Shown here one piece after another: positions 1 to 64,000 of a stretch of 64,000 nt of DNA. Origin of the DNA: Streptomyces zingiberis (GTDB taxonomy: Bacteria > Actinomycetota > Actinomycetes > Streptomycetales > Streptomycetaceae); NCBI RefSeq assembly GCF_012034935.1, contig NZ_JAATEN010000004.1:62001-126000 (forward strand). Reading direction: 5' to 3'. Every line of letters begins with the position of its first letter. Position 1 is the stretch's first letter. Under the pieces are notes generated by a model. It was not told the origin of the DNA, made no database searches, and was given only the letters and a program-made list of their open reading frames with translations. Both the position numbers and the translations under genes were made by a program.

Positions 1-1956
1 CTGCCCGCGGTGGAGACCCTGGGCTCGGTGACGGTGATCGCCACCGACAAGACGGGCACCCTCACCGAGGGCCGGATGGCGGTCCGGCGGCTGTGGACCC
101 CGCGGGGCACGGCGGAGGTCTCCGGCAGCGGTTACGCGCCCGTGGGCCGGGTGGAGCGCGCGGGCACCGCGCTGCGCCCGGAGACGGCGCCGGACGTCGC
201 CGCGCTGCTCACCGCCGCCGTGCTGTGCAACGACGCGTCGCTCCAGCCCCCGGAGGCCGGCGAGGACCACCGGGGCGGTGGCGCGGGGGCCGCGGACGGT
301 ACGGGGAGCGGAGTCGGCGGACCCGCCCGGGGAGGTGGGCGCGGCGTGACCGGCCATGACGGCGGACCCGGCGGCGGGGACGGCGGGGACGGCGGGGACG
401 GCGGGGACGGCCGGGGCGGCGCCACGGGAGCGGGACCCGGCGCCCCGGGGGAGCGGCACGCCGCCACGCCGGGACGGAAGGGCGGCGACCCACCGGGGGA
501 GTGGCACGCCCTCGGCGACCCCACCGAGGCGGCCCTCCTCGCCGCCGCCGCACGCCTGGGCCTGGACGAGGCGGCGCTCCGCCACGACTGGCCCCGCAGT
601 GACGAGGTGCCCTTCAGCAGTGAGCGCGCGCGGATGACCACCGTGCACCGCCGGCCCGGCGGCGGTCTCCGCGTCATCTGCAAGGGTGCGCCCGAGGCGG
701 TGCTCCTCCCGGAGGTCCTCGACGCGGACGGGCCGTCCCGCGGCGGGGCGTCCGAGGCCGCCCGGCGGCTCGCCGGCGAGGGCTACCGGGTGCTGGCCGT
801 CGCCGCCGCCGACCGCGCGGAGCCCCCGCCGCCGGGCGGGGACTGGGAGTCCGGGCTCACCCTGCTGGGGCTGGCCGGGCTGCTGGACCCGCCGCGCGAG
901 GCGGCGGCCGCCACGGTGGCGTCGGTGCGCCGGGCCGGCATCGTCCCCGTTCTGATCACGGGGGACCACCCGCTGACCGCCGGGGTCGTCGCCCGGCGGC
1001 TGGGGATCACGGAGGACGGCGGCGAGGCGGTGACCACGGGGGACCGCGTCCGGGACGGTTCCGCCGGCGATCTCACCGTCCCCCGGGTCTTCGCCCGCAT
1101 CGGCCCCGAACAGAAGCTCGACATCGTGGAGGCCTGGCGAGGCGCCGGGCACGTCGTCGCCATGACCGGTGACGGCGTCAACGACGGCCCCGCGCTGCAC
1201 CGCGCCGACATCGGTGTGGCCATGGGCCGGCGCGGTACCGAGGTGGCGCGTCAGGCGGCCGACCTGGTGCTGGCCGACGACGACCTGGGCACGGTGGAGG
1301 CCGCCGTCGAGGAGGGCCGCCGGGTCTACGCCAACGTCCGCCGCTTCCTGCTCTACGGTCTCGCGGGCGGCCTGGCGGAGATCCTGGTGATGCTGCTCGG
1401 CCCGTTCCTCGGTATGCCGCTGCCGCTGCTCCCGGCCCAGATCCTCTGGGTCAACCTGCTCACCCACGGACTGCCCGGGGTAGCGCTGGGCGCGGAACCG
1501 GTGGCCCCCGAGACGATGCGGCGCCCGCCACGGCCCCCGGAGGAGAGCGTGCTCGGCGCCGGGCTGTGGCCGCGTGTCCTGGTGCTCGGGGCGGTCATCG
1601 CCGCGGCGTCGCTGGGGGTGGGGGTCTGGGCCCACGCGACGGGACGGCCCTGGCAGACGATGATCTTCCTCGTGCTCGGCGCCACCCAGCTCGGTGTCGG
1701 CCTGGCCTCCCGCGCCCGCCCGGGCACCCTGGCCAACCCCTTCCTGCTGATCGGCGTGGCCACCGCACTGCTGCTCCAGATCGCGGGCGTCTACCTGCCG
1801 CCGCTGCAGAAACTCCTGGGCACCCAGCCCCTGGCCCCCGCCGACCTGGCCATCGGCTGCGCCCTCGCCGCCCTCGGCTACGGCGCGATGCGCCTCCAGT
1901 CCCGCCTGACGGCACACCGGGGCGCACCGGAGGAACCGGCGGGCCCCGGCCGGTGA
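1..1956 (+). CDS. P-type cation-transporting ATPase, 5'-truncated by the window edge
   Basis: Frame 1 is open from the first base, so the gene begins upstream; 651 codons are visible. DKTGT (phosphorylated Asp at visible residue 16) opens the P domain. KGAPE (N domain) and TGDGVND follow, then hydrophobic segments over about the last 200 residues as in the Cation_ATPase_C region. The N-terminal transmembrane part and TGES actuator loop lie outside the window. It is a P2-type pump of the Ca2+/Mg2+ transporter group; the ion cannot be told. A Gly/Asp-rich insert of about 80 residues (nt 262-501, including four GGCGGGGAC units) interrupts the N domain. A long hairpin begins at its stop codon. 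Confidence 0.93.
   Translation: MPAVETLGSVTVIATDKTGTLTEGRMAVRRLWTPRGTAEVSGSGYAPVGRVERAGTALRPETAPDVAALLTAAVLCNDASLQPPEAGEDHRGGGAGAADGTGSGVGGPARGGGRGVTGHDGGPGGGDGGDGGDGGDGRGGATGAGPGAPGERHAATPGRKGGDPPGEWHALGDPTEAALLAAAARLGLDEAALRHDWPRSDEVPFSSERARMTTVHRRPGGGLRVICKGAPEAVLLPEVLDADGPSRGGASEAARRLAGEGYRVLAVAAADRAEPPPPGGDWESGLTLLGLAGLLDPPREAAAATVASVRRAGIVPVLITGDHPLTAGVVARRLGITEDGGEAVTTGDRVRDGSAGDLTVPRVFARIGPEQKLDIVEAWRGAGHVVAMTGDGVNDGPALHRADIGVAMGRRGTEVARQAADLVLADDDLGTVEAAVEEGRRVYANVRRFLLYGLAGGLAEILVMLLGPFLGMPLPLLPAQILWVNLLTHGLPGVALGAEPVAPETMRRPPRPPEESVLGAGLWPRVLVLGAVIAAASLGVGVWAHATGRPWQTMIFLVLGATQLGVGLASRARPGTLANPFLLIGVATALLLQIAGVYLPPLQKLLGTQPLAPADLAIGCALAALGYGAMRLQSRLTAHRGAPEEPAGPGR
373..408 (+). repeat. 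four tandem 9-bp GGCGGGGAC units in the ATPase gene
   Basis: Four perfect in-frame copies encode Gly-Gly-Asp repeats inside the low-complexity N-domain insert of the first P-type ATPase. The 9-bp period keeps frame, as expected of slippage within a tolerant surface loop. Confidence 0.9.
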
Positions 1957-2015
1957 CGTCCGCCCCGGCCGGGCACGGAGGCGGGGCCCGTCCGTGCCGG
2001 GCCGGGGCGGACGTC
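1955..2015 (+). terminator. very long hairpin at the end of the first ATPase gene
   Basis: A 25-bp stem with one mismatch (arms 1955-1979 and 1991-2015) and an 11-nt loop starts inside the TGA stop codon. There is no U-tract after it, which is common for Streptomyces terminators. It separates the ATPase from the lipoprotein gene. Confidence 0.75.
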
Positions 2016-2295
2016 CTTCCGGTGGTCACCGCCGCGGGACGGCCGGTCCGCACGGCGCGCCCGGCGCCGCCGGTGCGGGCGCCGGGGAGAGGCGGGCGGG
2101 TAGCGTGCGTCGTCCGTCCTCCCGTGCGCCCCGCCCCGGACCCGCGGCGAGGGAACGCGGCCCGGCCCGGCCGTGCCGGTGGGCGGGACCGGGGCCGCCC
2201 GGGCGGGCCGGCCCTCCCTGTGCGGTGGATGCCCGCGCGGGCGGGTAGATCAGTCAAGAGGCCGTGCGCGAGGCGAAGACCGGAGGGTGAGGACC
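1957..2295. other. intergenic region between ATPase and lipoprotein genes
   Basis: Apart from the hairpin at 1955-2015 I see no gene. The rest is GC-rich leader and promoter space for the lipoprotein gene, without a promoter I can call. Confidence 0.6.
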
Positions 2296-2862
2296 ATGAC
2301 TTCTGCTCCACGCGGCCCGGCGGCGCTGCTGGCCGCCGCGGCCGTGCTGTTCGGGGCTGCCGCCTGCGGGTCCGGGGGCGGCGAGGGCGACGGGGAACCG
2401 ACTGCGTCCCCCTCCGCGAGCGAGACGGTGGAGTCGGCGGCCACCACCCCCGCGCCGAGCACGTCGCCCTCCTCCTCGCCCACCCCCACCGCCACCGCCC
2501 CCAAGGACCCGGAGCGGGCGGAGAGCGACATCCGCGCGGCGTGGCAGGGGCTCTTCGACCACGGGCTGTCCCCGGAGGACAAGACCGGCCTGGTGGAGGA
2601 CGGCGGCCAGTACGAGCTGATGATCCAGGGGTTCGCCGACGACGACCGCGCCAAGGAGCTGCGGGTCCATGTGGAGTCGGTGGACTTCACCTCGGCGCGG
2701 GAGGCACAGGTCGGCTACACGCTGCGCGGTGGCGGCGAGTCGATCCGGCCGGAGAAGCCGGGGGAGTCCGTACGGCAGGGCGGTGACTGGAAGATCTCGC
2801 TCCGCACGCTCTGCGACCTGGCGGATTACGGATCCGACGTGCCCAAGGCCGTGGCCTGCTGA
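2296..2862 (+). CDS. secreted lipoprotein, possibly MTB12-like
   Basis: This 188-residue protein has a typical lipoprotein signal: a hydrophobic stretch ending in AAAC, with Cys at about residue 26, followed by a Gly-rich then Ser/Thr/Pro-rich linker to about residue 70. The remaining 115 residues form one globular domain that looks like the low-molecular-weight antigen MTB12 C-terminal domain (the KTGLVEDGG segment resembles its conserved start). It should be anchored on the outer face of the membrane. The ATG at 2296 is preceded by GGAGGGTGAGG. Function unknown; the MTB12 assignment is from pattern memory only. Confidence 0.8.
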   Translation: MTSAPRGPAALLAAAAVLFGAAACGSGGGEGDGEPTASPSASETVESAATTPAPSTSPSSSPTPTATAPKDPERAESDIRAAWQGLFDHGLSPEDKTGLVEDGGQYELMIQGFADDDRAKELRVHVESVDFTSAREAQVGYTLRGGGESIRPEKPGESVRQGGDWKISLRTLCDLADYGSDVPKAVAC

Positions 2863-3024
2863 GACGCGGCCGCGCACCCCACCGCCCCTGAGCGGCGGTT
2901 TCATCCCCTTCGTCCGGGAACCCGGAACGCGGCACGGGGACCTGCGGGCCCGCCGTCGCCGTCGCGCGCCGTGCCGCAGCGGAGCCACGGCGCCGTCTCA
3001 CCGAGCAGCGGCAAGGAGTGAGCC

Positions 3025-3390
3025 ATGGCGCACACCAGCGTTCCGCGGGTCCTGCACGCGATCAAGGATGTCGACTTCCCCGCCGGCAAGGACGAGCTGA
3101 TCCACGCCGCGCGGGAGGGCGGGGCGTCCGAGCAGGAGATCGCCGCGTTGCGGGGCATCCCGGCGGAGCGGTACGACAACCGCGAGCAGGTGGCGCGTTC
3201 CGTGCGCGTCGACCCGGACTCCGATCTCGGCCACAGCCCGGGGCAGCGGGGCGCGCAGGCCCGGCGGGGCGGCAAGCGGCACCTCGCGCGGTATCTGCGG
3301 GACGCGCCGAAGCCGCCCGTCGAAGAGGAGCTCGAGCATCCGCGGCGGCTGCCCGGCACCGGGCCGCGGCAGGGGCCGCGCCATCCCTGA
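3025..3390 (+). CDS. DUF2795 domain protein
   Basis: A 121-residue protein with a DUF2795 domain at about residues 5-60; the pattern DFPAGKDELIHAAREGGA then LRGIPAERYDN is typical. Such proteins are small, soluble and of unknown function, and are common in actinomycetes and archaea. The C-terminal half is basic, rich in Arg/Gly, and probably disordered. The ATG follows a clear AAGGAG. It faces the MMPL gene convergently. Confidence 0.85.
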   Translation: MAHTSVPRVLHAIKDVDFPAGKDELIHAAREGGASEQEIAALRGIPAERYDNREQVARSVRVDPDSDLGHSPGQRGAQARRGGKRHLARYLRDAPKPPVEEELEHPRRLPGTGPRQGPRHP

Positions 3391-3518
3391 GGCGGCGCGG
3401 CCCCTGAGCACCGCGGGGAGGGACCGGCGGCCCGGTGGGCCCCGGAACCCGGCCCGGACCCTGGACCGGACCGGGTGACGCGGGGCGCCCCGTGCCCCCG
3501 GGCCTGCCGTCCCGCTGC

Positions 3519-5687
3519 TCAGGCCGTCGGGCGGGACGGCCCGGCGCCCCCGGGACCGGCCGCCACGGCCGCGTCCCCCGGACCGCCCGGTTCCGCCGCC
3601 CGGTCGTGACGCAGGGAGCTGGGCCACCACACGGCCGGGCCGATGTCCCGGACGAGGGCGGGCACCAGCAGCGAGCGGACCACCAGGGTGTCCAGCAGCA
3701 CGCCGAAGGCGACGATGAACGCGATCTGCACCAGGAAGGCCAGCGGGATGACCACCAGCGCGGCGAAGGTCGCGGCCAGCACCACGCCGGCCGAGGTGAT
3801 CACACCGCCCGTCGCCGTGAGCCCCTTGCGGACCCCGAACCGGGTGCCCCGCAGCTGCGCCTCCTCGCGGACCCGGGTCATCAGGAAGATGTTGTAGTCC
3901 ACGCCGAGCGCGACGAGGAAGACGAAACCGTAGAGCGGCACGGAGGGATCCACCCCGGAGAAACCGAGCAGATGCTCGAAGACCAGGGAGGCCACACCGA
4001 TCGTCGCCGCGTAGTTGAGCGCCACCGTCGCCACCAGCAGCACGGGCAGCAGCAGCGAGCGCAGCAGCGCTATGAGGATCAGCAGGATGATGCCGAGCAC
4101 CACCGGGACGATCACCTTCAGGTCGCGCTGCGCCGTGGTCTGGGTGTCGTACTGCTGGGCGGTGTAGCCGCCGACGACGGCGTCGGCGCCGGGCACGGCG
4201 TGCACCGCGTCCCGTATCCGCTGCACGGTGTCCCGGGCGGCGGTGCTGTCGGCACCGTCGGCGAGGACGGCGTTGATCTCCGCCCGGCCGTCCACGACCA
4301 GGGGTTCGCCGCCACCGGGGCGGCCGGACTCCGTCACGGGCGCCGCCGAGGAGACCCCCTCGGTGTCCCGCACCGCGCGGGCCACCTCCGCCGCGCGGTC
4401 CGCGTCGGTGATGATCACGGCGGGGTTGCCGGTGCCGCCGGGGAAGTGCTCGCTCAGCGTCTCCTGGGCGGAGACCGACGGCGCGTCGTTGACGAAGATC
4501 TCGCTCAGCGGCACCCCCTGCGACTTGAGCTGCGGGGCGAAGACGGCGCATGCGGCGAGCACCACGAGGGTGACGGCCCAGATCCGCCGGGGCGCCCGGT
4601 CCACGCGAGCGGCGACCGTGGACCAGATGCCGCTCTCCGCCGCCTCCGGGTGCTCCGGGTCCGCGACGGCCTTCGGCTTGGCCGGCCAGTACGCGGACCG
4701 GCCGAGCAGCAGCAGCGCGGCGGGCAGGAACGTCAGCGCGGACAGCACCGAGCAGACGATGCCGATGGCGCCGACCGGGCCGAGCGCCCGGTTGTTGGAG
4801 AGGTCGCTGAGCAGCAGGGCGAGCAGCCCCAGCGCCACGGTGGCCGCGCTCGCGGTGATGGCCCCGGCGGAGCGGCGCACCGCGGAGCGCATGGCGGTGA
4901 ACCGGTCGCCGTGCAGGGAGAGTTCCTCGCGGAACCGGGACGACAGCAGCAGCGCGTAGTCGGTCGCGGCGCCGATGACGAGGATGAAGAGGATGCCCTG
5001 GACCTGCCCGTCGACCCGCACCAGATCCCGCTGGGCGAGCGCGTAGACGATGCCGCAGGCCAGGGAGAGGGCGAACACCGCGCCGAGGATGATGGCCAGC
5101 GGCAGCAGCACGCTGCGGTAGACGAGCAGCAGGATCAGCAGCACCACGCCGAGGGCCACGCCGAGCAGCAGCCCGTCGATGCCCGCGAACGCCTTGGAGA
5201 GGTCCTGCTGGGTGGCGGCGGGACCGGCGAGGGCGACACTCGTGCCCTCCACCTTGCCGGCCGCCGCCGTGACGCGGTCCAGGGTGGGTTCGGTCGCGTC
5301 GCCCAGCCCCTCGTCGAGCGGGACGACGCCCTGCAGGGCCCGGCCGTCCTCGGAGGGCACCGCGGGGGAGACGCGCCCGTTGACGCCGGGGCTGCCGGAG
5401 AGGGAGGCCAGGGCGCGGGTGGCGGCCTCCCGCTGGTCCGGGGTGATCTTCCCCTCGTCGGCCGTCCAGACGACGATGGCCGGCAGCGACTTGGTCTGCC
5501 GGAACGCCTTCTGCTCGTCGATCACCTGGGTCGACTCGGCGCTCTGCGGCAGGAACGCCGACTGGTCGTTGGTGGAGATCTCACCGAGCTTGCCGGCGTA
5601 GGGGCCGAACGCGCCGCCGACCCCCAGCCAGACGACGAGCAGCAAGGCGGGTACGAGCCAGCGGACGGCCCGTGGGGTGGACGGCAT
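3519..5687 (-). CDS. MMPL family RND transporter
   Basis: A 722-residue membrane protein with the duplicated MMPL architecture: TM1 near the N-terminus, a large extracytoplasmic loop (about residues 45-170), a five-helix bundle, a second external loop (about 355-500) and a second helical bundle. Family members export lipids, siderophores or drugs using the proton gradient. The start at 5687 was chosen over longer in-frame options because GAGGAG lies just upstream and the signal-like sequence begins there. No regulator or lipid synthase is adjacent, so the substrate is unknown. Confidence 0.9.
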   Translation of the reverse strand: MPSTPRAVRWLVPALLLVVWLGVGGAFGPYAGKLGEISTNDQSAFLPQSAESTQVIDEQKAFRQTKSLPAIVVWTADEGKITPDQREAATRALASLSGSPGVNGRVSPAVPSEDGRALQGVVPLDEGLGDATEPTLDRVTAAAGKVEGTSVALAGPAATQQDLSKAFAGIDGLLLGVALGVVLLILLLVYRSVLLPLAIILGAVFALSLACGIVYALAQRDLVRVDGQVQGILFILVIGAATDYALLLSSRFREELSLHGDRFTAMRSAVRRSAGAITASAATVALGLLALLLSDLSNNRALGPVGAIGIVCSVLSALTFLPAALLLLGRSAYWPAKPKAVADPEHPEAAESGIWSTVAARVDRAPRRIWAVTLVVLAACAVFAPQLKSQGVPLSEIFVNDAPSVSAQETLSEHFPGGTGNPAVIITDADRAAEVARAVRDTEGVSSAAPVTESGRPGGGEPLVVDGRAEINAVLADGADSTAARDTVQRIRDAVHAVPGADAVVGGYTAQQYDTQTTAQRDLKVIVPVVLGIILLILIALLRSLLLPVLLVATVALNYAATIGVASLVFEHLLGFSGVDPSVPLYGFVFLVALGVDYNIFLMTRVREEAQLRGTRFGVRKGLTATGGVITSAGVVLAATFAALVVIPLAFLVQIAFIVAFGVLLDTLVVRSLLVPALVRDIGPAVWWPSSLRHDRAAEPGGPGDAAVAAGPGGAGPSRPTA

Positions 5688-5875
5688 CGGTCTCCTCGGC
5701 GAGGTGCGTGGTCGGGTGCTGAGCACACGGTCTCGTGTCTCGTGCCCCAGATCTTGCGCTACGTGCGTGGACGGAGGGGATTCGGCCCCCGGCCCGCGAC
5801 CGGATGCGCGCGGGCCGGGTCCGCATGAGGGCCGCATGAGGATCGGATGCGGAGGAGCCGTGGCGGCCCGCGCGG

Positions 5876-8770
5876 TCAGCCCTCCCGTCCCGTGCGGGCC
5901 GCGCGCCGGCGGATCAGGAAACGGCGCAGCTCGTCCGCGCCCCAGACGATCAGCGGGTAGGCCGGCAGCAGCGCCAGCGCGCTCGCCGGCGGCGCCGCCG
6001 TGCCCAGCAGCGCCTGGAACGGCGGCGCGTAGACGAAGAGCGCCGCCAGGACGATCGCGCCGCCGATGGCGGCCAGCAGATAGCGGTTGGAGAAGACCCC
6101 CACGGAGCGCAGTGACGCCCGCTGGGTGCGCACGGCGAAGGCCGTGCCGATCTGGCCGGCGATCATGCCGAGGAAGGTCATCGTCGTGGCCTGCTGGTAG
6201 GCGTGGTGCAGGGGGCTGCCGGCGCCGGTGGCGTCACCGGGGTGCCAGCCGGCCTGGTGGAGGACGTAGAAGAAGCCGGCCATCTGCAGGGCGGCCACGA
6301 TCACTCCGAGGAAGAGCCAGGCGCGGATCAGCATCGGGCCGCGGATGACGCCCTCGGAGCGGGGCCTGGGGCCGCGGCTCATGATGCCGGGCTCGGCCTT
6401 CTCCCGGCTGAGCGCCAGCGCCGGCAGGGTCTCGCTGCCCACGTCGAAGGCGAGGAGCTGGAGGATCGTCAGCGGCAGGGGCACGGCGCCGCCGCCGAGG
6501 GCGAAGACGAGGAAGGGGACGACCTCGGGGGTGGCGTGGGTGAAGATGTAGAGGATGAACTTGCGGACGTTGTCGTAGATGCGGCGTCCCGCCCGGATGG
6601 CCTCGACGATCGATGCGAAGTTGTCGTCGGTCAGCACCATCGTGGAGGCCTCGCGGGCGACGTCGGTGCCCGAGCGGCCCATGGCCACGCCGATGTCCGC
6701 GCGGTGCAGGGCCGGCGCGTCGTTGACGCCGTCGCCGGTCATCGCGACGACGTGGCCCTGGCCGCGCAGCGCGTCGGCGATGTGCAGCTTCGCCTCGGGC
6801 GAGGCGCGGGCGAAGATGATCTCCGGTTCCGCCCGGAGCAGGTCGCCGATCTGGTGCTCGTGCAGCTCGTCCAGGTCGGCCCCGGTGACGACGCGGGGGT
6901 GCTCGCCCGTGATCCCCACCCGGCGGGCGACGGCGGCGGCCGTCAGCGGATGGTCCCCGGTGATCACGATGATGCGGATCCCGGCGGAGCGGCAGTGCGC
7001 GACGGCGTCCTCCACCTCGGGACGCGGCGGGTCGATCATGGCCACCAGGCCGATGAGGCAGAGGTCCCGTTCGACGTCCTCCCGTTCGTGGGGCGGGTCG
7101 CCGTCCCCCGGCAGGGCGCGCCGGGCCAGCGCCAGCACGCGCAGCCCGTCCCGGGCGAAGGCGTCCGCCCGGGCGGTGACACGCTCCCGGGCGGCGTCGT
7201 CCAGCTCCGCCGGCCGGCCCTGTGCGTCGAGCAGGGTGGCGCACCGCCGGAGGACGGCCTCGGGGGCGCCCTTGGTGTGCACGGTCAGTTCGTCGCCGTG
7301 CCGGTCGACGGTGGACATCAGCTTCCGCTCCGGGTCGAAGTGGAGCTGCCAGCGGCGGGCGCTCTCCCGGTGGCCCGCGTCCACATCGGCGCCCAGCTCC
7401 CGCGCGGCCAGCAGGACGGCCACCTCGGTGGGGTCGCCGCTCGGCTCTTCGCCCGGCTGGAGACGCGCGTTGTTGCAGGCGGCGGCGGTGCGGACGGCCG
7501 CCTGGACCACCGGGGCCGCCGGATCGGGGGCTCCCTCCGGTGCGGGCTCCGGGCCCGGCGCTCCGTCAGGCGCGGTGTCAGGCGCGGTGTCCGGCGCGGC
7601 AGTGGGCCCTGTGTGCGGGCCCTGCTTCCCGGGCTCCCCGGGGGCCGCGCCGGTCTCACCGCCGGTGTCCGCGCCGGTCCCACCGCCGGTCAGGCCGATC
7701 ACCCCGGCCGTGGTCCACAGGGCCGTGGGGCGCATCCGGTTCTCGGTGAGTGTGCCGGTCTTGTCGGTGCAGATGACGTCCGTCGAACCCAGGGTCTCCA
7801 CGGCGCTCAGCCGCTTGACCAGCGCCCCCCGGGCCGCCAGCCCCTTCACGGCGACGGCCAGCGCCAAGGTGATCACGGGCAGCAGGCCCTCGGGCACCAT
7901 CCCGGCGAGCAGCCCCGCCGCGAAGACCAGCGCGTTCAGCAGGGACAGGTGGCCGCCGAAGGTGGCCACCGGGATGAACGCCGCCGCCAGCGCGATCGAC
8001 ACCGCGGCGATCAGCCAGGCCACCCGGCGCACCTGCTGCTCCATGGGGCTCGGCTCCTGCTCGACCCGCTCGGAGAGCGCCGCGATCCGGCCCAGCTCGG
8101 TGGTCATGCCGGTGGCGAAGACGACACCCCGCGCCTCGCCGCCGGTGCAGTTGGTGCCGCTGAAGACGAGGTCGTGCGCCTGGAGCACGGGCACGTCCAC
8201 CTCCACGGCTGCGGCCGACCGCAGGGAGGGCGCCGACTCACCGGTCAGCGCCGACATGTCCGCCTCGATCGCGCCCGACAGCAGCCGCACGTCCGCCGCG
8301 ATGCGGTCCCCCTGCCGGATGACCACGACGTCACCGGGCACCAGCTCGGCGGCGTCGATGTCCACGTGCTCGCCGTCCCGGATCACCCGGGAACGCTGCG
8401 GCAGATAGCGCGTCAGCGCCTCCACCGCCTTCTCCGCCTGCACCTCCTGGGTGAAGGCGAAACCCGCGTTGAGCAGGATGATCAGCACCACCGCGCCGGC
8501 CACCACGTGTGAGCCGACGATCAGCAGCAGGGCGGCGGCCACCCACAGCAGCAGGGCCAGCGGGTGCACGAACTGCCGGGCCAGCTCCCTCGGCCAGCGG
8601 CGTCCGCCCCGCCGCCGCAGCTCGTTCCGCCCGTACTGCACCAGACGGCGCCGTGCCTCCGCGGTGGACAGTCCCTTGCCGGAGCTGTGCAGATCGCGCA
8701 GGAGCCGCTCGGCCGCCTCCTCCGGATCCAGCCCGAGCGGCCGGAGCCGCGCCTCATGCCGGTTTCTCAC
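5876..8770 (-). CDS. P-type cation-transporting ATPase
   Basis: A full-length P2-type pump of 964 residues: cation ATPase N-terminal domain (residues 10-70), two TM helices, actuator domain with TGES (residues 176-179), ion-site PEGL (293-296), phosphorylation motif DKTGT with Asp336, N domain with KGAPE, TGDGVND hinge and C-terminal helices. As in the ATPase at the left edge, a low-complexity Gly/Ala/Pro/Asp insert sits after DKTGT (about residues 360-422), including the repeat DTAPDTAPD. The ion is probably Ca2+, Mg2+ or another divalent cation. The gene is isolated, with the same orientation as the MMPL gene. Confidence 0.93.
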
Positions 8771-8937
8771 CGCGCCGAGACTACCGGGGTAAAAGGTGCA
8801 AATCCGTCAGGTGCTTCTCTCCTCGCGTCCGGCGTCGCACCGCGTCACCGGGGCGCGGGAAGGCCCGGCGCCCGCCCCCGGCTGTCTGCGGGCGCCCCGC
8901 CGTGCCGCGCGCCCGGGTGGCGGCTCCCTTGCTTCCG

Positions 8938-10287
8938 TCAGACCCCGTCGGGCCCTGTCAGCCCCCGTCGGACCGTGCCCTCCGCGAGGCCGGGAGCGGT
9001 GTCCGGCGCGGAGGTGCCGTCCTCCGCCTCCGCCGCCTCCTCCCCGGCCGCGCCGCCCGCCCCGGACGCCGCGGCGCGGGCCAGGCGGGGGCGGAGCACG
9101 GTCCGGAGGTAGTCCTCGACGGTGGCGTCCAGGCCCACGTCGCGCTCGGCCCGCTCCGACATCAGCCAGCGGTGCTCCAGCAGTTCGTGGTAGATCTGCG
9201 CGACGTCCGCGGAGCCGCGGAGTTCCTTGGGCACCCGGCGGACGGTCGGCCGGAAGACGTCCCGCACCCAGCGGTGGGCCAGCACCTCGGGGCGGGCGCC
9301 CAGCGGATCGTCCGGCGCGTAGTCCTCCTGCGTCATCATCCACGTCTCCAGATCCCGCAGGAGGCTGCGGGCCTGGTTCTCCTCGGCGTCCATCCCCGTC
9401 AGGCGGAGCAGCTGCCGCTGGTGGTGGCCGGCGTCGACGACCTTCGGCAGGAACGTCACGGCGTCGCCGTCGGGAGTGGCCTGGATCTGCATCTCCGCCA
9501 CGTCGAAGCCGAGCTCGTTGAGCCGGCGGATGCGCCGGTCGATGTAGTGGCGCTTGGCCAGCGGGTACACCGACTGCCGGGTCAGCTCGTGCCACAGTTC
9601 GGCGTAGCGCTCCGCGATGGCCGTGCCGAACTCCACGGGGTCCACCGACGGGTGCAGCGAGCCGCCCGCCTCCAGGTCCATCAGCTCGCCCGATATGTTC
9701 ACCCGGGCGACCTCCAGGTCGTACTCCCGCTGGCCCCGGCTCAGTCCGGGCTGGAGCTGCCCCGTCTCCGCGTCGACCAGATAGGCGGCGTAGGCGCCCG
9801 CGTCGCGCCGGAAGAGGGTGTTGGAGAGCGAGCAGTCGCCCCAGGCGAAGCCGTCGAGGTGGAGCCGGACCAGCAGCACGGCCAGCGCGTCCAGCAGCCG
9901 GTTGATGGTGCTCGGCCGCATCGTCGTCTCGAACATCGAGCGGTACGGCAGCGAGCCGTCCAGGTGGCGGGTGATGAGGACGGGCTCCAGCGGTTCCCCG
10001 CGCGGGTCCGTCCGGCCCGTCACCACCGCGAGGGCGTCCACGGCCGGGACGGCCAGCCGGTCCAGATCCCGCAGCAGCTCGTACTCGCGCACGGCCGCCC
10101 ACTCGCCGACCTCCTTCACCGCCACCACCTCCTCGCCCGCGCGGGCGAACCGCACCACGTGACGGGAGATCCCGCGCGGCAGCGCCACCAGGCACGACTC
10201 CGGCCAGTCCACCAGCGGCACGTCCCAGGGCAGGTCGAGCAGGGCGGCCGGGTGCTCGGGCGAGGTGGCGGTGATGCGCAGTTCCAT
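8938..10287 (-). CDS. DUF4032 domain protein, kinase-like fold
   Basis: A 449-residue cytosolic protein. Its N-terminal two-thirds resembles the lipopolysaccharide-kinase-like part of actinobacterial DUF4032 proteins (for example HVVRFARAGEEVVAVKEV, a beta3-Lys-like segment, and FAWGDCSLSNTLF, a catalytic-loop-like segment with D and N). The C-terminal part from about residue 200 is the DUF4032 region. The ATG at 10287 gives the usual family length; longer in-frame starts lie in low-quality coding sequence. The tail of about 45 residues is Ala/Gly/Glu-rich. A phosphotransfer role is inferred, not shown. Confidence 0.82.
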   Translation of the reverse strand: MELRITATSPEHPAALLDLPWDVPLVDWPESCLVALPRGISRHVVRFARAGEEVVAVKEVGEWAAVREYELLRDLDRLAVPAVDALAVVTGRTDPRGEPLEPVLITRHLDGSLPYRSMFETTMRPSTINRLLDALAVLLVRLHLDGFAWGDCSLSNTLFRRDAGAYAAYLVDAETGQLQPGLSRGQREYDLEVARVNISGELMDLEAGGSLHPSVDPVEFGTAIAERYAELWHELTRQSVYPLAKRHYIDRRIRRLNELGFDVAEMQIQATPDGDAVTFLPKVVDAGHHQRQLLRLTGMDAEENQARSLLRDLETWMMTQEDYAPDDPLGARPEVLAHRWVRDVFRPTVRRVPKELRGSADVAQIYHELLEHRWLMSERAERDVGLDATVEDYLRTVLRPRLARAAASGAGGAAGEEAAEAEDGTSAPDTAPGLAEGTVRRGLTGPDGV

Positions 10288-10431
10288 GGGGACAGTCTGC
10301 GGCAGGCGGCCACGGGGCTGGGCAGCGGTGGGAGGTGAGGTGCCGGGAGGGCGGGGAACGGCCCGGGAGGCGGTCTCCGCCCACGGCGAAACCCGTACGG
10401 GGCCGGGCCGGTGCCGTGGTGGGGTGGCGGG

Positions 10432-11418
10432 ATGGACATTCTGGTGCTGGGCGGGACGGCGTGGGTGGGCCGCGAGGTGGCGCGGGAGGCGGTGGCGCGG
10501 GGGCACCGGGTGACGTGCCTGGCCCGCGGGGAGAGCGGGGACGTCACGGCAGGGGCGCGGCTGGTGGCCGCCGACCGGCGCGACCCCGGCGCGTACCGGC
10601 CGCTGCTGGGGCACGACTGGGACGCCGTCGTCGAGGTCTCCTGGCAGCCCGGTTTCGTCCGGGACGCCCTCCACGCGCTGGGCGGCCGGGCCCGGCACTG
10701 GGCCTACGTCTCCTCCGTCAGCGTCTACGCCTCACACGCGGAACCGGGCGCCGACGAGACCGCGCCCCTCCTGGCCCCCACCGAGCGGGGCGAGGTGGAC
10801 CGCTCGCTCTACGGCGAGGCGAAGGCCGCCTGCGAGCGGATCTCGGCGGACGCCGTGGGGGACCGGCTCCTCATCGCCCGCGCCGGCCTCATCGGCGGCC
10901 CCGGTGACCACAGTGACAGGACCGGCTACTGGGTGGCCCGTGCCGCGCGCGACCCGCACGGGCCGATGCTCGTCCCGGACGAACTGGAGCTCCCGACCCA
11001 GACGGTCGATGTACGGGACCTCGTCGCCTGGCTGCTCGACGCCGCCGGCGCGGGGACCACCGGCGCGTACGACGCCGTCGGCCCGGTCCTCCCGCTCGCG
11101 GAGTGGATCGGGCTCTCCCGGGAGACCGGCGGCCACACCGGCCCGGTGGTCACCGCCGGCTCGGACTGGCTGCGGGAGCGGGGCGTGGCCCCGTTCATGG
11201 GGCCCGGCTCGCTGCCGATGTGGCATCCGGAGCCGGGCTGGGAGGGTTTCTCGGCCCGCACCGGCGCGGCGGCGCGCGCCGCCGGCCTGCGCCACCGGCC
11301 CCGCGCGGAGCTGCTGGCCGACACGCTGCGCTGGGAACGCGCGCGGGGCCTCGACCGGGAGCGGCGCGCGGGGCTCGGAGCCCGCCGCGAACGCGAACTG
11401 CTCGCCGCCCTCGGCTGA
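10432..11418 (+). CDS. NAD(P)-dependent epimerase/reductase of the extended SDR family
   Basis: A 328-residue protein starting with [13 protein letters not shown], the GGTxxxG Rossmann dinucleotide site of atypical extended SDRs. YVSSVSVY follows and [11 protein letters not shown] contains the YxxxK active-site pair. A C-terminal substrate domain follows. An upstream GTG adds seven residues but breaks the canonical beta1 start, so ATG 10432 is preferred. It is divergent from the DUF4032 gene across 144 bp. Substrate unknown. Confidence 0.85.
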
Positions 11419-11441
11419 CGGCACGCGACGGCCGCCCCGGC

Positions 11442-11494
11442 GCGGGCTCCGCCGCCGGCGGCCCGCGGGCGGGCCCGCAGGGGGCGGAGCCCGC
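11442..11494. terminator. bidirectional terminator hairpin
   Basis: A perfect 12-bp stem (GCGGGCTCCGCC at 11442-11453 with GGCGGAGCCCGC at 11483-11494) lies between the convergent SDR and YrhB-like genes. Confidence 0.65.
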
Positions 11495-11562
11495 TCGGGG
11501 CGCCGGCCGGTTCCGTGCCGTGTGAGCCGGGAGGCTTCACCTCCGCGCAAGGGCTCTCGAGG

Positions 11563-12180
11563 TCACCGGAACGATGGCTCGCAGATGACCCGACGAGAAC
11601 TCTCGGCTCTCCGACCGGCTCGGACGGCCGCCCCGCTCAGAATCGTCTCCACAGCATTCACCGGGTTGAGAGGCTCCACGAGTTCTTCGCCGGCGACGGC
11701 CACGAGGCGCGCGGGTGGATCACCGTTCAGCAAGGCGCTCACGTATGCGATGGCCTCCGCGGGCGAGAGCACGGGCAGCCTCTGGCGCAGCGCCCGCACA
11801 GCGTGCATGCGTCCGCGCGCGGCGGCGACTTCGCACAGCGCGTCGTGCAGGTCGTCCACTGCGGTGCGCACCGGTAGCCCGCGTATCCGGGCCCGATAGT
11901 CGGCCTCCCACTTCCCCGTCACCGCGGAGACGGCGCCGATCCGGTGCAGTCCACCGTCGACACGGTCGACCAGGTACGGACCGTTACCGGCCAGCATGGA
12001 CGCCGGGTTCCCGGTGCGTACGAACTCCTCGGAGTTCCAGGAGACGATCCACACCAACTCGTGTTCCTCGACGCCGACCACGGCCATCCGCATGGCGTCC
12101 ACACCCGCGGCCCGCCACCGCCGGCAGTCGCGCTCCAGCTGGTCCTCGACCGCCTGAACGGCGGCCTCTCGCTCGATCAC
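11563..12180 (-). CDS. YrhB/Imm35 domain protein (orphan immunity-like)
   Basis: The recommended 205-residue product starts at GTG 12180, because the family begins at the IEREAA helix and a GGGAAG Shine-Dalgarno is correctly placed. Residues 1-90 form the YrhB-like (Immunity protein 35) domain, with the conserved WIVSWNSEEFVRTGNP and GNGPYLVDR segments; the rest is an alpha-helical extension typical of streptomycete members. Family members are predicted polymorphic-toxin immunity proteins or, as in E. coli YrhB, chaperone-like. No toxin gene lies next to it. An upstream in-frame ATG (12297) would add 39 residues of poor character. Confidence 0.72.
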   Translation of the reverse strand: MIEREAAVQAVEDQLERDCRRWRAAGVDAMRMAVVGVEEHELVWIVSWNSEEFVRTGNPASMLAGNGPYLVDRVDGGLHRIGAVSAVTGKWEADYRARIRGLPVRTAVDDLHDALCEVAAARGRMHAVRALRQRLPVLSPAEAIAYVSALLNGDPPARLVAVAGEELVEPLNPVNAVETILSGAAVRAGRRAESSRRVICEPSFR

Positions 12181-14216
<2,036 letters not shown>

Positions 14217-14280
14217 GGCGGGACGGAACCGGGCCCGGGAGACGGGGGACGGGCCGGGGGCGGACCCCGGAAGAGGGGGC

Positions 14281-14304
14281 CCGGCCCGGCCACCGGGCCG
14301 GTTT
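14281..14304 (+). terminator. cholesterol oxidase terminator
   Basis: A perfect 9-bp stem CCGGCCCGG/CCGGGCCGG with a 3-nt loop is followed by TTTCCTT. Confidence 0.7.
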
Positions 14305-14379
14305 CCTTGCGCCAACTTCCGTCACCGGCAGGAGAATCCTGTGTGAACCATTTACGAATGAACCTCCCGCTGCTAAGAG

Positions 14380-14393
14380 TGGGAGCGCTCCCA
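14380..14393. promoter_or_regulatory. CebR box upstream of the LPMO gene
   Basis: The exact 14-bp palindrome TGGGAGCGCTCCCA, the established CebR operator of Streptomyces. It places the AA10 enzyme in the cello-oligosaccharide regulon. Confidence 0.92.
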
Positions 14394-14566
14394 TTTCCTC
14401 GGACGGTCTCCCTCCACCTGACCGCCCGGGAGCGGGGAGCGGCGCCACGCAGTTCCACGTCAGTCGGACACGATCCGGCGGCGCGGAGCCGCCCGGCCGG
14501 CCGCATTCCAGCGGGCCGCCCGGACCGGTCCCGGCCCGCCGGATGACCCCCAGAGGAGACCCCCAC

Positions 14567-15292
14567 ATGTCCACTCGGCAGTCGGACCGCAAGAAGTCCA
14601 CGGTCCTCCGCACCTCCCGCTCGGCGGCCCTCGCCGGAGCCGGGCTGTTCGCGCTCGTCATGGCCTCCATGCCGTCCCCCGCGGCGGCCCACGGCGCCAC
14701 GATGATGCCGGGCGCGCGGAACTACCTCTGCTACGAGGACCTGATCCGTAACAACCACCAGACGCCGTCCAACCCGGCCTGCGCCGCCGCGGTCCAGGCG
14801 ACCGGCACCACCCCGCTCTACAACTGGTTCGGCGTCCTGGACTCCAACGGCGGCGGCCGTACCGTCGGCTACATCCCCGACGGCAAGCTGTGCAGCGGCG
14901 GCGACCGCGGCCCGTACAACTTCTCCGCCTACAACGCGGCGCGCGCGGACTGGCCGAAGACGCACCTCACCTCCGGGGCCAACGTCCAGATCAAGCACTC
15001 CAACTGGGCGCACCACCCGGGCAAGTTCGACGTCTACATCACGAAGAACGGCTACAGCCCGACCAAGTCCCTGGCCTGGAGCGACCTGGAGAAGCTGCAG
15101 ACCGTCACCAACCCGCCGCAGAACGGCGGCGCCGGCTCCAACGGCGGTCACTACTACTGGAACCTCCAGCTGCCGCAGCGGTCCGGCCAGCACATCGTCT
15201 ACATCCACTGGACCCGTTCCGACAGCCAGGAGAACTTCTACTCCTGCTCCGACGTCGTCTTCGACGGCGGCAACGGCAACGTCACCTACTGA
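14567..15292 (+). CDS. AA10 lytic polysaccharide monooxygenase, single domain, probably cellulose-active
   Basis: A 241-residue secreted copper enzyme. The signal peptide ends AAA-HG, so His42 becomes the mature N-terminus and pairs with His150 (in NWAHHPG) as the histidine brace. Segments such as LYNWFGVLDSN, DWPRTHLTSG-like and RSDSQENFYSCSDVVFDGG match cellulose-active AA10 proteins of the CelS2 type. There is no carbohydrate-binding module, so it is a single-domain form like S. coelicolor LPMO10B. ATG 14567 follows AGAGGAG; an upstream GTG lacks support. The CebR box upstream agrees with a cellulose role. Oxidation position (C1 or C4) cannot be read from sequence alone. Confidence 0.95.
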   Translation: MSTRQSDRKKSTVLRTSRSAALAGAGLFALVMASMPSPAAAHGATMMPGARNYLCYEDLIRNNHQTPSNPACAAAVQATGTTPLYNWFGVLDSNGGGRTVGYIPDGKLCSGGDRGPYNFSAYNAARADWPKTHLTSGANVQIKHSNWAHHPGKFDVYITKNGYSPTKSLAWSDLEKLQTVTNPPQNGGAGSNGGHYYWNLQLPQRSGQHIVYIHWTRSDSQENFYSCSDVVFDGGNGNVTY

Positions 15293-15362
15293 CCGGAGCC
15301 GCGCGCCCGGGCCGCCGGAGCGGGCCCGGGCGCGGGGCGACGGGGTCTCACCGTGAGCCGGG

Positions 15363-15400
15363 GCGGGGACCCGCCGGGCGTCTGCCCGGCGGGTCCCCGC
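15363..15400. terminator. bidirectional terminator, LPMO and lactonase genes
   Basis: A perfect 17-bp stem with a 4-nt GTCT loop (arms 15363-15379 and 15384-15400) lies between two convergent genes. Confidence 0.85.
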
Positions 15401-15438
15401 GCCGTTCCGGCCCCGTTCACGTCCGGCCCCGGCGTGGC

Positions 15439-16614
15439 TCAGAGGGGCAGGGCGAAAACGGGCACCGGGGCGGTGAAGGCCCCGGCGGGCGCGGGCGTGC
15501 CGGTGGCCGGGTCGACGGCGAAGACCGTCACCGTGCCGGACCGCTGGTTGCTCGCGAACATCCACGCCCCGTCCGGGGAGAGCGCCAGATGGCGCGGCCA
15601 GTCGCCGCCCACGGCCACGGTGCCCAGCAGCCGCAGCTCCGCGCCGTCCCGTTCGACGGCGAAGTGGCTGATGCTGTTGTGGCCCCGGTTGGTCAGATAG
15701 GCGTACGCCCCGTCCCCGCTGACCACTGGCTGCGCCGGGTAGCTGGTGGTGTCACCGGTGCCGGTGGGCTGCGGGGTGCCGGGGGTGAGGCGCCCGGTAT
15801 CGGGGTCGTAGCCGCAGACGGCGATGGTGTCGTTCAGCTCGTTGGCGAGATAGGCGTGCCGGCCCGACGGGTGGAAGGCGAGCGCCCGCGGGCCCGCGCC
15901 GGGCGGCAGCGTGGCGACGGAGACCCGGATGAGCGTCCCCGCTGACACGTCCAGCCGGTAGCTGTGGACGCTGTCGCTGCCGAGATCGACGGCGAGGACA
16001 TGGCCGCCGTCCGGGGTGGTGAGGATCTGGTGGGCGTGCGGGCCGGTCTGCCCGGGGCCGGGCGGCGGGTCGGTGTGCGTGACCAGGTCGGTGCGTTCCC
16101 CCAGTGAGCCGTCCGCCGCGATGGGGTGGACGGCGACGGACCCGGAGCCGTAGTTGGCGCTCAGCAGGAACCGGCCCGAGGGGTGCACGGAGAGGTGACA
16201 GGGGCTGTCGCCGCCGGTGGGCCGGGAGTTCAGCACCTCGTGCCGGCCGTCCTCGGTGACCGCGATCGCGGTCACCGAACCGGGCTGCCCCTCGCCCACG
16301 GCGTAGAGCGCGCGGCCCGAGGGCGCAAGGGCGAGGAACGAGGGGTCGGCCACCCCGGGCACGGTGCCGGTGGCGGTGATCCGCCCGCTGCCGGTGTCGT
16401 ACGAGGCCAGCCCGATGCCGGTGCCACCGCCGGGCTGGGAGGTGTAGGTGCCCAGGTAGAGCGGGCGGGCGGCGAGCGGTCGCGGGTGCCCGGCCGGGGG
16501 CGGGACCGCCGCCGGGGACTGGGCCCGGGCGGACGAGCCGGTCACCGCGGTGACGGCGGTCGCCGCCGCCGCGGCCAGCAGGGCGCGGCGGCCCGGTGAC
16601 GATGTGCTGCTCAT
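15439..16614 (-). CDS. secreted lactonase family beta-propeller protein
   Basis: A 391-residue protein with a 7-bladed propeller of the lactonase family (6-phosphogluconolactonase type). Repeats such as LYLGTYTS, HLSVHPSGRFLLSANYGSGS, HAHQILTTPDG and LALSPDGAWMFASNQ are seen from residue about 55 to the end. The N-terminus carries an RR-containing Ala-rich signal (GRRALLAAAAA), suggesting Tat export, so a cytosolic sugar-lactone role is unlikely. ATG 16614 is preceded by GAGGAG. Its true substrate is unknown; with cellulose-oxidising LPMO next to it, an aldonolactone is possible but unproven. Confidence 0.88.
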   Translation of the reverse strand: MSSTSSPGRRALLAAAAATAVTAVTGSSARAQSPAAVPPPAGHPRPLAARPLYLGTYTSQPGGGTGIGLASYDTGSGRITATGTVPGVADPSFLALAPSGRALYAVGEGQPGSVTAIAVTEDGRHEVLNSRPTGGDSPCHLSVHPSGRFLLSANYGSGSVAVHPIAADGSLGERTDLVTHTDPPPGPGQTGPHAHQILTTPDGGHVLAVDLGSDSVHSYRLDVSAGTLIRVSVATLPPGAGPRALAFHPSGRHAYLANELNDTIAVCGYDPDTGRLTPGTPQPTGTGDTTSYPAQPVVSGDGAYAYLTNRGHNSISHFAVERDGAELRLLGTVAVGGDWPRHLALSPDGAWMFASNQRSGTVTVFAVDPATGTPAPAGAFTAPVPVFALPL

Positions 16615-16985
16615 GCTGGTGCTCCTCGCGTTCGGTGGGGGGTGTGTGGGGGTGTGGGGCGCGGGGCGGGGTGAGCCGGAGCGGGCGGGTGCGAGAGAGG
16701 GGGCGGACGGCCCCGGAGCGCCGCCAGCCTGGCCCACCCGGCCGCCTCCCACAAGACGCCCTGCGCTGTCGCTGGTCCGGCCTCGGCCCCGCCGTGCCCC
16801 GCCCCGGGCCGTCGGCCGGCCCGGCCGGGTCACCTGCCCATACCTGCGGCTTTCCGGCCCGGTGTGACGTTTCGCCCGGATCGCGGTGGCAACCCGGCCG
16901 GGAGCGGCGGTCGTGGAGCCGCCGGGAACGCCGCGCGGTCCGTACGCACGGCCCGGCACGGCGCGAGAGCACGAGGAGCCATCCC
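16615..16985. other. divergent intergenic region with a G-rich tract
   Basis: No gene is seen. Runs of four to six G on the + strand at 16634-16672 could form a G-quadruplex on the template strand of the lactonase leader. No promoter can be called. Confidence 0.55.
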
Positions 16986-17405
16986 ATGGAGCACGACACG
17001 TTCATCGGGCAGGTGCAGGCGCGCGCCCACCTGCCGAACCGCGGGGACGCCGAGACGGCCACCCGGGCCAGCCTGGAGACGCTCGCCGAGCGGGTCCCGT
17101 CGACGCTCGCGGAGAAACTGGCCGATCAGCTGCCGCGCGAGATCGGCGAGCACCTGCGCAGGGTGGCGCGGGCCGTGGACGAGCCCGTGACCGGCGTCCG
17201 GATGGACAGTCACGAGTTCTTCGAACGCGTCGCGGAGAGGGCCCACACCGGCTACCCCAAGGCGGTCCACGAGTCCCGGTGCGTCCTGGAGGTGGTGGAC
17301 GAGGCCACCCAGGGCGGGATGACGGAGAAGATCCGCGCGGCCCTCGACGCCGAACTGGCCGAGGTGCTCTTCTCCGGCAGCGAGGGCCCCACGCACCACG
17401 CCTGA
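16986..17405 (+). CDS. DUF2267 domain protein
   Basis: A 139-residue soluble protein that is essentially one DUF2267 domain: FIGQVQARAHLPNRGDAETATRA starts the first helical half and EFFERVAERA the second. Function is unknown; actinobacterial members are often found with stress genes. ATG 16986 has a GAGGAG at a good distance. The ends are convergent with the rifampicin monooxygenase gene. Confidence 0.87.
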   Translation: MEHDTFIGQVQARAHLPNRGDAETATRASLETLAERVPSTLAEKLADQLPREIGEHLRRVARAVDEPVTGVRMDSHEFFERVAERAHTGYPKAVHESRCVLEVVDEATQGGMTEKIRAALDAELAEVLFSGSEGPTHHA

Positions 17406-17447
17406 GCGCGACGGCGTCCGGGGTGAGGGCCACCGGGGCCCGGGGGG

Positions 17448-19125
<1,678 letters not shown>

Positions 19126-19133
19126 TTGAGAGT

Positions 19134-19159
19134 GGCAAGGAGCGTGTGACCTCCTTGCC
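19134..19159 (-). terminator. perfect hairpin between hydrolase and rox genes
   Basis: GGCAAGGAG and CTCCTTGCC form a perfect 9-bp stem with an 8-nt loop. It can terminate the leftward hydrolase transcript before rox; a short T tract follows on the + strand. Confidence 0.55.
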
Positions 19160-19257
19160 TTTCCTTGTGTCCCGGACCGCCGGGTGCGGGGCGTCCGCGG
19201 CGCCGGCCGGGTCATCGGTGCCGGTGGTCCGGTGCGCCGGGCCCGGCGCGGGGCGGG

Positions 19258-20088
19258 TCAGCCCACCGGTGTTCCCAGGAAGCCGAGCAGCAGCAGCCCG
19301 AGCCGGTCCGCGGCGTCCAGCGGGATCCAGTGCCCGCACCCCTCGATGCGCCGGTACTGCCAGGGGCCGGCGACATGGGTGGCGGAGGCCGTCATGGCGC
19401 GCTCCGTCAGCAGGGTGTCCCCGCTGCTCCAGACGCCGAGCACCGGCACCGTGGCGGGCACGGGCGTCACGCCGTACGGCGGGGAGACGAACACGTCCGG
19501 CGGTACCGCGGCGCGGTAGAGCGCGAGCGCGGCCCGCAGCGCCTCCGGCTCCCGGAGGCGGGCGGCGACCTCGTCCGCGTCCGGGTGGCCGCTCCACTCC
19601 CGCAGATTGCGGAAGTCGTCCTCGGCGAGCCACCGTTCGGCGACCGCGGGGAACTGGAAGAGCAGCATGTACCAGGACTTCTCGCGCTGCGCGGAACCGC
19701 CCGCCGCGAAGGCCGCGGGGTGCCCGGCGGACAGCGCGGTGAGCGAGGCCACGCGCTCGGGGTGCGCCGTGGCCAGGCGCCAGGCGACGGTCGCGCCCCA
19801 GTCGTGCCCGACGACATGGGCCCGCTCCACACCCAGCCGGTCGAGAATGCCGAGCTGGTCCCGCACATGGTGGGCGAGGCCGTACTCCGGCACGGTCCGC
19901 GGTCGGCCGGAGCCGCCGAACCCCCGGAGATCGGGCGCGATCACGCGGTGGCCGGCCACGGTGAGGAAGGGGATCTGCCGGCGCCAGAGGGCGTGGGTGT
20001 CGGGAAAGCCGTGCAGCAGCAGGACGGCGGGGCCGTCGCCGCGGGTGTCGAGCACTTCGAGTGAGGTGCCGTCGATGTCGATACGCAA
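19258..20088 (-). CDS. alpha/beta hydrolase, epoxide-hydrolase-like
   Basis: A 276-residue cytosolic alpha/beta-hydrolase. It shows HGFPDTHALW (oxyanion-hole HGxP), GHDWGA carrying the nucleophilic Asp expected of epoxide hydrolases and haloalkane dehalogenases, a cap domain in the middle, and GCGHWIPLD with the catalytic His. The proposed start is TTG 20088, preceded by AAAGG; upstream sequence is repetitive and unlike the family. It may share a regulon with rox, but a hairpin lies between them. Substrate unknown. Confidence 0.85.
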   Translation of the reverse strand: MRIDIDGTSLEVLDTRGDGPAVLLLHGFPDTHALWRRQIPFLTVAGHRVIAPDLRGFGGSGRPRTVPEYGLAHHVRDQLGILDRLGVERAHVVGHDWGATVAWRLATAHPERVASLTALSAGHPAAFAAGGSAQREKSWYMLLFQFPAVAERWLAEDDFRNLREWSGHPDADEVAARLREPEALRAALALYRAAVPPDVFVSPPYGVTPVPATVPVLGVWSSGDTLLTERAMTASATHVAGPWQYRRIEGCGHWIPLDAADRLGLLLLGFLGTPVG

Positions 20089-21000
20089 GGGACGGAGCCT
20101 TTCGGTACCGGTGGGCGAGGGAGTGGCCCGGCGGCGTGCGGGGCGGAGCGCGGTGGGCGGTGCCGGGTCGTGCGGGGCCGGGCAGGGCGGTGCGGGCGGT
20201 GCCGGGTCGTGCGGGGCCGGGCAGGGTGGCGCCGGGCGGGCGGCGCCGCTCCGCGCGGGGTGGCCCGGAGCCGTACGGCGCGGGAAACGCGTGACGCGCC
20301 GGTACCGCCTCGCGGGCTCGCCGCGCGGTGCGGTGGGGGCCCGTGGGCCGGATGGTGCGCGGAGACGTGGTGCGGGGTGGCCGGACGCCACACCGTGCCC
20401 GGTGTGGCCGTCCCGTCGCGGTGGGTCACGGCCGTCGCCCGCGCCGTACGCGGCCGCTGAAGGGCGGGGCGGCTGCGCTGTCCGCGCCGTGCGGCGGCGC
20501 GTGAGGACGGGAGGGTGCTGCCGTGTCCGGCCGCGAGGGGCGGCGGGCCGGGGCCGGGAGGAGGGGCCCGGCGCGGCCCGGCGTCGGCGCCACTGTAGCG
20601 GGCGCCGGCCGTGTGCCCCAGAGCGGATCGGGCCGGTGGGGAGAACCGTGAGCGGTGCACCGGGGGCCGGAACGGCCCGGAACCCTCTTGCGGGGGAGCC
20701 CGGTCACCGCTCCATGGGGCGGGCGTTGCTTCACGGGGTGGGCGCAGGCGGAGGTGCGGCGGTGTGGACGCCGGGGGCGCCGGGCAGTCGGCGGTCCTGC
20801 GGTGCCGCGGTGTGGGCCGGGCCCGGGACTGCGGCGTGCCCGGCACCGGGGGCCGGGCGGTGCCGGGCGCCGTGGGGGTGGAGCCTGTGGCCGGTGGCGG
20901 GGGCTTGTGGCCCCCGGCCCGGCCGTGCGGAAGGTGAGGGAAGCGTTCCGGTGGCCGGCGGCGGAGTGCCGCCGGCCCTGGTGGGTGGCTCAGGAGACGG
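20089..21000. other. 912-bp gene-poor region
   Basis: No gene can be supported in any frame. The + strand is strongly G-rich (runs of GGGGCCGGG type), and a 33-bp direct duplication sits at 20155-20226. Several imperfect dyads are present, none with a convincing terminator tail. Confidence 0.55.
20155..20226. repeat. 33-bp direct repeat, period 39 bp
   Basis: The same 33-bp unit (starting GGGCGGTGCCGGGTCG) occurs at 20155-20187 and 20194-20226 upstream of the hydrolase gene. It looks like a recent local duplication. Confidence 0.85.
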
Positions 21001-22017
21001 TCAGTAGACGGAGGCCTCCCGCGAGGTCTGCCGGATGCCACCCGCACCGTTGAAGATCCGGTTGCCCCAGCTCGTCAGCGCGTTCTTGTCGAAGTTGGCC
21101 ACCATGTCGAGGTATTCCACGCCACCGCTGTTCCCGCTCCAGGACCAGCCGAGGTAGCCGATGCCGCGGGCCTGGGTCTCGGCGAAGATGGTGTCCTCGT
21201 CCGGGTTGCCGTCGGAGTGGTTGTGGCCGAACTCGCCCACCACGAGGGGGAGTTGCCGGGAGGCGAAGGCGTTCAGATAGTCCCGGATCTCGGCGGCCGT
21301 GTCGTAGACGCCGTACATGTGGACCGAGAAGATCGTGTTCCGGTCGGGGTCGGCGGCGAAGACGGCCGGGGCGTTGTCGCGCATGACCCCCGCCCAGTCC
21401 TGGCCCCAGTTCGGCGCGTCCACCATGATCGCGTGGTCGAAGCCCGCGTTGCGGAGCTTGGTGACGGCCGAGCGGGTGTCGTTCGTCCACCGGGTGGCAT
21501 TGTTGTTCCCGAAGGGCTCGTTGCCGATGTTCACCACGACGTAGTCCTCCTGACCGTCCAGCGCGCTCTTGACGCTGATCCAGTAGTCGGCCGCGTTCGC
21601 GAGCGTGGTGGCGGCGGATTCCTCGCCGTAGCCGGTGGTGTCGTGCACCTCCAGGACGCAGATCAGCCGGTTCTGCTTGCACCGGCCGACGACGTTCCGC
21701 ACGTCGTTCACGTCGTTCCGGGTCCAGCGCGCGCCCGAACTCAGCACCACGCGCACGGTGTTGGCGCCGAGGGACTTGATGTCGGCCAGCGCCTGCGTGG
21801 TCCGCGAGGTGTACCAGGTGTGGGCGTGGTTGACACCACGCATGACGAAGGGCGAACCGTCACGCTCGACGATCTTGCCGCCGCTGACGTGGATACCGGT
21901 GGCCGCGGCCCGCGCGGGCGCGGGACGGCCGGTCTCGGCCGCGGCCTGGGCGGTGACCGCCGCCGGGGCCAGCAGCCCCAGCACGGCCGCGACGGTGAGG
22001 ACTGTCCGCTTTCTCAT
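21001..22017 (-). CDS. secreted GH5 endo-beta-1,4-mannanase
   Basis: A 338-residue extracellular enzyme with a Sec signal (RKRTVLTVAAVLGLLAPAA then AQA) and one GH5 catalytic TIM barrel. FVMRGVNHAHTWY near residue 58 and LICVLEVHDTTGYGE near 118 are hallmarks of the bacterial mannanase subfamily GH5_8. The acid/base is Glu167 (IGNEPFG) and the nucleophile Glu262 (GEFG). No carbohydrate-binding module is present. ATG 22017 follows AAGGAG. Upstream lies a pair of LacI-type operators different from the CebR box, so control is likely by a mannose- or manno-oligosaccharide regulator encoded elsewhere. Confidence 0.93.
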   Translation of the reverse strand: MRKRTVLTVAAVLGLLAPAAVTAQAAAETGRPAPARAAATGIHVSGGKIVERDGSPFVMRGVNHAHTWYTSRTTQALADIKSLGANTVRVVLSSGARWTRNDVNDVRNVVGRCKQNRLICVLEVHDTTGYGEESAATTLANAADYWISVKSALDGQEDYVVVNIGNEPFGNNNATRWTNDTRSAVTKLRNAGFDHAIMVDAPNWGQDWAGVMRDNAPAVFAADPDRNTIFSVHMYGVYDTAAEIRDYLNAFASRQLPLVVGEFGHNHSDGNPDEDTIFAETQARGIGYLGWSWSGNSGGVEYLDMVANFDKNALTSWGNRIFNGAGGIRQTSREASVY

Positions 22018-22657
22018 CAGGCGACTCCTTGGTGTGGGGGCCCCGGAGGGGGTGGGGGTGTCGCTCGCCGCCCGTACCGGTGGGGACGAGGGCGGCCACC
22101 GCCCTTTTGACATCGTTGTCAGAACCGAGCTGGGACAACGATGTCAACCCCGGGTGAACCCGAGGTGCGGAGGCGGTGGGACAGTGTGTACGGGGCCGCG
22201 GGGGAGGTGTCAAGTGCCCCTGCGGGCAACGGTGCCGGGGTTGCGCGGCATCGCCGGAGGGCGAACCGCGCCGCGCTCCCGGCCGCGCGTGGGGCCCGCC
22301 GTGACCCCGCGCTCCGGGACCGGGGGAGGTCACCGGTGTGACGAGCCCTTCCGGAGGTGAGTCGGGTGAGCGAAACGCGGGGGGAGTGCCGGGGCGACGG
22401 AGAGCGCGCCGGCCCGCCGCCGGGGGCGCGGATCGCTCATGGGGCGCGGGGCGATCGGGAGTACGGCCGGGGTCCGCCCGGCCCGGCGGTCCGGGCCCAG
22501 GGCCACGTGCCGTGGCGACGGGCCCGGGTGCGGGGAGGGGCGGGTCCGCCGGGCCGGGCGGCTCTCCCCGGACCGTGGTCCATCGCGACGGGACGGCCCG
22601 GGCCGGGGTCGCCGGTCCGGGCCGGGAGGGGGCCGCGCCCGTGCTGCCGTCAGCCGG
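22018..22657. other. intergenic region upstream of the mannanase gene
   Basis: It holds the LacI-type operator pair at 22107-22147, close to the mannanase gene. From 22150 to 22657 I see no gene or clear signal; the open frames there are shadows of GC-rich sequence. Confidence 0.6.
22107..22147. promoter_or_regulatory. two inverted LacI-type operators before the mannanase gene
   Basis: TTGACATCGTTGTCA at 22107-22121 and its inverted copy, GACAACGATGTCAA within 22134-22147, each have the central CG and GACA/TGTC arms of LacI-family operators. Their centres are 25 bp apart. This is not the CebR sequence. Confidence 0.75.
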
Positions 22658-23887
22658 TTACCCGGCAACCCGTTCGAAGACCGCGGCGAGCCCCTGCCCG
22701 CCGCCGATGCACATCGTCTCCAGGCCGTAGCGGGCCTCCCGGCGGCGCATCTCGTGCGCCAGGGTGGCCAGGATGCGGGCGCCCGTGGCGCCGACGGGGT
22801 GGCCCAGGGAGATGCCGGAGCCGTTGACGTTGATCCGCTGCTCGTGGTCGGTCTCCGTCAGGCCCAGCTCGCGGGTGACGGCGAGAGCCTGGGCGGCGAA
22901 CGCCTCGTTCAGCTCGATGAGGTCCAGGTCGCCCAGCGCCAGCCCCGCGCGGTCCAGCGCCGTCCTCGTCGCCGGCACGGGGCCGATGCCCATCGTCCCG
23001 GCGGGGACGCCCGCGCGGGCGAAGGAGACCAGCCGCAGGATCGGGGTCAGCCCCAGCCGCTCGGCCGTCTCCGCGCCGGTCACCAGGCAGGCCGCCGCCG
23101 CGTCGTTCTGGCCGCTGGCGTTTCCGGCCGTGACGGTCGCCTCCGGGTCGGACTTCCGCATGATCGGCTTCAGTGCGGCCAGTTGCTCCGCCGTGGTGTC
23201 GGGTCGGGGGTGCTCGTCCGCCGAGACCACCGTCTCGCCCTTGCGGGTCTTCACCGTGACGGGGACGATCTCGTCCTTGAAGTACCCGGCCGCCATGGCC
23301 CGGCCCACCCGCTGCTGCGAGCGGAGCGCGAGGGCGTCCTGGTCCTCGCGGCTGATGCCGTACTCGCGGCGCAGGTTCTCCGCCGTCTCGATCATGCCAC
23401 CGGGCACCGGGTGGTTGACGCCGCCCGCGGTGACACGGCCCCGGGCGAGCGCGTCGTGCAGCTCCAGGCCGGGGCCCTTGACGCCCCAGCGCGCGTCGTG
23501 GGTGTAGAACGGCGCGGCGCTCATCACGTCCACCCCGCCCGCGATCACGACCTCGCTGAAACCGGCGCGGACCTGCATCGCCGCGTCCAGGACGGCCTGG
23601 AGGCCGGAGCCGCAGCGGCGGTCGATCTGCGTACCGGTGACCGACACGGGGAGCCCGGCGTCCAGAGCGGCCACGCGGCCGATCGCCGGGGCGTCGGAGG
23701 TCGGGTAGGCGTGTCCGAGGATCACCTCGTCGACCCGTTCCGGCGCTATGCCGCTCCTGTGGACCACCTCCGCGACGACCAGCGCGGCCAGCCCCGCGGG
23801 ACGCTGCCCCGCCAGTGCCCCGCCGAACCGGCCGATGGGGGTGCGCAGCGGTTCGCAGATGACGATGTCGGAGGAGTGTCCGGGCAT
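22658..23887 (-). CDS. acetyl-CoA C-acyltransferase (thiolase)
   Basis: A 409-residue thiolase that condenses or cleaves acetoacetyl-CoA or longer 3-ketoacyl-CoA. All catalytic features are present: nucleophile Cys92 in RRCGSGLQAV, NEAFAAQ, GHPVGATGARI with the active-site His, and the second Cys in CIGGGQGLAA near the end. ATG 23887 is preceded by GGAAAGG; the open frame upstream is not family-like. The gene stands alone, so beta-oxidation or ketone-body use are both possible. Confidence 0.93.
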   Translation of the reverse strand: MPGHSSDIVICEPLRTPIGRFGGALAGQRPAGLAALVVAEVVHRSGIAPERVDEVILGHAYPTSDAPAIGRVAALDAGLPVSVTGTQIDRRCGSGLQAVLDAAMQVRAGFSEVVIAGGVDVMSAAPFYTHDARWGVKGPGLELHDALARGRVTAGGVNHPVPGGMIETAENLRREYGISREDQDALALRSQQRVGRAMAAGYFKDEIVPVTVKTRKGETVVSADEHPRPDTTAEQLAALKPIMRKSDPEATVTAGNASGQNDAAAACLVTGAETAERLGLTPILRLVSFARAGVPAGTMGIGPVPATRTALDRAGLALGDLDLIELNEAFAAQALAVTRELGLTETDHEQRINVNGSGISLGHPVGATGARILATLAHEMRRREARYGLETMCIGGGQGLAAVFERVAG

Positions 23888-24100
23888 GTCGGGGGCCTTT
23901 CCGGGAGGAGAGGGCAACTCTGCTCCCGACCTTGTCACCTCCGGACCGCCCTGGTCCACTTCCGGTCCTCGGGGAACGGAAGCGGACCGGGGGGCGGGTC
24001 CCCGGACCGAGCGGTGTCCGCCTCCCCGGCCGTATCCCGCCCGCCTCCGGCGGGGAATGCCGCCACTGGAGGGTGCTCGCTCCCGCGGCGCCGGGCGGCG

Positions 24101-24112
24101 GCAAGCGCTTGC
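24101..24112. promoter_or_regulatory. second LacI-type palindrome near the GH44 gene
   Basis: The perfect palindrome GCAAGCGCTTGC has the central CG typical of LacI/GalR operators and lies 67 bp upstream of the CebR box (centre to centre about 68 bp). The regulator is unknown. Confidence 0.5.
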
Positions 24113-24167
24113 GGAAGGGGTTGACCGCAAGCCGGTCGGCCGGGATAGTGCGGGAGTCCGTCCGGCT

Positions 24168-24181
24168 TGGGAGCGCTCCCA
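24168..24181. promoter_or_regulatory. CebR box upstream of the GH44 gene
   Basis: An exact TGGGAGCGCTCCCA palindrome about 270 bp before the GH44 start. Confidence 0.9.
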
Positions 24182-24446
24182 CCTTTTTCTCTCCCCGGTC
24201 CCGCTCCACCCGCTTCCCGCCCACCTCACCGGCGTGCCTTGGCCGGAGGTCCGCCCGGTGCGTGAGGGAGCGGCCGGTTCGCGGCGGGCGGGCGCGCGCG
24301 GCGGTGACGGCCCGCTCACCGGCTCTGTGGCCGCTCCGTCCGTGCCGGGGCCGCGAGCCGCACGGCCGCGCGTCATCCGGGGCCGGCCGGAACGCGGAGA
24401 AGGAAGCCCGAGACGAGACGCCTGAGAAGCCCGGGAAAGGGGCCCC

Positions 24447-26234
24447 ATGCGCACGGTCCGGAAAGCCACCCTCGCGGCGCTCGCGCTGCTGCTGGCGGGT
24501 GCCGCCGTCCCGGCTCAGGCCGGGCCCGTCCACCCGGCGGCCGCCGCGGCGGGACCCGCGCTCACCGTGGACACCTCCATCGGACGGCACGCCATCGACC
24601 CGAACATCTACGGCATCAACTTCGCCGACGAGGATCTCGCCGCGGACCTCCGGCTGCCCGTCCGCCGCTGGGGCGGCAACGCCACCACGCGCTACAACTT
24701 CACGCTCGACGCCTACAACGCGGGCCACGACTGGTACTTCGAGAACCTGTACTACCGCAACGGCACGGCGGATCTCCCCGCCGGGTCGGAGGCCGACAAG
24801 TTCGTCGAGCAGAACCGCCGCACCGGCACCGAGACCCTGCTGACCGTGCCGATGATCGGCTGGACCACGGCCGAACGCAACGACGCCTGCGGCTTCTCCA
24901 TCGCCAAGTACGGGCCCCAGCAGGGCAGTGACGCCCAGTGGCGCCCGGACTGCGGCAACGGCACCGCCTCCGACGGCACCGAGATCAGCGGGAACGACCC
25001 CACCGACACCAGCGTCCGCATCGGCCCGGAGTTCAGCGGCGCATGGGTCCGCCACCTCCGGGAGACGTTCGGCGCTGCGGACGACGGCGGTGTCCGCTTC
25101 TACAACCTCGACAACGAGCCCGACCTCTGGCACGCCACCCACCGCGACGTCCACCCGGAGGGCGCCACTTACGAGGAGATCCGCGACGCCACCTACGCCA
25201 CCGGCGCCGCCCTCAAGGACGCCGACCCCGGCGCGCGGACCCTCGGCCCGGCGGGCTGGGGCCTGAACTCCATGATCTACTCCGGCCTCGACCAGCAGGT
25301 CTGCAGCCGCGAGGGCGGCAGCTGCTGGTCCGACCCGCCGGAGCGCGCCGCCCACGACGGCCTCCAGTTCGCCCCCTGGTACCTGCGGGAGATGCGGGCG
25401 TACGAGGAGCGGACCGGCCGCCGCGTCCTCGACTACTTCGACGAGCACATCTACCCCCAGCAGCAGGGCGTCGCCCTCGCGGACGCCGGTGACGCCGCCA
25501 CCCAGGAGCTGCGGCTGCGCTCCACCCGCCAGCTGTGGGACCCCTCCTACGTCGACGAGAGCTGGATCAACCAGCCCGTGCAGTTCATCCCCCGCATGCG
25601 TGACCTGATCGACGAGCACTACCCCGGCACGAAGGTCGCGATCACCGAGTACAACTGGGGCGCCCTGAACCACATCAACGGGGCCCTCGCCCAGGCCGAC
25701 GTCCTCGGGATCTTCGGCCGTGAGGGCGTGGACCTGGCCACCCTCTGGTCGCCGCCGGGCGCCGGCGACCCCGGTGCCCACGCCTTCCGCATGTTCCTCA
25801 ACTACGACGGCAAGGGCGGCCGGTTCGGGGAGACCGGTGTCCACGCGGCCGGCGCGGACCAGGAGAAACTGTCGGTGTACGCGGCCGAACGCGGCTCCGA
25901 CGGAGCCCTCACCGTCATGGTCGTCAACAAGACGACCCAGGACCTCACGGCGCCGGTCACCCTGAAGGACCGCGGGCGGGCCCGCACCGCCGAGGTCCAC
26001 CGCTACAGCCGGGCCGACCTCACCGCCATCACCCGCGAGGCGGACCAGGCGATCTCCCGCCGGGGCACCTTCACGGCCACCTTCCCCGCCTACTCGATCA
26101 CCGAGTTCGTCGTGCCCGCCGCCGGGGAGGGCTCCCTCACCGCCCGGCCGCCCACGGCCCCTCCGGCCACCGCCGGGGCGGGCCCCATCCCGCCCGCGGT
26201 GGGCCGCGAACCCGGCGGCCACGTGGTGCGCTGA
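24447..26234 (+). CDS. secreted GH44 endoglucanase/xyloglucanase
   Basis: A 595-residue extracellular enzyme. The signal peptide (residues 1-26) ends AQA. The GH44 catalytic TIM barrel begins with the family hallmark VRRWGGNATTRYN (residues 72-84). Glu224 in LDNEPDLW is the expected acid/base and Glu401 in ITEYNWG the nucleophile. A beta-sandwich domain follows the barrel (about 470-565), then a short Pro/Ala-rich tail and no carbohydrate-binding module. Family members cut mixed beta-1,4-glucans, CMC and xyloglucan. The CebR box upstream ties it to the cellulose regulon. ATG 24447 follows GGGAAAGGGG. Confidence 0.93.
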   Translation: MRTVRKATLAALALLLAGAAVPAQAGPVHPAAAAAGPALTVDTSIGRHAIDPNIYGINFADEDLAADLRLPVRRWGGNATTRYNFTLDAYNAGHDWYFENLYYRNGTADLPAGSEADKFVEQNRRTGTETLLTVPMIGWTTAERNDACGFSIAKYGPQQGSDAQWRPDCGNGTASDGTEISGNDPTDTSVRIGPEFSGAWVRHLRETFGAADDGGVRFYNLDNEPDLWHATHRDVHPEGATYEEIRDATYATGAALKDADPGARTLGPAGWGLNSMIYSGLDQQVCSREGGSCWSDPPERAAHDGLQFAPWYLREMRAYEERTGRRVLDYFDEHIYPQQQGVALADAGDAATQELRLRSTRQLWDPSYVDESWINQPVQFIPRMRDLIDEHYPGTKVAITEYNWGALNHINGALAQADVLGIFGREGVDLATLWSPPGAGDPGAHAFRMFLNYDGKGGRFGETGVHAAGADQEKLSVYAAERGSDGALTVMVVNKTTQDLTAPVTLKDRGRARTAEVHRYSRADLTAITREADQAISRRGTFTATFPAYSITEFVVPAAGEGSLTARPPTAPPATAGAGPIPPAVGREPGGHVVR

Positions 26235-26619
26235 CGCGGCGGCCCCCGGCCCGCCCCGCCCGTGACGGGCCGCGCCGGGGGCCGGGGAGCCGTGCGCCGG
26301 CGAGGGCGCGCCCGGCGAGGGGTGGCGCGGTCCGCCACCGGCCGGGTGCCCCCCCCGTGGTCCGTTCCTTCCCCTGCGGCGCGCCCGCTCCGTTTCCCCC
26401 GTTCGGGGCCCCGGCCCGCCTGCCGCACTCCGCGTACCGTTCCCCGTGCCGTGCCGTCCGCCGTTCCCCGTGCCGCCCGGCGCCGTCGCGCCACCCGGCG
26501 CGACTCTCCCCGGACCCCGTGCCGGTGTCCGCCGCGGCGGGCCGCGATAAGTTGGGGCGCGATATACGGGGTGACCGGATGACGGGGCGGCCGGGACGGG
26601 CGGGGAGGCGAGGAGACGG
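26235..26619. other. intergenic region between GH44 and PaaX-like genes
   Basis: I see no gene. A C8 run occurs near 26349. The only A+T-richer patch (GATAAG...GATATACGG around 26547-26570) is a plausible promoter area for the PaaX-like gene. Confidence 0.5.
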
Positions 26620-27603
26620 GTGCAGGGAGCCGTGGACCCGCGGGAGGAGGGCGCCGCGCGGTCCGTCCGGCCGCAGGCCCTGATGCTCGCCCTCTTCGGT
26701 GACCAGATCCTCGGCCGCTCCACCACCGTCTCCACGGGCAGCGTCATCGCCGTGCTGGACCGCCTCGGGGTCAGCGAGCACGCCACGCGCGCCACGGCCG
26801 CCCGGATGGTCCGCCACGGCCTGCTGCGGTCGGTGCGGCAGGGGCGCCAGGCGTTCCTGGGGCTCACCCCGCACGGCTCCGAGGTGCTGCGCGACGGCCG
26901 GAGCCGTCTGGAGGCCGACGTCGTCGACCACCACTGGGACGGGCGCTGGACGTTGCTGACGTTCTCCGTGCCGGAGAGCCGGCGCGCCGACCGGCACGCG
27001 CTGCGCACCCGGCTGGCCTGGGCCGGGTTCGGGATGCTCCGCAGCGGGCTGTGGGTCTCCCCGCGGGAGGCGGATGTGTCCGGTGCGCTGGCCGGCCTCG
27101 AACTGCTCGGCCACGCCCAGGTGTTCCGCGCCGAGGCGGCCCTGTGGACGGACCCGGCGCGCATCGTCCGGGAGGCGTGGGACCTGCCCGCGACCGAGGC
27201 CGCCTACCAGCGCTTCATCGACCGGTGGGCGGACGGCGGACCGCGCCGGGAGGACGGCGCCGGCGGAGCGGCGGGCGCGGCCGGGAGGGAGAGCGCCGGC
27301 CGGCGCGCCGGGGTGGCCGCCGCGCACGCGCCCGGCGCGAGGACAGATCTGCCGGACCTGCCGGACCTGCCGGGCACGTCAGGCGCCCCGGGCGGCGACG
27401 AACCGGACGACCTCTCGCGGCGGATCCTGCTCACCGCCGAGTGGCTGCTGCTCGTCCGCAACGATCCCCGGCTGCCCTCCGCGCTGCTGCCGGAGGAGTG
27501 GTCGGGCGTGCGGGCACAGCGCCTCTTCCGCGCGCTGCTGCGCCGGCTGGTCGGCCCCGCCGACAAACTGGCCGGTGAGCTGCTGGAGACCACCGCGGAG
27601 TGA
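26620..27603 (+). CDS. PaaX family transcriptional regulator
   Basis: A 327-residue DNA-binding protein. The N-terminal winged helix (about residues 15-90, RPQALMLALFGDQILG and TRATAARMVRHGLLRS), the central PaaX domain (WTLLTFSVPESRR, about 105-205) and a C-terminal helical domain are in family order. A disordered insert of about 60 residues rich in Gly/Ala/Pro (27238-27421) splits the last domain; it includes a duplicated LPDLPDLPG. Members repress phenylacetate or other aryl-CoA catabolism, but no paa gene is nearby. GTG 26620 follows GAGGAG. Confidence 0.88.
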   Translation: MQGAVDPREEGAARSVRPQALMLALFGDQILGRSTTVSTGSVIAVLDRLGVSEHATRATAARMVRHGLLRSVRQGRQAFLGLTPHGSEVLRDGRSRLEADVVDHHWDGRWTLLTFSVPESRRADRHALRTRLAWAGFGMLRSGLWVSPREADVSGALAGLELLGHAQVFRAEAALWTDPARIVREAWDLPATEAAYQRFIDRWADGGPRREDGAGGAAGAAGRESAGRRAGVAAAHAPGARTDLPDLPDLPGTSGAPGGDEPDDLSRRILLTAEWLLLVRNDPRLPSALLPEEWSGVRAQRLFRALLRRLVGPADKLAGELLETTAE

Positions 27604-27798
27604 CCACCGCGAGGTGACCGGCGCGGATCGACCGGCGGGGACGGCTCCGGCCGGGCCCTGCTGTACGGGACCGCGCGCGGCCGGCGGCCGCCGATACCCC
27701 TTCCGGGCCTTCTCCGGAGCCCACCCTTCCGGTGACCGGGCGGTGGCCCGGCGAGGCGCCGGCCGTGCCCTGTCGGCGGGCTGGTCCAGAATCGGCAT

Positions 27799-28806
27799 AT
27801 GCCGACTTCTGCGTATCCCTCGATAGCGGCCCTGGACACGGTGCTCGCCTCGATGCCCGGCCTCGGAGAGGCGCGCCGCCGTCAGCTCGGCATGGTGCGG
27901 CGCGAGTTGGAGTCGGCGCTGCGGCAGGACGGACTGCCGGGGGCCGCCGGGGGCACGGTGCGCCGCCTGCTGGAGGCGGAGTCGCTGGGGCCGTACGTGC
28001 GGCTCGCGGAGTCCGGGGCGCTGCGTCACCGCCTGGTCGCCGGGGGCCGGCCGCCCACCTCCGCCCACACCAACCAGGCCCGGCTCATCTGCCTGGACCT
28101 GCTGCGGGAGGCGGCGGGGCTGCCCGCCCTCCACCTCGCGGTGACGGGCGCCCCGGTGCTGCGTCCCGTGCCGGAGGCGAGCCAGCTCGCGGCGTTGCGG
28201 CGCCGGCTGGACGGCGATCTCACCGGCCCGCTGCCGCCGGGCCGGGTACGGCTCACGGCGGTGCTCGCGGTGGTGCTGGACACGGCGGCCCGCTCCGGTG
28301 AGCTGACCTGGCTCCGCGTCGGCCACCTGTCCGAGGGCCGTCATGCCCTCTGGGTGGAGCGGCGGCCGCAGCACGGCACGCTCACACCGCTGCCCGGCGC
28401 GTGGCTGCCGCTGTCGGCGCTGGCCCGGGAGGCGCTCGGGCGGTGGCTGGACGTGCGGGAGGAACTGGTCGCCCAGGCCCACGGCACCAGCCGGCTCTGG
28501 GTCTCGCTGCGCCCGAACCACTCCGGGGTGCCCGGGGCGCGCGGATACCCGGTGGGCCGCCCGGCCGGGATGCCGCTGGAGGAGAACGGGCTCATCACCG
28601 CCTACCGGCGTGGCCGCGCCCGCTACGGCTTCCAGGGCCTGCTGCCGGAGAAGCTGGAGCAGTTGCGCCGTGCGGTCGAACAGCGGAGCGGAGGCGGCCC
28701 GGAGGCGGTGCCGGGCCTGCCGCCGTCCGCGGGGCCGCCGCGTCCGCGTGGCGACGGGGTGGGCCCCGCGGTGCCGCCCGGGCCGGTTCCGCCGCCTCCT
28801 CGGTAA
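27799..28806 (+). CDS. tyrosine-recombinase-like protein lacking the C-terminal catalytic box
   Basis: A 335-residue protein. Residues 130-260 resemble the core of a tyrosine integrase: VLDTAARSGELTWLRVGHL fits box A with its Arg, then a beta-hairpin and a helical region. However, no HxLRH box or C-terminal Tyr motif can be found: the sequence goes from ITAYRRGRARYG to a Pro/Gly-rich tail. Recombinase activity is therefore unlikely, and a DNA-binding role is possible. CAGAAT ends 6 nt before the ATG, so translation may be leaderless. It is followed 42 bp later by the DUF4180 gene. Family assignment is tentative. Confidence 0.65.
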   Translation: MPTSAYPSIAALDTVLASMPGLGEARRRQLGMVRRELESALRQDGLPGAAGGTVRRLLEAESLGPYVRLAESGALRHRLVAGGRPPTSAHTNQARLICLDLLREAAGLPALHLAVTGAPVLRPVPEASQLAALRRRLDGDLTGPLPPGRVRLTAVLAVVLDTAARSGELTWLRVGHLSEGRHALWVERRPQHGTLTPLPGAWLPLSALAREALGRWLDVREELVAQAHGTSRLWVSLRPNHSGVPGARGYPVGRPAGMPLEENGLITAYRRGRARYGFQGLLPEKLEQLRRAVEQRSGGGPEAVPGLPPSAGPPRPRGDGVGPAVPPGPVPPPPR

Positions 28807-28848
28807 TTCCGTCGCTCCGCCGCCGGGACGCGCGTAGCCTCGACCGCC

Positions 28849-29211
28849 ATGAGCGCCATGCGGACGATCCAGGACGTGCCCGTGCTGATGTGCGACCCGG
28901 AGGGCGAGCCCTTCCGCGGTGAACGCGAGGTGCTGGACCTCATCGGGGACGCCGGATACCAGGGGGCCCGGTGGGTGGTCGTACCGGCCGGACGGCTGGA
29001 GGAACCGTTCTTCCGGCTCAGCACCGGCGTCGCGGGCGAGATCGTGCAGAAGTTCGCCAACTACCGGCTCGGGCTGGTCGTGCTCGGTGACATCTCCAAG
29101 CACACCGCCTCCAGCACGGCCCTCCGGGACTTCGTACGGGAGTGCAACCGTTCCCGGCAGACCTGGTTCGTGGCGGACGAGGCGGAGTTGCGGGAGCGGC
29201 TGGGCGGCTGA
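28849..29211 (+). CDS. DUF4180 domain protein
   Basis: A 120-residue protein that is one DUF4180 domain: FFRLSTGVAGEIVQKFANYRLGLVVLGDISKHTASSTALRDF contains the family core, in particular the STGVAGEIVQKFANYR block. Structure and function are unknown in the family, though STAS-like folds are suspected. No Shine-Dalgarno is seen; TAGCCT (28835-28840) lies 8 nt before the ATG, which suggests a leaderless transcript. A second in-frame ATG follows three codons later. Confidence 0.85.
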   Translation: MSAMRTIQDVPVLMCDPEGEPFRGEREVLDLIGDAGYQGARWVVVPAGRLEEPFFRLSTGVAGEIVQKFANYRLGLVVLGDISKHTASSTALRDFVRECNRSRQTWFVADEAELRERLGG

Positions 29212-29280
29212 GCGCCGCCTGCCGGGGGCCCGGCTGGGGAACCGCCGCCCGCGGGGGAGGGGAAGGAGCGGACTCCTGCC

Positions 29281-29907
29281 ATGACCGACATGGGGGCGTT
29301 CCGGGACGCGGTCACCGCGTGGGTGGCTGGCGGCTCCGGTGGCCCTGCCCGTGAGCTGGCCGCGCGCCTCTCCGTACGGACCGTCGTCCTGCTGGAAGGG
29401 CCGAGCGACGCGGCGGCGGCCCACGCGCTGGCCACCGCCCGCGGCCGGGACCTGGCGGCGGAGGGCGTCTGCGTCCTGCCGATGGGCGGCGCGATGAGCG
29501 TCGGGCGCTTCACCGGCGCCCTCGGCCCGTCCGGCCTGGGACTGCGCCTGACGGGGCTGTGCGACGAGGCGGAGTTCCCCTTCTACGCCCGCGCGTGGGA
29601 ACGGGCCGGCGTCGCACGGAGCGGTCCGCGGGAGATCCATGTGTGCGCGGCGGACCTGGAGGACGAGCTGATCCGCGCGCTGGGCGTGGCCCGGGTCCGC
29701 GAACTCGTCGCGGCGGAGGGCGATCTGCGCTCTCTGCGGGCCTTCCTGCGCCAGCCGGCGCAGCGGGACCGCACGGAGCGTCAGCAGCTCCGGCGCTTTC
29801 TCGGCACCAGGAGCGGGCGGAAGATCCACTACGGGCGGGTCCTCGTCGAGGCCCTGGCCCCCGGCCGCGTGCCGGTGCCGCTCGACGGCCTGCTCGGCGG
29901 CCTCTGA
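29281..29907 (+). CDS. stand-alone TOPRIM domain protein (OLD-nuclease-like)
   Basis: A 208-residue protein whose N-terminal 110 residues form a TOPRIM fold: Glu39 in VVLLEGPSDAAA and Asp95/Glu98 in TGLCDEAEF are the expected metal-binding acidic residues. Such proteins are often annotated as ATP-dependent endonuclease of the OLD family, but no ATPase domain is present here. The second half is basic and helical (RTERQQLRRFLGTRSGRK). Its Shine-Dalgarno is enclosed in a small hairpin at 29264-29277. Nuclease activity is an inference. Confidence 0.82.
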   Translation: MTDMGAFRDAVTAWVAGGSGGPARELAARLSVRTVVLLEGPSDAAAAHALATARGRDLAAEGVCVLPMGGAMSVGRFTGALGPSGLGLRLTGLCDEAEFPFYARAWERAGVARSGPREIHVCAADLEDELIRALGVARVRELVAAEGDLRSLRAFLRQPAQRDRTERQQLRRFLGTRSGRKIHYGRVLVEALAPGRVPVPLDGLLGGL

Positions 29908-29952
29908 AGAGGGCGGCTCCAGGCGGCCGGCCGGCGGACTCCGGGACCTCGC

Positions 29953-29977
29953 CGTCCCACCGGCCGCCGGTGGGACG
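29953..29977. terminator. hairpin between TOPRIM and esterase genes
   Basis: CGTCCCACCGG pairs with CCGGTGGGACG across a 3-nt loop (11-bp stem). A second copy of the right arm follows directly, so the arm could slip. It lies between convergent genes. Confidence 0.65.
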
Positions 29978-30069
29978 GCCGGTGGGACGTCACCCGCACT
30001 CGACGGCGGGAGAGGTCCGGCCCCGCGGGTGTGGGCGGGGTCGCGGGGCCGGACCGGCAGGAAAGCCCG

Positions 30070-31005
30070 TCAGCCGGACAGGCCGAAGAACTGCACGGCT
30101 GAGGCCGCCATGCCGCCCATCGGCAGGCTGTGTCCGGCGCCCTGCACGGCGATGGACTCGACGCGCACGGTGCCGGACGAGTCCGCGAACCGCTGGCGCT
30201 GCCAGCTCGGCTGCGGCTGGTCCGTCGAGGTCGGCGTCTGGCTCAGGCCGGCCACGTTGGTCCACTGCTCGGCCGCCTCACCGTGCAGCTGGAACGGGAT
30301 GAGGGTGTCGTTGGTGCCGTGCCACAGCTGCACCCTCGGGCGCTGCCCGGTGTAACCGGGGTAGGCCTGCCGCACCGCGTCCCCCCACTGCTGGGGGCTC
30401 TGGTCCTTGCGGCCGTTGACGCACTGGCTGGTCCAGGGCGCGAAGTCCGCCTCGTTGAGGAAGCAGGAGAAGGGGACGCCCATGAACGCCGCCCCGGCCT
30501 TGAACACGTCCGGGTAGAGGGCGAGCAGGGCCTGCGTCTCCATGCCGCCGGACGAACTGCCGGTGACGAACACCCGCTGGGGGTCGCCCTGGTACTGCCG
30601 CTGGACGTACTCGACCATCGAGACGATCGAGGCCGGGTCGCTGCCGCCGCCACGCCGCTTCGAGGCGTCCGACCAGACGTCGAAACAGTTGCTCATCGCC
30701 GTCTGCTTGGTGGCGGTCGGGAAGATGAGGACGAAGCCGTGCCGGTCGGCCAGGGAACGGAACTCGCTGCCCTGGAAGAAGCCCGGGCCGTTGCCGCCGC
30801 AGCCGTGCATGGCCACGACGATCGCGGGGTTGGCCGGCCGGTTGTCCGGTACGTACACGTGCATGCGGGTGTTGCCCGGGTTGCTGCCGAAGTTGGTGAC
30901 TTCCACCAACGAGGCGGCCTGCGCGGTGGTGGGGGAGACGATCCCGGCGGTCAGGATCATCAGCGCGCCGGCGAGCACCGCGAGGGCGGCTCTGAGTCGT
31001 GCCAT
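30070..31005 (-). CDS. secreted CE1/PHB-depolymerase-type esterase
   Basis: A 311-residue extracellular esterase. The signal peptide ends AQA (residue 30). The MHGCGGNG oxyanion segment (66-73), nucleophile Ser151 in TGSSSGGM, and GAGHSLP carrying the catalytic His complete an alpha/beta-hydrolase of the PHB depolymerase/acetylxylan or feruloyl esterase group. In a plant-polymer locus, removal of acetyl or feruloyl groups from hemicellulose is the likely role. ATG 31005 is preceded by a strong AGGAGG. The divergent neighbour carries a CebR box 218 bp upstream of this start, so shared control is possible. Confidence 0.9.
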   Translation of the reverse strand: MARLRAALAVLAGALMILTAGIVSPTTAQAASLVEVTNFGSNPGNTRMHVYVPDNRPANPAIVVAMHGCGGNGPGFFQGSEFRSLADRHGFVLIFPTATKQTAMSNCFDVWSDASKRRGGGSDPASIVSMVEYVQRQYQGDPQRVFVTGSSSGGMETQALLALYPDVFKAGAAFMGVPFSCFLNEADFAPWTSQCVNGRKDQSPQQWGDAVRQAYPGYTGQRPRVQLWHGTNDTLIPFQLHGEAAEQWTNVAGLSQTPTSTDQPQPSWQRQRFADSSGTVRVESIAVQGAGHSLPMGGMAASAVQFFGLSG

Positions 31006-31222
31006 CTCTGCCTCCTGTGGGGGTTGAGGGAGGAGTCAGAAGCTAGACATCTCCATGACGGTCGGCAAGAGAAACGACGAATGTTGGCCGAAGGTCGCCC
31101 CGGGCGCGGGACGTCATCCGCCGTGCGGGTGTGGGGAGTTGCCCGACGCGGGTGCCGCGCTCGTCCCGGTGTGCGTCTTCCGTCGCAGGGATTCCCTGCG
31201 GCCGGTGAGCGGGTTATGTTGA

Positions 31223-31236
31223 TGGGAGCGCTCCCA
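31223..31236. promoter_or_regulatory. CebR box upstream of the CBM2 gene
   Basis: An exact TGGGAGCGCTCCCA, 66 bp before the ATG of the membrane CBM2 gene and in the shared region with the divergent esterase. Confidence 0.92.
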
Positions 31237-31302
31237 TTCCTGGCGGTGCCCCGCCCCCACGCGTGCCGCCGGGCCCCACCCCCGAAGGGAGAAGCACCAC
31301 CC

Positions 31303-31914
31303 ATGAACCAGACCCTGGGCTCCCCGCCCCCGGAGCCCGGCAGCGAACCCCGCACCCGCCGGCGCCTCCTCCCCCGGCTGGCGCTCTTCGGCGCGCTGGT
31401 CGTCCTCCCCGTTCTCCTCCTCGCCCTCTTCAACGGCTCGGGCGGTGAGAAGCCCGGCACCTCGGCGAAGGTGGCCACGGCCGACGCCGCCGCCGACGGC
31501 GAGCGGACGGCCGGCGACCCGGACGGGGCCGACGACGAGGCCGCTGGCCCCGAGGCCGGCGAGCAGGGCGAGCACGGAAGCCACAGCGGCCACGGCGGAG
31601 CCACCGGCGCGAAGCCGACCTGCTCCGTCACCGTGAAGGACACCCCCAAGGGGGACGGCTACCGGGCGGCCGTGACGGTCACCAACACCGGAGACACGGA
31701 GATCGACAACTGGATGATGCACTCCAGCATCTCCCCGGACGCCGAGATGGGGAAGTACTGGAAGGCGGTCTACGGCAGTTACGGACTGGCCATCACCTTC
31801 GGCAACACCGAGCACAACGGGACGCTCGCGCCCGGCGCGTCCACCACCTTCGGCTTCGTGGTGAAGAACGGCACGGCGCCGCCGGCCCCGGCCAACGTCT
31901 GCATGGTCCACTGA
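31303..31914 (+). CDS. membrane-anchored CBM2 protein, no catalytic domain
   Basis: A 203-residue protein with a short basic cytoplasmic tail (TRRRLLPR), one uncleaved-looking TM helix (about residues 26-44), an acidic then His-rich linker (45-104, with EHGSHSGHGG), and a single C-terminal CBM2-like domain (105-203). The domain has the Cys107/Cys200 pair, VTVTNTGDTEIDNW, KYWKAVYG and GTLAPGASTTFGF signature elements. Two of the usual surface aromatics are present (Trp137, Trp153); the third position is His171 (NTEHNG instead of a Trp-Asn). It probably displays a cellulose-binding module on the cell surface. ATG 31303 has AAGGGAGAAG upstream. Confidence 0.85.
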   Translation: MNQTLGSPPPEPGSEPRTRRRLLPRLALFGALVVLPVLLLALFNGSGGEKPGTSAKVATADAAADGERTAGDPDGADDEAAGPEAGEQGEHGSHSGHGGATGAKPTCSVTVKDTPKGDGYRAAVTVTNTGDTEIDNWMMHSSISPDAEMGKYWKAVYGSYGLAITFGNTEHNGTLAPGASTTFGFVVKNGTAPPAPANVCMVH

Positions 31915-32006
31915 GTCCTGGCGCGGCCGGGGCGCGCGAGCCCTGGCCCGGGCCGGCCGGCGTCGTCAGACATTCGCCGGCATCGCCCGGGCCCGGACGC
32001 GCGGAT

Positions 32007-32045
32007 CCGCGGGTTCCCGGCCGCCGCCCGGCCGGGAACCCGCGG
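32007..32045. terminator. bidirectional terminator, CBM2 and ligase genes
   Basis: A perfect 16-bp stem (arms 32007-32022 and 32030-32045) with a 7-nt loop between convergent genes. Confidence 0.85.
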
Positions 32046-32060
32046 TGACGCCGGCGTCCG

Positions 32061-33590
32061 TCACCCTCCGGCCCGTACCTGCCGCAGCTTCTTCTTGTCG
32101 ACCTTTCCGACCGCGGTCACCGGCAGTGATTCCACCAGGACGACCTCCTTCGGCCGCTTGTACGCCGTGAGCACCTCGCGTGCGGCCGACATGATCTCTC
32201 CGGCACCGGTCCCGGGGCCGTCGGGCACGACGAAGGCGATGACCGCCTCACCCCAGTCCGGGTGCGGCACCCCGGTCACCGCCACCTCCCGGACCCCGGG
32301 CAGGCGCGCGAGGGCCTGCTCGACCTCGGCCGAGTACACGTTCAGCCCGCCGGTGATGATCATGTCCTTCTTGCGGTCCACGAGGTAGAGATAGCCGTCC
32401 TCGTCGAGACGGCCCAGGTCCCCGGTGTGCAGCCAGCCGTCGCGCAGCGCCTCGGCGGTTTCCGCCGCCCGGTTGAGGTAGCCCTCCATCGTGTAAGGGG
32501 TATGGGCGACGATCTCGCCCACCTCGCCGGGGCCGCAGACGGACCCGTCGGTGCCGTGGACCTCGACCCGCGCCATGGCGACCGCCTGCCCGCAACTGGA
32601 CAAGCGGTGCGCCGCATGGTCGAGCTGGTGATCGTCACGGCGCAGCCGGGTCAGGAAGTTGGGCGCTTCGGACTGCGCGTACAACTGCATGAACACCTGC
32701 CCAAAGATGCGCAGTCCCTGTTCCAGGCGTTCCACGGCGATCGGTGCGGCGCCGTAGAGAATCGTGCGCACGGTGCCGGTTTCGGTCTCCGGCCGCTCCG
32801 TCAGGGCGTCCAGCAGGCGGTAGATCATCGTTGGTACGAGAAACAGATAGCTGACGCCATCGCGGTGGATCCGGTCGAGTACGGCGGCGGTCTCGAAGCC
32901 TTCCTCGACGATCACCAGCGCGCCCTTGGTCAGTGCGGCCTGGAGCAGGAAGCCGGCGCTGTGGGGGAGGGGCGAGGTCAGCAGGAGGACGTCCTCCGCG
33001 ACCAGTTCCATCTCGATGAGGTGGGACAGAAGGTTGGCCGCGATGCCTCGCTGGGTGTGCACCACGCCCTTGGGGCGGCCGGTCGTGCCGCCGGTGTACA
33101 TGATCAGGGCGCGTGCCCCCGGCGGCACGGCCGGCTCGGCGGTCAGGGGGGCGTGCGTGATCACCTCCTCCCAGGTCCCCGGGCCGCTGCCGCCACCCCG
33201 GACGATCACCCGCGGATCGGCGCCCAGAGCCCTCGCCGCGTGGACGGAGTCCAGCCGGTCGGCCTCCACCAGGCACACCCGGGCACCGGAGTCCGCCACG
33301 GCGTAGGCCTGCTCGTCGGCCGAGAGCATCAGGTTCACCGGCACCTTCGCCGCGCCCAGCAACGTGATCGCCAGGTCGGCCACCACGTACTCCACCCCGT
33401 TCCTCAGAATGACCGCCACCGGGTCGCCCGGACCTGTGCCGCACGCCTGGAGGTGGCCGGCCACCGCCCGGGACATCTGCTCGAGTTCCGCGTACGACCA
33501 GGTCCGGCCGTCCGCCACCAGCGCCGGACGCCTGCCGTGGCGCCGCACCGCCGCCGACAGGTGATCGCGGAGAACCATGTCGAACCCCAT
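32061..33590 (-). CDS. AMP-forming acyl-CoA synthetase
   Basis: A 509-residue ANL-family ligase that activates a carboxylic acid to its CoA thioester through an acyl-adenylate. The P-loop YTGGTTGRPKG starts at residue 165, YGAAP and QLYAQSEAPN form the AMP site, and HTGDLGRLDEDG marks the hinge. The catalytic Lys lies in TAVGKVDKKKL near the end. In the binding pocket QSEA replaces the common GxTE. It is the last gene of a leftward operon, 5 bp after the metallo-hydrolase gene. The start is ATG 33590, with ATG 33578 an alternative. Substrate unknown. Confidence 0.9.
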   Translation of the reverse strand: MGFDMVLRDHLSAAVRRHGRRPALVADGRTWSYAELEQMSRAVAGHLQACGTGPGDPVAVILRNGVEYVVADLAITLLGAAKVPVNLMLSADEQAYAVADSGARVCLVEADRLDSVHAARALGADPRVIVRGGGSGPGTWEEVITHAPLTAEPAVPPGARALIMYTGGTTGRPKGVVHTQRGIAANLLSHLIEMELVAEDVLLLTSPLPHSAGFLLQAALTKGALVIVEEGFETAAVLDRIHRDGVSYLFLVPTMIYRLLDALTERPETETGTVRTILYGAAPIAVERLEQGLRIFGQVFMQLYAQSEAPNFLTRLRRDDHQLDHAAHRLSSCGQAVAMARVEVHGTDGSVCGPGEVGEIVAHTPYTMEGYLNRAAETAEALRDGWLHTGDLGRLDEDGYLYLVDRKKDMIITGGLNVYSAEVEQALARLPGVREVAVTGVPHPDWGEAVIAFVVPDGPGTGAGEIMSAAREVLTAYKRPKEVVLVESLPVTAVGKVDKKKLRQVRAGG

Positions 33591-33595
33591 GGCGA

Positions 33596-34543
33596 TCAGA
33601 CCCGGGTGACGATCGGATGGCCGAGCCACGCCACCGCGTCCGCGAGGGCCGCCGACCGCACCACCGGGACACCGTTCAGCTCGGCGTAGGCGGCGTGCAC
33701 GTTCAGCACGAACCGTTCCGGGTCGAGCAGGTGCGTCCAGTCCGACAGATCGGCGCTCCGCGCCACCCCGAGGGGGGTCAGCCCCTCCGCGAGGCCCCGC
33801 CGGCTCTCGGCGAGCACGAAGCGGTAGTACCTCTCGTGTTCCGCGAGGGTCTCCGCGAACCCGGCGGCGTCCAGGACCTCGCCGTGACCCGGTACGACGA
33901 CCGCGGGCCGGAGGGAGGCCATCCACCCGAGGCAGTCGATCGCACCGGACGGGCTGCCCACCATGATCATCGGCGTGTGCCCCGGGAACAGCAGGTCGCC
34001 GGTGAACACGACGCGCACGTCGGGGATCCAGACGATCACGTCGCCATCGGTGTGCGCGGTGTATCCGGGGTGGAGCAGCTCGATCCTGCGATCACCGAGA
34101 TGGATCGACATGCCCGAGGAGATCGTCAGTTCGGGCGCCCGCAGCGTCAGGTCGCCGAACTCCGGCGTGGGCTCCCAGAAGCCCGGGAACGAGCCGAGCG
34201 TGGTGTCCTTGAGCAGTCCGGCCCGCATGTTCTCATGCCCTATCAACCGGGTCGAGCCGGGGAGCAGGGAGTTCCCGTAGGTGTGGTCGCCGTGGTGGTG
34301 GGTGTTGACCGCGAACTCCAGTGATCGCGAGGGGTGCGCCGCCGTGACGGCGTCCAGGAACGCCCGGGTGCGCCGCTCCGTCGTGCAGGTGTCCACCACC
34401 AGGACCGATGTGCCCCCGGCGACGCAGCCCGCGTTGTTGATCCACCAGGTGCCGTCCGGCTGGACCCAGGCGTGGACGCCGTCGGCGACCTCCAGCAGTC
34501 GGCAGCCCGGGAGAGCCGGGCCTGCCTGTCCGATCGCGTTCAT
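33596..34543 (-). CDS. metallo-beta-lactamase-fold hydrolase
   Basis: A 315-residue cytosolic hydrolase. The zinc-binding HxHxDH motif appears as THHHGDHTYG (residues 81-90); later ligands are in HTDGDV (His/Asp) and VVPGHGE. The set resembles class B-type MBL-fold esterases, lactonases and thioesterases in degradation operons. It starts with ATG overlapping the permease stop codon (ATGA), so translation is coupled to the transporter. Confidence 0.88.
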   Translation of the reverse strand: MNAIGQAGPALPGCRLLEVADGVHAWVQPDGTWWINNAGCVAGGTSVLVVDTCTTERRTRAFLDAVTAAHPSRSLEFAVNTHHHGDHTYGNSLLPGSTRLIGHENMRAGLLKDTTLGSFPGFWEPTPEFGDLTLRAPELTISSGMSIHLGDRRIELLHPGYTAHTDGDVIVWIPDVRVVFTGDLLFPGHTPMIMVGSPSGAIDCLGWMASLRPAVVVPGHGEVLDAAGFAETLAEHERYYRFVLAESRRGLAEGLTPLGVARSADLSDWTHLLDPERFVLNVHAAYAELNGVPVVRSAALADAVAWLGHPIVTRV

Positions 34544-35583
34544 CGCACACCTCCCAGGCGGCGCTTGGCCAGCAGGGCCGACACCGCGACCGCGATGACG
34601 ACCGCGGCGCCGTTGAAGAAGGGCTCGACCCAGTCGTCGGCACCGGCGAGGGTCAGGCCGTTGATGCTGATCGCGACGGAGAAGACGCCGACGAGGGTTC
34701 CGGCGACGGTGAACCGCCCCGGTTTGATGGTCGTCGAGCCGAGGAAGATCGCCGCCAGCGCGGGCAGGGTGTATCCCGCGCCGACACCGGCCGCGGCGCT
34801 GCCCGTCCGCGCCAGCAGCAGCACGCCCGCCAGCCCGGCGAGCGCGCCCGAGACGGCGAAGGCCAGCATCACCGACCGGGCGACGGGCAGGCCCACCAGC
34901 CGGGCCGCGGACTCGTTCGAGCCGATCGACAGCAGCGTGCGGCCGAACACCGTCAGGCCGAGCAGATAGGCGACGGCCAGCGCGACGACGACGAGCAGCC
35001 ACACGGGCCGGGCCACCCCCAGCCAGTACTGGTTCCCGAAGGCCGCGAGACCGTCGGGAATCCCGAGCAGGGTCGTGTCCCCGGCCAGGTACGAGCCCAC
35101 GCCGGCCAGCAGCGTCGACATGCCCAAGGTGATGACCAGGGAACTCGCGTTGAAGTAGGCGATGATCACCCCGTTGACGAGCCCGATGACCAGACCGGTC
35201 AGCATGCCCGCGAGGACACCGAGCGGCAGCGGCAGGCCCAGCTGGGTCACGACGGTGGCCGTGGTGATGGACGAGACCATGACGATGGCGCCCACGGACA
35301 GGTCGAAGCGTTCGGCCACGAGCGGGATCAGGGCGGCGAGGGCGGCGATGACGAGGATCGACTCGTTGGCCAGGATGTTGCGGAGGTTCGCGGTGGTGGC
35401 GAAGGTGTCCGAGGTCCCGGGCCAGAGTGCGAAGAACGCGGTGATCGCCAGCAGGAGAAAGACCAGGCCGAACCGCTCGACGACATGCAGCAGCCGGCGT
35501 GCCGGCCGGGTTTCCGCCACCGTGGCCGCCGGCTCGGTGGGTGGGCTGTCGGTGGGGAGTTGCGTCACCGAGGGGGTGCTCAT
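34540..35583 (-). CDS. ABC transporter permease, CUT2/ribose type
   Basis: A 347-residue inner-membrane protein with about ten hydrophobic segments and the RbsC-type signature region GSNESAARLVGLPVARSVMLAFAVSG (EAA-like loop near residue 215). It pairs with the adjacent double-ABC ATPase and binding lipoprotein to form one importer. The start ATG overlaps the ATPase stop (ATGA). The N-terminal 35 residues are polar and rich in Pro/Thr. Confidence 0.92.
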   Translation of the reverse strand: MSTPSVTQLPTDSPPTEPAATVAETRPARRLLHVVERFGLVFLLLAITAFFALWPGTSDTFATTANLRNILANESILVIAALAALIPLVAERFDLSVGAIVMVSSITTATVVTQLGLPLPLGVLAGMLTGLVIGLVNGVIIAYFNASSLVITLGMSTLLAGVGSYLAGDTTLLGIPDGLAAFGNQYWLGVARPVWLLVVVALAVAYLLGLTVFGRTLLSIGSNESAARLVGLPVARSVMLAFAVSGALAGLAGVLLLARTGSAAAGVGAGYTLPALAAIFLGSTTIKPGRFTVAGTLVGVFSVAISINGLTLAGADDWVEPFFNGAAVVIAVAVSALLAKRRLGGVR

Positions 35584-37127
35584 TGGTCCTCCGTGGAGTG
35601 GAACAGGGTGTTCACGACCCATTCGCGGGTGATGGCGGAGCCGGTGGCGCAGGCGACCGGGGAGCCGCGCTCGAACACATGGACACGGTCCGCGAGGTGG
35701 AGCAGCTCATCGAGGTCCGAGCTCACCAGGAGCACCCCCGCACCGCCGCGGGCGACCTCCGTGATCTGCTCGTAGATCTCGGCGCGGGAACCGACGTCGA
35801 CCCCCTGCGTGGGCTCGTCGAGCAGCAGGAGCCTCGGATTCCGGCGCAGCCACCGCGCCAGGACGGCCTTCTGCTGGTTACCGCCGGACAGGTTGACCAT
35901 CACGGTGTCCGGGGCCACCGTGCGGATCGAGAACCGGGTGATGTCGGCAGTCGCGTCCCCGAGCTCGTCCCGTCTGCGGAAGAAACCTTTCTTCATGTAG
36001 CGGTGGAGGCCGGCGGCCGAGAGGTTCATCTCCAGGCCGAGGCCGTGGAACGAACTGTGCAGGGCCCGGTCCTCGGGCACGTAGGCGGCGCCGCCGCGGA
36101 TCGCGGCCCCGATGCTGCCGCGGCGCAGCGGGCGGCCGCCGAGCAGGACCCGGCCCGACACGTGGCCGTGGACACCGAAGACGGTCTCCAGCAGGGACGT
36201 CCGGCCGGAGCCGACCAGCCCCGCCACCGCGACGATCTCGCCGGGGTGGACGTCGAGGTCGACACCGTGGAGAGGCCCTCCGGTGAGGCCTTCGACCCGC
36301 AGCACCGGGGTGGCCGAGCGATCGGCCTGGGCGGGGCCGCGCTTGTGGAGGATGCCGCGTTCCTCCCCGACGATCAACCGGGTCAGCTCGCGCCGGTCGA
36401 GACCTTCCACGGGCCGGGTGGTCCGGTGGACGCCGTCGCGGAGCACCGTCACCGAGTGACTGTGGTCGAGCACCTCGTCGAGACGGTGGCTCACATAGAG
36501 GATGGTCTGGCCGCCGGCGACCAGGGTGCCGAGCCGCTCGAGAAGCTCGTCCACCTCGGTGTGCGGGAGGCGTGCCGTCGGCTCGTCGAGCACGAGGAGG
36601 CCGACCCCCGTGGTGTCCGCGTCGCGCAGCCCGCGCGCGATCGCCACCAGGGTGGCTTCCGCGGGCCGGAGCCCGGCCACGGAACGGCGTGCCGCCACCG
36701 GGACCCCGAGCCGGTCGAGCACGTCTTGCGCCTGCTCGTGCGCGGCCCGCCAGTCGATCGATCGGTAGGCCCGGGGAAGCTCCGGGCCCAGCAGGTTCTC
36801 CGTGACGCTCAGGGCACGGAAGAGCCCCAGGTCCTGGTGGACGAAGCGGATACCGGCCTGGTGGGACCAGGCGGGGGTGATGTCGTCGGCCCCCCGCGCG
36901 TGCGGCCCGACGGTGATCGTGCCACCCGGATCGGCGCGGTACACCCCCGCCAGGACCTTGATGAGGGTCGATTTCCCCGACCCGTTGCCCCCCACCAGGG
37001 AGTGGAACCGGCCCGGGGTGACCGAGAAGGTCACGTCGTCGAGGGCCCGCATGCCGGGGAAGCTCTTCGTCACGCCCGAGAGAGCGAGGGCGGCCGGCGC
37101 GGCGGCAGGGGAGAGCGCCGCGTTCAC
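35580..37127 (-). CDS. ABC transporter ATP-binding protein, tandem domains (RbsA/MglA type)
   Basis: A 515-residue fusion of two ATPase domains that energises the CUT2 importer. Domain 1 has Walker A GGNGSGKST (Lys52) and Walker B LLVLDEPTARL; domain 2 has a degenerate Walker A (GLVGSGRTS, Lys replaced by Arg), which is normal for this family, and Walker B LLLLDEPTQGVDVG. The start is GTG 37127, overlapping the stop of the binding-protein gene (GTGA). Confidence 0.93.
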   Translation of the reverse strand: MNAALSPAAAPAALALSGVTKSFPGMRALDDVTFSVTPGRFHSLVGGNGSGKSTLIKVLAGVYRADPGGTITVGPHARGADDITPAWSHQAGIRFVHQDLGLFRALSVTENLLGPELPRAYRSIDWRAAHEQAQDVLDRLGVPVAARRSVAGLRPAEATLVAIARGLRDADTTGVGLLVLDEPTARLPHTEVDELLERLGTLVAGGQTILYVSHRLDEVLDHSHSVTVLRDGVHRTTRPVEGLDRRELTRLIVGEERGILHKRGPAQADRSATPVLRVEGLTGGPLHGVDLDVHPGEIVAVAGLVGSGRTSLLETVFGVHGHVSGRVLLGGRPLRRGSIGAAIRGGAAYVPEDRALHSSFHGLGLEMNLSAAGLHRYMKKGFFRRRDELGDATADITRFSIRTVAPDTVMVNLSGGNQQKAVLARWLRRNPRLLLLDEPTQGVDVGSRAEIYEQITEVARGGAGVLLVSSDLDELLHLADRVHVFERGSPVACATGSAITREWVVNTLFHSTEDQ

Positions 37128-38296
37128 CGGCGCCCCGTCCAGATCCGCCGGTAGTTGTCGACGTAGGGGGTGCTCGGGTCGTTGCCGTCGTACACGTCGG
37201 ACTTGGGCAGGTGGCCGGCGTCCATGCTGCCGAAGCCGAACCCGGCGTCGACGGCCTTCTCACCGGCGAACATGCGGTTCACGCCATCCGCCGCCGCCCA
37301 GCCGGTCCAGCGCCAGGGGCGTCCGAGGGCGAACGACTGGGTGCCGCTCTTGATGAGCTTGACCGAGGCCGGCACCCCCTCCTGCCCGACGAGCAGGATC
37401 TCGCGGCCGCCGGCCCGTGCCTGCTGCACCGCGGAAGCCACCCCCAGGGAGATCGCGGCATCGACGGGTACGGTCACCACGTTCGCCCGGGGGGCTTTCT
37501 GTAGCGCCGCGGAGACCTTCCCCTGCAGCTTGCCTGCCGCGAGGTCCGCTCCGGTGTAGGACACGGTCGTCACCGTGCAGCCACCGCAGTCCTTGAAGCG
37601 CTCGTGTGCGGATTCGCCGATGTGGCGGGTACCGGCCGAGTCGTCCTGGCGGAGCTGGACGATGTCGGCCTTCCCCTTGGTCTTCGCGATCACCCAGTCC
37701 GCCTGGCCGGGTCCGACGTAGGTGTCGGTGAAGGCCGCGTAGTCGGCGTCGTCCGGGCCCCAGACGAGTTCACCGTCGAAGAGCGCCGTGCCGCCGCCGA
37801 CGGCGTACTTGTCGTCGCAGTCGAGCGCGTTGGCCCCGAACACCTTCGTCCCGGACTTCTGGGCGGCCTGGATCGCGCCCTTCACCGGTGCGCAGTCGAT
37901 CCCGAACAGCACGAGGGCGTCGGCGTTCGCCGCGGCCGCCGCCCGGATCTGCGCGTTGTACACCGAGGGATCGAGCTTGCCGTCGGCGATCGTGGTCTTC
38001 CAGCCGAGCACTTTGCCCGCCTCCGCAAGTCCCTCCGCCGGCATGCTGCACCCTGGTGCCACCGTCGAGCAGGCGATGGCCCAGACCTTCTTGCCCTTCT
38101 GGGCCTTGGGGCCGTCGGCGGGCAGCTCACGGTCGGTGCCGGCGAGGTTCGCCGCCGTCACCTTGCGGGCGGAGGCGAGCACCTCCGCGCTGGTCGCCTC
38201 GCCGGCGGACGGCTTGCCGTCCTCTCCGCCGGAGCCGCACGCCGTCAGGGCGGCTGCCATGGCGAGCACGGTGAGGGTGGCCTGAGTCTTCTTCAT
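37124..38296 (-). CDS. ABC transporter substrate-binding lipoprotein
   Basis: A 390-residue periplasmic-binding-protein type 1 lipoprotein: lipobox LTAC (Cys20), then a Gly/Ser linker and two Rossmann-like lobes as in ribose-binding proteins. It holds an unusually high number of Cys in pairs (ACSTVAPGCS, FGIDCAPVK, ALDCDDKY, FKDCGGCTV), which may form disulphides outside the membrane. The ligand is not necessarily a sugar, because the operon encodes amidohydrolase, ligase and FAH-type enzymes. AAGGAG precedes ATG 38296. Confidence 0.9.
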   Translation of the reverse strand: MKKTQATLTVLAMAAALTACGSGGEDGKPSAGEATSAEVLASARKVTAANLAGTDRELPADGPKAQKGKKVWAIACSTVAPGCSMPAEGLAEAGKVLGWKTTIADGKLDPSVYNAQIRAAAAANADALVLFGIDCAPVKGAIQAAQKSGTKVFGANALDCDDKYAVGGGTALFDGELVWGPDDADYAAFTDTYVGPGQADWVIAKTKGKADIVQLRQDDSAGTRHIGESAHERFKDCGGCTVTTVSYTGADLAAGKLQGKVSAALQKAPRANVVTVPVDAAISLGVASAVQQARAGGREILLVGQEGVPASVKLIKSGTQSFALGRPWRWTGWAAADGVNRMFAGEKAVDAGFGFGSMDAGHLPKSDVYDGNDPSTPYVDNYRRIWTGRR

Positions 38297-38393
38297 GTGG
38301 TGTCTCCTTGTGAGCGCCCCCGGCCCGCCGAGATGGTCGCTGTCGGCCGGACGGGGCGGGATCGGCTTCCCCCTGGGTGTTCCGTCGCGCTGC

Positions 38394-39815
38394 TCACCGG
38401 CCCGAGTTCGAGACGCGGTGCTCGAGTTCGGTGCCCATCCACACCGGTTTCTCCGGGGCCCAGCCGTGGCCGGCGCGTACCACCCGGTCGACCCAGGCGC
38501 CGGACTCGTCGAGTCCCTTGATCGCCTTACGGGAGATCGACGGGAGGAGCCGTCCGCCCTCCTTGACGGTGTCGCCGCCGACGAGCACCGTGTCGATGTC
38601 GGCGACGGTCACATGCATGACGATGGCGTTGACCGGATCGACGACCGGGTGCAGCCGCGGCGTGTCCGCCCGGATCAGCAGGAGGTCGGCGGCCTTGCCC
38701 ACCTCGATCGAGCCGCAGACGTCGCCGAGTCCGAGGCCCCGGGCGCCGCCCAGAGTCGCGAAGTGCAGGACGTCCTCCGTCCGCAGCGCGACGTCCTGGA
38801 GCGCCGAGGTGCCCTCCGCCTCGATGACCGGCTGGTGGTAGCGGCCCCGCTCGCTGGCGAGGGCGATCCGCATGGCGGTGAAGAGGTCGGGCGAGTTGTT
38901 CGACTGGATGTCGGAGCCGAGCCCTGTCGTCACCCCGGCCCGGTCCGCGGCGCGCAGGACCGTGTAACCCAGCCCCATGCCCACCTCGGTCTCCGGTGTC
39001 GAGGAGACGGCGCAGCCGGTGTCGGCGAGAATCTTGAGATCGTCGGCGTCGGCACAGTTGCAGTGCGAGTGGAGCTGCTTCTCCCACAGGAGCCCGGCCT
39101 CGTGCCACTGCCGGATGTCGGACCGGTGGCCCGGCCGCCACCGCGTGTTCGTGTGCGGGTGGACCAGGCCGTCCAGCTCCTGGCCCATCCGGATCTCCTG
39201 GGCGATCCGCTCGAACGGGACGCGCGCCATCTCGTGCGGGGACACCCCGAAGCGGACGCGGTCGCCGTCACCGCCGAAGTACGTGGACCGGATCCGGCGG
39301 GCGTCGTCGTAGCGCTGTTCGGGCCTGGTGAACCAGGGGTCGTCGACGGGCTGGTGGTAGAACCCGTAGCACCAGACGGCGCGGATGCCCGAGTCCTTGA
39401 TGGCGGTGATGCCCGCGTCGGCGTGTTCGGGGGTCACGATGCAGTGGGAGAAGTCCACCGTGCAGGTGGTTCCGGCGTCCAGCAGGCCCGCGGCGGCGCC
39501 GTAGGTGCCGTTGTAGACGTCGACGGCCCGATGGCTTCCCGAGTGGTTGCGCCGGATCGTCCAGAAGTAGTCGTCAAGGGTGAAGTCGGAGGTGAGGGCC
39601 CGCATCGTCGCCTGCCAGAGGTGGTGATGCGTGTCCACGAGGCCCGGGATGATCCAGGCCCAGGAGACGTCCCGCACCTCCGCTCCGTCCCGCGCGAGAT
39701 CGTTCCCGATCCCGGTGATGACACCGTCGGTGATCTTGAGGTCGACCTTCTGGAACTGCCGGAGCCGAGGGTCGCCGACGACGGCATGCGCGCCCGCGAG
39801 GATGTAGGTGCTCAA
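38394..39815 (-). CDS. amidohydrolase (SsnA/TrzN/cytosine-deaminase-like)
   Basis: A 473-residue metal-dependent hydrolase with the subtype of chlorohydrolases and guanine or hydroxyatrazine deaminases. The HxH metal pair is in VDTHHHLWQ (His63, His65); LHSHCNCAD and GLGSDIQSNN give the later metal ligands (His, Asp). It probably removes an amino or substituted-amine group from a heterocycle. The start is TTG 39815, overlapping the FAH stop (TTGA), with AAAGG upstream; ATG is absent at this end. Confidence 0.87.
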   Translation of the reverse strand: MSTYILAGAHAVVGDPRLRQFQKVDLKITDGVITGIGNDLARDGAEVRDVSWAWIIPGLVDTHHHLWQATMRALTSDFTLDDYFWTIRRNHSGSHRAVDVYNGTYGAAAGLLDAGTTCTVDFSHCIVTPEHADAGITAIKDSGIRAVWCYGFYHQPVDDPWFTRPEQRYDDARRIRSTYFGGDGDRVRFGVSPHEMARVPFERIAQEIRMGQELDGLVHPHTNTRWRPGHRSDIRQWHEAGLLWEKQLHSHCNCADADDLKILADTGCAVSSTPETEVGMGLGYTVLRAADRAGVTTGLGSDIQSNNSPDLFTAMRIALASERGRYHQPVIEAEGTSALQDVALRTEDVLHFATLGGARGLGLGDVCGSIEVGKAADLLLIRADTPRLHPVVDPVNAIVMHVTVADIDTVLVGGDTVKEGGRLLPSISRKAIKGLDESGAWVDRVVRAGHGWAPEKPVWMGTELEHRVSNSGR

Positions 39816-40744
39816 GGTCTGTGCCTTTCAGGGGTGCGTGCGGTCCCGGGTGCGGGAGGACGCCGCCACGGGACCGCGGGGGCGGGCGCGGCGAGCCGGG
39901 AGGAGATGGTCCCGAGGGGGCCACCGTCGAGAAGGACGTGATCGCCGGCCTGGAGCCAGCCGCTGAAGCCCGGTGCGGCCGAGCCCTCCAGCAGACAGCC
40001 TCCGGGGATGGTTCCCGACGCGATGAGGTCTCCCGGGCGGACCTCCGCGCCGGACGAGGCGTAGGCGACGAGTTCCTCGAACGACCAGTCCATGCCGGTG
40101 AACGGTTTCGCCAGCACCGTCTCGCCGTTGACCTGGACGGAGACCTCGAAGGAGAAGCCATCGGCGCGCCGGTACGGCTCCGCTTCCGGTGCGGACAGGA
40201 TCCACGGCCCGAGGGAGACCGCGGCGTCCTTCCCCTTGCCCTGGCCGATCTGCATGACGCGTTCCTCGGCCTGGATGTCCCGTGCGCTCCAGTCGCAGTA
40301 CAGGACGTATCCGCCGATGCACGCGGTGGCCTCGGCCACGGTGAGGTTGGCGCCACCGGAGGTGAGCACCGCGGCGATCTCGAACTCGAAGTCGAACGCG
40401 GCGCTGCCGGGCGGGAGCGCCACCGGCGCGTCCCAGGGGTGCAGCGAGGCCGGATTCGCGAAGTAGAAAGCCGGCCGGTCGAACCACGGCGGGGGCAGCT
40501 CGTCGAACACACCGCGGGCTCTGCGGCAGTTCCGTACATGATCGAGGAACCCCACGCAGTCGCGCAGGCTCGCCGTCCAGTCGACCGGGAGCTCCGGGTG
40601 GAACCCGATCGTCCGGTGAGCGGCCGAGGCATCCGTGGCGAGTGCCTCGAGCACGCCCGGCGCACCGTCGGTCAGGCGCAGCCGGTCGCCGGCCACATGG
40701 CCTGCCACCGGCCCGTCAACGCTGTTCGTCCGTCCGACCGGCAC
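39812..40744 (-). CDS. fumarylacetoacetate hydrolase family protein
   Basis: A 310-residue FAH-family enzyme. The catalytic domain (about residues 95-285) contains FDFEFEIAAVL (metal-binding Glu pair), YCDWSARDIQAEE, SLGPWIL and GDLIASGTIPGGCLLEG. Members cut acylpyruvates such as fumarylpyruvate, or decarboxylate and hydrate related acids. GTG 40744 has AAGGAG upstream. It is the first gene of a leftward operon that continues into amidohydrolase and transporter genes, and it lies directly behind the TetR-type operator. Confidence 0.88.
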   Translation of the reverse strand: MPVGRTNSVDGPVAGHVAGDRLRLTDGAPGVLEALATDASAAHRTIGFHPELPVDWTASLRDCVGFLDHVRNCRRARGVFDELPPPWFDRPAFYFANPASLHPWDAPVALPPGSAAFDFEFEIAAVLTSGGANLTVAEATACIGGYVLYCDWSARDIQAEERVMQIGQGKGKDAAVSLGPWILSAPEAEPYRRADGFSFEVSVQVNGETVLAKPFTGMDWSFEELVAYASSGAEVRPGDLIASGTIPGGCLLEGSAAPGFSGWLQAGDHVLLDGGPLGTISSRLAAPAPAVPWRRPPAPGTARTPERHRP

Positions 40745-40770
40745 CTGGCCATCTCCTTACACTCGAACTA

Positions 40771-40794
40771 CTCATTACACTGAAGTGTAGTGAG
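40771..40794. promoter_or_regulatory. TetR-type operator of the catabolic operon
   Basis: An extended inverted repeat with core TACACTgaAGTGTA and matching CTCA/TGAG outer arms; 11 of 12 pairs match. It lies 27 bp before the FAH start. A TTGACA hexamer on the minus strand (40816-40821) is just upstream. The same core occurs before the TetR gene at 45984-46001. Confidence 0.8.
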
Positions 40795-40831
40795 TTTGAG
40801 TTCCCTGTATCACACTGTCAAGAGGGTGGAC

Positions 40832-42505
40832 TCAGGCAGTTCGCGACGGGTCTCCGGGCGCCGCCGGCGCCGGGCGCCCGATCGTCAGTACGGGGCCGCC
40901 CGGATCGGCGAAGAAGTCGGTCCCCTTGTCGTCGACCACGATGAACGCGGGGAAGTCCACGACCTCGGCCAGCTGGACGGCCTCCATGCCCAGCTCCCCG
41001 TACTCCAGCGTCCGCAGGGACACGATGCAGTCCTGGGCGATGCGGGCGGCCGGCCCCCCGATGGTGCCGAGGTAGAACCCCCCGTGGCGCTCGCACGCGC
41101 GGGTGACCGCCGCCGACCGGTTCCCCTTGGCCAGCATCACGAGGGATCCTCCGGCCGCCTGGAACTGTTCGACGTACGCGTCCATGCGTCCGGCCGTCGT
41201 CGGCCCGAACGAGCCGGACGGCATGCCCTCGGGGGTTTTCGCGGGGCCGGCGTAGTACACCGGATGGTCACGCAGATACGCCGGCATGGCCTCCCCGCCG
41301 TCGAGCCGCTTCTTGATCTCCGCGTGTGCGAGGTCGCGCGCGACGACGAGCGGCCCCGAGAGGGAGAGCCGCGTCCCGACCGGATACCGGGAGAGTTCCT
41401 GCCGGATCTCACGCATCGGCCGCGCCAGGTCGACGGGGACCGCGTCCCCGGCGAGGCGCGCCGTCTCGTCGGGGAGGAACCGCGCCGGGTCGGGCTCGAG
41501 CCGCTCGAGGAAGACGCCGTCCGCCGTGATCTTGGCCAGCACCTGCCGGTCGGCGGAGCACGACACGGCGATCGCCACGGGGCAGGATCCCGCGTGCCGG
41601 GGGAGGCGGACGACCCGCACGTCGTGGCAGAAGTACTTGCCCCCGAACTGGGCCCCGAGCCCCAGCTCGCGGGTGATCTCCAGTACCTCGCGTTCGAGTT
41701 CCACGTCGCGGAATCCCCGCCCGGAGAGGTCACCCCGCACTGGCAGGGAGTCGAGATAGTGTGCGGAGGCGAGCTTCGCCGTCTTCAGCGCCGCCTCCGC
41801 CGAGGTGCCTCCGATCACGACGGCCAGGTGGTAGGGCGGACACGCGGCGGTTCCCAGCGCTGCGATCTTCTCGCGCAGGAACGCCGGCAGGCTGTCGCGG
41901 TTCAGCAGTGCCTTTGTCTCCTGGTGGAGGAAGCTCTTGTTGGCGCTGCCGCCGCCCTTGGCCATGAAGAGGAACTCGTAGGCGTCCTGCCCCTCGGCGA
42001 GGATCTCGATCTGGGCGGGCAGATTGGTCCCGGTGTTGCGTTCGTCGTACATGGTCAGCGGGGCGAGCTGCGAGTGGCGGAGGTTGAGCCGGTCGTAGGC
42101 GCGGGCGACGCCGAGGGAGAGGTGGGCGGCGTCGTCTCCGTCGGTGAGCACCCGCAGACCGCGCTTCGCCATGATCAGCGCGGTCCCGGTGTCCTGGCAC
42201 ATGGGGAGGGTGCCGCCCGAGGCGACGGCCGCGTTGCGCAGCAGGTCGGTGGCCACGTAGCGGTCGTTGGGACTGGCCTCCGGATCGTCGACGACGGCCC
42301 GCAGCTGCCGCAGGTGCGAGGTCCTCAGCAGGTGCGCCATGTCGCCGAAGGCCCGTTCGGCCAGTGCCACGAGTGTCTCACCGGGCACGGTCAGGAAGGT
42401 GCGGCCGAGTGCCTCGGCCCGCGACGGCGCGGGCAGGTCGAGGCGGAGGTACTCGCACGCGTCCGGACCGCGTTGGAGGATCGGCGCGTAGGTGAACTCA
42501 TCCAC
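40832..42505 (-). CDS. class I fumarase / mesaconase, [4Fe-4S] hydro-lyase
   Basis: A 557-residue single-chain class I fumarate hydratase (FumA-like alpha plus beta domains). The three cluster ligands are conserved: Cys103 (PMCQDTGTA), Cys222 (AACPPYH) and Cys316 (AVSCSADR). The C-terminal half has GPTTAGRMD and KGNRS. Streptomyces normally also uses a class II fumarase, so a dedicated copy here is notable; class I enzymes can hydrate mesaconate to (S)-citramalate. GTG 42505 overlaps the CitE-like stop by 8 nt, with GGAGGGG upstream. Substrate preference is inferred from neighbours. Confidence 0.9.
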
Positions 42506-43337
42506 GGGTGTTCCCCTCCGTGAAGCGGCGGCTCCGGTCGAGGACGCGGTTCGCCCGGGCGACGACGGGCGCGTCGGTCATCCGGCCGTCCACCACGAAC
42601 ACGCCGCCGCCCGCGCGGCCGGTGACCTCGCGGGCCCAGGTGATCTCCGCGGCCGTCGGCGTCATGACGTCGTTGACCACCGGCACCTGGAGGGGGTGGA
42701 CGCAGAGTTTCGCGTACAGGCCCAACCGCCTCGCCCGCCGGCTGTCGCCGCGGACCCTGACCGGATCGCGCAGGTCGGTGGTCACCCCGTCGACGGGGCC
42801 GGGGAGCCCCGCCGCCGCCGACGCGAGCACCAGGCGGGAGCGCGCGTACCGCAGCGCCTCCTCGTCGTCGGGTTCCACGCCCAGCTCCGTGGCCAGGTCG
42901 ACGGTGCCCAGCGCCGCGCGCACCACCCCCTCGGCCCGGCACAGCGACTCGGCGTTCACCAGGCCGGCCGCGGTTTCGACCAGCGGGATGACGGGGACCG
43001 GGCAGCGCGCCTCCGCGTGCACGCGTCCGATGCCGGCCGGGCTCTCGCACTTGGGCAGCACCACCGCGGCCGCAAGCCCGGCGACGGCGCCGATGTCCGC
43101 GCCGAACCCCTCGGTGCCGGCCGGGTTCACCCGCACCACGGCCGGGCCGCCCCGGCCGAGCCAGGCGCGGGCCGCCTCCCGGGCCGCCGTCTTCCGCTCC
43201 GGTGCGACCGCGTCCTCGAGGTCGATGACGACGGCGTCCGCACCGGAGTCCACCGCGCGGTCGAAGAGCTCCGGGCGGTCGCCGGGGACGAACAGCAGAG
43301 AGCGGGCATGGGAGAGTGCATCCAGATCGAGTTTCAT
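42498..43337 (-). CDS. CitE-like lyase (malyl-/citramalyl-CoA lyase candidate)
   Basis: A 279-residue HpcH/HpaI aldolase-family TIM barrel. It shows [14 protein letters not shown], the Mg2+-binding [13 protein letters not shown] and the later acidic ligand in [10 protein letters not shown], and KLCVHPLQV near the C-terminus. Such enzymes cleave malyl-CoA, citramalyl-CoA or 3-hydroxy-3-methylglutaryl-type CoA esters to acetyl-CoA plus a 2-oxoacid. The AAAGGA before ATG 43337 lies in the tiny 17-bp divergent gap to the CoA-transferase gene. Confidence 0.9.
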
Positions 43338-43362
43338 GCATTATCCTTTCTTTCATGCATGA
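43334..43362. promoter_or_regulatory. paired ATGCAT palindromes over both divergent start codons
   Basis: TCATGCATTA (43334-43343, near-palindrome) and TCATGCATGA (43353-43362, perfect palindrome) are 19 bp apart centre to centre and contain the start codons of the CitE-like and CoA-transferase genes. They could be sites for the GntR regulator encoded nearby. Confidence 0.5.
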
Positions 43363-44554
43363 TACTTCCGGATCGGCTCTCCCGGTCGCCCCGTACCGGC
43401 GCGACCTCCCGTTGCGCGGCGTCACGGTCGTCTCCTGCGAACAGGCGGTCGCCGCCCCGTTCGCGACCCGGCACCTCGCTGACCTGGGGGCCCGGGTCAT
43501 CAAGATCGAACGCCCCGGCCGGGGTGACTTCGCCCGCGACTACGACGAGACCGTGCGAGGGATGTCGAGCCACTTCGTCTGGCTGAACCGGTCCAAGGAG
43601 AGCGTGGCGCTGGACCTGAAGGACCCCGGATCACGCGAGGTCATGACCGCCCTGCTGGAGCGGGCCGACGTGTTCGTGCAGAACCTGGCGCCCGGCGCGG
43701 CCGGCCGCCTGGGCCTCGGCGCGGCGGACCTGCGCGCCCGGTGGCCGCGGTTGATCACCTGTTCCGTCAGCGGGTACGGAACGGCCGGCCCCCTGCGGGA
43801 CGCCAAGGCGTACGACCTGCTGATCCAGTCGGAGACGGGTCTGGTGTCGATCACCGGGACCCAGGACGAACCGGCCAAGGCCGGCATCCCCGCCGCGGAC
43901 ATCGCCGCCGGCATGTACGCCTTCTCCGGCATCCTGGCCGCGCTCTACGACCGCCGCCACACCGGCGTCGGCACCGCGCTGGACGTCAGTCTCTTCGACG
44001 CCCTCATCGAGTGGATGGGGTATCCGCTGTACTACGCCGGCCACGGTGGGGACGCGCCGCAGCGCACCGGCACGAGCCATGCGGCGATCGCTCCCTACGG
44101 CACGTTCCGGGCCGGCGACGGGACGGACGTCGTGCTGTCGGTCCAGAACGAGCGCGAGTGGGAGGCGTTCTGCTCGATCGTGCTCGAGGACTCCGGGACG
44201 GCCGCCGACCCCCGGTTCGCCACCGGAGCGCTGAGGGTGCGCAACCGCGGCGAGCTCGACGCCCTGATCCAGGACCGCCTCACGGTGCTCACCGGTGAGC
44301 AGTTCCAGGCGCGGCTGGAGCGGGCGGCGATCGCCCACGCGCGCCGGCGCGACCTCCACGACGTGCTGGGCCACCCTCAGTTGAGCGAGCGGGACCGCTG
44401 GCGTGAGGTCGACTCCCCGGCCGGCCGCATCCGGGCGACGCTGCCCCCGATCGGCATGGAGGGTGTCGAGCCGCGGATGGACCGGATTCCCGCGGTCGGC
44501 GAGCACACCGACACCGTCCTGGCCGAGCTGGGGCTCACCCTCCGGCGTTCATGA
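43355..44554 (+). CDS. class III (CaiB/BaiF) CoA-transferase
   Basis: A 399-residue CoA-transferase with the interlocked-ring family features: LPLRGVTVVSCEQAVAAPFA at the start, LADLGARVIKIERP, the catalytic Asp expected in the ALDLKDPG/LLERADV region (about residues 85-110), and a small C-terminal domain. It would move CoA to a hydroxy-dicarboxylate such as citramalate or malate, making the substrate of the divergent CitE-like lyase. ATG 43355 lacks a Shine-Dalgarno, which suggests a very short leader. A GTG at 43316 would overlap the CitE gene. Confidence 0.9.
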   Translation: MHDTSGSALPVAPYRRDLPLRGVTVVSCEQAVAAPFATRHLADLGARVIKIERPGRGDFARDYDETVRGMSSHFVWLNRSKESVALDLKDPGSREVMTALLERADVFVQNLAPGAAGRLGLGAADLRARWPRLITCSVSGYGTAGPLRDAKAYDLLIQSETGLVSITGTQDEPAKAGIPAADIAAGMYAFSGILAALYDRRHTGVGTALDVSLFDALIEWMGYPLYYAGHGGDAPQRTGTSHAAIAPYGTFRAGDGTDVVLSVQNEREWEAFCSIVLEDSGTAADPRFATGALRVRNRGELDALIQDRLTVLTGEQFQARLERAAIAHARRRDLHDVLGHPQLSERDRWREVDSPAGRIRATLPPIGMEGVEPRMDRIPAVGEHTDTVLAELGLTLRRS

Positions 44555-44632
44555 TCGCCGGGGCGCCGGGGGGTGGACGGGGCCGCCGCCGCTACGATGA
44601 TGCCCGGTGTGCCGAGCCGTGAAGGATACGAC

Positions 44633-45316
44633 GTGCGACCACAGCAGCCGCTGGGTACCAAGCGGGACCAGATCGTCGAGGACCTGCGCCGGCTGATCCT
44701 CTCCGGTGAGATCCGCCGCGGCGAGCGGCTCCGTCAGGACGCGCTGGCCGAGCGGTTCCGGACGAGTATCACGCCCGTGCGGGAAGCGTTCAGCATCCTG
44801 GAATCCGACGGGCTGGTCGTCTCGGAGCCGCACCGCGGCGTGCGGGTCGCGGCGGTCGACCTCGCCCGGGTGGAGACCGTCTACGTGCTGCGCCGGCTCG
44901 CCGAGCCCTATGCGATGCGCCGGGCGACGGTGCGGGTGTCGGCGCTGGACATCCGCACCGCCGAGACGCTCGTCGACTCCATCGAACGGGCGGGAGCGGT
45001 GCCCGACGCGGAGGAGGTCCGCCGGCTCAACCGGGAGTTCCACTTCCTCTTCTACGAGCGCTGCGGCATCCCTGGGCTGGCCGACCACATCGCCTCACTG
45101 TGGACCTCGTTCCCCTGGGATGTGCTGCTGGGGTCGCCCGAGCGGCTCCGTGCCTCGGAGCGCGAGCACCGGGAGATCCTGCGTGCTGTCCGGTCGGGTG
45201 ATCCCGACGCGGTGGCGGCGTCGGTCGAGACGCATCTCAGGGAAGGTTTCCTGGCGGTGACCGCGCGGCTGGGCGGCGACGGCACCACCGATCCGTTCGA
45301 CGACGGCCTCGGCTGA
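44633..45316 (+). CDS. GntR family regulator, FadR/FCD subfamily
   Basis: A 227-residue repressor or activator: N-terminal winged helix (TKRDQIVEDLRRLILSGEIRRGERL then ITPVREAFSILESDGLV, residues 9-65) and a helical FCD ligand domain (about 80-215) with metal or acid-binding His residues (NREFHFLFYE, EHREILRAV, ETHLREG). Such proteins sense organic acids. GTG 44633 has AAGGA 6 nt upstream, better than two earlier ATGs. It is 78 bp behind the CoA-transferase gene and probably regulates the CitE/CoA-transferase divergon. Confidence 0.88.
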   Translation: MRPQQPLGTKRDQIVEDLRRLILSGEIRRGERLRQDALAERFRTSITPVREAFSILESDGLVVSEPHRGVRVAAVDLARVETVYVLRRLAEPYAMRRATVRVSALDIRTAETLVDSIERAGAVPDAEEVRRLNREFHFLFYERCGIPGLADHIASLWTSFPWDVLLGSPERLRASEREHREILRAVRSGDPDAVAASVETHLREGFLAVTARLGGDGTTDPFDDGLG

Positions 45317-45320
45317 CCCG

Positions 45321-45947
45321 TCAGCCCTGTCGCTCGAGGAGGCCGTCGAAGGTCAGGTCGAGCAGCTGGGTGTACGCCTCGGCGAGGTCGAACGGTGCCT
45401 CCTGGTCGGAGCCGCCGATCCACTCGTACAGAATTCCGAAGTAGCCGCTGTAGAGGATCGTGGCCACGCGTGCCGGGTCCGTCCCGGGGCGGAGCTCGCC
45501 GCGTTCCTTCGCCCGGGCGGCGATACCCCGGAACACTTCGACCAGGAGGTGCGGGTCGACGTCGAACGGGCCTCCGGACTCGCGCCAGCCCTTCAGCATG
45601 CGGATCACCAGCGGGCGTTGCGCCTGGTTGATCGTCACCAGGGCATGGAAGTAGTGGCGCAGAACATCCTCGAAGGAATGCCCCGCCACCACCTCCTCGG
45701 ACACCTCGCGCCGGACGAACAGACGGCGCCGCCGTCCCCACTCCGAGATGAAGTCCCGTTTGCGGGGGAAATGGTTGTAGGCGGTCTTACGTGCGACGTC
45801 GGCCCGCTCGGCGATCTCGTCGACCGAGGTCTCCAGGAAGTCGGACTCGAGGAAGAGCTCGCAAGCGGCGTCGTAGAGGCGATCGTGCACGTCCTGCCAG
45901 CGCCGCTGGCGGCGGCCGTTGGCCGGCGCGGCTTGCTCAACGCTCAT
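45321..45947 (-). CDS. TetR family transcriptional regulator
   Basis: A 208-residue regulator. The helix-turn-helix (SVDEIAERADVARKTAYNHFPRKRDFI, about residues 41-67) is of TetR type; the C-terminal domain is helical and binds an unknown ligand. ATG 45947 is preferred to GTG 45971 because GGAG is 6 nt upstream and the longer form has no ribosome site. A TACACT-ac-AGTGTA operator lies 37 bp upstream, and a second copy lies before the FAH gene, so it probably represses itself and that operon. It is convergent with the GntR gene, 4 bp apart. Confidence 0.9.
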   Translation of the reverse strand: MSVEQAAPANGRRQRRWQDVHDRLYDAACELFLESDFLETSVDEIAERADVARKTAYNHFPRKRDFISEWGRRRRLFVRREVSEEVVAGHSFEDVLRHYFHALVTINQAQRPLVIRMLKGWRESGGPFDVDPHLLVEVFRGIAARAKERGELRPGTDPARVATILYSGYFGILYEWIGGSDQEAPFDLAEAYTQLLDLTFDGLLERQG

Positions 45948-45983
45948 ACCCGTCTCCGTGTCGTCGCTCACGCGGTCATGATA

Positions 45984-46001
45984 ACTACACTACAGTGTAA
46001 T
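45984..46001. promoter_or_regulatory. TetR-type operator before the TetR gene
   Basis: The core TACACTacAGTGTA with AT-rich flanks has the same arms and 2-bp centre as the site at 40771-40794. This indicates autoregulation. Confidence 0.8.
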
Positions 46002-46361
46002 TTCATCGGCCCCTTCGAGGGCCGCCGGAATCGGCCAACTGATCGTGCCGTCAGGGTGGTTGGGTTCCGGAGCGCTGGGGGCCGGACCGCTGCCGATAGC
46101 GTTCCCCGGCCGTCCGGCGGGCACCCGAACGCCTTCGGGCCGGCCCTTACGGGCCCCGGCGCTCACCGTCCGGCGCGGCTGGTGCGGGCCGGTGCGGCCG
46201 GGGTGGTCCCGGGCACCGGCCCGCGGACCCGGGCCGCCCGGCGGGGGTGGAAGGGCGGCCCGGGCGTCTGAGGGGCTGACCGCGGCGGGTGGCGGCCGGC
46301 CGGGTGACGGCGCGGCGGGCCGGGGCCCGGGTGGCCTCGCGGTGCGCCGGTCCGCCGGGGC
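46002..46361. other. intergenic region left of the flavin monooxygenase gene
   Basis: No gene or clear terminator is recognised beyond the TetR operator at its left edge; GC-rich with several partial dyads. Confidence 0.5.
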
Positions 46362-48110
46362 TCAGCCGGGCACGGCCGCCGGTGGCCGGGAGGCGCGCCA
46401 CCGCCGGTACGGCAGCCACGGCGGGAGTTCCCGGCCCGGGGGCACCGAGAGCGCCGCCTCGTAGTCCTCCCGGCCGATCTCCGCGGTGGCCAGCAGGGTG
46501 TCCCGGTCGGTGAGCGGCAGCGCGGCGAGGATCCGGTGCCGGACGTGGTCCAGGTCGACCAGGCCGTCGAAAGCGGCGGGCCGCGGGACGGCCGGTCCCT
46601 CCGGGCGCAGCCGGGAGGGCGCCACCGTGCCGGACACCAGCCGCCAGTAGGCGGCGAACCGGGTGTGCGGGTCGGGCAGCGTGCCCGCGGCGAGTCCCAT
46701 GCGGACGGTCTCCAGCCAGCAGTCCAGGTGGGCGCGTTCCCCGGCGCGCGCCGCGGAGCCCGCCGCGGTCCGCTCGCACCAGGCGGCCCGCCCGGCGGCG
46801 TCCGGCAGCTCGGCCCGCCCGCCGAGGACGGCCAGCACCCAGCCGGCGACGGCCTCGACGTAGGGGCAGGCGGCACCGAACCCCTCGGCGCCGGCGGGGA
46901 CGCCGATGACGGCGAGGGTCGGGTCGCGGCGGTGGACGTGGTGGCCGTAGAGGTCCTCCGGCCGGAAGTCCTCGATGAAGCCGTGGTCCGGGGCGGCGTA
47001 CCCCAGGCAGAGCACCACGTCGTCGTAGGAGCGCTCCGTCCGGGTGGTGCCGTCGGTCAGCACCGCCGCGCCGTCCGGGGTGAACCCCCCGAACGCGGGA
47101 CGCGGCCGGATCCGGCCCCGGTAGACCCGGGGGATCACCTTGTCGTTGATGTGGACGGCGCCGTGGAAGCCCTTCCGGGGCAGCAGGCCCGTCTCCCGGT
47201 ACATCGCCATGTACTCGGGCAGCAGGTCGCCCAGCCACTCCAGGTAGTCACGGTAGGGCAGCTCCTCCAGGGCGATCCGCCCCGCGTACGAGAAGAGCGC
47301 GTCGTTGTAGACACCGCCGCAGTCCCGGGGCAGGAAGAGCGGCCTGGTCCGGAGCGACCAGTCCACGCGGGCCCCGGCGTCGGAGAGTTCGGCAGCGATG
47401 TCCGCGCCGCTGACCCCGCCGCCCACCACCAGCGTCCGCCGCCCGGCGAAGCCCTCCGGGCCCCGGTAGGACTTCGCCGTCCACACCCGCACCGCGGCGC
47501 CGGGACCCGGCATCCGGTCCGGCAGCCGCGGTTCCCACAGCTCGCCGACGGCGACCAGCACCGCGTCGAACTCCTCGGTGGCCGGGGCGTGCCCGTCCCG
47601 TTCGGCGGTCACCCGCCAGCCGCCCCCGGCCCGCCGGGCCACCCGCGCCACGCGGTGGCCGAAACGGCAGCGGGCCAGGACCCCGAACCGCTCGGCGTAC
47701 GCCCGCAGATAGGCGTGGACCTGCGGCAGGGTGGGGAAGTCGGCCACCCGTTCCGGCGGGAAGTCGGAGAAGGGGAGGCTCATCCGCGAGTGCTGCATCC
47801 GTACGCCCGGGTAGGCGCCGCCGGACCCCGGATCCCAGACGCCGCCCACGTCGGCGTTGCGCTCGTACACCACGACCTCGTGGCCCTCGGCGAGCGCCTG
47901 TTTGGCGGAGGTGAGGCCGGCCGGCCCGGCGCCGATGACCGCGATCCGCGCACTCCTCCCGGCTCGGGGGAGGAGCGCGGAGCGGCGCGGGGCCGTCCGG
48001 GGCCCGGCCCCGGCGTCACCCGGTTGCGGTACCGGTGGTGGTCCCCCGGGAAGGGACAGGCCGGCGGACGGCGGGGGTGACGGGGCGGGTGGCGGTGCGG
48101 CGGGTGGCAT
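46362..48110 (-). CDS. flavin-containing monooxygenase (FMO-like)
   Basis: A 582-residue NADPH/FAD monooxygenase. FAD-binding GxGxxG is IAVIGAGPAGLTSA (about residue 56), and the NADPH site is TLVVGGGVSGADIAAE. The FMO fingerprint FxGxxxHxxxY is not intact: the equivalent stretch reads VRVWTAKSYRGPEGFAG, with no His. A long C-terminal part (about 400-582) includes a metal-site-like Cys/Trp segment. The first 50 residues are Pro/Ala-rich and the ribosome site is weak, so the true start may be a little downstream of 48110. Substrate unknown. Confidence 0.82.
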   Translation of the reverse strand: MPPAAPPPAPSPPPSAGLSLPGGPPPVPQPGDAGAGPRTAPRRSALLPRAGRSARIAVIGAGPAGLTSAKQALAEGHEVVVYERNADVGGVWDPGSGGAYPGVRMQHSRMSLPFSDFPPERVADFPTLPQVHAYLRAYAERFGVLARCRFGHRVARVARRAGGGWRVTAERDGHAPATEEFDAVLVAVGELWEPRLPDRMPGPGAAVRVWTAKSYRGPEGFAGRRTLVVGGGVSGADIAAELSDAGARVDWSLRTRPLFLPRDCGGVYNDALFSYAGRIALEELPYRDYLEWLGDLLPEYMAMYRETGLLPRKGFHGAVHINDKVIPRVYRGRIRPRPAFGGFTPDGAAVLTDGTTRTERSYDDVVLCLGYAAPDHGFIEDFRPEDLYGHHVHRRDPTLAVIGVPAGAEGFGAACPYVEAVAGWVLAVLGGRAELPDAAGRAAWCERTAAGSAARAGERAHLDCWLETVRMGLAAGTLPDPHTRFAAYWRLVSGTVAPSRLRPEGPAVPRPAAFDGLVDLDHVRHRILAALPLTDRDTLLATAEIGREDYEAALSVPPGRELPPWLPYRRWRASRPPAAVPG

Positions 48111-48670
48111 GGGCGTGCTTTCTCCGGTCTGCCGTCGGATGGACGGGTCGAAGCCGTCGGCCGGCTCCGGCGGTACCCCGCCTCGCGGTCCCCCGGTCGC
48201 GACGCCGACGGGGTGCCGGGCGTCGTGGAACCGGCGGACGGCGGGGGCCGGTGACGGTGGTGCCGGCGCGGGCCCGCATCTCCCCGAACGGCATCCCCGC
48301 GACGGCGCCGGGCCGCCCCTTCCCCCGAACCCGGCGGCAGGGGTGGATGCAGCCCCCGCTCCGGGCGGGTCGGGCCGCGCACGGCGCCGGGCCGAGAGCG
48401 GCCGTCGGCGGCCACCTCGGCCCGCAGCCCCTGTGAGGTCCCCCGGGCGGGCGGCGGGACCGGCGGCCGGTGGGGCCCGCCGAACGAGGCCGGGCTTCCG
48501 CACCCTCCGCGCCGTTCCCCGCGCCGGGCCCCCGTCGGGCCGGTCCCCGGCGGCGCCGTCGCCGCCGGGGTGCCCGGTCTGCCGCCGGCGCCGCCGCTCG
48601 TGCCGTTCACGCGTCCCCCGTTCGTGCGGCGCGCCTGCCGGGGCCGGACCCGCCGCGATGGACCGGCGGA
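48111..48670. other. 560-bp spacer between GH1 and flavin monooxygenase genes
   Basis: No supported gene. All long frames here are continuations or shadows. The sequence is GC-rich and Pro/Gly/Arg-coding in every frame. No CebR box. Confidence 0.5.
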
Positions 48671-50101
48671 TCAGATGGCCTGCTCCGCGGGCAGGTCGTT
48701 GCGGAGCGCGACACCCCCGTACCACAGGGCGCTGTCCTTGGGGATGCGCAGCTGGGTGTCGAAGTCGACGTGGACGATGCCGAACCGCTTGGCGTATCCC
48801 TCGGCCCACTCGAAGTTGTCCAGCAGCGACCAGAGGAAGTAGCCGCGCACGTCCACACCGGAGGCGATGGCCTGCTGGACGGCGCGCAGGTGGCCGTCGA
48901 CGTAGGCGATGCGGGCCTGGTCGTGGACCTTGCCGTCGGGCGAGACGACGTCGTCGAAGGCGGCGCCGTTCTCGGTGATCAGCATCTTGAGGCCGGGGTA
49001 GTCCCGGTTGATCCGCTCCAGCTGGGTGCGGAGCCCCTGGGCGTCGATCTCCCAGCCGATGTCGGTCAGCGGCCGGCCGCAGGAGAGGAAGCGCACGTCC
49101 TGCGCGCCGGGCCAGCAGGACGGCCCGTCGGCGGCCTCGCCACCGCCCGCGACGTGGTACGAGGTGTAGTAGTTGACGCCCAGGAAGTCGATGGGGGCGC
49201 CGATGAGCGCCTCGTCGCCCTGCTGGATGTGGCCGGTGCCGCAGACCCGCTCGACGTGGGCCAGGATGTCGGCCGGGTAGCGCGCCTGCATCACCGGGTC
49301 GAGGAAGATGCGGTTCTGGAGGATGTCGATGCGGTGGGCCGCGTCGAGGTCCGCGGGGTCCTCCGAGGCGGCGGACACCGGGTAGAAGTTGAGGGTGGTG
49401 CCGATCTCGATCTCGCCCGGGGCCGCGGCGCGCAGCGCCGGGACGGCCAGCCCGTGCGCCAGCAGCAGGTGGTGGGCGGCGACCAGGGAGCCGGGTGGGT
49501 CCTGCACCCCCGGTGCGTGCTTGCCCTCGCCGTAGCCGAGGAAGGCGGCGCACCAGGGCTCGTTGAGCGTGGTCCACAGCCGGACCCGGTCGCCGAGCGC
49601 CTCGCGGACGGCCCCCGCGTACTCGGCGAACCGGTACGCGGTGTCCCGGTCCAGCCAGCCGCCCCGGTCCTGGAGGGCCTGCGGGAGGTCCCAGTGGTAG
49701 AGGGTGACCGCGGGCTCGATGCCGCGTTCCAGCAGCGAGTCGACCAGGCGCCGGTAGAAGTCGAGGCCGCGCTGGTTGGCGGGGCCGCTGCCGTCCGCCT
49801 GGATGCGCGGCCAGGAGACGGAGAACCGGTACGCGCCGAGCCCCAGCTCGGACATGAGCGCGACGTCCTCCGGGTAGCGGTGGTAGTGGTCCGCGGCCAC
49901 GTCCCCGGTGTCACCTCCGGCGACCCGTCCGGGGGTGTGCGCGAAGGTGTCCCAGATGGACTGTCCGCGGCCGTCCGCGTCCGCGGCGCCCTCGATCTGG
50001 TAGGCGGAGGTCGCCACACCCCAGAGGAAGCCGGTCGGGAAGGCGGCGGCCTGAGGCGCGGCCTCAGTCACCACAGCCGTCTGTTCATCCTGCATTGTCA
50101 C
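48671..50101 (-). CDS. GH1 beta-glucosidase, cytosolic, CebR-linked
   Basis: A 476-residue intracellular beta-glucosidase that hydrolyses cellobiose and cello-oligosaccharides. The acid/base is Glu181 in TTLNEPWC, the nucleophile Glu377 in LITENGA; FLWGVATSAYQIEG and [13 protein letters not shown] are GH1 signatures. There is no signal peptide, so it acts on imported substrate. Two CebR boxes precede it (50156 and 50241). GTG 50101 has GAGG 7 nt upstream; ATG 50095 is the alternative. It is transcribed away from cebR and is one of three GH1 genes in the locus. Confidence 0.94.
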   Translation of the reverse strand: MTMQDEQTAVVTEAAPQAAAFPTGFLWGVATSAYQIEGAADADGRGQSIWDTFAHTPGRVAGGDTGDVAADHYHRYPEDVALMSELGLGAYRFSVSWPRIQADGSGPANQRGLDFYRRLVDSLLERGIEPAVTLYHWDLPQALQDRGGWLDRDTAYRFAEYAGAVREALGDRVRLWTTLNEPWCAAFLGYGEGKHAPGVQDPPGSLVAAHHLLLAHGLAVPALRAAAPGEIEIGTTLNFYPVSAASEDPADLDAAHRIDILQNRIFLDPVMQARYPADILAHVERVCGTGHIQQGDEALIGAPIDFLGVNYYTSYHVAGGGEAADGPSCWPGAQDVRFLSCGRPLTDIGWEIDAQGLRTQLERINRDYPGLKMLITENGAAFDDVVSPDGKVHDQARIAYVDGHLRAVQQAIASGVDVRGYFLWSLLDNFEWAEGYAKRFGIVHVDFDTQLRIPKDSALWYGGVALRNDLPAEQAI

Positions 50102-50155
50102 GTCGGGACCTCATCAACAGCGGTCGAATACGGCTCGCAGCGCGCCTGCGAGGTG

Positions 50156-50169
50156 TGGGAGCGCTCCCA
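50156..50169. promoter_or_regulatory. CebR box, GH1 proximal
   Basis: An exact TGGGAGCGCTCCCA, 54 bp before the GH1 start codon. Confidence 0.92.
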
Positions 50170-50240
50170 AATCCGAGCGGGGAAAGGCAGGCTCGCGGGC
50201 CGCGTGCATGGGCGGATGGACGAGGAGGGGATCGGCCTTC

Positions 50241-50254
50241 TGGGAGCGCTCCCA
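50241..50254. promoter_or_regulatory. CebR box, GH1 distal
   Basis: An exact TGGGAGCGCTCCCA; its centre is 85 bp from the proximal box, close to eight helical turns. Confidence 0.92.
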
Positions 50255-50753
50255 TAAATGTGGCGGAGCCGATAGCCGGTGTCAAGATTTCACCGCCCCC
50301 CGCTTCGGTCCGCCCACGGGTCCCGGACCCCCGCCGCCGGCCCGGACGTACCGCACACGACCTGGGGCGATGGACATGCCGTCCGGTGTCTGCCGGCCGC
50401 CCGGGCGGGGGAGATGCCCCGTGGACCGGTGGCGGGGGAGGGGACCAGTGGCCCCGTGCGCCCCTCGGGCATCACCGGTCTCTTCGGCCCCGAACGGCTC
50501 GCAGGGGGCACCGTTCGATTCCAGCCGCGCCACGGGCGCCGCCCCGCGCGCGCGTGTTCAACATGTGAACGGGCTCCACCGGGGGCGCGGGTGGCCGCCG
50601 CCCGGCCGCCGGGGTGGCGGCCGGGCCGTCCGCCGGGCTGCGCCCTGGGACCGTGCCCCAGCGGTCCCGGCGCGCAGCCCCGCACCGCCCGGCGGGCCCG
50701 CGCCCCGCGGGCCGGGGGAGTGGGTCCGGCGGGCGCGGCCCCTTTCCGGCCGG

Positions 50754-51782
50754 TCAGGCGGACTCCCGCAGCACCAGCCGGGTATCCAGGACGACATGGC
50801 GCCTGACCGGGGACGGCGCGCCGATCTCCGCCAGCAGCACCCGCGCCATCGCCCGTCCCATCTCCTCCACCGGCTGCCGCACGGTCGTCAGCGCGGGGTC
50901 GGTGTGCCGGGCGATGGCCGAGTCGTCGAACCCGACGAGCGCCACGTCCTCCGGCACCCGCCGGCCCGCGGCGCGCAGGGCCGCCAGTGCGCCGGCGGCC
51001 ATCACGTCCGACGCGGCGAAGACGGCGTCCAGGCCGGGCTCGCGCTCCAGCAGCCCGGCCATGGCGCGGCGCCCCCCGTCCTCGGTGAAGTCCGCGTGGG
51101 CCACGAGCCGGTCCGCCCGGGCGACCCCGGCGCGCTCCAGCGCCTGGTGGAACCCGTCGAGCCGGCAGCGGGCCACGTGCATGTCCAGGGCGCCGGTGAT
51201 GGTGGCGACGCGCCGCCGTCCGGTGGCCAGCAGGTGCGCGACGGCCGTACGCGCCCCGCCCACGTTGTCGGAGTCGACGTAGGACACCGGCTCGAGGTCC
51301 GAGCGTCGCCCGCTCAGCACGGCCGGGACGCCCAGCTCCGCCAGCAGGTCCGGCAGCGGGTCGTGCGCGTGCACGGAGACGACGAGGACGCCGTCCACCC
51401 GCTGGGCCCGCAGGTACTGGGCGAAACGCTGCCGCTCCTCGGCGGTGCGGATCAGGGTCAGCAGCAGTTGCAGGTCGGTGCCGGCGAGTTCGGCTCCCAC
51501 GCCGCGCACGATGTCGGAGAAGTAGGGCTCGGCGAAGAGTCTGGTCTGCGCCTCCGGGACGACCAGGGCGATCGCGTCCGTCCGGTGCCCGGCCAGGGCG
51601 CGGGCGGCCCGGTTGGGCACGTAGCCGAGTTCGGCGACGGCCTCCTCGACCGCTGTCCTGGTCCGGTCGCTGACCCGCTGCGAGCCGTTGATGACCCGGG
51701 ACGCCGTGCCCCGCCCCACCCCGGCCCGCGCCGCGACCTCCTCCAGCGTCGGCCGGAGGCCACGCCGTCCGTTCACCGCCAT
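50754..51782 (-). CDS. cebR: CebR, LacI-family repressor of cellulose/cellobiose use
   Basis: A 342-residue LacI/GalR regulator. The HTH is TLEEVAARAGVGRGTASRVIN (about residues 12-32) followed by the LacI hinge (LGYVPNRAARALAG), then a sugar-binding domain with VGFDDSAIARHTDPALTTVRQP. Position beside cebE and the seven perfect boxes in this window support the name. It is released from DNA by cellobiose or cellotriose in Streptomyces. ATG 51782 is preceded by GGGGAGA. It is divergent from cebE, with its own box at 51920. Confidence 0.95.
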   Translation of the reverse strand: MAVNGRRGLRPTLEEVAARAGVGRGTASRVINGSQRVSDRTRTAVEEAVAELGYVPNRAARALAGHRTDAIALVVPEAQTRLFAEPYFSDIVRGVGAELAGTDLQLLLTLIRTAEERQRFAQYLRAQRVDGVLVVSVHAHDPLPDLLAELGVPAVLSGRRSDLEPVSYVDSDNVGGARTAVAHLLATGRRRVATITGALDMHVARCRLDGFHQALERAGVARADRLVAHADFTEDGGRRAMAGLLEREPGLDAVFAASDVMAAGALAALRAAGRRVPEDVALVGFDDSAIARHTDPALTTVRQPVEEMGRAMARVLLAEIGAPSPVRRHVVLDTRLVLRESA

Positions 51783-51919
51783 CCGGTCTCCCCACCGTCC
51801 CCGCCGGCGGTCCGGCCGTCCGGCCCCGGCGGACCCGCGGGGCGGGGTGAGGGGCGGCCCGGCGCGGCCCGCGTCCGGCCGCTCGTTCGGACCGGGCAGG
51901 GCCCGGTCCCGCCCCTTCC

Positions 51920-51933
51920 TGGGAGCGCTCCCA
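51920..51933. promoter_or_regulatory. CebR box before cebR
   Basis: An exact TGGGAGCGCTCCCA, 137 bp before the cebR start; implies autoregulation. Confidence 0.92.
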
Positions 51934-52282
51934 TGCTATCCGGGCCGGTCCGGGCCGTGATCGGCGCCCCCGGCCCCGGCCCGGTCGTCATCGCGTGGCG
52001 CCCCCGGGGTCCGGCCCGCCGGGTCGACCGGCGTGCGCGTCGTCGATGCGGGAGCCGCGGAGTCGAGCCTCCCTTCGGGAAATGACGGGCTGTCGACCGC
52101 CGGCGCCCGATCCGCGCGGCCCCGCCGGTCCGGTGCGTCATCGGCCGGGCCCCGCCCCGCCTGCCCTGACGCCGCGCTCACGGGCACCCCTGGGGGCCGT
52201 CAGGACACATGCCGACAACGAAACCGTATTCACGCCTTGACACTTTCCCTCCGAGGGGGAAGCCTTCCCGCATGGCGCGGAG

Positions 52283-52296
52283 TGGGAGCGCTCCCA
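52283..52296. promoter_or_regulatory. CebR box before cebE
   Basis: An exact TGGGAGCGCTCCCA about 345 bp before cebE, 15 bp beyond a candidate TTGACA-containing promoter segment. Confidence 0.92.
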
Positions 52297-52638
52297 CTCC
52301 CGGCCGGGTGGAGTCGGGCTTTCCGGGGGGAGGCCCGGCCCCGCCGAGCCCGGCACCACCACGGCCGCCGGCCCCACCCGGGCCCGGAAGCGGCCTGGTC
52401 ACCCCCTCAACGGTCCGGATGGCCCACGCCCTTCCGGGAGTTGGTGACGGTCCCGCACCCGGCCCACGCGGCCGGTGCGGGCGGCCCGCGAGGTACACCC
52501 CGCCGGCTCCGCCGCCTCCGCCCCGGCCCGAGGGGCCGTGGCCGGGCCGGCCGCGGCGGAACGCGCCGGACCGGGACGGGACCCGGGCCCGGCCCTCCGT
52601 GGCGCCACCCAGAGATCCACCTGGACAAGGAGAGTGGA

Positions 52639-53979
52639 ATGCGCACTTCCAGCAGGACTCGCGGCCGCGGTCGCAGAACCGCGATCACCGCGGTCGCCGG
52701 ATTCGTCACCTGCGCGGCACTGGTCACCGGTTGCGGCGGGGACTCCGGCGGCGGGTCCGGCGGCGATGGCAAGATCGAGTTGCGCATCGGTACCTTCGGG
52801 TCGTTCGGTTACGACAACAAGACGGGGGCCGGCCTCTACGCCGAGTACGAGAAGCTCAACCCCAAGATCAAGATCGTCGAGAACAACGTCTCCGACGGCC
52901 AGAAGTACTGGGACACCCTGAAGCTCCGCCTCTCCCAGGGCAGCGGGCTCTCCGACATCCAGGCGATCGAGGTCGGCTACATCGCCGAGGCGACCAACCC
53001 GAACATGGCGGGCAAGTTCGTGGACCTCAGCTCCGCCGAGGGGGCCAGCACCGCCGAGTTCCTGGACTGGAAGATCAAGCAGTCCACCACGCCCGACAAC
53101 AAGGTCGTCGCCCTCGGCACCGACATCGGCCCGATGGCGATCTGCTACCGCAAGGACCTCTTCGAGGAGGCCGGCCTGCCCACCGACCGCGAGGAGGTCG
53201 GCAAGCTGTGGGAGGGCGACTGGGCGAAGTTCATCGAGGTGGGCCAGGACTACAAGGCCTCCGCCCCGGCGGGCACCGCCTTCCACGACTCCGCCAGCGG
53301 CCTGTTCAACGCCGTCATCTCCAGCTCGCCGGAGCAGTACTCCAACTCCCGTGGCCAGCTCGACTGGGAGAACAGCAGCGGCGTGGAGAAGGGCTGGGAC
53401 CTGGCCGTCGAGGCGGCCCAGGACGGCCTCACCGCCAAGCTGCGCCAGTTCGACGAGAAGGGCACCTGGAACGCGGCGTTCAAGAACTCCAAGTTCGCCA
53501 CGGTCGTCTGCCCGAGCTGGATGACCAACATCATCAAGGACCAGGCCGGCCCCGACAACCAGGGCAAGTGGGACATCGCCGCCCCGCCGGTCGGTGCCAA
53601 CTGGGGCGGGTCCTTCCTCTCCGTGCCGAAGGCCGGCAAGCACACCGAGGAGGCAGCCAAGCTCGCCGCCTGGCTGACCGCCCCGGAGCAGCAGGCCAAG
53701 GTGTTCGCCAAGGCCGGCCTGATGCCGTCCACCACCAAGGCGATGGAGTCCGAGGAGGTCACCACCGCGAAGATGGACTACTTCGGTGACACCCCGGTGG
53801 GCCAGATCTACTCCGAGGCCGCGCAGAAGATCGAGCCGGCGCCGATCGGCCGGTACGACGGCCAGGTGAAGACCTTCATCACCGACAACGGCATCCTCGA
53901 CATCGAGCAGCGCGGCACCGACCCGGACCAGGCCTGGGAGAACGTCAAGAAGCTGATCAAGGACAAGATCGATCAGTAG
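52639..53979 (+). CDS. cebE: CebE, cellobiose/cellotriose-binding lipoprotein
   Basis: A 446-residue extracytoplasmic solute-binding protein (family 1). The lipobox LVTGC places the lipidated Cys at about residue 32; a Gly/Ser linker follows, then the two-lobed domain starting IELRIGTFGSFG. Trp-rich segments (WDTLKLRL, CPSWMTNI, ANWGGSFLSV) line the sugar site. It delivers cellobiose and cellotriose to CebFG; the ATPase MsiK is encoded elsewhere, as usual. ATG 52639 follows AAGGAGAG. First gene of the cebEFG operon, behind a CebR box. Confidence 0.95.
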   Translation: MRTSSRTRGRGRRTAITAVAGFVTCAALVTGCGGDSGGGSGGDGKIELRIGTFGSFGYDNKTGAGLYAEYEKLNPKIKIVENNVSDGQKYWDTLKLRLSQGSGLSDIQAIEVGYIAEATNPNMAGKFVDLSSAEGASTAEFLDWKIKQSTTPDNKVVALGTDIGPMAICYRKDLFEEAGLPTDREEVGKLWEGDWAKFIEVGQDYKASAPAGTAFHDSASGLFNAVISSSPEQYSNSRGQLDWENSSGVEKGWDLAVEAAQDGLTAKLRQFDEKGTWNAAFKNSKFATVVCPSWMTNIIKDQAGPDNQGKWDIAAPPVGANWGGSFLSVPKAGKHTEEAAKLAAWLTAPEQQAKVFAKAGLMPSTTKAMESEEVTTAKMDYFGDTPVGQIYSEAAQKIEPAPIGRYDGQVKTFITDNGILDIEQRGTDPDQAWENVKKLIKDKIDQ

Positions 53980-54068
53980 CGCCGTCGAGGGCCGCCCGCA
54001 GGCACCGGCCGCGGGCGGCCCTCCGCCTGAGCAACCGTCAGATCTCACCTGTTGAAGGGACGCCATTC

Positions 54069-55073
54069 GTGGCTACCTCCGTACGGGCGGCGGCGGACGG
54101 CAGTCCGCCTCCCGCGCCGCCCGCTCCCGGACCTCCCCGGCACCGCAAGACGCCCAGCGCCTGGCGCAGCAGGCTGTACCGGCTGGACGTCAAAGCGACG
54201 CCCTACACGTTCATCGCCCCGTTCTTCCTCACCTTCGCCGCCTTCGGCCTCTTCCCGCTGATCTACACCGGCTGGCTCTCCCTGCACCGGGTGGAGCTCG
54301 GCGGTGAGGCCGAGTGGCGTGGAGCGGAGAACTACACGGGGCTGGCCGACAGCGACTTCTTCTGGAACGCGCTGGCCAACACCTTCACCATCGGTGTCAT
54401 CTCCACCGTCCCGCAGCTGCTGATGGCGCTCGGCCTGGCACACCTGCTCAACTACAAGCTCCGCGGCCGTGGTTTCTACCGGGTCGCGATCCTCGCGCCG
54501 TACGCGACCTCGATCGCCGCCGCCACGCTGGTCTTCGCGCAGCTGTTCAACACCGACTACGGCATGATCAACGGCTTCCTCGGCCTCTTCGGGATCGACC
54601 CGGTCAACTGGGAGACCGAGAAGTGGCCCGCGCAGATCGCCATCTCCACCATCGTCACCTGGCGCTGGACCGGCTACAACGCGCTGATCTACCTCGCTGC
54701 CATGCAGGCCGTGCCGAACGACCTCTACGAGGCCGCGGCGCTCGACGGCGCCTCCCGCTGGCGGCAGTTCATCTCCATCACCGTGCCGTCGATCCGGCCG
54801 ACCATCCTCTTCACGGTCGTCGTCTCCACGATCGGCGCCACCCAGCTCTTCGGTGAGCCCCTGATCTTCGGCGGCAGCCTCGGCATCGGCGGCGGCAGCG
54901 CGAACCAGTACCAGACGCTGAGCCTGCTGATGTACGAGAAGGGCTGGGTCACCGGCGCCCTCGGCCAGGCGTCGGCCATCGCCTGGGTGATGCTCCTCCT
55001 CCTGCTGGCCGTCGGCGGCCTCCAGGCCCTCGTGGCGCGCCGGAACCGCAAGAAGCTGGGGATCTCCTCATGA
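54069..55073 (+). CDS. cebF: CebF, sugar ABC transporter permease
   Basis: A 334-residue MalF-type permease with six predicted TM helices from about residue 45. The EAA loop is AAALDGASRWRQFISITVPSIRP (about 222-244; conserved EAA---G changed to AAALDG). The N-terminal 40 residues are cytosolic, Pro/Ala-rich. GTG 54069 has GAAGGGA upstream. It forms the channel with CebG, and the genes overlap by 4 bp. Confidence 0.94.
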   Translation: MATSVRAAADGSPPPAPPAPGPPRHRKTPSAWRSRLYRLDVKATPYTFIAPFFLTFAAFGLFPLIYTGWLSLHRVELGGEAEWRGAENYTGLADSDFFWNALANTFTIGVISTVPQLLMALGLAHLLNYKLRGRGFYRVAILAPYATSIAAATLVFAQLFNTDYGMINGFLGLFGIDPVNWETEKWPAQIAISTIVTWRWTGYNALIYLAAMQAVPNDLYEAAALDGASRWRQFISITVPSIRPTILFTVVVSTIGATQLFGEPLIFGGSLGIGGGSANQYQTLSLLMYEKGWVTGALGQASAIAWVMLLLLLAVGGLQALVARRNRKKLGISS

Positions 55074-55987
55074 CACACGCCCTGACCAGGCCCCCGGCCC
55101 ACGCCCCCGGGCAGCCGCTGCCTCCCCCGCGGCGCCGCGGCGGCAAGGCCGGCCGCGCCGGCGGCCAGCACCACGCCGGGCCGGTCACCTACATCGTGCT
55201 GGCCGTGGCGGCGTTCTTCTCGCTGTTCCCGCTGTACTGGAACTTCGTGGCCGCCTCGCACACCGGCGAGCGCGTCGTGACCGCGCCCTCCCCGCTGCTC
55301 CCGGGCGACCAGCTCTTCACCAATCTGGAGATCGCCTGGAACCAGGTCCAGATGGGCCAGGCGCTGATCAACACCACCATCGTGGCGGGCACCGTCGCGC
55401 TGAGCACGGTGCTCTTCGCGACCCTGGCCGGGTTCGCCTTCGCCAAGCTGCGGTTCCGGGGCCGGAACGCGCTGCTGGCCGTCGTCATCGCGACGATGAC
55501 CGTACCGCCGCAGCTCAGCGTCATCCCGCTCTACCAGATCATCACCGACCTGGGCTGGGTCGACCAGCTCCAGTCGGTCATCCTGCCCTCCCTGGTGGCC
55601 GCGTTCGGCGTCTTCTTCATGCGCCAGTTCCTGCTGGAGGCGCTGCCGGTGGAGCTGGTGGAGGCCGCGCGGGTGGACGGGGCGAACAGCCTGCGGATCA
55701 TCTGGCACGTGGTGTTCCCGGTGGCCCGGCCCGCCATGGCGGTTCTCGGCATGCTCATCTTCGTCCAGGCGTGGAACGACTTCTTCTGGCCGTTCATCGC
55801 GCTGACCCCGGACGGGAGCCCGACGCTCCAGGTGGCGCTCGCGGGGCTCGGAGCCGGCAACCACACCGTCAACCACGCGATCGTGCTGACCGGTGCGCTG
55901 ATCGCGACGCTGCCCCTGCTCGCGGTCTTCGCCGTGCTGGGTAAGCACGTGGTGGGCGGCATCACCGCGGGAGCCGTCAAGGACTGA
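55070..55987 (+). CDS. cebG: CebG, sugar ABC transporter permease
   Basis: A 305-residue MalG-type permease with six TM helices and the EAA loop VELVEAARVDGANSLRII (about residue 196). ATG overlaps the cebF stop (ATGA), giving coupled translation. It is the last transporter gene; no ATPase follows, consistent with use of the shared ATPase MsiK. Confidence 0.95.
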   Translation: MTHALTRPPAHAPGQPLPPPRRRGGKAGRAGGQHHAGPVTYIVLAVAAFFSLFPLYWNFVAASHTGERVVTAPSPLLPGDQLFTNLEIAWNQVQMGQALINTTIVAGTVALSTVLFATLAGFAFAKLRFRGRNALLAVVIATMTVPPQLSVIPLYQIITDLGWVDQLQSVILPSLVAAFGVFFMRQFLLEALPVELVEAARVDGANSLRIIWHVVFPVARPAMAVLGMLIFVQAWNDFFWPFIALTPDGSPTLQVALAGLGAGNHTVNHAIVLTGALIATLPLLAVFAVLGKHVVGGITAGAVKD

Positions 55988-56422
55988 CCGGCGCCCCGGC
56001 GGCGCACCACTGGGCCACCTGCCCGACCACCATCCCGACCAGCACTTCGAGCACCGCATCGAGCGGTGTGCGAGCGCCGGAGCCCCGCGGAGCCACCGCG
56101 CGGTGGCTCCGGCGCTGACGCCGTACCGCGCCTGACACGGCACCACGTCAGGCATCCGCACCCGGCCTCCGTCCGTACGCCCCGAACGGCCGTCGGCACC
56201 GCTGTGCCCGACCGGCCCGACCCGCTCGACCGGCCCGGCCCGCCCGGCCCGCCTGAGATCCGTCCGACCCGTCCGACCCGACTGCCCCGACTGCCCCGTC
56301 CGCCCTGCCGGAACTGCCGGACCCCTCGGCACCGTTCAGCACATCGGCACCATCAGCACCATCACCCCCACCGGCCCCGGACCGCCCGGTCCGCCGCACC
56401 GACCTCAAGGAGTGCCTCCCCC
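55988..56422. other. cebG-bglC intergenic region
   Basis: It contains the double hairpin at 56073-56116, then about 200 bp of short CCG/GACC-like degenerate repeats (56160-56320). No CebR box and no gene. Confidence 0.6.
56073..56116 (+). terminator. competing hairpins after cebG
   Basis: The outer arms AGCGCCGGAGCC and GGCTCCGGCGCT make a perfect 12-bp stem (56073-56084 with 56105-56116). The loop contains a 22-bp perfect palindrome (56089-56110) that shares bases with the right arm, so the two stems exclude each other. It can act as terminator or stabiliser for cebEFG. Confidence 0.65.
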
Positions 56423-57967
56423 ATGACCGCGCACGAAGTCCGGTCCGCCGCCTCGGCCCGCTCCTTCCCGCCGGGCTTCGTGTGGGGGGCGGCCACCGCC
56501 GCGTACCAGGTGGAGGGCGCCGCGGCCGAGGACGGGCGCACCCCGTCGATCTGGGACACCTTCAGCCGCACCCCCGGCAAGGTCTTCAGAGGCCACACCG
56601 GGGATGTGGCCGCCGACCACTACCACCGCATGCCGGAGGACGTCCGGCTGATGGCCGAACTCGGTGTGGACGCCTACCGGTTCTCCGTCTCCTGGCCCCG
56701 GGTCCAGCCCACCGGGCGGGGGCCGGCCGTCCAGCGCGGCCTGGACTTCTACCGCCGGCTCTGCGACGAACTGCTCAGCCACGGCATCCGGCCCGCCGTC
56801 ACCCTCTACCACTGGGACCTGCCGCAGGACCTGGAGAACGTCGGCGGCTGGCCGCGGCGCGCCACCGCCGAGCGGTTCGGCGACTACGCCCAGCTCGTCG
56901 GGGAGGCGCTCGGCGACCGCGTGGAGCTGTGGACCACCCTCAACGAGCCCTGGTGCAGCGCCTTCCTGGGCTACGGTTCCGGCACCCACGCGCCCGGCCG
57001 CACCGACCCGGTGGCCGCGCTGCGCGCCGCGCACCACCTGAACCTGGGCCACGGGCGGGCCGCCGCCGTCCTGCGGGAGCTGCTGCCGCCGCGCGCCCAG
57101 GTGGGCGTCACCCTCAACCCGCATCTGGTGCGGCCGCTGTCGCCCACGCCGGAGGACGAGGACGCCGTCCGCCGCATCGACGCCGTCGGCAACCGCATCT
57201 TCACCGGCCCGATGCTGTCCGGCGGCTACCCGGAGGACCTGTTCGCCGACACCGCCCGGATCACCGACTGGTCCTTCGTCCGCGACGGCGACCTCGCGCT
57301 CATCGGGCAGCCGCTGGACACCCTCGGCATCCACTACTCCACCTCGCGGGTGGTCTCCGCCGCCCGCTCCCGGAGCGGTGAGCCGCGCGTCTCCCGCCCC
57401 GCCTCGCCGTGGCCGGGCGCGGAGGGCGTCGTCTTCCACCAGCCCTCCGGCGAGCGCACCGCGATGGGCTGGCCCGTCGACCCCACCGGCCTGTACCACC
57501 TGCTGATGCGCTGCACGGCGGACTTCCCCGGCCTGCCGCTGGTCATCGCCGAGAACGGCGCGGCGTACGACGACCGGCCCGGCCCCGACGGCACCGTCCA
57601 CGACCCGGACCGGATCGCCTACCTCCACCGCCACCTGGAGGCCGTGCTGTCCGCGCTGGCCGACGGGGCCGACGTGCGCGGCTACTACCTGTGGTCGCTG
57701 CTGGACAACTTCGAGTGGACCTACGGCTACGGCAAGCGCGTCGGCGCCATCTACATCGACCACGAGACGCAGGCCCGCATCCCCAAGTCCAGCGCCCGCT
57801 GGTACGCGGAGGTGGCCCGCACCGGCCGCCTTCCCGTCGGGGCGCCCCCACCGCCCGGGCCGCCCCCCGCCCCGCCCCCCACCGGCCGGGCGCCCGCCGC
57901 CCGGCGCGGCCGGACCGCCGGTCGCGAGACCCTCCCGCACGACCGCGAGACCCTCCCGCACGACTGA
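56423..57967 (+). CDS. bglC: BglC-type GH1 beta-glucosidase, cytosolic
   Basis: A 514-residue GH1 enzyme. [14 protein letters not shown] opens the barrel, acid/base Glu175 is in TTLNEPWC, nucleophile Glu377 in IAENGA, and [16 protein letters not shown] follows. It lacks a signal peptide and cleaves imported cellobiose. The last 50 residues are a Pro-rich tail ending in an exact RETLPHD duplication (21-bp DNA repeat at 57923-57964). AAGGAG lies 10 nt before ATG 56423. The position after cebEFG matches Streptomyces bglC. Confidence 0.93.
57923..57964 (+). repeat. 21-bp tandem duplication at the 3' end of bglC
   Basis: Two exact copies of a 21-bp unit (starting CGCGAGACCC) encode the repeated RETLPHD heptapeptide just before the stop codon. 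Confidence 0.95.
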
Positions 57968-57981
57968 GAGGAACCATCCTG

Positions 57982-59496
57982 ATGACGGACCACGGCAGCA
58001 ACGGCAGCCCCCCGGACCACGGCGCCACGGCCGGCGGGGACGGCACCGGCCGCCTCCGGAACCCGGCCGCCACCGGCGGGGCCTCCGGGTCGGAGGACCT
58101 GCCCCGCTTCCCCCGGGGCTTCCGGTTCGGCGCGGCCACCGCCGCCTACCAGGTCGAGGGCGCCCATGACGCCGACGGCCGCGCCCCGTCCATCTGGGAC
58201 ACCTACTGCCGCACCCCCGGCAAGGTCGCCGGCGGCGCCACCGGCGACACCGCCTGCGACCACTACCACCGCTACCGCGAGGACATCGCGCTTCTCAGCG
58301 GGCTCGGCGTCGACGACTACCGCTTCTCCCTCGCCTGGCCGCGGATCCGCCCGGCCGGCGACGGGCCCGTCAACGAGGCCGGTCTGGATTTCTACGACCG
58401 GCTCGTGGACACCCTGCTGGACGCCGGGATCACCCCCTGCGTCACCCTCTACCACTGGGACCTGCCGCAGGCGCTGGAGGACCGGGGCGGCTGGCGGGTG
58501 CGGGAGACCGCCGAACTGCTGGCCGAGTACGCGGCGGTGGCCGCCAAGCGGCTCGGGGACCGCGTCGGACGCTGGATCACCCTCAACGAGCCGTTCTGCA
58601 GCTCCTTCCTCGGCTACGCGCGCGGCCGGCACGCGCCCGGGGCGCGGGAGGGGCAGGGTGCGCTCGCCGCCGCGCACCACCTGCTCGTCGGCCACGGCCT
58701 GACCGTGCAGGCGCTCCGCGCGGGCGGCGCCCGGGAGGTCGGTATCACCCTCAACCCCGATCTGCTGCTTCCCGAGAGCGACACCGAGGCCGACCACGCG
58801 GCCGTGCGGCGCGCCCGCACCCTCCACAACGACCTCTGGCTCGACCCGCTGTTCGCCGGGCGCTACCCCGAGCACGAGCGTGAGACCTGGGGGGAGCTGA
58901 TCGAGGAGACCCCGTACCGGCGGGACGGCGACCTCGCGCTCATCGGGCAGCCGCTGGACTTCCTCGGCGTCAACTACTACCGCCCCGTCACCGTCCGGGC
59001 CGTGCCGCACGCCGAGCCGGACCCGGCGGCGCGCACCGCCGTGGACATCCGCGCGGCCGAGCTCTGGCGGGAGGACGTGCGGCGCACCACCATGGGCTGG
59101 CCCGTCGTCCCGGAGGCGCTGGCGGAGCTCCTCACCGGCCTGAACCGGGCGTACCCGGCGCTGCCGCCGCTGTACCTGACCGAGAACGGTTCCGCCGAGG
59201 ACGACGCCGTGGCCCCGGACGGCGCCGTCCACGACACGGACCGGGTCGCCTACCTCCGCGACCATCTGCGGGTGCTCGCCGCCACGGTCGCCGCCGGGGT
59301 GGACGTGCGCGGCTACTTCCTCTGGTCGCTGCTGGACAACTTCGAGTGGGCGTTCGGCTACGACCGGCGCTTCGGGATCGTCCGGGTCGACTACGACACC
59401 CTGGAGCGCACCCCGAAGGACAGTTACCACTGGTACCGCTCGCTGATCGCGGACCACCGCGCCCGGCACGGCGACGGCGGGCCGGCCGCCGGCTGA
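57982..59496 (+). CDS. second adjacent GH1 beta-glucosidase
   Basis: A 504-residue GH1 glycosidase 14 bp behind bglC, so co-transcribed. The acid/base is Glu203 in TLNEPFC, nucleophile Glu401 in [20 protein letters not shown] and [16 protein letters not shown] are clear. A Gly/Ala-rich N-terminal extension of about 40 residues precedes the barrel and has no signal features. The change of EPWC to EPFC and of ENGA to ENGS suggests a shifted substrate range (other beta-glucosides or beta-galactosides). Confidence 0.92.
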   Translation: MTDHGSNGSPPDHGATAGGDGTGRLRNPAATGGASGSEDLPRFPRGFRFGAATAAYQVEGAHDADGRAPSIWDTYCRTPGKVAGGATGDTACDHYHRYREDIALLSGLGVDDYRFSLAWPRIRPAGDGPVNEAGLDFYDRLVDTLLDAGITPCVTLYHWDLPQALEDRGGWRVRETAELLAEYAAVAAKRLGDRVGRWITLNEPFCSSFLGYARGRHAPGAREGQGALAAAHHLLVGHGLTVQALRAGGAREVGITLNPDLLLPESDTEADHAAVRRARTLHNDLWLDPLFAGRYPEHERETWGELIEETPYRRDGDLALIGQPLDFLGVNYYRPVTVRAVPHAEPDPAARTAVDIRAAELWREDVRRTTMGWPVVPEALAELLTGLNRAYPALPPLYLTENGSAEDDAVAPDGAVHDTDRVAYLRDHLRVLAATVAAGVDVRGYFLWSLLDNFEWAFGYDRRFGIVRVDYDTLERTPKDSYHWYRSLIADHRARHGDGGPAAG

Positions 59497-59504
59497 GCCC
59501 CCAG

Positions 59505-59559
59505 GGGCCGGCCGCCCGCCCGGCGCCCGCGCGGCCCCCGCCGGGCGGGCGGCCGGCCC
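59505..59559 (+). terminator. terminator after the second GH1 gene
   Basis: A perfect 21-bp stem (59505-59525 with 59539-59559) with a 13-nt loop; it closes the bglC-GH1 operon. Confidence 0.85.
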
Positions 59560-59735
59560 GTTCACGTCCCCCGGCGGCCCGCCCGGGAGCCGCCTGACCG
59601 GACGCCGCCGTCCGGGGACGAAATCCCCGAAGCGGGATGCCGGTCCGCCCGCCCGGGCACACACCCCACGGTGTCTCGGTGGAGGTGTGAGGCCGGCGCG
59701 GGCCGGCGGGGCGAGCGGAGCGATGGGGTCGGCGG

Positions 59736-60620
59736 ATGGAACTGCCCGTGGTAACCGGGGTCGACGGCTCGGCGCACAGCCTGGCCGCGCTGGACTGGGC
59801 GGTCGACGAGGCGGCCCGGCGGGGAGCGGTGCTGCGCCTGGTGCACGCGGACGGCCGGCCCGCGGACGGCACCACCGGCCCGGACGCGCCCGCCCGCCCG
59901 CCGGCCGCGCCACCGCCGGCGGAGCGGCTGCTCGCGGAGGCCGCGGACCGCGCCCGGCGGCGGAACCCCGCGGTCGGGGTGGTCACCGAATCCGTGCCCG
60001 GGGACCCCGTCCTCGTCCTGGTCGAGGCGGGCCGCGACGCCGCCATGCTGGTCACCGGCTCGCGCGGCCGGGGCGCGGTCGCCGGCCTGCTGCTGGGCTC
60101 GGTCTCGCCGGCCGTCGCCGTCCGCTCCGGCCGCCCCGTCGTCGTGGTCCGCCCCCGCGCCGACGGGCGCTCCGCCGCCAGTGAGACCGGCGCCCCGGTC
60201 GTGCTCGGGGCCGGGGACGCCGGCGAGGGCAGCGCCGCGGCCCGCTTCGCGCTCCGCGAGGCCGCCGCGCGCTCCACGGCGCTGCTGGCCGTCCGCGCCT
60301 GGCACCGGCCGCACGAGCAGATACGGCACCCGCTGCTCACCGGGAGCCCGTCCGCCGCGGAGGAGGAACAGGCCGAGTGGCTGCTGGGGGAGACGCTGCG
60401 GGCACCGCGCCGGGAGTATCCGCGGGTCGAGGTCGGCCACCGGGTCGACGAGGGTCCCGCGCACCAGGTGCTGCTCGACGCCTCCCGCAGCGCCGCGCTG
60501 CTGGTGGTCGGCGCCCACGGCCGGGCCGACCATGGGGCGGGCCTCCGGCTCGGCAAGGTCACCCACGCCGTGCTGCGCCACGCGGAGTGCCCGGTCGCCG
60601 TCGTCCCCGTCCGCTCCTGA
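59736..60620 (+). CDS. universal stress protein, two tandem UspA domains
   Basis: A 294-residue cytosolic protein with two UspA domains. Domain 1 (residues 4-140) ends with GSRGRGAVAGLLLGSVSPAVAVRSGRPVVVV, the ATP-binding GxxGxGxG-like loop; domain 2 (about 150-292) ends with GAHGRADHGAGLRLGKVTHAVLRHAECPVAVV. ATG 59736 has no strong Shine-Dalgarno. It sits upstream of the HAD-GH65 pair by 74 bp, a common actinobacterial neighbourhood of stress and trehalose-like metabolism. Confidence 0.92.
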   Translation: MELPVVTGVDGSAHSLAALDWAVDEAARRGAVLRLVHADGRPADGTTGPDAPARPPAAPPPAERLLAEAADRARRRNPAVGVVTESVPGDPVLVLVEAGRDAAMLVTGSRGRGAVAGLLLGSVSPAVAVRSGRPVVVVRPRADGRSAASETGAPVVLGAGDAGEGSAAARFALREAAARSTALLAVRAWHRPHEQIRHPLLTGSPSAAEEEQAEWLLGETLRAPRREYPRVEVGHRVDEGPAHQVLLDASRSAALLVVGAHGRADHGAGLRLGKVTHAVLRHAECPVAVVPVRS

Positions 60621-60694
60621 CCGGGGATCCCGGGGGCCCCGGCAGGACCCGCGGAGAGCTGAGGAGAGCTGAGGAGACCGGAGGAGAGGAAGCC

Positions 60695-61699
60695 GTGAAC
60701 CCCGCCGACGGCGCCGATCGCGCCGGCACGTACCCGGGGCGGGCCCCGGAGGACCGCACCCCGCGCGAGGGTGAGGCGACCGGAGGGCTCGCCCCGCAGG
60801 TGCGGGCCGTCCGGGCCTGGGTGCTGGACACCGACGGCGTGATCACCGACTCGGCCCGGCTGCACGCCGCCGCCTGGCGCGCCGCCTTCGACACCTGCCT
60901 GCGCGAGCATCCGCCGCCCGCGCCCGCCGACCGCCGCCCGTTCGACCCGGACGGCGACTACCGGCACCATGTGGACGGCCGGGCCCGGCTCGACGGCGCC
61001 GCCGCGTTCCTCGCCTCCCGCGGGCTGCGGCTGCCCGTGGGGGCGCCCGGGGACCCGCCCGGCACCGGCTCCGTGCAGGCGGTCGCCGCCCTCAAGGACC
61101 ACCTTTTCGTCGAACGCCTGCGCGCCGGAGGCATCGCGGCCTATCCCGGTACGGTGCGGCTGCTGCGGGTGCTGCTCCGGGCGGGGGTGCCGCGCGCCGC
61201 CGCGTCCGCCTCCCGGCACGCCGGTGAGCTGCTGGAGAGCGCCGGGGTGCGGGAACTGTTCGACGCCCTGGTCGACGGGCGCGAGGCGGACCGCCTCCGG
61301 CTCCCCGGCAAGCCCGATCCCGCGCTCTTCGTGGAGGCCGCGGCCCGGCTGGGCGTGCCCGTGCGGGAGAGCGCCGTCGTCGAGGACGCCACGGCCGGTG
61401 TCGCGGCCGGCCGCCGCGGCGGCTTCGGCCTGGTCGTCGGCGTCGACCGGACCGACGGCAGGGAGGGCGGCACGGGGGCGGACGGGACCGGCCCGGGCGA
61501 CCGGGACGACGGGGAGATCCGGACGGGCCGGGCGGACCGGGACGGCGGGGCGGGCGGCGGGGGGCGGGCGGCCGACCTGCTCCGCCACGGCGCCGACCTG
61601 GTCGTCGCGGACCTCGCCGACCTGCTGGCGCCCGGTGCCGGCGACGCGGGCACCCACGGTGGCCCGGCCGGGCCCGCGACCGCCGAGGGGCCCGCATGA
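60695..61699 (+). CDS. HAD hydrolase, beta-phosphoglucomutase-like
   Basis: A 334-residue HAD-IA enzyme. The catalytic DxD is LDTDGVITDS (Asp45, Asp47), followed by an insert cap domain, SASRHA (motif II Ser/Thr region), KPDPALF (motif III Lys) and VVEDATAGVAAG (motif IV). In pathways with GH65 phosphorylases it turns beta-glucose 1-phosphate into glucose 6-phosphate. A Gly/Asp-rich insert (about 61450-61565) breaks the C-terminal part. GTG 60695 has GGAGGAGAGG upstream, and its stop overlaps the GH65 start (ATGA). Confidence 0.9.
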   Translation: MNPADGADRAGTYPGRAPEDRTPREGEATGGLAPQVRAVRAWVLDTDGVITDSARLHAAAWRAAFDTCLREHPPPAPADRRPFDPDGDYRHHVDGRARLDGAAAFLASRGLRLPVGAPGDPPGTGSVQAVAALKDHLFVERLRAGGIAAYPGTVRLLRVLLRAGVPRAAASASRHAGELLESAGVRELFDALVDGREADRLRLPGKPDPALFVEAAARLGVPVRESAVVEDATAGVAAGRRGGFGLVVGVDRTDGREGGTGADGTGPGDRDDGEIRTGRADRDGGAGGGGRAADLLRHGADLVVADLADLLAPGAGDAGTHGGPAGPATAEGPA

Positions 61700-64000
61700 C
61701 CGACTGGACCTGGCGGTACGAGGGGTACGACCCCGCCGAGGAACGCCTCCGCGAAGCGCTCTGCACCCTCGGCAACGGCTACGCCGCCACCCGCGGCGCC
61801 CTCCCCGAGTGCGCCGCCGACGACGTGCACTACCCGGGGACCTACGCCGCCGGCTGCTACAACCGGCTCACCTCCACGGTGGCCGGGCGCCGCGTCGAGA
61901 ACGAGGACCTCGTCAATCTCCCGAACTGGCTGCCACTCCGCTTCCGCCCCCACGACGGCCCGTCCGGCGACGCCCCGTCCGGCGGCGGCGCGAACGGCAC
62001 CGGCCCGGACGACGGCGCGGCGGACGGCACCGGCCCGGACCGCGGCGGCGCGGCGGAGGACCGGCGGACGGGGGACGCGGCGCCGGCCACGCCGTGGCTG
62101 ACCCCGGAGACCGCCCAGATCCTCCACCACCGCCGGATCCTCGACCTGCACACCGGCACGCTCACCCGCCACGTCCGCTACGAGGACGCGGCCGGCCGCC
62201 GGGTCCGCGTCGAGCAGACGCGCTTCCTCCACATGGGCGACCCGCACCTCGCGGTGTTGCGCACCGTGCTCGAACCGGAGAACTGGTCCGGGGTGATCGA
62301 GGTGGAGTCCGCGCTCGACGGCGGGATCGTCAACGCCGGCGTGGCCCGCTACCGCGACCTCGCCGGCCGCCACCTCACCGGGGTCACCACCGGAACCACC
62401 GGCCCCGGCGGAAGCGACGGCCCAACCGGAGACGGCGGCCCGACGCGGAGCCCCGGCCCGGGAGCCCCAGGCGGCCCGGACACGCCCGGCGAACCGGAGA
62501 CCTCGGAAGCCGGGGATGCCTCGGAGCCCCCGGATGCCCCGGACGGCCTCATCTGGCTCCACTGCCGTACCAGCCACTCCGACATCGGCATCGGCCTCGC
62601 CGCCCGCACCACCGCCACCGCCGCCCGCACCACCGCCACCCCGGCCTGTGCCACCGAGCCCGGCACCGCCACCGAGCCCGGCGGCAGCGCCCCGCCCCGA
62701 ACCACCGGCCGTACCGAGACGGACGGCCCGCGCATCGCCCGGCTCCTGCTGCTCCCCGCCGCGCCCGGCGAGCCCGTCACCGTCGACAAGACCGTCGCCC
62801 TGCACACCTCCCGCGACCCCGCGATCGGCGACCCCCTCGAGGCCGCCACGGACCGGGCCGCCCACGCGCCCGGCTACGCCGAACTCCTCGGCTCCCACCG
62901 CCGCGCCTGGCGCGCGCTGTGGGAGCACGCCGAACTCGACGTTCCCGGCGAGGCCGGGCGCATCCTGCGGTTCCACCTCTTCCACGTGCTGCAGACCCTC
63001 TCCCCGCACACCGCCGGACTCGACGTCGGCGTCCCCGCGCGGGGGCTGCACGGGGAGGCGTACCGGGGCCACGTCTTCTGGGACGAGCTGTTCGTGCTGC
63101 CCTACCTCAACCTCCACTTCCCGGAGGTCTCCCGCGCCCTGCTCGAATACCGTCACCGGCGCCTCGGCCGCGCCTGCCGCGCCGCGCGCGAGGCCGGGCT
63201 GGCCGGCGCGATGTTCCCCTGGCAGAGCGCCGGCGACGGCCGGGAGGAGACCCAGGAACTCCATCTCAATCCCCGCTCCGGGCGCTGGCTGCCCGACCAC
63301 TCCCGCCTCCAGCACCATGTGGGCTCCGCGATCGCGTACAACGTGTGGCACTACTGCGAGGCCACCGGCGACACCGGCTACCTCCACACCAAGGGGGCCG
63401 AGACGCTGACGCAGATCGCCCGCTTCTGGGCGAGCCGCGCCGCGTTCGACCCGGCGCTGGGCCGCTACCGGATCCGCGCCGTCGTCGGCCCCGACGAGTA
63501 CCACGAGGCCTACCCGGGGGCGGCCGTCCCCGGAGTGGACGACAACGCGTACACCAACGTCACCGCCGCCTGGGTGCTGGCCCGCGCCCTGGAGGTGGTC
63601 CGCGCGCTGCCCGAGCCGCGCCGCCGCGAGCTGTTCGAGCAGACCGGCACCGACCCCGGCGAGCCCGAGCGCTGGGAGGAGGTCTCCCGGCGGCTGCACG
63701 TGCCCTTCCACGCCGGTGTCATCAGCCAGTTCGAGGGCTACGGCGACCTGGCCGAACTGGACTGGGACGGCTACCGCCGGCGCTACGGCTCCATCCGCCG
63801 CCTCGACCGCATCCTGGAGGCCGAGGGCGACAGCGCCAACCGCTACCAGGCGTCCAAACAGGCCGACGTCCTGATGCTCGGCTACCTCTTTCCGCCCGCC
63901 GAACTGGCCGGTGTCTTCCGCCGCCTGGGCTACCGGCTCGACGACGCCACCTGGCGCCGCACCGTCGACCACTACCTGCGCCGCACCTCGCACGGCTCCA
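61696..64000 (+). CDS. GH65 disaccharide phosphorylase, 3'-truncated by the window edge
   Basis: The frame from ATG 61696 stays open to the last base (768 codons seen). It opens MTDWTWRYEGYDP, a typical GH65 start with LGNGYAATRGA. The (alpha/alpha)6 barrel has RGHVFWDEL, GREETQELHLNP, and VVGPDEYHE with catalytic Glu601, then YQASKQADVLML, which lines the phosphate site. Members phosphorolyse trehalose, maltose, kojibiose or nigerose to beta-glucose 1-phosphate. Two low-complexity inserts (about residues 86-134 and 233-340) enlarge the N-terminal beta-sandwich. Translation is coupled to the HAD gene; substrate unresolved. Confidence 0.92.
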   Translation, partial: MTDWTWRYEGYDPAEERLREALCTLGNGYAATRGALPECAADDVHYPGTYAAGCYNRLTSTVAGRRVENEDLVNLPNWLPLRFRPHDGPSGDAPSGGGANGTGPDDGAADGTGPDRGGAAEDRRTGDAAPATPWLTPETAQILHHRRILDLHTGTLTRHVRYEDAAGRRVRVEQTRFLHMGDPHLAVLRTVLEPENWSGVIEVESALDGGIVNAGVARYRDLAGRHLTGVTTGTTGPGGSDGPTGDGGPTRSPGPGAPGGPDTPGEPETSEAGDASEPPDAPDGLIWLHCRTSHSDIGIGLAARTTATAARTTATPACATEPGTATEPGGSAPPRTTGRTETDGPRIARLLLLPAAPGEPVTVDKTVALHTSRDPAIGDPLEAATDRAAHAPGYAELLGSHRRAWRALWEHAELDVPGEAGRILRFHLFHVLQTLSPHTAGLDVGVPARGLHGEAYRGHVFWDELFVLPYLNLHFPEVSRALLEYRHRRLGRACRAAREAGLAGAMFPWQSAGDGREETQELHLNPRSGRWLPDHSRLQHHVGSAIAYNVWHYCEATGDTGYLHTKGAETLTQIARFWASRAAFDPALGRYRIRAVVGPDEYHEAYPGAAVPGVDDNAYTNVTAAWVLARALEVVRALPEPRRRELFEQTGTDPGEPERWEEVSRRLHVPFHAGVISQFEGYGDLAELDWDGYRRRYGSIRRLDRILEAEGDSANRYQASKQADVLMLGYLFPPAELAGVFRRLGYRLDDATWRRTVDHYLRRTSHGS

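Follow-up and report, generated by a model that had tools for sequence, protein, structure and literature searches.

A stand-alone CBM2 protein of Streptomyces zingiberis with a CebR box, copper-type residues and AA10-CBM2 LPMO relatives

A perfect CebR box stands ahead of a 203-amino-acid CDS (P0001) within the stretch of Streptomyces zingiberis DNA analyzed here (the window; 64,000 nucleotides of contig NZ_JAATEN010000004.1, positions 62,001 to 126,000). The question raised by this locus is what a CBM2 module could do under CebR when it is joined to no enzyme.

CebR box, regulator and domain content of P0001

The CebR box consensus is stated in the passages of PMC4890002 used here. The window contained seven perfect copies, against 0.73 expected at two or fewer mismatches, and none of 100 shuffles reached seven. 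Across the 6.49-Mb genome, 17 perfect boxes and 23 with at most one mismatch were identified, compared with a single match to the reversed pattern. Besides the box of P0001 there were 16 perfect boxes, 11 of which adjoined AA10 (three), GH1 (two boxes), GH6, GH9, GH12, GH44 or ceb-type (two) genes; three adjoined GDSL-lipase, GSDH and DUF4360 genes, and two had no obvious neighbor. Within the window, a GH44-family gene (24447-26234) had a perfect box 279 nt upstream (24168-24181), and a GH1 gene was preceded by two perfect boxes, at 50156 and 50241, 85 bp apart. Perfect boxes with no obvious cellulolytic target were seen at L064 (C8:40188), L067 (C34:321906) and L069 (C66:233219), the last near the DUF4360 gene.

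The LacI-family regulator gene of the window has as neighbors a BPD_transp_1 permease gene, a GH1 gene and a gene that, judged by sequence alone, is solute-binding-protein-like; this resembles the cebR-cebEFG-bglC arrangement given in the same passages of PMC4890002. P0001 thus has the two marks of a CebR regulon member, a 14-bp palindrome upstream and a cebR-type gene in the genome, the regulator being assigned by context. Since the perfect box (31223-31236) lies 80 nt before the ATG, cebR-type, transporter and GH1 genes share the window, and most of the other boxes (11 of 16) have the neighbors described, the CebR control proposed in an earlier sequence-only reading of this DNA is supported at the sequence level. 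Promoter and terminator scans found neither element.

The box could also serve the divergent esterase gene, with which P0001 has a common intergenic region (Table 1). None of the four closest esterase orthologues (68 to 77%) had a CebR box within 1.5 kb upstream, which leaves the box unsupported as an old feature of the esterase. Among 29 other esterase loci, four more distant ones carried a one-mismatch box 126 to 382 nt upstream, two had a perfect box at about 1040 nt and one had a one-mismatch box at 1310 nt; four of the loci were short.

The C-terminal domain of P0001 scored 51.7 bits against Pfam CBM_2 (PF00553; cut-off, 24), and C107, C200 and W137 aligned with conserved CBM2 columns, namely, the cysteine pair and the core tryptophan. 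In the AlphaFold2 model the CBM2 had a pLDDT of 83 to 96 by block of ten residues, compared with 48 to 74 for the remainder, and Foldseek matched CBM2 structures, including 6f7e. The profile search that the sequence-only reading had proposed for its CBM2-like domain, the model and Foldseek therefore agree. Its statement that no catalytic domain is present also held: profile searches of the 203 amino acids gave no match to a catalytic domain, AA10 included, and the match to the NCBIfam exoglucanase CbhB model reached 42.9 bits against a cut-off of 1950 and covered only the C-terminal model stretch 890-985 of 997. The linker (residues 44-105) is acidic and His-containing as described, with 12 acidic residues, four basic residues and three His, the last forming an HxxHxxH motif.

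Table 1. Features of the P0001 locus and of the proposed partner LPMO gene in the window
Feature	Position	Strand	Basis or remark
CebR box of likely partner LPMO	14380-14393	.	Box scan
AA10 LPMO, ScLPMO10C type, proposed partner	14543-15292	+	LPMO_10, 187.6 bits; 4oy7, E 3e-88; orthologue forms
PHB-depolymerase-type (CE1-like) esterase, divergent from P0001	30070-31005	-	Profile and orthologue searches
Perfect CebR box TGGGAGCGCTCCCA, palindrome	31223-31236	.	5' of ATG 31303
Leader with Shine-Dalgarno-like GAAGGGAG	31237-31302	+	Aligns with leader of S. lycii AA10-CBM2 gene
CDS P0001, 203 aa	31303-31914	+	ORF; third-position GC (GC3) 0.956
Hydrophobic helix, residues 26-43, without A-x-A|HG site	31378-31431	+	Resembles AA10-CBM2 signal peptides
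HxxHxxH, residues 91-97, in acidic linker	31573-31593	+	Motif count in linkers and tails
CBM2 domain, residues 107-203, with conserved cysteines 107 and 200	31621-31911	+	Pfam, alignment, tree, AlphaFold2, Foldseek
K116-G117, deletion point of W17-type cellulose-binding Trp	31648-31653	+	Trp in 63/63 AA10-attached and 77/77 other CBM2s
WMMH (137-140), candidate copper ligands M138 and H140	31711-31722	+	M138 in 42/63 AA10-attached, 0/77 other; H140 in 18/63, 1/77
W153, W54-type surface Trp, retained	31759-31761	+	Trp in 63/63 and 77/77
H171 at W72-type position	31813-31815	+	AA10-attached: W44, Y10, H5, Q4; others: Y48, W22, H6, G1
C-terminal CMVH (200-203), candidate copper ligands M201 and H203	31900-31911	+	M201 in 31/63 AA10-attached, 0/77 other; H203 in 25/63, 0/77
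LacI-family regulator, taken as CebR	50754-51782	-	Context: transporter and GH1 genes, own boxes; no CebR-specific model

Ancestry of P0001 among AA10-attached CBM2 domains

Without an AA10 domain or its exposed His1, P0001 is not an AA10 LPMO, and its relation to these enzymes runs through the N-terminus and the CBM2 alone. The best relatives of its CBM2 in several searches were C-terminal modules of AA10 LPMOs. For the pattern search, the best 80 of 180 matches were retained, and the matches are biased to LPMO CBM2s because the single pattern came from an alignment weighted towards them. From 176 loci entered into the CBM2 alignment, 152 gave a domain and 12 duplicate or short ones were dropped, which left 140 different domains, each 90 amino acids or longer, 63 AA10-attached and 77 others (AA10 status assigned by sequence pattern). 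In the tree of 141 domains, P0001 grouped with the LPMO-attached L031, L192, L107 and L035 (support, 100/94), nested in a clade of 40 AA10-CBM2 domains (100/91). Its exact sister is uncertain, since its branch is long (1.12) and another long-branch sequence, the xylanase-like protein L058 of the same genome, was also drawn into the LPMO clade.

Members of this clade share further features with P0001. Of the 37 clade members that were testable (3 of the 40 rows were not), 35 have a perfect CebR box, 171 to 300 nt ahead of the mature-His codon; that of P0001 lies 209 nt before the codon following the helix. Among the four nearest tree rows, L192 has the box, L031 is untestable, and L107 and L035 are the two exceptions. 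Residues 1-56 of P0001 aligned to the signal peptides of the CBM2 clade with a median score of 47 (n = 41). The medians of the three control sets were lower: 28 both for 25 ScLPMO10C-type AA10s and for 29 CE1-type esterases, and 32 for 27 other AA10s. The clade list for this comparison followed the tree and was extended by hand with duplicate loci and L211 to L215. Clade members made up 19 of the 20 best N-terminal alignments, the signal peptides of L106 and L107 being similar to the P0001 N-terminus, and the one high scorer outside the list, L233, is also an AA10-CBM2 protein. The leader of P0001 aligned with that of the S. lycii AA10-CBM2 gene (L106) with a score of 30, which 2 of 1,000 simple shuffles reached, uncorrected for the nine stretches compared. 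L123 followed with 6 of 1,000, and the remaining seven gave 46 to 610 of 1,000; an AA10 start was seen for L106, L110 and L123 only, and the stretches of L107 and L108 are not AA10 leaders.

Thus, the place of the CBM2 in the tree, the clade-wide CebR box and the likeness of the N-terminus and leader argue for AA10-CBM2 ancestry, and the simplest history appears to be an AA10-CBM2 LPMO gene whose AA10 domain was lost in frame. A split of the AA10 gene at 14543, with its CBM2 moved to P0001, was rejected, as ScLPMO10C-type CBM2s (L098 to L104) lie elsewhere in the tree. By its sequence affinities the donor is a different AA10-CBM2 type, absent among the AA10s found in the S. zingiberis genome. 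No direct donor of residues 1-106 emerged; the best match (L204; E value, 9e-6) is an unrelated helix-plus-linker protein. The P0001 architecture was found in none of 61 relatives or of overlapping sets of 392, 394 and 361 genus or family genomes, in which the best eight candidates per genome were scored at E limits of 1e-12 to 1e-13. Two further genome-contig scans also gave none, the one made with a single sequence yielding no relative, and of the plasmid records three had matches, none covering 80%.

Copper-type residues, N-terminal helix and cellulose face

According to the portions of Forsberg et al. 2025 (PMC12703677) used here, the CBM2 of ScLPMO10C binds copper, with Cu(I) preferred, via two Met and one His, at a site facing away from the cellulose-binding face, and AfLPMO10B carries an MMHH version that behaves likewise. 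The same portions define a copper CBM2 by one His and two Met lying no more than 8.5 Å apart, confine the MMH motif to 649 AA10-attached CBM2s and 34 CBM2-only proteins, and report that ascorbate depletion slows when free CBM2 is added to the catalytic domain, even more than with the attached CBM2, an effect that the authors attribute to free copper being scavenged or being released more slowly. Copper CBM2s are proposed there to protect LPMOs, and they may scavenge and deliver copper (PMC12703677).

Despite its long branch, P0001 has all four of M138, H140, M201 and H203, a full set present in 2 of 63 AA10-attached and 0 of 77 other CBM2s; three or more of the four occur in 29 of the 63 AA10-attached domains and in none of the 77 others. 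The regular expression M.*M.H, taken from the portions of PMC12703677 used here, matched the P0001 domain as well as 44 of 63 AA10-attached and 1 of 77 other domains. The columns differ, being 138, 140, 201 and 203 in P0001 versus 108, 127 and 129 in the ScLPMO10C type (read from its relative L100). The LPMO CBM2s used few Met/His arrangements, most of them pairing M138 with either CMxH or a VMVH strand, M201 with H140, or the ScLPMO10C-type CM with VMNH; 8 of 63 domains had none. The combination of M138 with a VMVH strand (columns 164-167), seen in 15 of 63 domains including L016, L012 and L124, is possibly a further copper-site arrangement. An attached REF-type AA10, a trait of copper CBM2s, is lacking in P0001, the AA10 being a separate gene at 14543. 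By their conservation, M138, H140, M201 and H203 are candidate Cu(I) ligands of the P0001 CBM2; at 45 to 52% identity they could partly survive by chance.

Taken with its ancestry, P0001 is read here as a CebR-controlled descendant of an AA10-CBM2 LPMO that is without the AA10 domain, a probably membrane-tethered, Cu(I)-binding CBM2 that would act in trans on LPMOs, and we give this reading an even chance of being right.

Its tethering depends on the N-terminal helix, which the sequence-only reading took for a single transmembrane segment. There is indeed one N-terminal hydrophobic helix: RTRRRLLPR precedes an 18-residue hydrophobic core, and the AlphaFold2 model places a helix at residues 30-44 with low confidence. 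However, its 19-residue Kyte-Doolittle value of 2.55 falls within the range (2.0 to 3.16) of 41 LPMO signal peptides taken up to the mature His, so hydrophobicity does not separate a membrane helix from a signal peptide here and was rejected as proof of an anchor. Anchoring is plausible, and the sole argument for retention is the missing A-x-A|HG cleavage site, present in the relatives, whose loss would probably keep P0001 in the membrane. If the helix were still a cleaved signal peptide, a free copper-type CBM2 would diffuse away and scavenge copper. Such a secreted form would suit the hydrophobicity, the candidate sites GSG|GE and SGG|EK (47/48 and 48/49) and, in the portions of PMC12703677 used here, the slowing of ascorbate depletion by free CBM2. 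Both sites would follow a Gly, though, and the A-x-A|HG-type site of the relatives is gone, which makes secretion rather unlikely. Gly at -1 makes a poor signal peptidase site.

The adhesin of the sequence-only reading, a membrane-anchored CBM2 that would hold mycelium to cellulose when cello-oligosaccharides are present, depends on the cellulose face of the domain. The three surface aromatics of a CBM2a are labeled W17, W54 and W72 here. P0001 does not have the three expected of a cellulose-binding CBM2a; one of the three positions is still Trp. The W17-type Trp, present in all 140 other domains, is deleted, a change that the sequence-only reading missed, and the Gln121 position, Gln in 63 of 63 AA10-attached and 48 of 77 other CBM2s, is Arg. 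The reading was correct that His replaces the third Trp; as a special feature, however, His171 was rejected, since 5 of 63 LPMO CBM2s have His at this position, as does the CBM2 of ScLPMO10C (6f7e), which binds Avicel with a Kd of 3.7 µM (PMC12703677, portions used here) and so makes His171 compatible with binding. The CBM2 fold and its Pfam score, the retained W153 and the CebR box would all fit an adhesin. Nevertheless, with the W17-type Trp deleted and the W72 type changed while four copper-type Met/His residues are kept, an adhesin is disfavored and we consider it unlikely. The weak cellulose face beside a complete copper-type face would instead direct P0001 to copper or the copper site of LPMOs rather than to cellulose.

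That P0001 is a decaying, functionless remnant of a truncated LPMO gene, retained by chance, is improbable: the long branch, the lost catalytic domain and Trp and the lack of an orthologue in the overlapping sets of 61, 392, 394 and 361 genomes would fit decay, but the 203-codon frame is intact where stops or frameshifts would be expected in a long-unselected gene, GC3 is high, the conserved cysteines, core Trp and all four Met/His residues are kept, the box is well spaced and the linker carries HxxHxxH.

Candidate LPMO partners and known systems

The AA10 genes found in the S. zingiberis genome number four; none carries a CBM2 and three have a perfect CebR box. One of these CBM2-less, boxed genes sits 16 kb upstream of P0001 (Table 1) and encodes a REF-like stretch, RSDSQENF, and ends ...GGNGNVTY where its relatives continue into a linker and CBM2. 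Orthologues of this window AA10 matched in 154 of 392 genomes, and the best 30 loci, its own included, were compared: seven end at the same point, six have a linker and CBM2, and 17 have a His-containing tail. Of the 24 CBM2-less forms, 22 had a box (one mismatch or none) no more than 450 nt upstream of the AA10 domain; of the six CBM2 forms, one did. HxxHxxH occurred in 11 of 17 HxxH-bearing CBM2-less LPMO10C-type tails, in P0001 and in 0 of 62 AA10-CBM2 linkers; of the 23 AA10 tails examined, six were without HxxH, namely, L059 and, with a CBM2 that the pattern had missed, L048, L170, L173, L178 and L182. These motif and box counts suggest that His-rich extracellular segments recur in the CBM2-less, CebR-linked LPMO10C-type systems of the genus.

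Among the 17 His-tail AA10s, 15 have a box of this quality within the same 450 nt, and 12 (L080, L083, L084, L086, L088, L090 to L092 and L094 to L097) end in a C-terminal hydrophobic helix and basic tail; L082, L085, L087, L089 and L093 have no clear helix. By this layout, ScLPMO10C-type AA10s with a His-linker and C-terminal helix are apparently membrane-anchored LPMOs. The fourth AA10 of S. zingiberis (L059, G000:C70:64043-64573) has a His-bearing acidic linker, a LAQTG sortase-like motif and a C-terminal helix, and its contig showed no CebR box at up to one mismatch. Second LPMO10C-type AA10 copies at G295:C373, G061:C23 and G180:C44 contain one TGA within the match, another copy in the same genomes being free of stops. 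No stand-alone copper-type CBM2 was found in the 22 genomes with a CBM2-less LPMO10C among 30 loci drawn from a longer list. In a synteny comparison with 38-40 kb from each of the four genomes carrying the short AA10 form, two of the 23 window proteins had matches: the AA10 and, weakly, one ABC transporter.

The domain architecture, the box, the place in the tree, the residue changes, the likeness to signal peptides and the presence alongside CBM2-less LPMOs are observed. From these features we infer copper binding, membrane tethering, induction and a partner LPMO for P0001, and the following course can be proposed. P0001 would have kept the CebR box, the signal-peptide helix and the copper-type CBM2, and its acidic linker would have gained HxxHxxH. 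Cello-oligosaccharides would release CebR, as the box implies, and P0001 would then be produced alongside the LPMOs found in this genome, all of which lack a CBM2. The former signal peptide would export P0001, which, without A-x-A|HG, would probably be held at the outside of the cell membrane; there, near the hypha, it may scavenge copper, supply it to LPMOs or shield their reduced copper site. A more specific proposal is offered tentatively: through loss of the catalytic domain and of one cellulose Trp, retention of the four Met/His residues and gain of HxxHxxH, an LPMO would have become a dedicated, membrane-tethered copper chaperone, or a redox shield, under joint CebR control with CBM2-less LPMOs.

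Among copper CBM2s of known type, 95% of those with the MMH motif are joined to AA10 in the account given in the portions of PMC12703677 used here, which makes substrate binding, copper scavenging and shielding hard to separate. In P0001, evolution seems to have parted the copper-type module from the catalytic domain and weakened its cellulose face while keeping CebR control. Together with the CBM2-less LPMO 16 kb away, P0001 makes trans action and copper supply to LPMOs testable with two small proteins.

A surface protein linked to cellulose is known in a streptomycete, AbpS of S. reticuli, which is like P0001 in that respect and is not known to be a CBM2 protein. Among the matches listed in searches of the open-licence literature, none described a CBM2-only protein as membrane-anchored or linked to CebR. 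The closest CBM2s are those of the Streptomyces isolate UBA8490 (L105), S. lycii (L106), S. ficellus (L107) and S. altiplanensis (L108), with 52, 47, 45 and 42% identity for L105 to L108; unlike P0001, all four have an AA10 domain, keep the W17-type Trp and lack HxxHxxH. The S. lycii gene resembles P0001 in its CebR box and leader, whereas for L107 and L108 the 700 nt searched contained no such box.

ScLPMO10C, the S. coelicolor AA10-CBM2 protein (4oy7, 6f7e), shares with P0001 the CBM2 fold, the presence of Met/His residues, a His in place of the third aromatic and a cellulose-active LPMO system; in contrast, P0001 has no AA10 domain, has its Met/His at other columns and has lost the W17-type Trp. 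The CBM2 of AfLPMO10B from Actinoplanes friuliensis likewise has two Met and two His, a likeness of composition, and differs in being joined to AA10 (PMC12703677, portions used here). The 34 CBM2-only MMH proteins of those portions, like P0001, have an MMH-type CBM2 and no other domain; they are described there with no mention of anchoring, regulation or the cellulose face. P0001 is thus a variant of the copper-CBM2 kind described in 2025 (PMC12703677), for which a copper-handling reading is bold, and its sequence suggests that it may belong to this class of 34.
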